From: a virus
Virus record (IMG/VR): IMGVR_UViG_3300031565_000153
Coordinates: 1-37,922 of that record
Reading direction: 5' to 3' (one strand)
Length of the DNA: 37,922 nt
Positions 1-37,922 of this stretch are shown piece after piece. The position numbers and the translations under genes are program-made. Every line of letters begins with the position of its first letter. The first letter of the stretch is position 1. The notes beneath the pieces are model-generated. The model saw only the letters and a list, made by a program, of their open reading frames with translations, searched no databases and was not told where the DNA came from.

Positions 1-1959
1 CCCACCAAACACACGAGCAACGGGCGATGTTCCTAATTCTGCCAATCCAGCTTTGTAAAAACTTAACGCATTAGTATGTAAGACATCGCCAATAGTCGAT
101 TCAGTAAACCCAACTATACCAAGCCCTTTATGATTAAATACCACGATAGGCCCAGGTTCGACTACGGGAGGGCCAGGATCGCCAGTACCATCATCTCCAG
201 TCACAATCGATCCTGACGGAGCGTTTATTTTCATTTTGCCTTCGAAATACGAATTGCCACTTGAATCCAAACTGATTACCGCTTCGTCTGCAACAAGAGT
301 TGAATTGTACCGCACAATATCTAGCGTGGTTCCATCCCACGTAATCGCAGGCTTATTATTCGCTGTCGGGCCAATCCTCATACTGCCTGTAGCAGAATCG
401 AAAGTGAATGTAGTTGTTGATGCAGCGCCAACATTTGTACCAAACTTTACATCACCAGACGCGTCAATATCAACTGTCTGATTGCCGCCTGTCCAAGATT
501 GGAATGGAACGTTATTGAGCCTAACAACCTCATTACTGAATCTCAAATACGAAGCAGAATCGGCAACGCCACTCCCAAGAAACATTCCGTACTCATCTGG
601 AACGCCTGCGCCAGATACACCATACAAGTTCCCAAACCGACCGCGCAGCGTCAAGTTAGATGGATGCGTAGTCCATGTAACGATCTGTGCATATGGCGAG
701 TTCTCTGCGTTTAGACCATCAATAGCATTAACTTCATAATAGCCATTCCCACTAACGCCAAAATCCAGAACAATACTATCTGCATAAATAGTGCCAGAAG
801 CGGCTCCAGGTGTCGTAGCGTGTCGCGTAAACGTCCAATGCTGTACTTTATTTGCATCATCAACATAAGATGTGACCGTTCCCCATGCCCAAGCAACCGT
901 TAATCCGCCACCCGCTCTGCTGAATTGCCGCAAAGCAACAAAATCTCCGCTCTGGAACACAGCCATACCTTCAGCAGATGGCAAATCATTCACATACAAC
1001 GTGCCCGTATTTCCAGCAGTTGGCAACACGAAATCTTGAGCTAAAGTTGTCACGGATTTCGTGATAATCTGACCACCAGCAAGAGCCTGCTCTAAATCTG
1101 CTATGAAGCTCTTTACAACTAGCTCATCAGAGTATAAATATCTAAAGTCGCCCGCTCCACCATATGTAATTTGCCATCCGGTTAGCTGCGATACCCAATC
1201 TTGGCGACCGATACTTACGTTGCTTCCCATGTAAACAGAATCGCCCGTCGGATTCAACCACAAATAAGTGGTTGGCGATAGATACAAAGCAGTTGCAGCC
1301 TTCGTACTGATAATCGGAGTAAACAGTTCCGTTAAATACAGGTATCCAGCACTTGTCGATTCAAGCACCTTACTGGTCGCGCCAGGGTCAGATGATGTCG
1401 TCAGTAAAATTTGATCTGCGCTAACGCTCAAACCGATAGCACCACTATTTGACACGGCAACATTCAACACACCGGAAGACATCGTTAATCCGTTGCCAGC
1501 AATAGTGGATAAGTTCTGCCACGCTGCCAAAGTTCCCGATCCGGTTCCTATAAACTGATAGGTAGCTCCAGCCGGAATACCGACCGCATCTGCACTAACT
1601 GAAATCATTGTGCCAGCACCAACAGCCATCACTCCCGCTGTCCACGTCAAACCAGCGCCAGCAATAGATGAAGCTACCGCAACCGCATCCGCCGAAACAC
1701 TAATGCCATCACCTTGGCCAACACTTATCACGCCAGCAGAATACGTTAGGCCAGCACCAGCAACACTGGCGTCAATCTCGAACGTTGTCGTACCGACAAT
1801 CTCGGACGAGTAAATTTTTCCAATCCGATTCGTCGGCGTCCCTATGTTATATTTCGCATCAAATCTCGGAACGATGTTTCCGCCCATCGAGTTGTTCGCA
1901 TCGTTGTTCCAGATATACGGTTTTAATGCCGTGAGTAACTCGTTTAACGAAATTTTCAT
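1..1959 (-). CDS. Fibre-like phage tail protein, partial (C-terminus outside window)
   Basis: An open frame of 653 codons starts with ATG at 1959, directly after the stop of the upstream gene (TAAATG), and runs uninterrupted off the left edge, so the C-terminus is missing. The N-terminal part has two related segments containing GAGLTYSAGVISVG and GAGLTWTAGVMAVG, each followed by ISVSADAV, a repeat style common in phage tail-fibre and baseplate proteins. A proline-rich linker (DPGPPVVEPGP) lies near the visible end. Its place as the last gene seen in the tail-tip unit, after the hub-like protein, supports a peripheral virion protein such as a fibre or receptor-binding protein. No catalytic motif is visible. 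Function is inferred from repeats and position only. Confidence 0.7.
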   Translation of the reverse strand, partial: MKISLNELLTALKPYIWNNDANNSMGGNIVPRFDAKYNIGTPTNRIGKIYSSEIVGTTTFEIDASVAGAGLTYSAGVISVGQGDGISVSADAVAVASSIAGAGLTWTAGVMAVGAGTMISVSADAVGIPAGATYQFIGTGSGTLAAWQNLSTIAGNGLTMSSGVLNVAVSNSGAIGLSVSADQILLTTSSDPGATSKVLESTSAGYLYLTELFTPIISTKAATALYLSPTTYLWLNPTGDSVYMGSNVSIGRQDWVSQLTGWQITYGGAGDFRYLYSDELVVKSFIADLEQALAGGQIITKSVTTLAQDFVLPTAGNTGTLYVNDLPSAEGMAVFQSGDFVALRQFSRAGGGLTVAWAWGTVTSYVDDANKVQHWTFTRHATTPGAASGTIYADSIVLDFGVSGNGYYEVNAIDGLNAENSPYAQIVTWTTHPSNLTLRGRFGNLYGVSGAGVPDEYGMFLGSGVADSASYLRFSNEVVRLNNVPFQSWTGGNQTVDIDASGDVKFGTNVGAASTTTFTFDSATGSMRIGPTANNKPAITWDGTTLDIVRYNSTLVADEAVISLDSSGNSYFEGKMKINAPSGSIVTGDDGTGDPGPPVVEPGPIVVFNHKGLGIVGFTESTIGDVLHTNALSFYKAGLAELGTSPVARVFGG

Positions 1960-3897
1960 TTAACCACCCGTATCTACCTCTAGTTGTGCAATCACAAATT
2001 CCGCCTTGTCAGGTAAACCACGCGGAGTGATACTTGCAATGCCAGATTTTAAATCACAACTAATTGACCCTATCACAAAACACGTTAGAATGAAATCATC
2101 ACCATAATACCCCTGAGATAATTTTACCATACTTGGCGCATATACAACATCACCTGCACGCATATGCCAGGGAGCACGATGGCCGCTCGCCCCGCCAGAT
2201 CGAATACTACCAGCAACACTAATAGACGATATCGATGCTGCGTTTAGCTTGTTCAGTAGACTCGTCTCAATCGTCAACAACATTTCGCCTTCGCCAAGAT
2301 TTCCATCCGAGACAGCACGCTCTCTAATGCCATACCTGCGAACCAAATCTTCATCATATGCCCTGGCAGTTTCTAAAGTCTCTCCGTTTGGGCCGCGATA
2401 TGTACCATAAACCGCATTGCTAATCTGACCAAGCTCGACAGACATCTCGCCTGACTCAATTAAATTTTCGGCATCTATAATCCAATCGCTCTCATACGCA
2501 TTTGGCTCTGTCTCTACTCTTTGAGTAGTAACATATAGCTCATCCCAAACCTGAACAACATACGTATCGAATGTGCCATCGTATGCGCCTAATTTCAGTA
2601 CAGTATCAATTGCCTCGGACGCCGCAACTGGATTTGAAGTAAAATCCATTGGCCCTATACCATTAAGAGCCTCTTGCGCATCGTTAATTACATTTCCACG
2701 ATCAATACCACCATCAATATTATACCTCAATGTGTCGGCAGAACCGATCATATCTCGAATCATGTATGGGCCAGTATTAATTGCATCGCTGTTGAAGTAC
2801 CCAACATAAAAGACGTTTGTAAGTAAGCTCTTAAAACCTAAGCAATCCATTCTTACTAGCTCATCCGAAACAGAGTATGAAGATACATAGCCATCCCAAA
2901 TGATACCACCATCATCGGTAACGTACATTCTCCAATTCAATGGGTTGATCCCACCAACATAACGGTCGAATCCATCATATGCAAACTCAAGAGACGCCGT
3001 GTCGAATCCAGTGTCAATACTAGATGTTATATTTCCACCAACTAGATACTCGCCAATTGAATATCCATCAGTAAGCGCATACCGATCTATTGGGGTAAAC
3101 ACCAGGAAATCATCTCCGGCCACTGGAGCGTATGGCAAAGCTTCTCTTAGTTCGATTCTGCTAATATCATTACCAGCAGCAGTAACCTCTGTAATAATCG
3201 AACCGTATCTTTCATTGTTGCCATTCGTAAACATCATCACGCGCCCAACAAGCTGTTGTGGATTCGCTCGCGTCCAAACTGGACTAATCGTTACATACGT
3301 CCCACTTTTGACAGCCGTATCGATTCCATCAGCAACCAAGTTAGCCACGTCAACAATAATTGAATCGCCAGCAGTACCAGTGTTCTGAATGCCAATTAGG
3401 ATGTAGGTCGTATCGTGCGTAAACGTAAAAGTTCTAGTCATCGTGTACTTCGCCCATGTCGTCCCAGGAGAAATCGCAATATACGCATCTCCAACATAGG
3501 AACTGAAATCCGCATCCATGAACATTCGAAAACCAGTACCAAGAGTCTTTGTGTAAATCGTAAATGTTATCTCTACGTTATTGATATCTCCAGAGTTGCC
3601 AGTAACAGTATAGATGTCGGTGGCAAATATCTCTGCATTATCATCGAAGATAACGAACGCAGACGACTGACCATCTGCCGCCTCACTGTAGTCAATCACC
3701 ACACTATTCGTCGGCGGATCAACAACAACACCACTTGTCCAGAAATCCCAACCACTGTAATCACCTTCGAAACTCGTGTTACCTATATACTGTTCTGGCA
3801 CATACGTATATCCGCCAGCAGATACGGCAAACGATTGCCCATCTGATCTCTCTGTGGTATACGCGTTGTTTGGCTTGTATAACGTTACGTTAATCAT
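1960..3897 (-). CDS. Tail hub or minor tail protein with inserted jellyroll-like domain
   Basis: 645 residues, ATG at 3897, one base downstream of the preceding stop. Residues about 40-190 look like a carbohydrate-binding-type jellyroll: they begin with NTSFEGDYSGWDFW and carry alternating beta-strand patterns with TWAKYTMTRTFTF. The rest resembles phage minor tail/hub proteins, with a segment SIDTGFDTASLEFAYDGFD followed by a conserved-looking MYVTDDGGIIWDGYVSS stretch. It sits between a distal-tail-like protein and a fibre-like protein, the usual position of the baseplate hub. The jellyroll may bind host glycans or decorate the tail tip. No peptidase or muralytic motif is apparent. Family assignment rests on context and general sequence style. 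Confidence 0.65.
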   Translation of the reverse strand: MINVTLYKPNNAYTTERSDGQSFAVSAGGYTYVPEQYIGNTSFEGDYSGWDFWTSGVVVDPPTNSVVIDYSEAADGQSSAFVIFDDNAEIFATDIYTVTGNSGDINNVEITFTIYTKTLGTGFRMFMDADFSSYVGDAYIAISPGTTWAKYTMTRTFTFTHDTTYILIGIQNTGTAGDSIIVDVANLVADGIDTAVKSGTYVTISPVWTRANPQQLVGRVMMFTNGNNERYGSIITEVTAAGNDISRIELREALPYAPVAGDDFLVFTPIDRYALTDGYSIGEYLVGGNITSSIDTGFDTASLEFAYDGFDRYVGGINPLNWRMYVTDDGGIIWDGYVSSYSVSDELVRMDCLGFKSLLTNVFYVGYFNSDAINTGPYMIRDMIGSADTLRYNIDGGIDRGNVINDAQEALNGIGPMDFTSNPVAASEAIDTVLKLGAYDGTFDTYVVQVWDELYVTTQRVETEPNAYESDWIIDAENLIESGEMSVELGQISNAVYGTYRGPNGETLETARAYDEDLVRRYGIRERAVSDGNLGEGEMLLTIETSLLNKLNAASISSISVAGSIRSGGASGHRAPWHMRAGDVVYAPSMVKLSQGYYGDDFILTCFVIGSISCDLKSGIASITPRGLPDKAEFVIAQLEVDTGG

Positions 3898-3898
3898 A

Positions 3899-5719
3899 TT
3901 ATCCCACCAATAAATATCTTGGACGAATCACTACAGTCGCTCTATCGGTATTTGTACTGGTCGTCGTAGATTTATCTCTAAACTCTCTAGTTTGCGATCC
4001 AAATATTGGAACACACATAATCGTATTTGTTACGTTTGGAATCAATGTAATCATCGAACCCTGGTGTGACTCATCGAGAGGAACTATTAAATTATCGACA
4101 GCACCAGACGTTGTTCGGTAATCCACTACAGACTCAGCAATATATGGCGCTGACGGATTGAAATTCGAGTAAACCTCAATGCCATCTCTGCTAGTATTCC
4201 ATCCGGCATGTATATACGAATTTGCATCATCGCATGGAATCAAGTATATTCCATTTATTGTCAAATCAGATGAAGCCGAAACAGCCTCCAGCAACCTAAA
4301 CCTCAGCGATATCCCATACACGATAGTAGTATCTGGGTGATCTGCGCCACGCGATCCGCGAGGTGTAAAGTCGATAACCCCTAAGTCTGCCATCCAGTAT
4401 ACTGTATTAGCGGGCGGTCTAATCCAGTTTGTCTTAAAGGCATCAGATGTCACTACGGAATTACTAGCAAACACGTAAGCCTGCGCCTCAATGTTGGCTG
4501 TATCCATATCTATAGACGCAATGATTTTATACCTACCAGATACCCCTGGCTGAGCTACGACATACGCATTAGTTACACTATAGCCATCATCAGACATAAA
4601 TGTCGCCAGATTTGTATACATATCAGAAGTGTTGCCCATTGCAATGTACGCCTGATGCGTATTGAACGCCAAAGTATTCGTCGGAGTAAGGCCACTTGGC
4701 GCAGCAACAGTTGTAAAGTATCCAACTCCAGTTTCAATCTCGTGCCTTACAAATGGCGTCGATGCATCGTAATTTGCACTCCAAGTACCACCATCAACCC
4801 TGTGCTTTACGTTCAGTGGACTCAAAGAATTGACGTAAATCTCGTATAATTTTCCAGTTGAAGACTCGACATCTCCATACGGAATGAACTGAGTGCTATA
4901 CAATCCAGAAGAAATATTTTTAGGCAAGCTCGGAGTATTCCAAATGCTACGCCCATAATCTCTTGCGATAATCATGCCGTTGCCATTTGTGTTGGTCGTC
5001 ATTCTCACAAGAGCATCATGTGACCCAGGAATATTAGCACCTGTTATCACAATGCGATTAGTTCGACCAGAAGTCCCGGCAGGATATGGAATGGAATACA
5101 GGTTTGCCACATCAGCAACCTCGCGCGGAGGACCAACGGCAAGCGGCTCACACTCTAGCATAAGCTCTACTTCAGTAGCCAAAAATCCACCATCATTAAT
5201 GGCTACCCCATCAGCACTGAATAGGTTATTTAGCGTCTGCTCGCCAGCGATAACCCTAAATATATACACCCTGTTATCGGCTCTAGTTGTTCCTAGCTCA
5301 TCAGTGTAATTAGAACCAGTAGTTGGGCCGAATTGAATCTTTAGAACAACGCCGCCATCTCCAGAGTACGTTTCATCGTTGGCCGCTGGATAATAATCGA
5401 ACTTGCCATCAATAATGCCACCGGATATCGATTTATTTAGATTGGCCCTGGCTAAAATACGAAAAACTTTATTCGCTGCATCCATTATACCCTTGCGAGT
5501 TGTCGCTTTAATCTGATAAAGAAACGTAATTTCCCTGTTCTCGTAACTACGAGAAATCAAATTACGCGATACTGGATTCATCAACTCTAACCTACGCTCG
5601 ATTGGGTCTGGTACAGGAGCGTCAAAGGTTCCATCTAATAGATAGTACGTACTTGTTGCATCTGAAATAAAGTCTACGTACTCAACGCTATCTTGCAATC
5701 TTAATGTAAAGTCTGCCAT
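3899..5719 (-). CDS. Distal tail protein-like (Dit-like) tail-tip component
   Basis: 606 residues, starting at ATG 5719, whose A and T overlap the tape measure stop (TAATG), indicating translational coupling. The N-terminal about 170 residues (MADFTLRLQDSVEYVDFIS, then ENREITFLYQIKA and KFDYYPAANDETYSGDGG) match the general pattern of distal tail / phage tail family proteins that follow the tape measure gene. The remainder, residues about 200-600, is beta-rich with two putative galactose-binding-like modules. The length exceeds a minimal Dit (about 250 residues), so this is probably an evolved form with extra adhesion domains. Gene order (tape measure, this protein, hub, fibre) is the main support. 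Confidence 0.6.
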   Translation of the reverse strand: MADFTLRLQDSVEYVDFISDATSTYYLLDGTFDAPVPDPIERRLELMNPVSRNLISRSYENREITFLYQIKATTRKGIMDAANKVFRILARANLNKSISGGIIDGKFDYYPAANDETYSGDGGVVLKIQFGPTTGSNYTDELGTTRADNRVYIFRVIAGEQTLNNLFSADGVAINDGGFLATEVELMLECEPLAVGPPREVADVANLYSIPYPAGTSGRTNRIVITGANIPGSHDALVRMTTNTNGNGMIIARDYGRSIWNTPSLPKNISSGLYSTQFIPYGDVESSTGKLYEIYVNSLSPLNVKHRVDGGTWSANYDASTPFVRHEIETGVGYFTTVAAPSGLTPTNTLAFNTHQAYIAMGNTSDMYTNLATFMSDDGYSVTNAYVVAQPGVSGRYKIIASIDMDTANIEAQAYVFASNSVVTSDAFKTNWIRPPANTVYWMADLGVIDFTPRGSRGADHPDTTIVYGISLRFRLLEAVSASSDLTINGIYLIPCDDANSYIHAGWNTSRDGIEVYSNFNPSAPYIAESVVDYRTTSGAVDNLIVPLDESHQGSMITLIPNVTNTIMCVPIFGSQTREFRDKSTTTSTNTDRATVVIRPRYLLVG

Positions 5720-8700
5720 TATCTAGCTCCTGCGTATCTTAGGTCTTTAGCCAGCTTGCGAGAAACTGCATCTGCCAAATCATCTATTCTCTTCTTGCTG
5801 TCCACCGTCACTCCAGAAATATCAACATTTATTGTTGTTGTGCTTCCGGTATCCATTGCGGCACCAAGTCTATCCATTGCAGCAAACATATCGTCGCTAC
5901 CCATACCGTAATTTGCCACCGCACTATTTACAGCATCTGTCAAAGTCGATGTTCCAGTAACCGATCCTGAATCCGTTAGCGGCGGGCCATCATCTGTAGT
6001 AGTTGTATCGACACTAACATTTGCAATTGCCTTGCTTACAGCGTGCTCAATGCCGTTTGTAATCTCTTTCCAATTATTCTCCACACCAGCACGAATAGCC
6101 TTGGAAATCTTCTCGCCAATTCGTTCAGAATCGGAAAGTATCTGATGATCTCCAGTAATACCACCGACAAACTCAGATAGCGAGCTGGTTATAACATCAT
6201 AAGCATTGACATGCCCAGTAACATATACACCCATGCCACCAAGTATCGCCATGCCAACCAGTTGTCCAGTTCCATCTAACAACGTTAAATTAGCACCAAC
6301 CCAAGTCAACAACGAAGTGCCAATCACGCCAAGCAATGTTTGTCCATCGCCAGACATGTACTCTCCCATGCCATTGAATATCGACATGCCAAGAGTAGCA
6401 CCTATCGATGCGCCAGTTCCATCCGGCAAACTAGCTCCACCACTCAAGACAGATTCCAGTTCAGGTATTATCGTGCTAGCCTTATCGTTGTACCCACTTG
6501 CAACATTACCTATCTGCGTTAGGTTCTCACCAACAGACTGTAACGTATCGCTAGTCGCAAATGAATTCTTTGTAGCATAAACTAGATATGGATTTACACC
6601 AATAAGACCCTTGTTGTACAAATCGGTTTTCGCCTGAAGCTGAACCATTGTATCGGTCAACTGAGACTGAGCATCAGCTTCTCTATCGGCGGCCTCTGCA
6701 CTCTTGGGGAATATCCAACCAAGAGGATTAATGGCATCAAGAAAACCCATTACCTCGCTTTTCTTTTGCTCAATAAACGATGTTGACTGTTCATTAAACT
6801 CGGAAATATCTTGCCCATAGAAATCAAAGCTTGGCTCTCCTAGACCAAAATCTGGCATACTCTTTTCGGCTGGCCCACCAAAGAACGATACCCCTTCCAT
6901 TGGATTAACCCATTCGCTTGGTGGCCACAGAGGGCCAAACGGCCCAGGTGGAGCAACATCCCCTATGCCTATCTCTTCGAAAGGCCCAGCAGGTGGTCGT
7001 ATTTGATCGATAAAGTCACTTGCATTATCGACCCAAACACCCAAAGTATTTCCACCACGTTGCATTTTGTCGATTTGAAGTGCATTTGGCAAATCTTTGG
7101 TTACAACCTGCTTTGTGGCATCTATATTCTTTTGCAACTGCTCGGCTGCTAAACGCTTATTCGCTTCGTTAGCCTTTTGAGCATCCGTACTGTACATATT
7201 AAGAGTATCTGTTTGTTCTTGAGTAAGCTCTAACACCTTGCGAATGTTAGGCGATGGTGTAACATCGTTGCCCAACAACACACCAGATGTTTGCTGTACA
7301 GTCGCAAGGGCTTCCGCTCTCGCCTTTTTATCCTGAGTCTCGTCAAGAACAATTTGAGCAGCAGATTCAGCTATCGGCTTCAACTCGCCAACGGAACCAA
7401 CCTCATACTTATCGAGAATTTCCTGTTGGTTCAATCCGGTTTCTCGTCCGGTTATGACGTTCATTATACCGCCATAGAAGCCATCTATAAATGCGCGTGC
7501 AATCTTCGTCATTGTATCGGCATTAAATAGAGCGCCCCAATTAGCATCAATAATGCCCGTTGCAATTGCAGTAGCAATATCGCCAAGCAACTTACCTACA
7601 CTAGACCATAGCCCAGGCTTCGCTAACTCTTTTATCAATGCATTCAGGAATCCAGTCAATGCATCAGACACACTACCCCAAGGAGCATCTGCAAGCGCCC
7701 CAAGTATCGCCCTAAGCAATTCTCCAAGCGTCGCTACAGCAGTACCCCAATCGAGGCCAGCAACACCCATCACCAACGCGTTGGCAAACGATGCGAGCGC
7801 ACCCTTGAATTCGCCAGACGCAACACCCTGATACATCCCAAAGACAATAGCATTGATGATTGCCTGAACAGCGCCAATTATATCCTTATACTCTAACGCA
7901 GCAAGCGCTTCGGCCAAAGCCTTAAAGATGTTTTCAGCGACCGGCTTGAGTTCCTTCTCCTCTATCTCTGGCGTCAAAACATTAACAAGCGCAGCAATTC
8001 TTTCGCCAAATCTACCAAGCTCTAAACCAGAAATGAATCCTTCGATTAGCTCAAGCAGCGATCCAAATATCTGACCAACCTTATCGAGCGGCAAGCGATC
8101 TAGTAATCCAGGTTCATCAACAGCTATACCATTACCAACATCTAGTTGCTTGCCAAACAAGACGCCATTGATTGCGGTAGCCAAATCTTGTCCAATTTTA
8201 GACCAGTCAGCCTCTTGAATTGACGTGCCGATATAATCAACTATCTGCTTGCCAATAGGATCACTTGGGTTTCCAAGCGCAGCGGCCTCATTGATTTTAT
8301 CTTTTAGATTCTCGTCACCAATCAACTGCAAGTTTGCATACAGCAACATTGGTGCTTCTTGTACGCCAAGGAAGGATAGTGCCATTGAAGCAAGAGCACC
8401 AGCAACTCCCCATAACTGTATCGCCAACTTAGCTATCCCGCCCAACGCCGTACCAAGATCGCCAATGTGATCAAACGCCAGTCCAGCTATCGTAGACAGC
8501 GCACCGGCAATCGACGCTAATGGAAAAGCAAGCAATTCTGCGTTCTTGATAATTGGATTATCTGGCCCAAATATCGCCATGAAGTTTTCAGCAAACAAGG
8601 CAATCTGTTCTTGTAACGCACCGAAGAATCCCTTTGCCTGTTGCTCTGGATCATCATAAAATAATTCTTGTAGCCATCCAACGAACACGCCAATCGCAAC

Positions 8701-11700
8701 TCCAGCTTGGCCAAAAGCAACTCCGATACCATAAACGACGCTTGCCAAATCGCTATCAACAAGCGTCTCAGTAGCAGTAACAGTTCCACCAGGATCAACT
8801 TGTTGCCCAGAGCCTACCTTTGCACCCATCATAAAGATAGAAGCGACCTGAGCGAGACGCTCTGCAACAGTGATCATCGTTTCCCATTTGGCAGTAACTT
8901 CATCCAGAAACGCCAAATACGAACTACGAATATTCTGCCCACCACCATATCCGGACATGTAAGCATCGCTCTGAGCAGAGCCTTTTTCTAGCGCGCCACC
9001 AGCGATACCCTTCCCTGCGCCAGTAAGCAAACTTCCTCTGCCAAGTTTATCGACTGGAGCTTCTAGCTCAACACCGAACAGGCCAGCAAAGAATCCTTTT
9101 AACTTTTCGCCCGACTCGCTCATCTTTTGAACGAACCGACCTGTATCTGCCGCCATAACAGCAAATTTTTCCGATATTTTATCTGTTGCTTCGTCTATTG
9201 TAGTGGCGGCTTTTTCTGTATCAAACTCCAGACCAGTAATAGCATCATCAACTTTTGCCACTTTGTCTTTTGTGCTTGTACCGCCACTCATAGTATCGGT
9301 TTTTGCAGCAGCAGCACTCGGTACGAATTGCTGAAGCAACGAGATCATCTTTTTACGATATTCAATCTCAGTCGCTAACGCATCCTGTTTAGCTGTGGCA
9401 GACTTCTCCTCGGCTTGAAGCTCTACTTTACGAGCAGCAGCAGAAATCTTTGCAGAACGAATTGCAGCAACGCGCTCTGATATCGTCATGTCTCTACGTT
9501 GCGCAATCAACTTAATCTGGTTATTTACTACATCATCAAACCCTTCCATCTCATTGCGAATGCGCTCTACCGTCAAGGCAGCTTCATTATATCGCTCTTG
9601 CAGCACAACAAGATTAGTAAAGTCAGCAGAAAACTCGCCAAGATATTTAGTTAGCGCCCAAATACCATCACCGGCGCTAATTGCTCCATCTTGCACGCTC
9701 TTCATGTAGTAAACTAGCTGGCCAAGCGCATCTCTACCGCGCTGTGCAGCCTCTTCGGTGCCAAGGCCCATCGAATCTGTTACGGTCTTAGCGATAGACG
9801 TGTATATACCCGATATATCATCGAACAAGTCCATGCTCTCAGACGAAATACCGCGTATGGCATCTTGTAGTTGTTGGCTAATGAACTGTGTAAACTTAAA
9901 TAGAGATGCAACAACTTTCTTTTTCTTCTTGCCGCCAGTTGACTTGGCAATGGAATCGCCAAACTTTTCGCCTACATCATCTGCAAATTCCTCTACAGCA
10001 GAAGTGTCTGCTTCGGCAAACGAATCTACAAATGTTTCGCCAAGATTCTTGCCCCACTTGTCAATCTGCTTGAGCGGGCCTTCCTTTGGAGGAGAAAACG
10101 CTTCAAGCATCCTGGCCATACCTTCGAGCAATCCATATACAGCATTGTATACAGCACCAGCAGCAGCATTAATCCCGTTTGCGAATCCTATAAACGCATT
10201 GTATCCCCATACATACAGACTCTCAGCAAACGAAGCTATCGCTGTACCAACCGCACCAACAGTCGTACCAAAGTTGATAAACGCAATCGCCGCAGCGCCA
10301 ATACCAAAAACTACCAAACGTATCGGAGACAACATGCCAAGTATCGCACCGGCAAAGCTCAATGGTAATGAAATCAACTTACCAAACACAGTAATCAGAC
10401 CAGTCATACCAGTGGTCATGATACCAAACGAGAACAAGAGCGAACCCATCAAGTACAGGAGAGGCCCAAGCACGGCAGATAGTCCAAGCACAACGACGAT
10501 CATTATCTTAAATCTATCTTCCATGCCCTTCATTAACTTAGTAAATGCTTGAGTCAATGGAATGATGTACGACAGCGTTTCCGTTATAATCGGCAAGAAC
10601 GCCTCACCCAAAGTAATAGACAGAATGCTGAACTGATTTTTGGCAAGTTTTACTTGGTTGCTAACGCCATCCATCGCCCTACTGTACTCAATCATCAAGG
10701 ACGTTCCATCCTCGAACGCCGTTCTAGATAAAGCAATATTCTCTGCAACCTTCTCGAATCCAGCACCAACAATACGTGTAGCCTTGCCGCCAATCTTACC
10801 AAACAACTCGTTGGCAGCATTAGACCTCAACATCGGGTCTTCAATAGATGCAATTGCATCTGCAATAGACAAAAACAACGCTGTCGGGTCTTCAGAATAC
10901 AACTCGCGGTAAGTATCAATTGTAACGCCGCCAGCCTTAGCCAAATCTTCGACATTGGCAGCAACCTCATCTAGCGCCCTGGCCAATTGAGTACCAGAAC
11001 GTTCAGCAGAAGCAGAAGCACCCGCTACACTAGCGGTAAATCCAAGCATATCTTCTACAGACATACCCATCGCCTTAGCAGCAGGAGCAACACGCAATGC
11101 AGCAGCAACCAACTCAGACTCAGTAATCGGGTTTGCCTGACCCAACTCGTTAATCGCACTACCTATTCCGTTAATCGTCTTTATAAATTGCTCACCAGAC
11201 ATCATGCCCTTTTCGGACATATCGTAAAATAAATTTGTAATACGACCAATCGCCGTAGTTGCATCATCGGCAGTAATGTTAGTGGCAACAACCAACTGAT
11301 CCATCACTTGTGTAAACGGAGCGATAAATTGTGGAGGCAAACCAACGCGTGCTGCATCGGCTGCAATCTTGCCTATATCGGCTGGCGTTGTAGGGCTAAA
11401 CGAAGCTATATCTAATAGCTCTTTTTTAATGTTTTCTAACGTGTAGCCAACACCATCCAATGCCAAGTCCGAATTCTTGCGAATCTCAATGAGCATCGCA
11501 TCGAAATCGCTTGCAGCACTCCACATCCCACGCAAAGCATTAGCCGCTGGATAGGAAATAAAGATCGACATCGTAGTACCGGCGTTCTGAAGCGCCTGAC
11601 CAAGCTGTCGAACAGATGAGCCTAATGTGTTAATCCATCTATTGACATTAACAACGTTACCGACAAGCCCCTTCAGCGAACGCGAGTGCCAGCCCTCAGC

Positions 11701-12792
11701 ATCCGCAACCTGGCCCATCGATCTACCTGCACCCTCAGCCGATTTGCGCGTGCTCATTAGAGCGCGCCCTAATCTGAGAACTCCACCAACACCTTTAGCT
11801 GCTGTTGTCCCTACTCTCACAAGGAACGATAGAAGTTTCTGCAATGCGCTAACCGCAATCTTAGCGCCGTTGTAAAGCTGCTTCCCGAGTGCAATACCTA
11901 ACCTAGTTACAAAACCAAGTAGCTTACGTATCGCCCCAACAATCTTATCGATTGCCGCAACCAACAGGCCAAGCGTCACACCAAGTTTTACCCACTTACC
12001 AGAAGTAGTTTGTGCAGTAGCGCCAGTCTTCGTTAATACTTGACCAACAAGACCAGCGGCTGTAGATACAGCGCCAAGCTTCCCTGTCAATGTAGTACCC
12101 ATTGCGGCAGAAGCATTAAAGTTCTTGCTCAACATCGCAGCGCCTAGAGTCGTAGCACCAAACGCAGTAGATGCCTTTGCAGCGGCCTGACCAGCCATCG
12201 CCATCGATGTAGCGAGCTTACGCCATACACTTTGCCCCTGGACTTGCTGAGTCGCAGCAATCCTTTTTACCTCTGCATCTTGCTGTTCTTTTGCGACTTG
12301 CAAAGCAGCGCGACGTTGAGACACTTCGCTACTTGCCGCTTGCATCCTTTGGGACTCAAGGCTCTGCAATCGCTTAGCCAAATCTAGTTCGGCCTGGACA
12401 AACTGGCGAGCCTCATTTCGTATATCAGCCATTCGCTGATACATTCTGGCTTGCTGGTTATATATCTGTAGATTTTGACGCGCAAGCTGAAGCTCTTCTT
12501 TTTGCTCATCGGTTAGCTTCATCGCTTCGAGCTTAGTCTTCTCGTATGCTCGCTGCTGTTTCTCTAGCCGCTGAACAATCTCCGTCATAGTTCCAGCAAG
12601 TTTCCGGTTGGCATCAGCTATAGTCTGCCAACCGGATTTCTGCGCATCAATAGTCGCTTTTCCTTGCTTTTTCGCGCGTTCAAGAGCATCGGCCATAGCA
12701 CCGATGCTCTTATTTAACTTTCCGAATGTAACTGATAAACCATTGTCTACAGCTTCTAGGCTGATTAGTATGGATTCTTTACTCTGTGCCAT
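5719..12792 (-). CDS. Tail tape measure protein
   Basis: 2357 residues, the largest gene of the window, starting with ATG at 12792 and overlapping the chaperone stop by 14 nt. The N-terminus (residues about 35-175) is a long charged coiled coil. A phage minor tail / TP901-type tape measure core follows at about 430-700, including FDAMLIEIRKNSDLAL, FSPTTPADIGKIAADAARVG and ITADDATTAIGRITNLF. A strongly hydrophobic block lies at about 760-860. The rest is Ala/Gly/Leu-rich helical repeat sequence with further coiled coils. It fixes tail length and is scaffolded by the chaperones encoded just upstream. At the usual about 0.15 nm per residue it implies a tail near 350 nm. No lytic transglycosylase or peptidase motif was recognised. 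Confidence 0.95.
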   Translation of the reverse strand: MAQSKESILISLEAVDNGLSVTFGKLNKSIGAMADALERAKKQGKATIDAQKSGWQTIADANRKLAGTMTEIVQRLEKQQRAYEKTKLEAMKLTDEQKEELQLARQNLQIYNQQARMYQRMADIRNEARQFVQAELDLAKRLQSLESQRMQAASSEVSQRRAALQVAKEQQDAEVKRIAATQQVQGQSVWRKLATSMAMAGQAAAKASTAFGATTLGAAMLSKNFNASAAMGTTLTGKLGAVSTAAGLVGQVLTKTGATAQTTSGKWVKLGVTLGLLVAAIDKIVGAIRKLLGFVTRLGIALGKQLYNGAKIAVSALQKLLSFLVRVGTTAAKGVGGVLRLGRALMSTRKSAEGAGRSMGQVADAEGWHSRSLKGLVGNVVNVNRWINTLGSSVRQLGQALQNAGTTMSIFISYPAANALRGMWSAASDFDAMLIEIRKNSDLALDGVGYTLENIKKELLDIASFSPTTPADIGKIAADAARVGLPPQFIAPFTQVMDQLVVATNITADDATTAIGRITNLFYDMSEKGMMSGEQFIKTINGIGSAINELGQANPITESELVAAALRVAPAAKAMGMSVEDMLGFTASVAGASASAERSGTQLARALDEVAANVEDLAKAGGVTIDTYRELYSEDPTALFLSIADAIASIEDPMLRSNAANELFGKIGGKATRIVGAGFEKVAENIALSRTAFEDGTSLMIEYSRAMDGVSNQVKLAKNQFSILSITLGEAFLPIITETLSYIIPLTQAFTKLMKGMEDRFKIMIVVVLGLSAVLGPLLYLMGSLLFSFGIMTTGMTGLITVFGKLISLPLSFAGAILGMLSPIRLVVFGIGAAAIAFINFGTTVGAVGTAIASFAESLYVWGYNAFIGFANGINAAAGAVYNAVYGLLEGMARMLEAFSPPKEGPLKQIDKWGKNLGETFVDSFAEADTSAVEEFADDVGEKFGDSIAKSTGGKKKKKVVASLFKFTQFISQQLQDAIRGISSESMDLFDDISGIYTSIAKTVTDSMGLGTEEAAQRGRDALGQLVYYMKSVQDGAISAGDGIWALTKYLGEFSADFTNLVVLQERYNEAALTVERIRNEMEGFDDVVNNQIKLIAQRRDMTISERVAAIRSAKISAAARKVELQAEEKSATAKQDALATEIEYRKKMISLLQQFVPSAAAAKTDTMSGGTSTKDKVAKVDDAITGLEFDTEKAATTIDEATDKISEKFAVMAADTGRFVQKMSESGEKLKGFFAGLFGVELEAPVDKLGRGSLLTGAGKGIAGGALEKGSAQSDAYMSGYGGGQNIRSSYLAFLDEVTAKWETMITVAERLAQVASIFMMGAKVGSGQQVDPGGTVTATETLVDSDLASVVYGIGVAFGQAGVAIGVFVGWLQELFYDDPEQQAKGFFGALQEQIALFAENFMAIFGPDNPIIKNAELLAFPLASIAGALSTIAGLAFDHIGDLGTALGGIAKLAIQLWGVAGALASMALSFLGVQEAPMLLYANLQLIGDENLKDKINEAAALGNPSDPIGKQIVDYIGTSIQEADWSKIGQDLATAINGVLFGKQLDVGNGIAVDEPGLLDRLPLDKVGQIFGSLLELIEGFISGLELGRFGERIAALVNVLTPEIEEKELKPVAENIFKALAEALAALEYKDIIGAVQAIINAIVFGMYQGVASGEFKGALASFANALVMGVAGLDWGTAVATLGELLRAILGALADAPWGSVSDALTGFLNALIKELAKPGLWSSVGKLLGDIATAIATGIIDANWGALFNADTMTKIARAFIDGFYGGIMNVITGRETGLNQQEILDKYEVGSVGELKPIAESAAQIVLDETQDKKARAEALATVQQTSGVLLGNDVTPSPNIRKVLELTQEQTDTLNMYSTDAQKANEANKRLAAEQLQKNIDATKQVVTKDLPNALQIDKMQRGGNTLGVWVDNASDFIDQIRPPAGPFEEIGIGDVAPPGPFGPLWPPSEWVNPMEGVSFFGGPAEKSMPDFGLGEPSFDFYGQDISEFNEQSTSFIEQKKSEVMGFLDAINPLGWIFPKSAEAADREADAQSQLTDTMVQLQAKTDLYNKGLIGVNPYLVYATKNSFATSDTLQSVGENLTQIGNVASGYNDKASTIIPELESVLSGGASLPDGTGASIGATLGMSIFNGMGEYMSGDGQTLLGVIGTSLLTWVGANLTLLDGTGQLVGMAILGGMGVYVTGHVNAYDVITSSLSEFVGGITGDHQILSDSERIGEKISKAIRAGVENNWKEITNGIEHAVSKAIANVSVDTTTTDDGPPLTDSGSVTGTSTLTDAVNSAVANYGMGSDDMFAAMDRLGAAMDTGSTTTINVDISGVTVDSKKRIDDLADAVSRKLAKDLRYAGAR

Positions 12793-13575
12793 GTGATTCC
12801 TTCTTTAACGAAAGTAGAACCGAATCTTGAGACTCACCTTGATCAAGGTGAACCTCGAAACTAGATTCTATTGGATCGTCCTTTTTGAAGGGATTACCAT
12901 ACAGAGATCGCTCAACAGCATGTAGCTCTTTTTCCAAATCTCTCAGTTCTCGCTGTAGACTCTGACCGGCTTCTTTGGTCATCGGTGTATGGGATAACAA
13001 CGCACGCTTGACATCCCAACGGTGACTACTAATATCCCTGCCTACTAATTGACGGATAATCGCAGCTCTCCATTCATCTGATTTAGCAATAACATACTCT
13101 TGACTAAATCCAGTTTCAAGAACAATAAACCTTATTGTCTTGGCGTACCCGCTGTCGGGGAGAGCATCGATGTAAAATTTCCGATTGCCTCGATCAGATG
13201 CGAGTTGCCTATGAGAATTGTCAAGGCACGAGTTACCCACAACAGATCGAAGTTATCTTCAACAAACTGCTTGTCGGCACCAATTGCCAACGCAGAAATC
13301 TCTAGCAAGTCATCATCACCAAGCTCGCTCAAGAACGCCATAATGTAATCCATGTCTGTTGGGTTCTTCAGCTTGGAAAACGCACCACGAGCCTTCAAGT
13401 TAATCCGAGCAAACGCACGGACAATTCCAGTAATCTGACGCGCCTTTGGATGTGACAAGTCAAACACTTGACCATTCACCTCTACCGAGTTCGGCGGCAA
13501 AGCATCAACCTCTTCAACAACTTCTTCGATAATAAATTCAGCAGCCTCAGCCGCAACCACTTTTTCTTCTGACAT
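12779..13575 (-). CDS. Tail assembly chaperone, -1 frameshifted long form (GT-like)
   Basis: Reads the short-form frame from ATG 13575 to the slippery heptamer at 13174-13180, slips -1, and continues in the frame that ends at 12779. The predicted product is about 265 residues: 134 from the first frame, joining at IGNF then YIDALPDSGYAKTIRF, plus 131 from the second. The second frame has its own ATG at 13240 but no ribosome binding site, and the residues after the shift continue smoothly. This is the lambda G/GT arrangement, found immediately upstream of the tape measure gene in most siphoviruses. The C-terminal part is charged and helical (RELRDLEKELHAVERSL), as expected for a chaperone coating the tape measure. 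Frameshifting is inferred from sequence, not measured. Confidence 0.85.
13132..13575 (-). CDS. Tail assembly chaperone, short form (G-like)
   Basis: 147 residues beginning MSEEK at ATG 13575. This start is preferred over an in-frame ATG at 13587 because GGAGG (13581-13585) sits 5 nt upstream of it. The N-terminus is acidic and low-complexity (AAEAAEFIIEEVVEEVDALP), followed by a helical domain containing HPKARQITGIVRAFARINL. It terminates at 13132, 42 nt past the slippery site, giving the unshifted product. Acts in the cytoplasm with the long form to hold the tape measure for tail tube polymerisation. It is the first gene of the second leftward unit, driven by the promoter at 13624-13652. Confidence 0.85.
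   Translation of the reverse strand: MSEEKVVAAEAAEFIIEEVVEEVDALPPNSVEVNGQVFDLSHPKARQITGIVRAFARINLKARGAFSKLKNPTDMDYIMAFLSELGDDDLLEISALAIGADKQFVEDNFDLLWVTRALTILIGNSHLIEAIGNFTSMLSPTAGTPRQ
13174..13180 (-). promoter_or_regulatory. Programmed -1 ribosomal frameshift site A AAT TTT
   Basis: On the minus strand the codons are GGA AAT TTT, so the heptamer A AAT TTT lies in the exact X XXY YYZ phase. The downstream overlapping frame is -1 relative to the first. A short GC hairpin (CCCG ACAG CGGG) begins about 14 nt downstream and could be a weak stimulator. Confidence 0.85.
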
Positions 13576-13623
13576 TACATCCTCCATAAATTTCTCTATT
13601 AAACACTTTTACTTACTGAATAT

Positions 13624-13652
13624 ATTATACCATACAGATACGCTTATGTCAA
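13624..13652 (-). promoter_or_regulatory. Sigma70 promoter for tail chaperone / tape measure unit
   Basis: Minus strand TTGACA (13647-13652), 17-nt spacer ending TATGG, TATAAT (13624-13629). Perfect match to both boxes. It lies 49 nt upstream of the chaperone start and is needed because the upstream leftward unit is closed by the terminator at 19885-19916. Confidence 0.9.
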
Positions 13653-13692
13653 ATCTACATGACAGGGAATCATGTGGTGCGTCCATATGATA

Positions 13693-13721
13693 TTGACATA
13701 AATCGAGTCTTGTGGTATAAT
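13693..13721 (+). promoter_or_regulatory. Sigma70 promoter for the rightward virion-gene block
   Basis: TTGACA (13693-13698), 17-nt spacer ending TTGTGG, TATAAT (13716-13721). Divergent from the promoter at 13624-13652. It is followed 29 nt later by ATG 13751 with AGGTGG 7 nt ahead. Confidence 0.92.
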
Positions 13722-13750
13722 AGAATGACGTAATAATAGGTGGATGCGAT

Positions 13751-14032
13751 ATGGCAAAAAAAAGGTTAATCTCAATGGCAAATCTTACAAATGAACAATA
13801 CACAAATCTATGGGCAGAACTAATGAGGGGATTGTCCAGAGATGGGGAAAGTATTGGCATAGACAAGCACGCGCTTAAAGACGCCGTTATAGCCTTAGAT
13901 TCATATATAGATGCAACGGCGGCAGAAATCAACCAAGCTATCCCTCAACCTGCACGTAACGCGTTAACTATACAGCAAAAAGCACGTATGCTGATGCTTA
14001 TTATGAAATATCGATACACGGAGAACGCATAA
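13751..14032 (+). CDS. Small conserved-type phage protein, unknown function
   Basis: 93 residues from ATG 13751, with AGGTGG 7 nt upstream. Helical and hydrophilic: NLTNEQYTNLWAELMRGLS near the N-terminus and NALTIQQKARMLMLIMKYRY at the C-terminus. Short proteins of this pattern (YxxLWAExMR ... LTxxQKARLL) occur next to tail-fibre genes in many phages, but I know of no assigned function. It is the first gene of the rightward block, and its stop overlaps the next start (TAATG). Soluble, with no membrane segment. Confidence 0.75.
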   Translation: MAKKRLISMANLTNEQYTNLWAELMRGLSRDGESIGIDKHALKDAVIALDSYIDATAAEINQAIPQPARNALTIQQKARMLMLIMKYRYTENA

Positions 14033-14511
14033 TGTCGAGTAGATTTGTTTTTACACCCCTAGCGGCTGAATATCCAACAAGCAATTATCCGTCGCTAACA
14101 CTATCTAACCAACGGCCCGTGTTGGCGTTCGATGCTACAACCAACGAAACGTGTTACTGGTCATCCGTTGTTCCTACTGGATGGACTGGCACGATTACGG
14201 CCAAGGTTTTCTACAAAATGGCTTCGGCCACAAGCGGCGACGTCGATGTGGATGTGGCGGTCGAGTCCGTCAGCGATGGGGATACCGTAGACTTGGATGC
14301 TACCACTTCGTTTGACACGGCAAACAGTACAGACAATACAACGGTTCCGGGCACGGCTGGTTACATGGATGTGGTATCCGTGACGCTGACTAACAACGAT
14401 TCTAGTGCAGCGGGCGATTACATCCGGTTTCGGCTTACGCGGGACGCCGCAAGCGATACCGCAGCGGGCGACATGCATGTACTGATGGTCGAAATTCAGG
14501 ACGGTGCATAA
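14032..14511 (+). CDS. Beta-rich virion-type protein, unknown function
   Basis: 159 residues. ATG 14032 overlaps the preceding TAA, and the stop directly abuts the next ATG. The composition (Thr, Ser, Asp, Val) and strand patterns such as ITAKVFYKMASATSGDVDV and MDVVSVTLTNNDSSAAGDY suggest a single beta-sandwich, a fold typical of phage decoration or fibre-associated proteins. The DNA is visibly more GC-rich than the flanking morphogenesis genes, a sign of mosaic origin. It may attach to, or form part of, the appendage encoded by the next gene. Confidence 0.65.
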   Translation: MSSRFVFTPLAAEYPTSNYPSLTLSNQRPVLAFDATTNETCYWSSVVPTGWTGTITAKVFYKMASATSGDVDVDVAVESVSDGDTVDLDATTSFDTANSTDNTTVPGTAGYMDVVSVTLTNNDSSAAGDYIRFRLTRDAASDTAAGDMHVLMVEIQDGA

Positions 14512-16998
14512 ATGGCTATCGTTTCATCCGGAAACGAATATCTAGCAGTTAGTGATGGCCCTAGCAGCCTGAGGAGCTTCACCTATTGTACTTGGGTCTA
14601 CTTTGATACCGCGGCACTTGGTATTTACCAAGGCGCGATTGGCGCGCATTATATCAATAGCGCCAATTGTAACTATTTTAGCGGCAATTGGGATGGAAGT
14701 TACTTAGCGTACCATACCAGCGTAAGTGATTCATGGAACGAAACGCAATTTCTCCAGATGTCTACCTGGGGAAATCAATGGGTTTTTCTTGCCTGGAGTA
14801 CAAACGGCAGCGGGTCAACCACACTATACTGGCGCGGCCTGACGGATAGTACATTCTACAGCACAACGGCAAGCGGCACAGTAGGAACGTGGACGCCCAC
14901 GGATTCGGCTATCATGGGCACACAAATGTGGCCGAGTGAAACGCGGGACGATGTTTGGATCGTCGCGTCAAGGCGATGGACAGCAGCCCTTACCGAGTCT
15001 GAATTACTAGCGGAAAGTTATCATATCACACCGGTTCGATGGGCTAACTTGTGGTCGGCTACACCGCTATTGGTTGGCGGTCAAAATCCTTATCACGATC
15101 TAACGGGCTATCGGAATTGGGCACCGAGCGACGCGGCGTCAAACTGGACTACCGTAGACAATCCGCCGATAGCCTGGGGCGCGCCGATCTGGATAGTTGG
15201 CCAACCTGCGGGCGGCGGGCCAACCTCAATCGAGGGTACACTTTCTAAGACACTAGCGGATGCAACACTGTCATCGGCTGGAGAATTGACAATTGAAGGT
15301 TCTGCGGCAAACACACTAGGCAACGCAACGCTATCCGCATCTGCGAAACTTGCAATTGCCGGATCGTCAAGCATAACATTAGGCGATACCACAAGTGCAT
15401 CAACAGGCGCTTTGGCACTACAGGCAAACGCATCCGTAACACTAGACGACGCCACGCTTGAATCCGCTGCCGCATTAACGTGGGAACCGATTACTGGATC
15501 GTCAGACGTAACACTCGATGATGCAACAGTATCCTCTTCCGCCGCTCTTGCTATTGTCGGTAGCCTTGCAAAAACACTATCTGATGTAAGTGTGTCATCC
15601 CAGGCAGCACTAGATGTTGTTGGACAATTAGCAAAAACATTAGCGGATGCAGCATTAACATCGACCGGCGCACTGTTAATTACTGGACAATCATCAAGTA
15701 CACTGGACGATGTTTCCGCAACATCATCTGGCACACTACCAATTGATGGACAAGCTGGCATTACGCTATCTGATGCTACAGTTGTATCGGCTGGTAAACT
15801 GGCAATAGATGGGCAACTTGCATCCCAACTAGATAGTGCAACCGTTTCATCGACAGCCAAACTGTCCATCACAGCAACATCTAGCACAACGCTTAATGAT
15901 GTTGTGTTGAATAGCTCAGGAACATCTGGGCAGGGCGGATCGCTAAGCATAACGTTGGCAGATGTAACAATTACAAGCGCCGGAACACTATCGATTAGTG
16001 GGCAGGCATCAAATACATTGGCCAATGTGACTGTCGATGCCACTGGCGAGGCGTCCAAATCTGGACAACTAACATCGCTATTGGCCGATGCGACAATAAC
16101 ATCAACAGCAAAATTGTCAATCACAGCAACGGCCAGCGCGACACTAGAAGATGTTACACTTGAAGGTGCCGGAACATCTGGGCAAGGTGGATCGCTCAGT
16201 GCCACGTTAGCTGATGTAACTATCGCCAGTACAGGCACGTTGTTGATTCAAGGTCAATCCAGCATAACTCTAGACAATGCCACAATTGCCTCAGATGGCG
16301 CTCTAGCAATCGTCGCTGCGCTAAGTGCGACGCTTGCAGATGTGACACTAGAATCGACTGGAATCATCGCATCTGGAGCCACTGGCAGCCTTATTGCCAC
16401 ACTTGCAGATGCAACAATGGCGGCAACAGGCGTACTACCAATCAGTGGACAGACGGCAAGTACCCTAGATGATGTACAATTAACATCAACTGGTACTACT
16501 GCAATACTTGGCGCTCTTGCTTCCACGCTTGCGGATGCAACGTTATCCGCCACGGCAAAACTTGCGCTAATTGGACAATTGGCATCTACTTTAGAAGATG
16601 TCAGCTTAGTCTCTACTGGCGAATTAATTTATGGTGGATCACTCAGTACCACCCTAGATGATGTTACAATAGTAAGCACAGGCGAACTGTCAATCGTAGG
16701 CTCATCCTCTGTCACACTAAGCGATTCGCTACTAAGTGCAACTGGCGTATCGACTTTATCTGGTCAATCTGGAATTACGCTAGAGGATACTTCGATAACT
16801 GCCGTTGGCGCTCTATCTATTACTGGACAATCCAGTATAACGCTAGATGGTGTTACATTATCTAGTACCGCAGCAATTGATTTGACAATAGCAGTAGTTG
16901 TTGGAAGTATTATAGGATTACGCAACACAGGAACAGTAACCGGAGTGAAAACAAGTGGAAGTTTCCGTTCCGTTAAAACAAGCGGGAGTATGCAATAA
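14512..16998 (+). CDS. Repeat-rich appendage protein with N-terminal LamG-like domain
   Basis: 828 residues. Residues about 1-230 resemble a concanavalin/LamG-type jellyroll: FTYCTWVYFDTAALG near the start, then WVFLAWSTNGSGSTTLYWRG and SAIMGTQMW. From residue about 242 to 793 there are 26 tandem repeats of about 21 residues with consensus roughly Q-SSTLADATLSSTGALSI-G. They are extremely rich in Ser, Thr, Ala, Leu and Asp, and two copies end in GTSGQGG instead of the usual strand. The C-terminal tail (VGSIIGLRNTGTVTGVKTSG) is distinct. The regular repeat suggests a beta-solenoid or stacked-turn fibre, with the lectin-like domain binding a surface. No chaperone or protease domain is seen. Likely a virion appendage; the adhesion role is inferred. 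Confidence 0.7.
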   Translation: MAIVSSGNEYLAVSDGPSSLRSFTYCTWVYFDTAALGIYQGAIGAHYINSANCNYFSGNWDGSYLAYHTSVSDSWNETQFLQMSTWGNQWVFLAWSTNGSGSTTLYWRGLTDSTFYSTTASGTVGTWTPTDSAIMGTQMWPSETRDDVWIVASRRWTAALTESELLAESYHITPVRWANLWSATPLLVGGQNPYHDLTGYRNWAPSDAASNWTTVDNPPIAWGAPIWIVGQPAGGGPTSIEGTLSKTLADATLSSAGELTIEGSAANTLGNATLSASAKLAIAGSSSITLGDTTSASTGALALQANASVTLDDATLESAAALTWEPITGSSDVTLDDATVSSSAALAIVGSLAKTLSDVSVSSQAALDVVGQLAKTLADAALTSTGALLITGQSSSTLDDVSATSSGTLPIDGQAGITLSDATVVSAGKLAIDGQLASQLDSATVSSTAKLSITATSSTTLNDVVLNSSGTSGQGGSLSITLADVTITSAGTLSISGQASNTLANVTVDATGEASKSGQLTSLLADATITSTAKLSITATASATLEDVTLEGAGTSGQGGSLSATLADVTIASTGTLLIQGQSSITLDNATIASDGALAIVAALSATLADVTLESTGIIASGATGSLIATLADATMAATGVLPISGQTASTLDDVQLTSTGTTAILGALASTLADATLSATAKLALIGQLASTLEDVSLVSTGELIYGGSLSTTLDDVTIVSTGELSIVGSSSVTLSDSLLSATGVSTLSGQSGITLEDTSITAVGALSITGQSSITLDGVTLSSTAAIDLTIAVVVGSIIGLRNTGTVTGVKTSGSFRSVKTSGSMQ
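15236..16890 (+). repeat. 26 tandem protein repeats of about 63 bp within the appendage gene
   Basis: In-frame units of about 21 codons, the core being TL-D-V/A-T-x-x-S-T-G-x-L-x-I-x-G-Q. The DNA is diverged between units, so the array is old or codon-shuffled rather than a fresh expansion. Two units (starting near 15866 and 16118) share the variant GTSGQGG ending, which points to duplication of a block of about four repeats. Confidence 0.85.
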
Positions 16999-17315
16999 TG
17001 GCACTACCAGATGCAGTTAAAGGTGGTAAACGTCCATCGGCACTTATTACATGGCTCGACGGAGACGACGCAGCCGTTGATTTGTCTGGTGCTACAATTA
17101 CAGCACGTATAACAGATGATGACCGAGTAACACGCGATGCTGATGGCGATTTCGTTATAACCGATGCTGCGAACGGCGTATTCCGTTGGGATTACGGCGA
17201 CACAGACATCGGAACGGCAGGAACATTTAACGTACAGTTCTCTGCTTCATTCGGCACAAGCCCAACGCCATTACGTATGATAATGACACGTTGGATCGTT
17301 CACCCATACCTATAG
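16998..17315 (+). CDS. BppU N-terminal-like (baseplate upper protein) immunoglobulin-type protein
   Basis: 105 residues. ATG 16998 overlaps the preceding stop (TAATG). The sequence has the arrangement of the BppU/DUF2479-type N-terminal domain: ALITWLDGDDAAVDLSGATI, then a D-x-D-G-x-F-x-I loop and FRWDYGDTDIGTAGTFNVQF, ending in a beta-strand. In lactococcal phages this domain anchors receptor-binding proteins to the baseplate. As a stand-alone protein here it could be an adaptor between the virion and the repeat appendage encoded just upstream. Assignment by motif pattern. Confidence 0.7.
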   Translation: MALPDAVKGGKRPSALITWLDGDDAAVDLSGATITARITDDDRVTRDADGDFVITDAANGVFRWDYGDTDIGTAGTFNVQFSASFGTSPTPLRMIMTRWIVHPYL

Positions 17316-17326
17316 GAGATTAAATC

Positions 17327-17734
17327 ATGGCAGTACAACTATCAGTAACAGTAAGAAATGCACAGCTTGATGCAGTTGAATCTACAATCGGCACAAGCGC
17401 GGTACTCAAAATTCGCACAGGGGCACAACCAGTAGATGTCGCTACCGCAGATAGTGGTACAGTTCTGGCGACACTGAGCCTTCCTTCCGACTGGATGGCC
17501 GCAGCATCTGGTGGCACAAAAGCTTTAACTGGTACGTGGGAAGATGCATCGGCTGACGCAGATGGCACCGCAGCCCACTTCCGACTATACGCAAGCGATG
17601 GCACTACTGCTCATATGCAAGGTTCTGTCACCGCGACATCTGGCGGCGGCGACATGGAAGTAGATAATGTCGTGTTTGCCACAGGGCAATCCTTTACCGT
17701 AACAGGATTCACATTGACTGCCGGAAATGCATAG
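17327..17734 (+). CDS. Putative virion structural protein, unknown function
   Basis: 135 residues, ATG 17327 with AGGAG 9 nt upstream. Starts MAVQLSVTVRNAQLDAVEST, followed by a strand-rich domain with LKIRTGAQPVDVATADSG and a C-terminal FTVTGFTLTAGNA. Proteins of this style are frequent in phage structural clusters next to fibre-type genes, but I cannot name a characterised homologue. No signal peptide, membrane segment or catalytic motif. Same operon as the preceding virion-type genes. Confidence 0.65.
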   Translation: MAVQLSVTVRNAQLDAVESTIGTSAVLKIRTGAQPVDVATADSGTVLATLSLPSDWMAAASGGTKALTGTWEDASADADGTAAHFRLYASDGTTAHMQGSVTATSGGGDMEVDNVVFATGQSFTVTGFTLTAGNA

Positions 17735-17752
17735 AATAGGATAATGCAATAA

Positions 17753-18280
17753 ATGCTTACAGGATGCATACCACTTAGAGACGAGTATACAGATGCTGGA
17801 ATCGTAATTGCGTTCGACCATCATGAAATTCATGAAGGCGATGCTTATTCCGTTGCGTACGATGCAGACGTTGCTGCTGGACAGACTCTGATACTCCTCA
17901 TTGTTACTCCAAACACCACAAAATGGTGTAATATGCTTTACAGTTGTACTGGAGAAGCAGAGGCAACATTAGTTTTCAGCGAAGGTGCAACCGTATCTGC
18001 TAACGGAACTGCAATTACAGCGAGAAACCGTAATCGAAATGTTAGCGGTGCATCAACAACACTGTGCTACCATACTCCAACTGTAACTAACGCCGGTACG
18101 ACAATCGATACAGATCACTTTGGCAGTGGAAGACAATCTGGCGGATTAACTCGCGGTGATAACGAATGGTTACTCAAGCAAAACTCGAAATACCTAGTAA
18201 CCATTACTAGTCAGTCCGTATCCACAGCGTGGATAAGAGTACAATTGCATTGGTACGAACACACTAGCAACGAGGGGTGA
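17753..18280 (+). CDS. Putative virion-associated beta-sandwich protein
   Basis: 175 residues from ATG 17753 (AGGAT about 10 nt upstream). Contains FDHHEIHEGDAYSVAYDADV and a C-terminal YLVTITSQSVSTAWIRVQLHWYEH, a conserved-looking frame found in phage structural regions, with beta-strands between. The His-rich HHEIHEG stretch could bind metal, but this is a guess. Last gene of the virion-type block. The ncRNA promoter begins 7 nt after its stop. Confidence 0.65.
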   Translation: MLTGCIPLRDEYTDAGIVIAFDHHEIHEGDAYSVAYDADVAAGQTLILLIVTPNTTKWCNMLYSCTGEAEATLVFSEGATVSANGTAITARNRNRNVSGASTTLCYHTPTVTNAGTTIDTDHFGSGRQSGGLTRGDNEWLLKQNSKYLVTITSQSVSTAWIRVQLHWYEHTSNEG

Positions 18281-18286
18281 TGTCGT

Positions 18287-18315
18287 TTGACACACAATAT
18301 AAGTTGTAGTATAAT
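18287..18315 (+). promoter_or_regulatory. Sigma70 promoter of the non-coding RNA
   Basis: TTGACA (18287-18292), 17-nt spacer ending TTGTAG, TATAAT (18310-18315). Expected start at about 18320-18322 (GGGCATT). No open reading frame with a ribosome binding site follows for 350 nt. Confidence 0.9.
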
Positions 18316-18320
18316 ATGGG

Positions 18321-18677
18321 CATTAACAACAACAGAAACTGAGTAAAGATACGTCCTAATAGGCGTCGCCTCATAGCCGCAAGGCTTTCGGGAAAACAAA
18401 CTTCTGATTAGACCTTCCGTGCGATCTGTATGTGCGGAAGGCTACATCTCTCTCGGTAGACAGGGATGTAGGGTAGGTCAACTACCGAAAGCGTGGGAGT
18501 CTGGGCCTAATCGCCGCATTACCACGACCGTTGTCCTCCGAAGCTGTGATGTTCTACAGTGGAAGATAGCTCTTTAGCGAATGACCATTAAGTGTTTATA
18601 CGATGGGTGACAACCAGCATCGTCAACAGCTAAACTGTTACAACTATTAGCGATGGCCGCATTGCGTCTTTTTTTTT
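18321..18677 (+). ncRNA. Autonomous structured non-coding RNA, family not recognised
   Basis: About 357 nt between a perfect sigma70 promoter and an intrinsic terminator. Visible pairings form a coherent fold. A closing stem joins 18357-18365 to 18512-18521. A GNRA hairpin AGCC-GCAA-GGCT lies at 18375-18386. The stem 18406-18411/18507-18512 (GATTAG/CTAATC) encloses the hairpin 18413-18419/18435-18441 (CCTTCCG/CGGAAGG) and an H-type pseudoknot made of 18442-18448/18465-18471 (CTACATC/GATGTAG) crossed by 18454-18459/18482-18487 (CGGTAG/CTACCG). A 3' domain has hairpins at 18600-18623 (GACA tetraloop) and 18625-18639. It lacks the tmRNA tRNA-like ends, RNase P core motifs and group I intron boxes. 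Size and genomic setting recall large phage ornate RNAs, but no match is claimed. Confidence 0.8.
18650..18677 (+). terminator. Intrinsic terminator of the non-coding RNA
   Basis: Six-base-pair stem GCGATG/CATTGC (one G-T pair) with loop GCCG at 18650-18665, followed by GTC and nine T (18669-18677). A competing stem (18650-18658 with 18678-18686) would enclose the T tract and could act as an antiterminator. A run of nine G follows at 18688-18696. Confidence 0.85.
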
Positions 18678-18816
18678 GGTCATCGCAGGGGGGGGGTATG
18701 AATCTATCTTAAATTCTGTTGTTTTTGCTTTTAGGAAGTTAAAATTAGTTGATAGCACAGCGTTAGCTGTAGCGCGCAGCGCTTCTCAGGGGAGATTGCG
18801 CCTTGAGTAAAGGCAT
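18678..18816 (+). other. Non-coding spacer with G9 tract and two tandem hairpins
   Basis: No supported gene. It holds the G9 tract (18688-18696) and two adjacent hairpins, ACAGC-GTTA-GCTGT (18757-18770) and AGCGC-GCA-GCGCT (18771-18783). Neither is followed by a T run, so they are not typical terminators. Role unknown. Confidence 0.5.
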
Positions 18817-18845
18817 TTGACAATTCGTTATTGTTGTGTTATAAT
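18817..18845 (+). promoter_or_regulatory. Sigma70 promoter for the small-gene group
   Basis: TTGACA (18817-18822), 17-nt spacer ending TTGTGT, TATAAT (18840-18845). Lies just upstream of the 125-residue frame. Confidence 0.9.
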
Positions 18846-18894
18846 ATGGATATAACGAATTAAAAGTTAAATGCGTGACTTAACAGGTGAAGAG

Positions 18895-19248
18895 ATGAAT
18901 TCTAAAGGGTATAGCACGATTGAGGTAATAAAGACCAAACAGGGTGATGGAACCTCTTATATTGAAGAGGATTCTATTGATGAGCATAAGACACAAGACA
19001 AGAAAAAGAAACCTAACAAGAAACATGGCCGACTATCTAAAGGTGAGCTATATGTTCTATCTACACCAGACAGGGCACATGGATTTTACGTAAGAAACGA
19101 AGTCGTTTACCGTCCAGATAGGTCTGTATCCTTCTTGTTGGGGATGAACTTAAAGGATGTATATTCTCTAGCTGAAATGGCTGGATGGAATATCATCCAA
19201 GCGCCAAAAAACGTTCGATTTGACAAACCAAAGGGTTTTGTGGTATAA
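18895..19248 (+). CDS. Small basic protein, unknown function
   Basis: 117 residues from ATG 18895, chosen because AGGTG lies 5 nt upstream. An earlier in-frame ATG at 18871 has no ribosome binding site and would add 8 residues. The N-terminal half is charged, with a lysine-rich stretch (TQDKKKKPNKKHGRLSKGE). The C-terminal half looks folded, with ELYVLSTPDRAHGFYVRNEV and LGMNLKDVYSLAEMAGWNII. It may bind nucleic acid, but no named domain is seen. Its last codons overlap the next promoter, whose TATAAT contains this gene's TAA stop. Confidence 0.7.
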   Translation: MNSKGYSTIEVIKTKQGDGTSYIEEDSIDEHKTQDKKKKPNKKHGRLSKGELYVLSTPDRAHGFYVRNEVVYRPDRSVSFLLGMNLKDVYSLAEMAGWNIIQAPKNVRFDKPKGFVV

Positions 19249-19249
19249 T
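19220..19249 (+). promoter_or_regulatory. Sigma70 promoter for leader peptide and downstream small genes
   Basis: TTGACA (19220-19225), 18-nt spacer ending TTGTGG, TATAAT (19244-19249). It overlaps the end of the preceding gene. Transcription is expected to start about 19256, right at the foot of the inverted repeat. Confidence 0.88.
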
Positions 19250-19256
19250 ATATAGA

Positions 19257-19333
19257 TAGAGAGAGGGTACTACATGAAACCTCCAGACTCCCAGGCTACC
19301 CACTCATCTTTCAAGAATAATACCCTCTCTCTA
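19257..19333 (+). promoter_or_regulatory. 13-bp inverted repeat in the mRNA leader
   Basis: TAGAGAGAGGGTA (19257-19269) is exactly complementary to TACCCTCTCTCTA (19321-19333), separated by 51 nt. The left arm is at the expected 5' end of the transcript and contains the possible ribosome binding site of the 25-codon leader frame. Pairing would hide it. Confidence 0.75.
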
Positions 19334-19351
19334 TATATACCAATAGGATAA
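19274..19351 (+). CDS. Possible 25-residue leader peptide
   Basis: Short frame MKPPDSQATHSSF... of 25 codons with GAGGG 6-7 nt upstream. Its TAA is 2 nt before the ATG of the next gene, so the two would be coupled. The frame lies inside the inverted repeat of the leader, so translation could open or close the stem. It is too short to prove by coding statistics. It may be a regulatory upstream frame rather than a functional peptide. Confidence 0.4.
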   Translation: MKPPDSQATHSSFKNNTLSLYIPIG

Positions 19352-19353
19352 AG

Positions 19354-19617
19354 ATGTCTAAGACGAATAGAAGGTATAACAAGACAAAGCGCCATAATAG
19401 TTTGAAGCGTAGGGATAGAAAAGATGTCGCAAAGAAAATGCAATATGTTAGTAACATCTTAGCTCTGAGAGATAAACTTGGAACGAACGGCCTAAAACAG
19501 CTTGAACTGTTAAGGGAAGATGACGAGCTAGATTTACTACTGGTAGATTTGCAAGAAGAAACGAGAAGCTATAGTGGCGACGACATACGATACGAAGACT
19601 CCATTTTACAAGATTAA
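19354..19617 (+). CDS. Small protein with basic N-terminus, unknown function
   Basis: 87 residues from ATG 19354, with AGGA 5-6 nt upstream. The first about 33 residues are strongly basic (NRRYNKTKRHNSLKRRDRKD), suggesting RNA or DNA binding. The remainder is acidic and helical (LREDDELDLLLVDLQEE). No named domain is recognised. It overlaps the next frame by 44 nt. Confidence 0.65.
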   Translation: MSKTNRRYNKTKRHNSLKRRDRKDVAKKMQYVSNILALRDKLGTNGLKQLELLREDDELDLLLVDLQEETRSYSGDDIRYEDSILQD

Positions 19618-19837
19618 TTACGGCGATTTAACTATTGACCTTGCGCCGGAAAGAGATAAAGGGCATGGATTTATCATTGTTGGTATACATAGAGGCGGCG
19701 GGAATAATAAATCTTGCGCTTGCATTACTGTTAATCTTGATGAACCCTCTTCGATAATAGAGGCCATCAAGCAGGTTGCAGAGGAGTCCAAACTTGGACA
19801 CGATATCACGGTATCGAATGAGGTATTTTGGTTTTAA
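19574..19837 (+). CDS. Small protein, unknown function, GTG start
   Basis: 87 residues starting at GTG 19574 inside the end of the preceding gene. No in-frame ATG is available before the conserved-looking body (PFYKINYGDLTIDLAPERD, HGFIIVGIHRGGGNNKS). Predicted alpha/beta, soluble. The gene ends just before the bidirectional terminator. The start is uncertain because no strong ribosome binding site precedes it. Function unknown. Confidence 0.55.
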   Translation: MATTYDTKTPFYKINYGDLTIDLAPERDKGHGFIIVGIHRGGGNNKSCACITVNLDEPSSIIEAIKQVAEESKLGHDITVSNEVFWF

Positions 19838-19875
19838 GCCTTAATGCCGTATGAGCGGCATCCTATTAGTAAGGC
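19838..19875 (+). other. Two-step hairpin between small genes and terminator
   Basis: ATGCCG-TATGAG-CGGCAT (19844-19861) nested in GCCTTA/TAAGGC (19838-19843 with 19870-19875). No T run follows. It probably works as a 3'-end or pause structure ahead of the terminator at 19885-19916. Confidence 0.5.
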
Positions 19876-19884
19876 TTGAGATAA

Positions 19885-19916
19885 AAAAAGGAGACGACAA
19901 AAATCGTCTCCTTTTT
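19885..19916. terminator. Bidirectional intrinsic terminator
   Basis: AAAAAGGAGACGA (19885-19897) pairs with TCGTCTCCTTTTT (19904-19916) around a 6-nt loop, giving a GC-rich core flanked by A and T tracts on both sides. It ends the rightward small genes and also the leftward head/tail-tube unit, whose last gene stops at 19933. Confidence 0.93.
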
Positions 19917-19932
19917 ATTTATCCTACTTTGC

Positions 19933-20340
19933 TTACGCGGCGAAGCGCTGCAAAGCCCCATCTCCGGTGAAGTCAATGTTAATCTCAACAAAGCCATCGA
20001 CGCTGGTCGATTCGCTAACCTCGAACCATGCCAGACCATACCAGTAGTTGGTAAGATCAGCGCGGGATTCGTAAAGCAGCAATGGAGCAACAGCGGTACT
20101 GCCTGCGCCAATCGCGTAACCGACAAGAGTCTCGCTGGAATCGTCGTAGTAACCGTTCATCGATCCAGTCCAGGATCGGAAACCGGCAATTTGATCGACC
20201 CAGGATGCACCAGCACTTGCAGACTGGAAGACACGGGCTTCCTGCAACTCACGAGAGATGTTAAGACTCCACTCGTTACGCTGCGGGATTTCTGTGCCAC
20301 CAATATAGGCAAGAGCGTTGATTCCTAGAATTTTAGCCAT
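19933..20340 (-). CDS. Major tail tube protein
   Basis: 135 residues, ATG 20340 with GGAGG 6 nt upstream, overlapping the glycosyltransferase stop by 8 nt. Short, beta-rich and of the size of siphovirus tail tube proteins. It has an N-terminal ILGINALAYIGGTEIPQRNE, a central FRSWTGSMNGYYDDSSET and a C-terminal VDGFVEINIDFTGDGALQRF, the last being the typical ending of tube subunits (a strand followed by GDG). It is the last gene of the first leftward unit. The chaperone and tape measure genes that usually follow are displaced by about 6.3 kb of rightward genes. No Ig-like C-terminal extension is present. Confidence 0.8.
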   Translation of the reverse strand: MAKILGINALAYIGGTEIPQRNEWSLNISRELQEARVFQSASAGASWVDQIAGFRSWTGSMNGYYDDSSETLVGYAIGAGSTAVAPLLLYESRADLTNYWYGLAWFEVSESTSVDGFVEINIDFTGDGALQRFAA

Positions 20341-21463
20341 TAGTGACCTCCGTCAAACGTCTGGTTTTAATCGCCTCAAGCAACATATCAGCTACGAACT
20401 TTGAGCGATTATTATACGTCATACCTTGAACGATATCGTAGGCTTGTTTTGCCTTGGCAATTCGTTCATCTTCGTGCGTCAGGTAGTAGCGAATTAGATT
20501 TTCAAGTTCTTTACCAGTTGTAAACGTTGGTATAGATTCGCCAAATATATCCGTAATCTCTGGTCTAGGCTCGCTTAACACAAATGCACCACAAGCTACG
20601 GCTTCAATGACTCTCGGCCCAACTGAATACGCTAGGTCTGCTTCAATATGTTGTAAATCTAGTTTGGGCGTCCAACCAAACGTTCGATTCATGTTAATCG
20701 CAATTTTCGATCCACGATAATATTGAGCAACCTCGTAATTTGGTAAACCACTATCGCTAACTACTCCGAACTCTTTAATCTTGTTGTATTCACTATCATC
20801 TGTTAATGCCCACGTCCCACACAACAAGGCGTCTATATCTGTCCAGTCAACATCGGACAAAATCTTTGCTCTCTCTGGAAAGACTGTCCCACAAAAGAAC
20901 ACATCTTTATTATATTTATCATCTACGTCGCCAGCATAATGTACAGTCTCGCTGTAAGAGTGCGGCAAGTAGAAAATAAATCTATCGTTGTTCGGATTTC
21001 TCCGCTCTGCATCTTTCTTATCGTTGACAAACAATACATCATAAAAAACAGCATACTTGTCTATGATATCATTAATGTATGGAGCTTCAGTAGCGTAACA
21101 AGCGACAATAAAGTTTCTATTAATCTCACGACGTAGCTTATGAATCTCCTCTAGCAGTACAGGCGGAAACTTACTGCCATCTATAAACAAAAGTGCATCT
21201 GGTTTCCGCAATACAATCTCGACAATTAGCTCTCGTGCCGCCCTTACTATATCATGTGTCTCATCTCCATACATGATTCCATAAGTGTTATACATTCCTT
21301 CTCTACCAAGTTTGTGATATTCAATCACGTTATGAAATGCAAATCCCCACAGGTCACTTATGTCATCTTGCTGGCCTAACCCATCCAGGTAATAATTATA
21401 CGTATCAAATGTGCTATATATCGATCCTGGGGCTACGACCATTAGCTTTAGTGTATCTTGCAT
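20333..21463 (-). CDS. CgeB-like glycosyltransferase
   Basis: 376 residues from ATG 21463, selected because GGAG (21470-21473) lies 6 nt upstream. An ATG at 21475 is possible. The C-terminal half has the GT-B features of the CgeB/DUF3880 group: KDVFFCGTVFPERAKIL, YYRGSKIAINMNRTFGWTPK, GPRVIEAVACGAFVLSEPR and a terminal TYNNRSKFVADMLLEAI. The central glutamate in PRVIEAVACG is the usual nucleotide-sugar ligand region. It probably transfers sugar from a nucleotide donor in the cytoplasm. Being between tail genes, it may glycosylate a virion protein, but a DNA or host-surface target is also possible. It overlaps both neighbours, so it is co-expressed with late genes. Confidence 0.8.
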   Translation of the reverse strand: MQDTLKLMVVAPGSIYSTFDTYNYYLDGLGQQDDISDLWGFAFHNVIEYHKLGREGMYNTYGIMYGDETHDIVRAARELIVEIVLRKPDALLFIDGSKFPPVLLEEIHKLRREINRNFIVACYATEAPYINDIIDKYAVFYDVLFVNDKKDAERRNPNNDRFIFYLPHSYSETVHYAGDVDDKYNKDVFFCGTVFPERAKILSDVDWTDIDALLCGTWALTDDSEYNKIKEFGVVSDSGLPNYEVAQYYRGSKIAINMNRTFGWTPKLDLQHIEADLAYSVGPRVIEAVACGAFVLSEPRPEITDIFGESIPTFTTGKELENLIRYYLTHEDERIAKAKQAYDIVQGMTYNNRSKFVADMLLEAIKTRRLTEVTNG

Positions 21464-21767
21464 ATCCGTCTCCATCTTCTCTTTTCTCTAGGTTCGTCTC
21501 AAGAAATGCCTTGTATCGCTCTTCGAATTCCCTGCTCGCATATAGTGAGCTAGTTGTTCCCAAAGCAGCGAGCAATCGAGACATTACACCGCCGCCAACA
21601 TTAATGACATCCCCAATTACGTTATAAGTAATACTGTTCGCAGGAATACGACCGGCATCCAAGTCAGTTCTAATATCAGACAAGTTTACCCCCTTTGGGG
21701 TGGACTTCGCTACTGGTTTCTCTTGCTCAACTTTATCTTCTACGATACTTGTATCTTTGCGTGCCAT
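21414..21767 (-). CDS. Small morphogenesis-unit protein, unknown function
   Basis: 117 residues. The N-terminal about 35 residues are charged and likely disordered (SIVEDKVEQEKPVAKSTPKG), followed by a segment ITYNVIGDVINVGGGVMSRL and a helical C-terminus (FEERYKAFLETNLEKRE). It overlaps the glycosyltransferase gene by about 50 nt. Located where small tail-completion or assembly factors are found, but without recognisable family features. Confidence 0.6.
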   Translation of the reverse strand: MARKDTSIVEDKVEQEKPVAKSTPKGVNLSDIRTDLDAGRIPANSITYNVIGDVINVGGGVMSRLLAALGTTSSLYASREFEERYKAFLETNLEKREDGDGYARYTKANGRSPRIDI

Positions 21768-21777
21768 AATTTACCCC

Positions 21778-22224
21778 TTATGATATATTATCCATTACAT
21801 CAAACTCGACAACCACAAAAACATACTCGTAGTTACCGCGAGCGTATGACATCGGCTCACTTCCAGTTCTAGGTCTAGCAACCATCACTGTGCCATCCAA
21901 CGTCGGGTTTGACGAAACAAGTTGGATAAGGTCATCTACAAATGTTCGTGCGCTCTGTAGTGGTGTGTTGTAATCAGTATTTTGTATTCTGAAAAATACG
22001 TTAATGACAATACGCCACTCAATCGTTCTACTGGCAAACTCGCTCGCCCCTCTTACGCCAAATCCAGCGTACTCCGTGATGCAACAAGTTTGTGGAGCGC
22101 CTTCTGTATTTTGAATATATGCAAATACAGCTTCGTCGCCAACCTTGCAATTGTCGGCTGTGTAATCGCTCATATTGGCTATAATCGCATTGTTTATACT
22201 CGTTACGGCATTGATAAGACTCAT
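21778..22224 (-). CDS. Tail terminator / tail completion protein-like
   Basis: 148 residues, ATG 22224 overlapping the upstream stop (4 nt). Features fit the siphovirus tail-terminator group: an N-terminal helix (LINAVTSINNAIIANM), central EWRIVINVFFRIQ, and YNTPLQSARTFVDDLIQLVS followed by C-terminal strands (YEYVFVVVEFDVMD). Such proteins cap the tail tube and make the head-tail interface. Position after the gp10-like protein agrees. Confidence 0.65.
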   Translation of the reverse strand: MSLINAVTSINNAIIANMSDYTADNCKVGDEAVFAYIQNTEGAPQTCCITEYAGFGVRGASEFASRTIEWRIVINVFFRIQNTDYNTPLQSARTFVDDLIQLVSSNPTLDGTVMVARPRTGSEPMSYARGNYEYVFVVVEFDVMDNIS

Positions 22225-22841
22225 GTAATCTCCTTTATTGCGATGCCAATTGCTTCAAGTTCTGGTCGTACTTGCTTGTACGCCTCTTCAACGTAATCAA
22301 ACATTCTTGCGCCGCTTGGCGGTAGTTTTCTGAGCCTAGACAATCCGGTAGACCCAGCCCCAACACCAGTAGCAAATGATTTTTGAATTGCAAATGCAAT
22401 CCTAGTTTGGTTCAGGTCATCCTCATTGCTAAGGTTTGGAATGTATGCCATCCAGTCGCGTAGAGCAGCAATTGTAGGAATACCTTGATTATCAAGGCTT
22501 CTCCATGTACTCTTATACGCAATGTCTGAATCGATATCCATGCGACCCGCACCGTATCTAACCTTGTGAAATGAATCTACTAACGCTCTTGACGCCGCAA
22601 ATTTTTCACCCTGTTCGCGCATTGCATCGAGCATTCTATCTGCAACAGGCTCAATAATATCATCGAGTATCTTGCCACTTGCGCTTGCTGCCTGCATCGC
22701 TAAAAGATTATCTATGCCAGGAGAGTACCTAACTTTCATTTTGACTAAATCAACACGAAATACTTTTTGGCCAAGCGATGTAGTCTTAAATGATCTTATC
22801 GTATTGCGCAATCTTGCAGAGATGACCGATATAACACTCAT
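22221..22841 (-). CDS. HK97 gp10-like head-tail joining protein
   Basis: 206 residues, ATG 22841 overlapping the connector stop. It contains LAMQAASASGKILDDIIEPV, MLDAMREQGEKFAASRALVD and a C-terminal PSGARMFDYVEEAYKQVRPE, an arrangement seen in gp10-like minor head/neck proteins. It is larger than the about 130-residue minimal form. It is expected to act at the neck. Assignment mainly from order: connector, this gene, tail terminator. Confidence 0.6.
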   Translation of the reverse strand: MSVISVISARLRNTIRSFKTTSLGQKVFRVDLVKMKVRYSPGIDNLLAMQAASASGKILDDIIEPVADRMLDAMREQGEKFAASRALVDSFHKVRYGAGRMDIDSDIAYKSTWRSLDNQGIPTIAALRDWMAYIPNLSNEDDLNQTRIAFAIQKSFATGVGAGSTGLSRLRKLPPSGARMFDYVEEAYKQVRPELEAIGIAIKEIT

Positions 22842-23428
22842 GCTACTCGAAACTTCTTTCCGAGGAATGTCTCAATGATTCCCTCGATTTTGCCGTGTAT
22901 TCCCCAGCGAATCAACGGGTCTTCTGTCGCTGCGCTTTGTCCTGGCCGATAAAACTGAATAACAGCTTCGGAACCCTCCATAGTGTGGAGATTCGCAAGT
23001 TCCTTAATTATCAAAGCAACAACAAGAGCAACAGAATAATCTATAGTCGAAGTTCCACTCGTATATACAAGTGTAACATTTTTGTCGCCTTCAGTGATAA
23101 CCTGATCGTCTGCATATGGGTTTCCTGTGTATCCAGAATCGGACAACACAATGCTTGTTGTGTCATATGATATATATGCACTATCGACAGAATACCCATC
23201 AACGGTTACGGAAGTGACAGCCGAAATTGGCGGCTGGTGTACATCTATTCTTGGCAGGTCTCGACCATCTCTGACCTCTGTTATGGATGTCGGTGCTCCA
23301 ACATTCCAAATCCCAGCAATACGGCCAACGATTCCGGTTGCCATGTTGTACCATATATCTCGCAGGTCTGATTGTTTAATGCCCGCAAGTAGAGCAACTT
23401 CTTCTTTAGAGATCATCTCCCATGCCAT
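22838..23428 (-). CDS. Head-tail connector (gp6-like adaptor)
   Basis: 196 residues. ATG 23428 overlaps the stop of the CHAT-like gene (TAATG). N-terminal helix ISKEEVALLAGIKQSDLRDI, a beta-insert with TSVTVDGYSVDSAYISYD, and a C-terminal helical part (VALVVALIIKELANLHTMEG) follow the pattern of the head-tail connector fold that docks on the portal. The insert between helices is longer than in HK97 gp6. Cytoplasmic assembly factor that becomes part of the virion. Confidence 0.7.
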   Translation of the reverse strand: MAWEMISKEEVALLAGIKQSDLRDIWYNMATGIVGRIAGIWNVGAPTSITEVRDGRDLPRIDVHQPPISAVTSVTVDGYSVDSAYISYDTTSIVLSDSGYTGNPYADDQVITEGDKNVTLVYTSGTSTIDYSVALVVALIIKELANLHTMEGSEAVIQFYRPGQSAATEDPLIRWGIHGKIEGIIETFLGKKFRVA

Positions 23429-24108
23429 TAGTATACCCCGCTACTATGCAAAAATAACAACATAAAAATTACCGAAAATAATACCAAGTTTGCTATAATC
23501 GACAATCGCAATGTTCTCGCCAGTAATCTAACAAGATCGTTGATACTTTGAAGAGATTGATCCAATTCGTCTAACGCAAGTTGTTCTGGTCTAGACAATA
23601 GAGCCTCAAGACTAACGGCAAACCCGTATGTTCCATCCTGTCCAGTTCCAGATTGCGAAAAAGCCAAAGGGTAATCAATCGATCCCTTTTCGTGCCCATT
23701 TTGATGTTCAATGTACTCGTAAAACGCAAGTGGAAATTTCCATGCGCTAAATTCTGGTATATCCATGTTGGCAAATATCGCATACGGAATGCCATGAGCA
23801 GTCGCATAAGATGCTAATTTTCCGGTGTTGCAACCGTTAAAAAAGACAAGAGATGCCTCTGCTAGTTTTGATACTGTAACAATATCTTCTGGCGATAAAA
23901 CCTCATCGCCGCTGAGCTGTATGCCTGCTGGCCCAGAGTGAGAAGCAAAGTGCAATGCATCTATTTGTTGTCCGCGCGCAGCTTGATAAACATCCTGCGT
24001 CGTAACTGTGCCATTAAGTGTCTGTACGCGATGCATTCCACTTAACGTTCGTATCTCAGATATACTATCAATATTACTCGACTCTGGTGCTATTAGCAGT
24101 ATTTTCAT
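23428..24108 (-). CDS. CHAT/caspase-like cysteine protease with C-terminal membrane anchor
   Basis: 226 residues. The N-terminal about 170 residues follow the CHAT/caspase-fold pattern: a first strand KILLIAPES, then DALHFASHSGPAGIQLSGDE, with candidate catalytic His57 in the position of the HG motif, and SLVFFNGCNTGKLA, with candidate catalytic Cys93 after a hydrophobic strand. IPYAIFANMDIP and AFYEYIEHQNG follow as later elements. Residues about 203-220 form one hydrophobic segment (SIIANLVLFSVIFMLLFL), predicted to anchor the domain to the inner membrane. The gene lies between the major capsid protein and head-tail connector genes, overlapping the latter's start. A protease here is unexpected, because the prohead protease is a separate gene. 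Substrate unknown; possibilities are host-takeover, exclusion or lysis-timing roles. Confidence 0.75.
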   Translation of the reverse strand: MKILLIAPESSNIDSISEIRTLSGMHRVQTLNGTVTTQDVYQAARGQQIDALHFASHSGPAGIQLSGDEVLSPEDIVTVSKLAEASLVFFNGCNTGKLASYATAHGIPYAIFANMDIPEFSAWKFPLAFYEYIEHQNGHEKGSIDYPLAFSQSGTGQDGTYGFAVSLEALLSRPEQLALDELDQSLQSINDLVRLLARTLRLSIIANLVLFSVIFMLLFLHSSGVY

Positions 24109-24129
24109 AGTTCTCTTATCTTTGTGTAT

Positions 24130-24147
24130 GGGGGGCCGAAGCCCCCC
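24130..24147 (-). promoter_or_regulatory. Very stable UUCG hairpin downstream of the capsid gene
   Basis: Minus strand GGGGGGC-TTCG-GCCCCCC: seven GC pairs closed by a c(UUCG)g tetraloop, 17 nt after the capsid stop and 21 nt before the next ATG. No T run follows, so it is more likely a 3'-end stabiliser or processing boundary that sets capsid mRNA above downstream mRNA than a full terminator. Confidence 0.75.
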
Positions 24148-24164
24148 AATACATTTACTGTATC

Positions 24165-25472
24165 TTAGGCCAATTTGACGCGTCGTGCCATCGCATGAAG
24201 CTGAGGATACGGGACCAACGCAGCCATGAACCCTTCAATCATATACTCAAACGCACTCTTGCGAGTGGCCAGAGGAATGTAATTGAAGAAAGTCTCGGTG
24301 CGCTCGCCCAACGGACTCATCATACCAACAGACTGAAGGCCGCGCTGTGCATCCAGATCGACCAAGAAGATCGACTGTTCGCCAGTGGTAAGCGGCTTGA
24401 CATTCGTGTTGGGAGTGTAAGTACCGTCATCAGTCCAAGTAGCAACATTCGTGCTAATTGCACCGTCAGAAGCATAGGTCTTGGCAGCAACCGTAGCCAG
24501 AAGGCCATGATTGTCAGTGCCAGTCGTTAAGGCTCGGTAAATCTTGTACAGCTTAGCATTCGCATCAGCCGTCCAAGTCAACACAACTTTGTTGTTCGTG
24601 GTCTCAGTCGTCGCACTATCTTCCGTGCCGTGCAACTGCTCACCAGCATCGGTGACGCTAGAAATGACGTAGAAATACTCATCATCGGCCAGCGATCCGC
24701 CAGCGCCCTTCGTCGCGGTGGCAGCAGGGGAAGTCGTGGTCACAGCAGGAGTTGCGTAGCTCGCAGGAAGCAGAGGAACGCCACGATAGCTGCTGAAGCG
24801 CAGGCCACCAGGAAATTCAACGCTATCTACGTTACGGGCAACACGCGTCTGCAAACCAGAAACCTTGCTGATCATCTCGTTGCTCATCAAGAATGCACGA
24901 GCATCGCGCTGTGCGGCGCGGTAGCTATTCACACGGTCAATCATGTTGTCCAGGTGAGTAAGCGTAACGACGCCATCAACATTCAAGATGTTTCCACCAC
25001 TGGCCAAAGCGGTCTTGGCAGTAGAGTCTTCTTCCATCTGAGTGGCAAGGCCATTAATCTGATAGGTATCTATATCATTACCAAAAATGACCGACCATTC
25101 AACCATCTCAGCCAAACCCTCAAGGGAACCAATCAGTTCCGCCTGAAGCGCATTAACAAAGCGCTCGGAAACGGCCTGCTGGTATCCAGAGACACCACCC
25201 CACGTGCGCAGAATCTTGAGTTGCTGCGATTCACGCGTGTAGGTGCTGGACGAAGCGGTCGTTGCTGTCAGTTCGCCTTCGAACCATGCAGACGGAACAG
25301 CAGTTCGCTTCACATATTCGTGCGTTTTGCCTTCGGCTTGTTTCTTGGGCATCAGTTGCCACAGCGGGCTAAGACGACCAAGATATTCCATAATAACCGG
25401 ATTCAGGTCTTCAGGAATCAGGTACTGACCAGAACCAGTGGTCTGTTGCAATGCTTTAGTCAGAGCATCCAT
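24165..25472 (-). CDS. Major capsid protein (HK97 fold) with inserted Ig/FN3-like domain
   Basis: 435 residues, ATG 25472 with GGAGG 6 nt upstream. An HK97-type core is suggested by the N-terminal arm and E-loop region (YVKRTAVPSAWFEGE, SQQLKILRTWGGVSGYQQAV), the spine-helix region (RFVNALQAELIGSLEGLAEM) with IFGNDIDTYQINGL, P-domain ARAFLMSNEMISKV, and the C-terminal EQSIFLVDLDAQRGL and LGERTETFFNYIPL. Residues about 241-360 interrupt this core with a beta-sandwich-type domain (DEYFYVISSVTDAGEQ, VVLTWTADANAKLYKIYRA), resembling an FN3 module and probably displayed on the capsid surface. No long N-terminal delta domain is present. Scaffolding is likely supplied by the preceding gene. Confidence 0.88.
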   Translation of the reverse strand: MDALTKALQQTTGSGQYLIPEDLNPVIMEYLGRLSPLWQLMPKKQAEGKTHEYVKRTAVPSAWFEGELTATTASSSTYTRESQQLKILRTWGGVSGYQQAVSERFVNALQAELIGSLEGLAEMVEWSVIFGNDIDTYQINGLATQMEEDSTAKTALASGGNILNVDGVVTLTHLDNMIDRVNSYRAAQRDARAFLMSNEMISKVSGLQTRVARNVDSVEFPGGLRFSSYRGVPLLPASYATPAVTTTSPAATATKGAGGSLADDEYFYVISSVTDAGEQLHGTEDSATTETTNNKVVLTWTADANAKLYKIYRALTTGTDNHGLLATVAAKTYASDGAISTNVATWTDDGTYTPNTNVKPLTTGEQSIFLVDLDAQRGLQSVGMMSPLGERTETFFNYIPLATRKSAFEYMIEGFMAALVPYPQLHAMARRVKLA

Positions 25473-25486
25473 TATTTATTCCTCCA

Positions 25487-26833
25487 TTACATGCGACGCG
25501 CGGCGGTCAGAGCAAGCAGCTTGCTTAGCTCATCAGTCGGCATCGTTGATACATCCGCCTGCTTAGGCTCTTCATCGACCTTCTCGTTATGCACCGCAGC
25601 CTTGCGCTCAGATCGAGCAGCGGCCAGTTCAGCCACTATCGCGGAGACAACACCCTTGAGTTGTTCATCATTCAGAACAACAACAGTTTCTTTGGCACCG
25701 TCATCGGCAGATTTCTCTTCGACTTCCGGTTCCACGACAGGCTCTTCAGCCTCATCGACGGGTTTGTCATCTTCGACTTTTGGTTGCAATGCTTCCACGA
25801 GACGAGCGTCAAGATCGTCCAAGCGTTTGGAAATAGCTTCAATCGCTTTTGCGAGTTCAATTGCCTTATCGACATTTTCGCCTTCGGCCTCAACTTCAGC
25901 CTCGGCAACTACATCTTCAAGCTGCTCGTCTGCGGGCTGCTCATCGATAACCTCATCGGCCTCGACAGCTTTTTCCTCGACAGCAACTTCTTCTTCAGCA
26001 ACAGGCTCAGCGACTTTATCCTCTGCCACGACTTCGATTTCCTCAGCCGCGACCTCTACATTTTTTTCGTCGCTCACAGTAACCTCCGATTGTGAATTTA
26101 ATACATCAGATTCGTTGGACGCAATGTTGGTATCTTGTTTGACACCATTGCCGGAATCATCGACCGGCAATTCTTTTGTATTATCAGCGTGAATAGCATC
26201 GTACATTTCTTTTGTAACTACCACATCCACCGAACTATGCACAATACCGCTAAGCGTATCTAGTGCTTTCGGCTGGAAAATTGATGGTAGTACATCGGCC
26301 TGTACGCCACTACTTTTTTGACTATCCTGCACGCGAGCCTGCGGGTTTGCAGGACGATCAACAATGCTGACCTCCACCAAAGCCAATCCGGTGATTCTAA
26401 ATATCTCACCGTATTCCCTAAACATATTAACAAGAGACATCGGCACGCCAGCCAAATCTTCCTCGTTCAAATTATCGAATCGAGTAAATTCACCCTTAGT
26501 GACTAGGATGCCAACGCTAAATGCCTTGTATACTTTATCTTGAACAAGTTGAAGTACATTTGTTCCAGATGCACTATTGCTAATCTTAGCAGCAATCCAA
26601 TTCCACTCTGGAATACCAATTTTATCTGCAACACCAACGGCGTTTTCGTGCATCTCGCGGATTGTTCCCCAAGTGCGATAATCATCTAACGCCTCAAGCA
26701 TTGCATTCTTATCGATCATATGCCCTTGCAAATCGAGTGTCGCGCTCGTGTAATACCCAGGAACAATTCGATTTTTAAGGTCAATGCCAGATTTCTGGAT
26801 TCCACCGCTTGTCATTTTGTATAATTGTTGCAT
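25487..26833 (-). CDS. Prohead protease with acidic C-terminal scaffold-like region
   Basis: 448 residues from ATG 26833, chosen for AAGGA about 7 nt upstream (an in-frame ATG at 26875 lacks one). Residues 1-165 fit the prohead protease family: His62 (REMHENAVG), Ser106 (AFSVGI) and the hallmark LVEVSIVDRPANPQARV with Glu154. Beyond about residue 255 the chain is dominated by Glu, Val and Ala (EVVAEDKVAEPVAEEEVAVE) and then helical coiled-coil segments, characteristic of scaffold domains. The fusion implies autoproteolytic release and scaffold removal during capsid maturation. Immediately upstream of the capsid gene, as usual. Confidence 0.82.
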   Translation of the reverse strand: MQQLYKMTSGGIQKSGIDLKNRIVPGYYTSATLDLQGHMIDKNAMLEALDDYRTWGTIREMHENAVGVADKIGIPEWNWIAAKISNSASGTNVLQLVQDKVYKAFSVGILVTKGEFTRFDNLNEEDLAGVPMSLVNMFREYGEIFRITGLALVEVSIVDRPANPQARVQDSQKSSGVQADVLPSIFQPKALDTLSGIVHSSVDVVVTKEMYDAIHADNTKELPVDDSGNGVKQDTNIASNESDVLNSQSEVTVSDEKNVEVAAEEIEVVAEDKVAEPVAEEEVAVEEKAVEADEVIDEQPADEQLEDVVAEAEVEAEGENVDKAIELAKAIEAISKRLDDLDARLVEALQPKVEDDKPVDEAEEPVVEPEVEEKSADDGAKETVVVLNDEQLKGVVSAIVAELAAARSERKAAVHNEKVDEEPKQADVSTMPTDELSKLLALTAARRM

Positions 26834-26844
26834 GTGCAATTCCT

Positions 26845-27129
26845 TTATCCATCTGCGGATTTTGCTTTGTTGCATTCCTCCAAAATGCCTTTAGCGGCAG
26901 CAACAGTAAATCCGGTAAACTTTTTGCGAAACACAGTATATTTATTCTCGCAAAGTTCAATCAAATCGTAACACGTAATATCGTATGTACCACCACCGAA
27001 ATCAAGCAGATCGCCATACTCGTTTTCTTTCCATTGCTTTACAATGTCGTTTGCAACTTCTTCGGGCAGCACTTCGCTAACTAGCGTGCCGTGCTCCATA
27101 TTCACAAAATGCAATCCATCGCTTCTCAT
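26845..27129 (-). CDS. Small hypothetical protein in head unit
   Basis: 94 residues, best start ATG 27129 (AGGAGG at 27134-27139, 4 nt ahead). ATG 27132 is one codon earlier and too close to the ribosome binding site. Features are a HGTLVSEVLPEEVANDIVKQ helix region, a Cys pair (TCYDLIELCENK) and a C-terminal helix (AAAKGILEECNKAKSADG). No family is recognised. It is the first gene behind the promoter at 27140-27168, followed by protease-scaffold and capsid. Confidence 0.65.
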   Translation of the reverse strand: MRSDGLHFVNMEHGTLVSEVLPEEVANDIVKQWKENEYGDLLDFGGGTYDITCYDLIELCENKYTVFRKKFTGFTVAAAKGILEECNKAKSADG

Positions 27130-27139
27130 CATGCCTCCT

Positions 27140-27168
27140 ATTATACCATAGAATATCGGTTATGTCAA
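27140..27168 (-). promoter_or_regulatory. Internal sigma70 promoter for protease, capsid and connector genes
   Basis: Minus strand TTGACA (27163-27168), 17-nt spacer ending CTATGG, TATAAT (27140-27145). It sits between the zinc-ribbon gene stop and the next start, and would boost capsid-level expression. Confidence 0.9.
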
Positions 27169-27416
27169 TTTCCTACACGCCGAACCACTGCATCTGCAAT
27201 CTCATTGATTAGCGCGGTAAGCCTATCTGATGCATACCAAATCTTTCGCCTGTCGCATTTTGGACACCTAATTACTATATCCGCTCCATCTGTATTAAAC
27301 GAAACCGTAGAATCGCAATACAGTTGTCCAAACAAGACAAGGCCAAGAACCTCGCCGCATTCTCGATTTGCACATCTCCACTCCTTGGGCTTTCGCCCGC
27401 CCACATTGTCTTCCAT
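27165..27416 (-). CDS. Com-like zinc ribbon protein
   Basis: 83 residues with paired cysteines Cys15/Cys20 (RCANRECGEVL) and Cys51/Cys54 (IRCPKCDRRKIW), plus a lone Cys34. The spacing and the IRCPKCDR ending resemble Mu-type Com proteins, small zinc-finger proteins that regulate translation of a DNA-modification gene. A simple zinc ribbon of other function is equally possible, because no modification gene is visible here. Between the portal and the capsid-promoter, on the same transcript as terminase and portal. The last codons overlap the -35 box of the next promoter. Confidence 0.7.
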   Translation of the reverse strand: MEDNVGGRKPKEWRCANRECGEVLGLVLFGQLYCDSTVSFNTDGADIVIRCPKCDRRKIWYASDRLTALINEIADAVVRRVGN

Positions 27417-27418
27417 TA

Positions 27419-28981
27419 TTAATCATTCTCCTCATATGCCTTTATAGCGCGATCAAAGATTCCTTTGACTTCCTGAAAGTCTTTACCGACATCGATTAGT
27501 TGCCGTTGAACTTCCTGAAGTACTTCCTGGTCTATGTAGTCGCTTTTGAATTCTTTTTTCTCACGTTTACCATCTAGATACTGAAGATGTAGCCTGCGCC
27601 ACAACCGTAAATCTGAAATCGCCATGTTACTTACACTTGTATCCTCATCTCGCGGTACGCGCTCAGGCTCACTAGGCTCTGTTTCATCTGGCTCGGTTTG
27701 CCCAGGGTTATCGTTCTCAGTCTTATCGCCTGTAGGGGAAACCATTTCACCATCTGTCATTTGAACCATATTCATAGGCGCATAGTAGTAATCGCCATCT
27801 GTCCGTGGGTCTTCGCCACGATGTTTGCGAATCTCGTTGGGACTGTAAATACCCCATTGCAGCATACGCATATCAATCGATGCTTGCTCGACAGCGTTGG
27901 TAATATCGGGTTGCTTGAACTGGAATTTCCAGCCACGTGCATCAAGCATTCTAACTATTACTTGATAATAAATATCATCTTCTAGTTTCCTAAATAGGGG
28001 TCGCAAGATGTTTTCATGGAATTCCCTGCGCGTCTCTCTGATGTTAGCTTTGTTTGCGCTAGATGTAATCCCAAGTTTATTTCCGTCAACACCAGTGACA
28101 CCAAAGAATTCTTCCCTGTTGAAAGATCGACCATCCAGGTATGGAGCGTCTTCTGTATTTCTAGATTTTACCTGCTTGAAATCTGCGCCACCGCGAATAA
28201 CAAGTGGATTGCGACCGAAATTTGTTGCTCCAGAATATCTCTCTTCGAGCAACGCTAAGAAGAAATCAAAGTCGTCATCGGACACTGACGGGTCAATCTG
28301 CCACAGGCCATTGTATGGAGCATTGACGTTCTCAAACAGCGACCTATAAGATACTGCCGCAAAAAGATCAGATGGTATTGTCGTATTTGCAAGTGTGGAA
28401 TATGGGCTTTCGCCAGTAATCTTTCCGGTAATACCAGAATTATAGAAGTATGCAATTTCGTCTACCTGATACTCAATTGGGTCTCCTGCTCCCCACGGAT
28501 AAAATAAAAATGCTGGATTCTCAAAGTATCCAGATTCATCAACTTGCGGTATAACAATTCCAGACAATACATCAAAGCCTATGGGGTCGTTGTTGCCATC
28601 TCGAACCATCTCCCATGCGGCATGACCAAACAAGCGATAAGAACCTACGGTTTGAGCCAGCTTATCAGGTAGAGACTGGAAATCTTTAATGTTGTCCCAT
28701 GAGCGTTCACGATATTCAAAGAAATCCTCGACAGCTTTACGCTTACGTTTAGATTGATCGTTTGCATATCGTTCTACAGGAACAATCGACCACCCAGAAC
28801 CAACGACAGATCGCGAAATCGCATCTACAGTAGCGAATGTCCACGAATGCTCGTGCGCTGCCTGAGCCAACAGCTTCAACATGTCTATATGCGTGATATC
28901 CTTACTGCCAGAAAACAGGTTGCTGCCTATTTTCTTAATGCCGATATCCATGCCTTTCTTCGCTGGGGTGTATATTTTCAT
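27419..28981 (-). CDS. Portal protein
   Basis: 520 residues from ATG 28981, one base after the preceding stop. The portal family pattern is present: SWTFATVDAISRSVVGSGWS near the N-terminus, PIEYQVDEIAYFYNSGI, a core with FGVTGVDGNKLGITSSANKA, the hinge/stem REFHENILRPLFRKLEDDI and the loop MLQWGIYSPNEIRKHRGEDP. The C-terminal about 100 residues are acidic and disordered, then a charged helix. The dodecameric ring at the capsid vertex is the expected role, partnering TerL, encoded two genes upstream. Confidence 0.9.
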   Translation of the reverse strand: MKIYTPAKKGMDIGIKKIGSNLFSGSKDITHIDMLKLLAQAAHEHSWTFATVDAISRSVVGSGWSIVPVERYANDQSKRKRKAVEDFFEYRERSWDNIKDFQSLPDKLAQTVGSYRLFGHAAWEMVRDGNNDPIGFDVLSGIVIPQVDESGYFENPAFLFYPWGAGDPIEYQVDEIAYFYNSGITGKITGESPYSTLANTTIPSDLFAAVSYRSLFENVNAPYNGLWQIDPSVSDDDFDFFLALLEERYSGATNFGRNPLVIRGGADFKQVKSRNTEDAPYLDGRSFNREEFFGVTGVDGNKLGITSSANKANIRETRREFHENILRPLFRKLEDDIYYQVIVRMLDARGWKFQFKQPDITNAVEQASIDMRMLQWGIYSPNEIRKHRGEDPRTDGDYYYAPMNMVQMTDGEMVSPTGDKTENDNPGQTEPDETEPSEPERVPRDEDTSVSNMAISDLRLWRRLHLQYLDGKREKKEFKSDYIDQEVLQEVQRQLIDVGKDFQEVKGIFDRAIKAYEEND

Positions 28982-28982
28982 T

Positions 28983-29264
28983 TTACGTGAACCTCGCTAG
29001 GCTAATGGGGTTATCTGTTGCTATTACCAGATAACGTTCGTGCTTCAATATAGCGCGCAGTTGCGCTTCGAGTTTCGCAACCTGATCCTCATCGACACTC
29101 TCTGGAACAACCAAAATCACGCTATCGTTCGATCCCATTATGCACACCTGACTAATTAAAGATTGCGTAAAACGCATCGTCAATTGATCTACAATATCTT
29201 GGTTGTCTACGTCAAGCAAATACCTTACTACGACATCGATTATCCATTGCTTAATTGCTCTCAT
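28983..29264 (-). CDS. Small protein between terminase and portal, unknown function
   Basis: 93 residues. ATG 29264 overlaps the TerL stop (ATGA), with AAGGGG 9 nt upstream. Mixed alpha/beta: helix RAIKQWIIDVVVRYLLD, strand DSVILVVPESVDEDQVAKLE, helix LRAILKHERYLVIA. The VILVVP-ES-DEDQ-KLE pattern resembles a small ferredoxin-like fold, but no family can be named. Small proteins in this position are common in phages. Confidence 0.65.
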   Translation of the reverse strand: MRAIKQWIIDVVVRYLLDVDNQDIVDQLTMRFTQSLISQVCIMGSNDSVILVVPESVDEDQVAKLEAQLRAILKHERYLVIATDNPISLARFT

Positions 29265-30937
29265 CTCGCTATCCCCTTAAACCTTCTCGTTGAATCCCTG
29301 ACTCTCGTCAATGCCCTACGCAGAACATAAGGATTATTATTGAATTGCTCGGTTACAACCTCTTCATCATCGGAATCGCTTTGTTTCGGTTCACCAAGTC
29401 TAGTAATTCTAAAACCTGAAGATGATGTCGCAAGATCAACAGCGACATTCAGGTAGTTGATTGCATGTGCAAAGTGATCTGGGCCAGAATGCACCCACGC
29501 AACTTCTGTTTTCTCTCCGCCCATTTTAGTATTGGTAAGAACCTCATCCCTACGCATACTAGCCAAATGCGATACAGCCAGCCGCAACTCATTTGTTAGG
29601 TTTGTCTTATCGCCATATAATGCAATCTCGCCAGCGTTGATCTTCTCATATAAATAATCGAACGCTATAGACCTGTTAATCTCAACTCGAAAACCCAAAG
29701 CGTTTTCTTTGTATACATCCGGAGTTTGCGTATAGAATGCCATTAACGCTCTTCCACCACGATAGAAACTGGCAAACGAGTTAGCTGAATGTCTATTCGG
29801 CAGCCCATCGATAACTGCTTGTTGTATGCCAAATCTGTCCATCAAAACATACAACTCGTCAAACCCACGTTCAAGCGGTATAACATCCATGTATACAATT
29901 TCAATTGTATCGCCAACCGCTTTACCTATGACAACGTGAATATCGTTGCCCTGGTCAGCACCCATAAAGTATCCGCTACCAGCGTATTCCTTGCCGTGTG
30001 TATTACGTATACACTTATCGTAAATAAGCTGTCTGGTAATCGATCCAGTTGACTGAGTGTACGGCTTGCCAAGACGAAGATTGTAAAAGTTCTTCGTCCT
30101 CATCGTCTTTGAATCTTCCCATAGGCTGCTGGGAGGTATTGACGTTACCATCATCTGAGAAACTGCATACCCGCTAATATCACGGCCGGGGTGATCTGCA
30201 ATCCACGATCCGCTTTGTACGATGTCTGGAGTAAACTCCCTATCGCATTGACCGCAAGCGTACCATGTTTCTCCACCAGAGTTACGAATGTTATTATCCC
30301 AAATTAATTCTTGCTCGTGGTTGCACCGTGGGCACTTTATAATCCACCGTTTCTTATCGCTCTTATCAAACAAAGAGTCAATGCCAAATCCATTGACGGT
30401 TGGCGTCGATATTCTCCAATGTATCTTATATTCAGAGGCATCTAGACGTGCGATGTACTGCTCAAGGTTGTCTTGGTTAGACATATCAATCTCGTCATTG
30501 ACCAGACAATCAACATCAAGCATACGTGGCGTTACGCTAGATTCCATAAAGTGCAAATATGAATCGCCATACACCTTAAAGCGAACGTTATCCGATGAGC
30601 CTATCATACTGGATAACAATGGACTATCTCTAAACATAGATGAAACGCGGCCGTTTACAAGGTCATATACATCATCTTGCCTTGGCAGCGTATACATAAC
30701 ACGCACTGGATGGTAATGTGCAAAATGCAACATCTTGCATAGCATAAGCGTTGTCATTCCGATTTGAGTCGGTTTAATAACAACTATCTCTCTAGAGTTA
30801 TCATCAAAAATTGCCGCTTGCCATTTTCTATGTTGAAAATCCCACGGCGCTCGCTTTGGCAATCTGACATTCCTAGATGACCAAATCATTGGTGATGCTT
30901 TTTCGTATTCTGCCAGATCAATTGTCTTATCGCTCAT
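29261..30937 (-). CDS. Terminase large subunit, GpA type
   Basis: 558 residues. The ATPase domain has a deviant Walker A, IVVIKPTQIGMTTL, where Lys55 precedes the loop as in lambda gpA and the usual GK lysine is Met61. Walker B is DCLVNDEID (Asp148, Glu149). A zinc-ribbon insertion lies at Cys202-x2-Cys205 and Cys228-x2-Cys231. The nuclease domain starts at about 325 with MGADQGNDIHVV (Asp328) and includes a later acidic site. The protein pumps DNA into proheads through the portal. Its start overlaps the TerS end by 11 nt. The GpA family is associated with cos-type packaging, though no cos site was identified. Confidence 0.9.
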   Translation of the reverse strand: MSDKTIDLAEYEKASPMIWSSRNVRLPKRAPWDFQHRKWQAAIFDDNSREIVVIKPTQIGMTTLMLCKMLHFAHYHPVRVMYTLPRQDDVYDLVNGRVSSMFRDSPLLSSMIGSSDNVRFKVYGDSYLHFMESSVTPRMLDVDCLVNDEIDMSNQDNLEQYIARLDASEYKIHWRISTPTVNGFGIDSLFDKSDKKRWIIKCPRCNHEQELIWDNNIRNSGGETWYACGQCDREFTPDIVQSGSWIADHPGRDISGYAVSQMMVTSIPPSSLWEDSKTMRTKNFYNLRLGKPYTQSTGSITRQLIYDKCIRNTHGKEYAGSGYFMGADQGNDIHVVIGKAVGDTIEIVYMDVIPLERGFDELYVLMDRFGIQQAVIDGLPNRHSANSFASFYRGGRALMAFYTQTPDVYKENALGFRVEINRSIAFDYLYEKINAGEIALYGDKTNLTNELRLAVSHLASMRRDEVLTNTKMGGEKTEVAWVHSGPDHFAHAINYLNVAVDLATSSSGFRITRLGEPKQSDSDDEEVVTEQFNNNPYVLRRALTRVRDSTRRFKGIAR

Positions 30938-31610
30938 CTATTCTAAACACCGTCCTATATTCTTCTTGCGAAAGACCATGCTTACGATTGGTATGCCCAA
31001 ATAAATCAACAAACCAGCCGCCGCATATATGGCACTGACGAGTATCAGATTCATCATCGTAATTTATAACGCCATAATCCGTTTCCGGGTGGCAAGAATA
31101 CGATGGATGCGTTTCTATATATTCGCCTTCTATATACTCTTCGCCCTTGTCAAGTTCGGTAATTCGCGCAGCTATTGCATCAATAGAGCCAGTAGAAATG
31201 AACAGTTGTGGTGTAAACGAATTGCCAGATGCCGATCCACTATCATCACTACGTTCAAGCACAAACCTAGCCATGCGCGCTATCTCGCGTCTCTCTTGGT
31301 CAAAAGCCTTTGAGTAATCTTGACTTAGAATCTCCAGTGCCTTATCTAAAGCAAGTGTTCGCGTCTGCTCGATAATCTTTTTACTCTGTTCTACAGCAGA
31401 TTCACGAGCATATATAATCGCATCATTAAAAATAGAATCTTCGCTGAGCCAATTATTTATCGTATCCAATGAAACACCTACAGAGCTAGATACGATTTGA
31501 GCCGGTATTCCATGTCCGAGAAGTTGAACAGCGCGCATCTGTTTGTATGTTAAACCGTTGTATCTTGCGGCTAATTCTTCAATACTTCTTTTAATTAAAT
31601 CGTTCGACAT
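30927..31610 (-). CDS. Terminase small subunit-like protein with C-terminal Ros/MucR-type zinc finger
   Basis: 227 residues. Residues about 20-60 form a helix-turn-helix (LTYKQMRAVQLLGHGIPAQI, VSLDTINNWLSED), as in small terminases. A long helical region follows. Residues about 190-224 form a C2H2 finger, Cys193-x2-Cys196-x9-His206-x4-His211, with the HGLSQEEYRTVF tail typical of Ros/MucR DNA-binding domains. The protein is the first gene after the promoter at 31631-31659 and overlaps TerL. It should bind the packaging site. The extra finger could add sequence specificity or auto-regulate the promoter just upstream. TerS assignment by HTH, order and size. Confidence 0.78.
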   Translation of the reverse strand: MSNDLIKRSIEELAARYNGLTYKQMRAVQLLGHGIPAQIVSSSVGVSLDTINNWLSEDSIFNDAIIYARESAVEQSKKIIEQTRTLALDKALEILSQDYSKAFDQERREIARMARFVLERSDDSGSASGNSFTPQLFISTGSIDAIAARITELDKGEEYIEGEYIETHPSYSCHPETDYGVINYDDESDTRQCHICGGWFVDLFGHTNRKHGLSQEEYRTVFRIDER

Positions 31611-31630
31611 ATATCAATTCTCCTATCTAT

Positions 31631-31659
31631 ATTATACACCATAAATGGTTTTATGTCAA
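31631..31659 (-). promoter_or_regulatory. Sigma70 promoter for the terminase/head/tail-tube unit
   Basis: Minus strand TTGACA (31654-31659), 17-nt spacer ending TGGTG, TATAAT (31631-31636). Starts the 11.7-kb leftward transcript that ends at 19885-19916. Confidence 0.9.
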
Positions 31660-31683
31660 TTTACTGTACACGCACCCGATCGT

Positions 31684-31712
31684 TTGACCAACTAATCTAT
31701 GTGTGGTATAAT
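31684..31712 (+). promoter_or_regulatory. Sigma70 promoter for the ribonucleotide reductase gene
   Basis: TTGACC (31684-31689), 17-nt spacer ending GTGTGG, TATAAT (31707-31712). Back-to-back with the terminase promoter. The leader of about 90 nt contains a small CCGC-TTAG-GCGG hairpin (31747-31758) followed by AT-rich sequence, a weak attenuator-like element. Confidence 0.88.
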
Positions 31713-31810
31713 AGGAGAATGCACATAATTTTAAGTCTCGCACAAACCGCTTAGGCGGATTTTCTAATTTTTAGGGCAACAATATCAACAGTGTATCGGG
31801 GGAATCGCTA

Positions 31811-34800
31811 ATGCTATCTTTTCATCTTGACCATGAGTTTGTAGATCGATATCGAGATCGTCCAGAGCCATTTGGGTTTGGCTCTCTTGGGGCTGTGACA
31901 TTTTATCGCACGTATGCTAGGGTAAAACCTGATGGTAATCTAGAATCTTGGGCAGACGCTTGCGAGAGAATTATCAATGGAATGTACACAATACAGAAAG
32001 ATTACGCATCGGAACATGGTGTACCGTGGTCAGATGATAAAGCAAAAGAGTCAGCACACGAGGCATACGATAGACTGTTTAACTTGAAGTGGAGTCCACC
32101 AGGACGCGGATTGTATCATATGGGTGCCCCATCAGTACATGAGCGTAATATGGTAGAGGCAACGAACAATTGCGCGTTCACCAGCACGCAATCAATTCGA
32201 GATCACAAAGGCCATATCTTTGAGTGGGTCATGGAGATGTTGATGCTCGGCGTTGGTGTTGGATTTGATATTCGTGGCGCTGGCCTAGTAGAGATTGTTA
32301 AGCCACGAGATACCGATCTCAATATATTTGTCATACCTGACAGCCGAGAAGGATGGGCAGATTCGATAGGCCGACTCGTGTCGTCCTACATACCGAATGG
32401 CGATGTCCAGCACGCCGTAACATTCGACTACTCTTTGATTCGCCCAAAGGGTTCGTTAATCCGCGGATTTGGCGGGGTGGCTAGTGGATATGAACCTTTG
32501 GAGTGGCTTCACGATAAGGTTCGTACAATTTTGGACGATGCACATGGAGATCGCATTTCCGGTAGAATCATCACTGACATCATGAATATGATTGGCGTTG
32601 TAGTTGTTGCCGGTAACGTGCGGAGAAGCAGCGAAATTGCCCTTGGAAGTCCATTCGATACTGAGTTCGCTAATCTTAAAAATTACACGCAGAATCCAGA
32701 ACGCAAGGAGTGGGGATGGTCTTCAAACAATAGCGTGTTTGCTAACGTTGGCATGGATTACAAGCCGTTTGTTGAAAGAATTATGGATAATGGCGAGCCT
32801 GGATTCGTGTGGTTAGAAAACGCGAATAAGTATGCTCGTATGAACGGCATTGAAGATCATCGTGACTTAGCTACTGGAGTTAATCCATGCTTCCGTGGCG
32901 ATACGCTTATACGCACCAAGAACGGAGATGTACCCATTGTTGATTTGGTTGGAGAGACCGCCGATATATGGGACGGTAGCCAGTGGGTTGCGATTGACAA
33001 CTTTAGGGTAACTGGAACCAACCAAAAAGTATTGCGAATTGAGCTTCAAGATGGAACAGAGCTATTTGTTACGCCATACCACACAATGGTTCTTGACGAT
33101 GGCACTTCTCGACAGGCGAAAGATATTGTAGCTGGCGATAAACTACAATCATCTACTGCCCCGGAGTCTCATGGAGATTTAGATGTTGCAGGCGCATATG
33201 TAAAAGGATTTATGCTTGGAGATGGTACTTCTCATGGGACTGTACCGGCGCTATGGTTATACGATACAAAAAAAGTATGTGCCGAGAAAATCGTGCAATC
33301 GTTGTCCGAGATTCCTGCACGCGATGGAAGAAGCGACATGATTAGCGAGCCAAACTATACGGATGGCGAATACAGCAATGGTCGCTCGGTGGTTGTGATC
33401 CAAGGATTACGCGCTAGAGATTATGATATTATGCCGTGGGCAACAACATATAAAGATAAACTTCCGTTTGAGGTATTTGGGTGGAATAGAAAATCGAAAC
33501 TAGAGTTAATTGCTGGAATCTTCGATTCCGATGGCACGGCATTTGATACGAATAATGGATTTGGATATCAACTTTCATCTGTACGCCGCGAGTTTCTATT
33601 AGATGTACAAACACTACTAAAGTCAATCGGAGTACATTCAAAACTTGCCATGTCGCACGAGGCAGGAATACGCGATTTTGGCGATGGTTATGGAGAATAT
33701 AAAGCTAAAGAATGCTGGCGTTTATCTATTGCTCAACACGCAAGCATCGTTTTGTCTAACCAGATACAGTTTGCCAGATTGGATAACTTACACCTGACGT
33801 GTAAGACAACATATCAATATACGTTAAAATGGAATACAGTTGTCAAGATAGAGCCTGCTGGAACAGAGGACAAAGTGTATTGTTGTACTGTACCTACGAG
33901 CCATCGAATCTCGTTGTCTTGCGGGATTGAGACTGGACAGTGCGGCGAGCAGTTTTTGTACGGATGGTCGCCCGCTGGTGTTGGCGGTGAGCTATGCGTA
34001 GCTGGCGATACGCAAATACAAACAGAAGATGGTATATTCCGAATCTCCGACTTGGTTAATAAGCGCGTTAAGATTTGGAACGGAGAAGAGTGGTCTGAGG
34101 TTACTCCATTTTTGGCTGGAACCGGAAGCCTTTACAGGGTGACACTATCGGATGGTTCGTACTTAGATGCGACCCCAAAACACGAATGGATTGCAAAAAC
34201 AAAAACCCAGGCTAAGTATCGAACGCACACGACGGATTCCCTCGAAGTCGGAATGGTTCTTCCGAAATTCGAAGTAATAGATTCTGGCGGAACCAGTGAC
34301 AAACACGCATACGAGCTTGGGTGGTTTACTGGTGACGGATATATAGATGACAACAGAAAAGCACTGGCGGTTATTCAGGAGAACGAATATTTTATAGGAC
34401 AAGATGCTGGCTGGAATATGTGGAAAGAGCAGCATCCTGCTGGATATTCACGTCCGTTCCGCAGGGTAAACTTTAGCGGGGAAATCGATATGGATACTGC
34501 GGTTCAACTGCGAGATCATGACGCCGGTCTTGCTAGTCGAATCATGCGTATGGACGCAGATGGTATTTCCGAGTTCATGGGTGGGTGGATAGATGCAGAT
34601 GGTTCAATAGCTAAAAACCCCAACACGCAACATTATGTGTTGTATGGGTCAGAACAAAAGCTGAGAGATGCGCAAATACTATTGCGGAGAATCGGGGTAA
34701 ACCACGCTACAATACGATTGTTGTCGCCAACTGGGACAATCACGAATTATGGACGAAGAAATTACGATTTGTGGCGAATGTTTATCCCTAGCTACGAGTG

Positions 34801-35902
34801 CAGTAAAATAAAAACAAGGCTAAAGGTTATCGAGCGGTTTGGCTCTGAATATCAAGAAAACCATGCCCATAAAAATTCAAAGCCGATCAGCAGGGCAAAA
34901 CGACAACGGGTTGTAAGCATCAAATTAATCTCGGACAGCGAGCCAACATATTGTTTCAACGAGCCGATGCGACATATGGGTGTATTTGGAAACGTAATCA
35001 CGAAGCAATGCACCCTTGTAGAGTTGTACCCGAATCGACACGATTCCTTCTACGATTTCGCACGTAGTATTAAGTTTGCATACTTGTACGGGAAGTCCAT
35101 TACGCTTCTCAGCGAGAAAATTGCACATCCTGGTACGCGACAGCTTATGATGCAGAATCGTCGCATTGGCCTATCGATGACTGGCATCGCTCAGTTTGTC
35201 GCATCGCGTGGCATGGGAACACTTGTCAAGTGGGCAGAGGATGGTTATTCATACGTCAAGCACTACGATAAGAGATATAGCAACTGGTTCGGCGTCAATG
35301 AGAGCGTGCGCGTCACGACCGTCAAGCCATCTGGAACGGTATCTCTGGTTGCCGGTGCGACACCAGGGGTTCACCATCCTGTTGCTGAATATTACATTCG
35401 TCGTGTGCGATTCTCGGATAATAGCCACTTGGCAGAACGTTTACGAGAAGCAGGTGTTCATATCGAGATAGATGATTATTCGCCAAATACGGTTGTGGCT
35501 GAATTCCCAATCCATGCCGGAGACAATCTGCGCCGTGCTAAAGATTTGACTATTTGGGAACAGTTTAATCTTGCGGCCATGATGCAACGCCATTGGTCTG
35601 ACAATAGTGTGTCAGTTACAATCAGCGTCAACCCCGAATCGACAACGGCACAGGAATTGTCGATTGCGCTAGACCACTACCAGCACTCTCTGAAATCAGT
35701 TTCAATGTTGCCAGAAGTTAGCGGCGGCGCGTACACCCAGATGCCATACGAGGAAATCAATGAAGTTCGCTACGGCTTAATGGAAATGAAAATTGATTAT
35801 TCGAAACTAAAGAATTTGAATATTAAAAACGTAGCTCCGGTAGATAGACTGGTAGATGCTTACTGCGATGGAGATGCATGTCAAATTCCGTTTGTTAAAT
35901 AG
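31811..35902 (+). CDS. Class II (B12-dependent) ribonucleotide reductase precursor with two inteins
   Basis: 1363 residues, ATG 31811 with GGGGGA about 9 nt upstream. Extein segments at 1-359, 711-728 and 1067-1363 join to a 674-residue enzyme of the monomeric adenosylcobalamin-dependent reductase type. Catalytic features are Cys121 (NNCAFTST), the NPCGEQ active-site loop with thiyl-radical Cys711 and Glu713, its partner cysteine Cys1067 (LCTLVELYP) and the C-terminal redox pair Cys1352/Cys1357 (YCDGDACQIP). A specificity/phosphate-binding region includes TTVKPSGTVSLVAG. It supplies deoxynucleotides for phage DNA synthesis, probably independent of oxygen. Both inteins must splice before activity is possible. 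Confidence 0.92.
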   Translation: MLSFHLDHEFVDRYRDRPEPFGFGSLGAVTFYRTYARVKPDGNLESWADACERIINGMYTIQKDYASEHGVPWSDDKAKESAHEAYDRLFNLKWSPPGRGLYHMGAPSVHERNMVEATNNCAFTSTQSIRDHKGHIFEWVMEMLMLGVGVGFDIRGAGLVEIVKPRDTDLNIFVIPDSREGWADSIGRLVSSYIPNGDVQHAVTFDYSLIRPKGSLIRGFGGVASGYEPLEWLHDKVRTILDDAHGDRISGRIITDIMNMIGVVVVAGNVRRSSEIALGSPFDTEFANLKNYTQNPERKEWGWSSNNSVFANVGMDYKPFVERIMDNGEPGFVWLENANKYARMNGIEDHRDLATGVNPCFRGDTLIRTKNGDVPIVDLVGETADIWDGSQWVAIDNFRVTGTNQKVLRIELQDGTELFVTPYHTMVLDDGTSRQAKDIVAGDKLQSSTAPESHGDLDVAGAYVKGFMLGDGTSHGTVPALWLYDTKKVCAEKIVQSLSEIPARDGRSDMISEPNYTDGEYSNGRSVVVIQGLRARDYDIMPWATTYKDKLPFEVFGWNRKSKLELIAGIFDSDGTAFDTNNGFGYQLSSVRREFLLDVQTLLKSIGVHSKLAMSHEAGIRDFGDGYGEYKAKECWRLSIAQHASIVLSNQIQFARLDNLHLTCKTTYQYTLKWNTVVKIEPAGTEDKVYCCTVPTSHRISLSCGIETGQCGEQFLYGWSPAGVGGELCVAGDTQIQTEDGIFRISDLVNKRVKIWNGEEWSEVTPFLAGTGSLYRVTLSDGSYLDATPKHEWIAKTKTQAKYRTHTTDSLEVGMVLPKFEVIDSGGTSDKHAYELGWFTGDGYIDDNRKALAVIQENEYFIGQDAGWNMWKEQHPAGYSRPFRRVNFSGEIDMDTAVQLRDHDAGLASRIMRMDADGISEFMGGWIDADGSIAKNPNTQHYVLYGSEQKLRDAQILLRRIGVNHATIRLLSPTGTITNYGRRNYDLWRMFIPSYECSKIKTRLKVIERFGSEYQENHAHKNSKPISRAKRQRVVSIKLISDSEPTYCFNEPMRHMGVFGNVITKQCTLVELYPNRHDSFYDFARSIKFAYLYGKSITLLSEKIAHPGTRQLMMQNRRIGLSMTGIAQFVASRGMGTLVKWAEDGYSYVKHYDKRYSNWFGVNESVRVTTVKPSGTVSLVAGATPGVHHPVAEYYIRRVRFSDNSHLAERLREAGVHIEIDDYSPNTVVAEFPIHAGDNLRRAKDLTIWEQFNLAAMMQRHWSDNSVSVTISVNPESTTAQELSIALDHYQHSLKSVSMLPEVSGGAYTQMPYEEINEVRYGLMEMKIDYSKLKNLNIKNVAPVDRLVDAYCDGDACQIPFVK
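32888..33940 (+). mobile_element. Intein 1 of the reductase (LAGLIDADG type)
   Basis: 351 residues, 360-710 of the precursor. Begins with Cys360 (CFRGDTLIRTKNGDV) and ends SCGIETGQ before Cys711, so the terminal residue is Gln and the usual penultimate His is absent. Block B has TPYH (421-424). The homing endonuclease part has two LAGLIDADG-like helices, VKGFMLGDGT (464-473) and ELIAGIFDSDGT (565-576), both with the catalytic acidic residue. Inserted exactly between Pro and the thiyl-radical Cys of NPCGEQ. Confidence 0.9.
33995..35008 (+). mobile_element. Intein 2 of the reductase (LAGLIDADG type)
   Basis: 338 residues, 729-1066. Begins CVAGDTQIQTEDGIF and ends GVFGNVITKQ before Cys1067, again with a C-terminal Gln. 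Block B is TPKH (788-791). LAGLIDADG-like helices are YELGWFTGDGYI (834-845) and EFMGGWIDADGSI (921-933), the second with intact acidic residues. It lies only 18 extein residues after intein 1, immediately before the second active-site cysteine. Confidence 0.9.
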
Positions 35903-35960
35903 ACCATAGATAACTTTACATAATGCGTCGTTGCTGGCTGCACACTTGACATAATAGCGT

Positions 35961-35999
35961 CACATAGCCATATGGCATATTTTGACGTATGGCTATGTG
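35961..35999 (+). promoter_or_regulatory. 12-bp inverted repeat overlapping a promoter (operator-like)
   Basis: CACATAGCCATA (35961-35972) is exactly complementary to TATGGCTATGTG (35988-35999), 15 nt apart. The right arm fills most of the spacer between TTGACG and TATAAT of the adjacent promoter. A dimeric repressor site is a natural reading. A hairpin is the alternative. Confidence 0.75.
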
Positions 36000-36010
36000 C
36001 GTGCTATAAT
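35982..36010 (+). promoter_or_regulatory. Sigma70 promoter for the unknown 248-residue protein
   Basis: TTGACG (35982-35987), 17-nt spacer, TATAAT (36005-36010). Overlapped by the inverted repeat at 35961-35999. A second TTGACA at 35946-35951 has no matching -10. Confidence 0.85.
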
Positions 36011-36066
36011 GTCAACAGTAAAACGCGCCACATAGCGCACAGATGAGCTTATCTATGGAGGATAAT

Positions 36067-36813
36067 GTGCAGATACCATATAGTTACGTTCCAAATGGAG
36101 TGCCCAGAGATGAAGCAACGAGAGGTATACTGACTCTCAACATATCTGGAACGATAAAGGGGTTCGTCGGTATACACATCAAGGGAGAAGAGGTGCTGGC
36201 CAAATATCGCGATTCGGAAACGGCACTGATAATGAACTTTCAGATTGCAGGAGATACCGTACTCAGCTACGATTCTGTATGGATGTACCGCGATTTCTAC
36301 ACTGGAAAGTTGGTTATCGCTAACGAAATTGCAACCACTGGCACCAACATGTACTTTCATCGGCTTAGCAAGAACCTGCTCGATGCGCTTGGAAGAAGAA
36401 CTGATATCCGTAATGGAGTGCAATCTACAGTACATCTGCTGTTCGACGCGCCTAAGCATCACAGTAATGTATACAGGGTCATGGATGCAAGATCGTTTGA
36501 GCCAGATGGGGAAACGACAGGATGGCGAAGTAGCCTAGACTCTGCAATCGCAAGAGGTATGAAATACAGGCTGTTTATCAATCGCAATCCGGAAACCGAA
36601 TATCCTCTTGTTGTGTCTCTGGACAGATCGGTGGATGCAACACAATACATATGGCATCCGGTGGAGAATTTGAACGTGCCGGTGTATCACAACATCCTGG
36701 TTTCTGCTAGGTTTGCCAGTGATAAGCTGTGTGAATCCCGTTCGATTCCAGCCTCTGAGATTCTAGACAGAATTGCAGCACTTGGGATGGAAGAACCAGA
36801 CTGGAAAGAATGA
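36067..36813 (+). CDS. Unknown soluble protein, likely GTG start
   Basis: 248 residues from GTG 36067, preferred because GGAGG (36057-36061) is 5 nt upstream. ATGs in frame at 36043 and 36055 lack a spaced ribosome binding site. Beta-rich N-terminal half (ILTLNISGTIKGFVGIHIKG, ALIMNFQIAGDTVLSYDSVW), helix RLSKNLLDALGRRTDIRNG and a C-terminal helix PASEILDRIAALGMEEPDW. No signal peptide or membrane segment. I cannot assign a family. It has its own promoter with an operator-like repeat and precedes the tRNA-type cluster. Confidence 0.75.
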   Translation: MQIPYSYVPNGVPRDEATRGILTLNISGTIKGFVGIHIKGEEVLAKYRDSETALIMNFQIAGDTVLSYDSVWMYRDFYTGKLVIANEIATTGTNMYFHRLSKNLLDALGRRTDIRNGVQSTVHLLFDAPKHHSNVYRVMDARSFEPDGETTGWRSSLDSAIARGMKYRLFINRNPETEYPLVVSLDRSVDATQYIWHPVENLNVPVYHNILVSARFASDKLCESRSIPASEILDRIAALGMEEPDWKE

Positions 36814-36819
36814 TTTTTG

Positions 36820-36872
36820 TGTGGCGATGCTGTCGTGGGCATGTATCGTTGGTTCGATTCCAGCCGCCACAA
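36820..36872 (+). tRNA. tRNA-like element lacking a D arm (remnant or minihelix)
   Basis: Seven-base-pair acceptor TGTGGCG/CGCCACA (36820-36826, 36865-36871) and a canonical T arm GTTGG-TTCGATT-CCAGC (36848-36864). Only 21 nt lie between them, too few for D plus anticodon arms. They can form one 4-bp stem ATGC/GCAT with an 8-nt loop. Total 53 nt. Resembles a decayed His-type tRNA. Confidence 0.5.
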
Positions 36873-36911
36873 ATTGACACTGTTCTATTGAGGTTAGTCA
36901 GTTGTCGTAGC

Positions 36912-36961
36912 CGAAGTGGATATTATTCAGAAAGGAAACACAACGCTGAACTTCCACTTCG
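36912..36961 (+). repeat. 9-bp inverted repeat hairpin just before the tRNA
   Basis: CGAAGTGGA (36912-36920) pairs with TCCACTTCG (36953-36961), and an inner TTCAG/CTGAA stem can extend it. It abuts the tRNA-Met 5' end, so it may guide processing. Confidence 0.55.
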
Positions 36962-36966
36962 CGCTT

Positions 36967-37039
36967 GGGGATATAGCTCAATTGGCAGAGCAGCAGGCTC
37001 ATAACTTGTTGGTTGATGGTTCAAATCCATCTGTCCCCA
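36967..37039 (+). tRNA. tRNA with CAT anticodon (elongator Met or Ile2)
   Basis: 73 nt with all arms: acceptor GGGGATA/TGTCCCC, D arm GCTC-AATTGGCA-GAGC, anticodon arm with loop CTCATAA (anticodon CAT at 37000-37002), T arm GATGG-TTCAAAT-CCATC, discriminator A at 37039. The paired first base excludes an initiator tRNA. CAT could read Met or, if modified to lysidine, Ile AUA. CCA is not encoded. Confidence 0.92.
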
Positions 37040-37042
37040 CAG

Positions 37043-37177
37043 CCCTGTTCGTTGGAGTAGTAAATTTGTCTACCTCCTTTAGGATGCATTTGGATAAGTC
37101 TCGCCGTTATAGTGGTTTAGTACATCGGTTGACGGCTACAGAGAAATCTGGTTCAACCGATTGACCAGCGAACAGGG
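37043..37177 (+). other. Nested stem structure between tRNA-type elements
   Basis: Outer arms CCCTGTTCGTTGG (37043-37055) and CCAGCGAACAGGG (37165-37177) pair at 13 positions (one G-T). Inside, ATCGGTTGA and TCAACCGAT (near 37123 and 37152) form a 9-bp stem with a 20-nt loop. A tRNA-Glu-like D-region string (GTTATAGTGGTTTAGTACAT) lies in it, but no full tRNA cloverleaf can be drawn. Confidence 0.5.
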
Positions 37178-37185
37178 TATATCTC

Positions 37186-37257
37186 GTGCGTGTAGTTGAG
37201 TCGGAACAACATCGAGCGGACGCGCCGAAGACATGGGTTCGAGTCCCATCACGTACA
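37186..37257 (+). tRNA. tRNA-like element with abnormal anticodon arm
   Basis: Normal 72-nt size, acceptor GTGCGTG/CACGTAC (one G-T), D arm GTTG-AGTCGGAA-CAAC, and T arm ATGGG-TTCGAGT-CCCAT. The anticodon arm (37212-37228) would have mismatches at two of five pairs and G instead of T at position 33. The same bases fold better as TCG(A)GCG-GACG-CGCCGA. If read as a tRNA the anticodon would be GAC, but function in decoding is doubtful. Confidence 0.55.
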
Positions 37258-37323
37258 CTGATGTCAAATGGCCCGGATAGTTTATTTTTTTTTGCGTATC
37301 CAATTTTAGACAAGGAAATTGAT

Positions 37324-37662
37324 ATGCTAACAGTAATATGGGATCAAAAATCGCCGGTGTGCGATGAACACGCAATGGATTTCGCTGATTCGATAGTAGA
37401 TAGCGATATCGTACTCCAGAACAAATCGGTTCATGTATCTAACGATTGCGTATTGCTCGCAATTCGATTGCGCGCCCTACAGTTGGATGTTGCCGACTAC
37501 GTTCAGGTTGATATCAATGGCTCTATACATCGATGCAATAGGTATGGCAACGTTAAAAACAGTGGTGCGCTGATTGATATTCCGTTTGATATTGGCATGG
37601 ATTTAATTAGGCTGCAAGTGAAAAAGCGTAAACAATCAATAACAAGGGGAAATAATGCTTAG
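37324..37662 (+). CDS. Small protein, first of a related pair, unknown function
   Basis: 112 residues from ATG 37324 (AAGGA about 9 nt upstream). Starts MLTVIWDQKSPVCDEHAMDF, with a strand-rich middle (CVLLAIRLRALQLDVADYVQ, VDINGSIHRCNRY) and a basic C-terminus. It overlaps the next gene by 8 nt. It shares layout with that next protein (ML-VWD start, internal leucine-rich helix, then V-V strand and hydrophobic end), suggesting tandem duplication. No domain is recognised. Confidence 0.65.
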   Translation: MLTVIWDQKSPVCDEHAMDFADSIVDSDIVLQNKSVHVSNDCVLLAIRLRALQLDVADYVQVDINGSIHRCNRYGNVKNSGALIDIPFDIGMDLIRLQVKKRKQSITRGNNA

Positions 37663-37922
37663 GCTAGTGTGGGATGGAAGGACGAGCATTCCGGATATTC
37701 AAGCATCGAACACCGCAAAGAAGCTGGTAAGCAACGATATCAAGAATGTAGATGTTATCTACTACTTTGCGAATCGTTTTCTGGTCGATGCCGTGATCAC
37801 CGAGCTGCTCCAACAGGGAAAAGAGATGTTCGCTACTGTTGAGGTCATGGATGAACAGTATACCATCAGCGAAGATGGAATACTGGTTGGCCTCATGTCG
37901 ATGCACCATATATTCGATGCGG
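37655..37922 (+). CDS. Small protein, second of the related pair, partial
   Basis: ATG 37655 with AAGGGG 7 nt upstream, running off the right edge after 89 codons. Starts MLRLVWDGRTSIPDIQASNT, followed by FLVDAVITELLQQGKEMFAT and VEVMDEQYTISEDGILVGLM. Similar in arrangement to the preceding protein, so probably a paralogue. Coupled to it by an 8-nt overlap. Function unknown. Confidence 0.65.
   Translation, partial: MLRLVWDGRTSIPDIQASNTAKKLVSNDIKNVDVIYYFANRFLVDAVITELLQQGKEMFATVEVMDEQYTISEDGILVGLMSMHHIFDA

Follow-up and report, generated by a model that had tools for sequence, protein, structure and literature searches.

A predicted membrane-tethered CHAT protease encoded between the capsid and head-tail adaptor genes of a tailed phage, possibly acting in host lysis

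Bacterial CHAT proteases are known chiefly from antiviral and cell-death systems, and the closest described relatives of the phage protein reported here include two of the proteins in this group, SAVED-CHAT, a type III CRISPR effector (8tl0), and TPR-CHAT, the Csx29 component of Craspase (8d9h, 7y85). Csx29 cuts a specific protein once, using the catalytic residues H615 and C658 (PMC10028731). Further likenesses are found in DdvA, a transmembrane anti-sigma factor of about 900 residues (8rot, 8rw5), and in the separases, caspases and legumain of clan CD. Phage-encoded CHAT or caspase proteins were not found described in the open-licence PMC literature, and tblastn searches of annotated phages with either of the two phage CHAT proteins discussed below returned a best E value of 2 or worse.

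The gene is located in IMG/VR virus record IMGVR_UViG_3300031565_000153, of which positions 1 to 37,922 constitute the window, meaning the whole stretch of 37,922 bases that was analysed. It occupies 23428..24108 on the minus strand and encodes a protein of 226 amino acids, predicted to be anchored in the membrane by its tail. Upstream on the same strand lie the major head protein gene (24165..25472, phrog_212, 9e-16) and a separate head maturation protease gene (25487..26875, phrog_80, 1.1e-7), while the head-tail adaptor gene follows downstream (22838..23428, minus strand, phrog_442, 2.9e-8), its start overlapping the CHAT stop exactly as TAATG. The initial annotation, made from the sequence without database searches, had read the gene as start-stop overlapped with a connector, set between it and the capsid gene, in a phage with its own prohead protease, and these family matches bear out that arrangement.

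The protein contains a CHAT domain, an assignment that is held with near certainty. Its score against the Pfam CHAT family (PF12770) is 26.4 bits, above the gathering cut-off of 24 (E 5.7e-6), and that of its homologue in a related phage, L003, is 22.8 bits, slightly under the same cut-off (E 7.3e-5). When a profile of these two sequences was searched against the whole PDB, the single significant match was SAVED-CHAT 8tl0 (E 1.9e-4), the other match listed having an E value of 0.67. The predicted catalytic residues are His57, within the motif HFASHSG (codon 23938..23940, minus strand), and Cys93, within FFNGCNTG (codon 23830..23832, minus strand), the latter being the sole cysteine in the residue list; both are shared without change by 8tl0 and cellular CHAT proteins, and were kept in all five of the diverse CHAT cores aligned. 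Searches with the window protein gave no match in NCBIfam, in the holin families of Pfam or PHROG, in the spanin families of PHROG, or in prohead protease families, and PADLOC returned no defence-system match except a weak, unrelated one to HamB.

Weak tblastn matches on plasmids proved to be CHAT-bearing or similar proteins, and a match in phage Simon was rejected when reading through the region revealed no CHAT-like open frame. As a separate observation, a CHAT protein on a Rhizobium plasmid lies near a SIR2-family gene (L082:544-5042), in what may be a defence locus. A scan for viral relatives with a cyanobacterial CHAT pair found none. To find the host, 84,980 bacterial and archaeal genomes were scanned with the CHAT core and with the capsid alignment, and no relative was found; since all these scans rely on near-exact short peptides, the absence of more phage CHATs is weak evidence.

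Structural comparison points to the same family. The window protein was modelled with AlphaFold2 from a two-sequence alignment (pLDDT 65) and the homologue was modelled as well (pLDDT 58), the confidence of both models being moderate. The window model presents strands and helices in the order expected for CHAT, with predicted strands at residues 51-55 and 87-91 preceding the His57 and Cys93 motifs, respectively, in agreement with the CHAT hallmark of a catalytic His and Cys that close adjacent core strands. Its top match is 8tl0 (Foldseek 2e-5; Z 10.8, 3.6 A over 150 residues), a match on which the placing of the CHAT domain at residues 1-165 (23614..24108, minus strand) is based, followed by DdvA at Z 9.3; TPR-CHAT scores 7.8, and receiver domains reach 8.8. 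The homologue model matches SAVED-CHAT at Z 11.3, DdvA at 9.3, separases at 8.4, TPR-CHAT at 8.3, caspase-7 at 6.6 and legumain at 5.9, almost all of its matches belonging to clan CD. The match lists of the window model also contain PLP enzymes and receiver domains, which were set aside as a common Rossmann-like resemblance and are absent from the list of the homologue. The two motifs, each placed after a strand, and the caspase-clan fold first proposed from the sequence stand on the Pfam score, the 8tl0 profile match and the structural matches, and the structure prediction suggested at that stage recovered the caspase-like core.

Although SAVED-CHAT is the best structural match, with His and Cys at the same positions, the phage protein lacks the SAVED cyclic-nucleotide sensor domain, as Pfam finds CHAT only and residues 167-226 form one helix; it is also membrane-anchored and encoded in a head operon, in a window without CRISPR context. 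It shares the CHAT fold with TPR-CHAT of Craspase, whereas it has neither a TPR domain, since CHAT begins at residue 1, nor the RNA-guided Cas7-11 partner, and it carries a membrane anchor. DdvA, also a membrane protein, matches the models through its C-terminal part (residues 803-991, Z 9.2-9.3), but differs in its size and in being an anti-sigma factor. Separase, caspase and legumain have the same overall fold, while their sequence similarity is not significant and their partners and organisms differ. Among viral proteins in BFVD, A0A1P8DJ94 and A0A8S5MXG5 (Myoviridae sp. ctWaE18) resemble the model with Foldseek E values of 2e-7 and 3e-5, a likeness of predicted fold at 15-17% identity. The fold is therefore not new to phages; the minimal membrane-tethered form, its location and the exchange of its anchor described below seem to be.

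The membrane segment that had been read at the protein end is placed at residues 202-220 (23449..23505, minus strand) by hydropathy and flanking charge, with a mean Kyte-Doolittle value of 2.72. Of the 24 window genes scanned, a set without the tape measure gene and the larger genes of the head, no other gave a clear transmembrane candidate, the next best value being 1.59. The AlphaFold2 model draws the stalk and the transmembrane part as one predicted long helix, residues 167-222 (23443..23610, minus strand), with pLDDT above 90 around residues 190-220; the stalk is helical, and the heptad test is not significant (p 0.41).

The homologue is carried by L003, the closest distinct phage among the relatives found through their capsid (57% capsid identity), where a CHAT protein of 257 amino acids occupies the same capsid-adaptor slot with the adaptor gene directly after it. 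Its recovery by a search of this interval in related phages, a check foreseen from the beginning, came with both catalytic residues kept, so that the refuting case named at the outset, homologues lacking both, did not arise. The two proteins align with an E value of 3e-8 in a single pairwise comparison and are 26% identical over the core. The His and Cys motif blocks agree at 13 of 17 positions, compared with 25 of 131 in the rest (Fisher p 4e-6; these motifs had been named in advance and the exact column limits were chosen after seeing the alignment), so that the catalytic motifs are the best-conserved blocks, which favours selection on catalysis. The protein is probably an active protease. 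In the homologue the order of parts is reversed: a transmembrane segment at residues 5-23 comes first, then a coiled coil (heptad p 0.0004) and then CHAT, whereas the window protein begins with CHAT and ends with the helix and its C-terminal membrane segment. In both proteins the flank of the membrane segment that faces CHAT carries three K/R residues and the opposite flank none, so that the positive-inside rule predicts a cytoplasmic protease in both; the anchor has moved to the other end of the protein and the predicted side of the protease is unchanged. A membrane tether holding the protease on the cytoplasmic side, as the charge rule indicates, is very probable. The N-terminal transmembrane and coiled-coil region of the homologue also gives a weak match to the Rz-like spanin profile phrog_214 (3.7e-4), which may reflect merely a transmembrane helix combined with a coiled coil.

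The slot between capsid and adaptor was surveyed in 33 loci with the adaptor placed automatically, together with the window, where it was placed by hand, giving 30 distinct relatives. It is empty in 19 of these, with the adaptor 72-210 bases after the capsid gene, and occupied in 11, eight of which hold a membrane protein. CHAT occurs in the window and in L003, that is, in two phage lineages among 46 records, and a search of the remaining 44 records, of which many are fragments, gave no further CHAT domain. Small proteins with one to three transmembrane segments fill the slot in L031, L040, L057, L058 and L062; these are holin-like by size and transmembrane count only, most having no family match. 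In L033 (5399-6739) the slot carries two transmembrane proteins, one with a weak holin-profile match (0.003), and a papain-family (C1) peptidase, and this phage has a GH25 endolysin about 3 kb downstream. An SDH/ClpP-type serine protease (PF01972, 2e-21) is found in L042 (5054-5965), and the same in L063, bringing the proteases of the slot to three unrelated folds. Genes read from their sequence as HNH or zinc-finger types occupy the slot in L049 and L064, which indicates a general cargo site.

Expression of the CHAT gene is very likely late, judging from its position in the operon. A candidate sigma-70-like promoter lies upstream of the capsid operon (27140..27168, minus strand), matching the consensus at 12 of 12 positions with the TG of an extended -10 element, in a region whose total number of promoter-like sites is not above that of shuffles. 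Between the capsid and CHAT genes is a hairpin, GGGGGGC-TTCG-GCCCCCC (24130..24147, minus strand), with no U-run and a predicted RNA fold of -21.4 kcal/mol (z -4.6), and in L003 a strong RNA hairpin likewise stands directly after the capsid gene (4277-4312, z -6.0). With strong hairpins in this interval in both phages, the level of CHAT may be below that of the capsid protein.

The carrier looks like a lytic-style tailed phage, in view of the ribonucleotide reductase in the window and the DNA-metabolism genes beyond it. A second record, 99.9% identical to the window over 10.2 kb, runs past its high end, where RecA, RecJ-like nuclease, primase, SSB, dUTPase and ThyX genes were read, and a NADAR-domain gene stands just past that end (L067:9232-9726, Pfam, 1e-44), with a possible tie to nucleotide-based defence. 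No integrase was seen in the window or the extending record, both of them fragments. The ribonucleotide reductase is of the B12 type (31811-35902, plus strand) and is split by apparently two inteins with LAGLIDADG domains. Additionally, a glycosyltransferase-like gene (PF13524; 20333-21475, minus strand) lies between tail genes, with the gene for the major tail protein immediately downstream, and a gene similar by eye takes the matching place in L075 (6677-7723), which may make it a feature of the clade. Also flanked by tail genes is a group on the opposite strand that includes a fibre-like repetitive protein of 828 amino acids with many LDDAT-type repeats (14512-16998, plus strand).

The best explanation, held tentatively, is that of a late, membrane-tethered CHAT-type (clan CD) cysteine endopeptidase made together with the capsid and connector proteins and serving lysis. 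One transmembrane helix would hold the protease to the inner membrane of the host, on its cytoplasmic face, where the helical stalk may crowd it, such crowding presumably activating it; late in infection it would then cut one or a few membrane-proximal proteins, the likeliest purpose being to promote or time host lysis. That purpose, taken by itself, is likewise a tentative proposal. The lean towards lysis comes from the recurrence of membrane proteins in the slot and from the GH25 endolysin near it in the L033 phage, with the weak Rz-like spanin match of the homologue counted on the same side, and the holin-like proteins in the slot of relatives move the balance somewhat towards the timing of lysis without settling it. 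Neither a holin nor an endolysin was recognised within the window, which is a fragment, as is the L003 record, so the lysis genes may lie outside. One relative with an empty slot has a weakly holin-like gene elsewhere, hence the slot is not the sole lysis locus. A more pointed version, in which a phage executioner of caspase-like type, encoded in the cargo slot next to the capsid gene and tethered at the inner face of the host membrane, cleaves a specific membrane-side protein and thereby triggers host death or lysis, appears somewhat doubtful.

Nearly as likely as lysis is a role of the same tethered protease in counter-defence or superinfection exclusion, whereby it would cleave a membrane-associated defence effector of the host or a receptor-side protein, or block the entry of rival DNA. 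The sporadic presence of the gene in a variable cargo slot suits an accessory gene of an arms race, the swapped anchor with kept catalytic motifs suits fast-changing targeting, and the NADAR-domain gene on the same phage offers a possible link to nucleotide-based defence. However, a position in the structural operon is late for blocking most defences, and PADLOC recognised no defence system beyond the HamB match.

A protease for assembly or processing, which would work on head or connector proteins where assembly takes place at the membrane, would fit a gene flanked by those of the major head protein and the adaptor and overlapping the latter, yet it is improbable, as a head maturation protease is already encoded separately, relatives with the same head genes leave the slot empty (19/30), and a membrane anchor is odd for such work. 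The same count of empty slots makes a virion-structural role unlikely. Equally improbable is a decoy or sponge with no catalytic activity, binding at the membrane either what activates a host CHAT or caspase-like defence protein or what that protein cuts. The bare CHAT domain with no sensor would suit this role, but the role would not require His and Cys, and in the two homologues of about 26% identity conservation is highest in the catalytic motifs.

A minimal, tethered CHAT protein borne by phages, with its anchor swapped from one end to the other and its motifs kept, suggests that viruses have repurposed this protease fold. If they have, knowing what the protease cuts would expose a point of late control at the membrane of the host, either over lysis or over defence. 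The variable slot after the capsid gene is a simple place to seek further such cargo. Were the executioner version to hold, it would represent the viral use of a protease fold that bacteria employ for defensive cell death.
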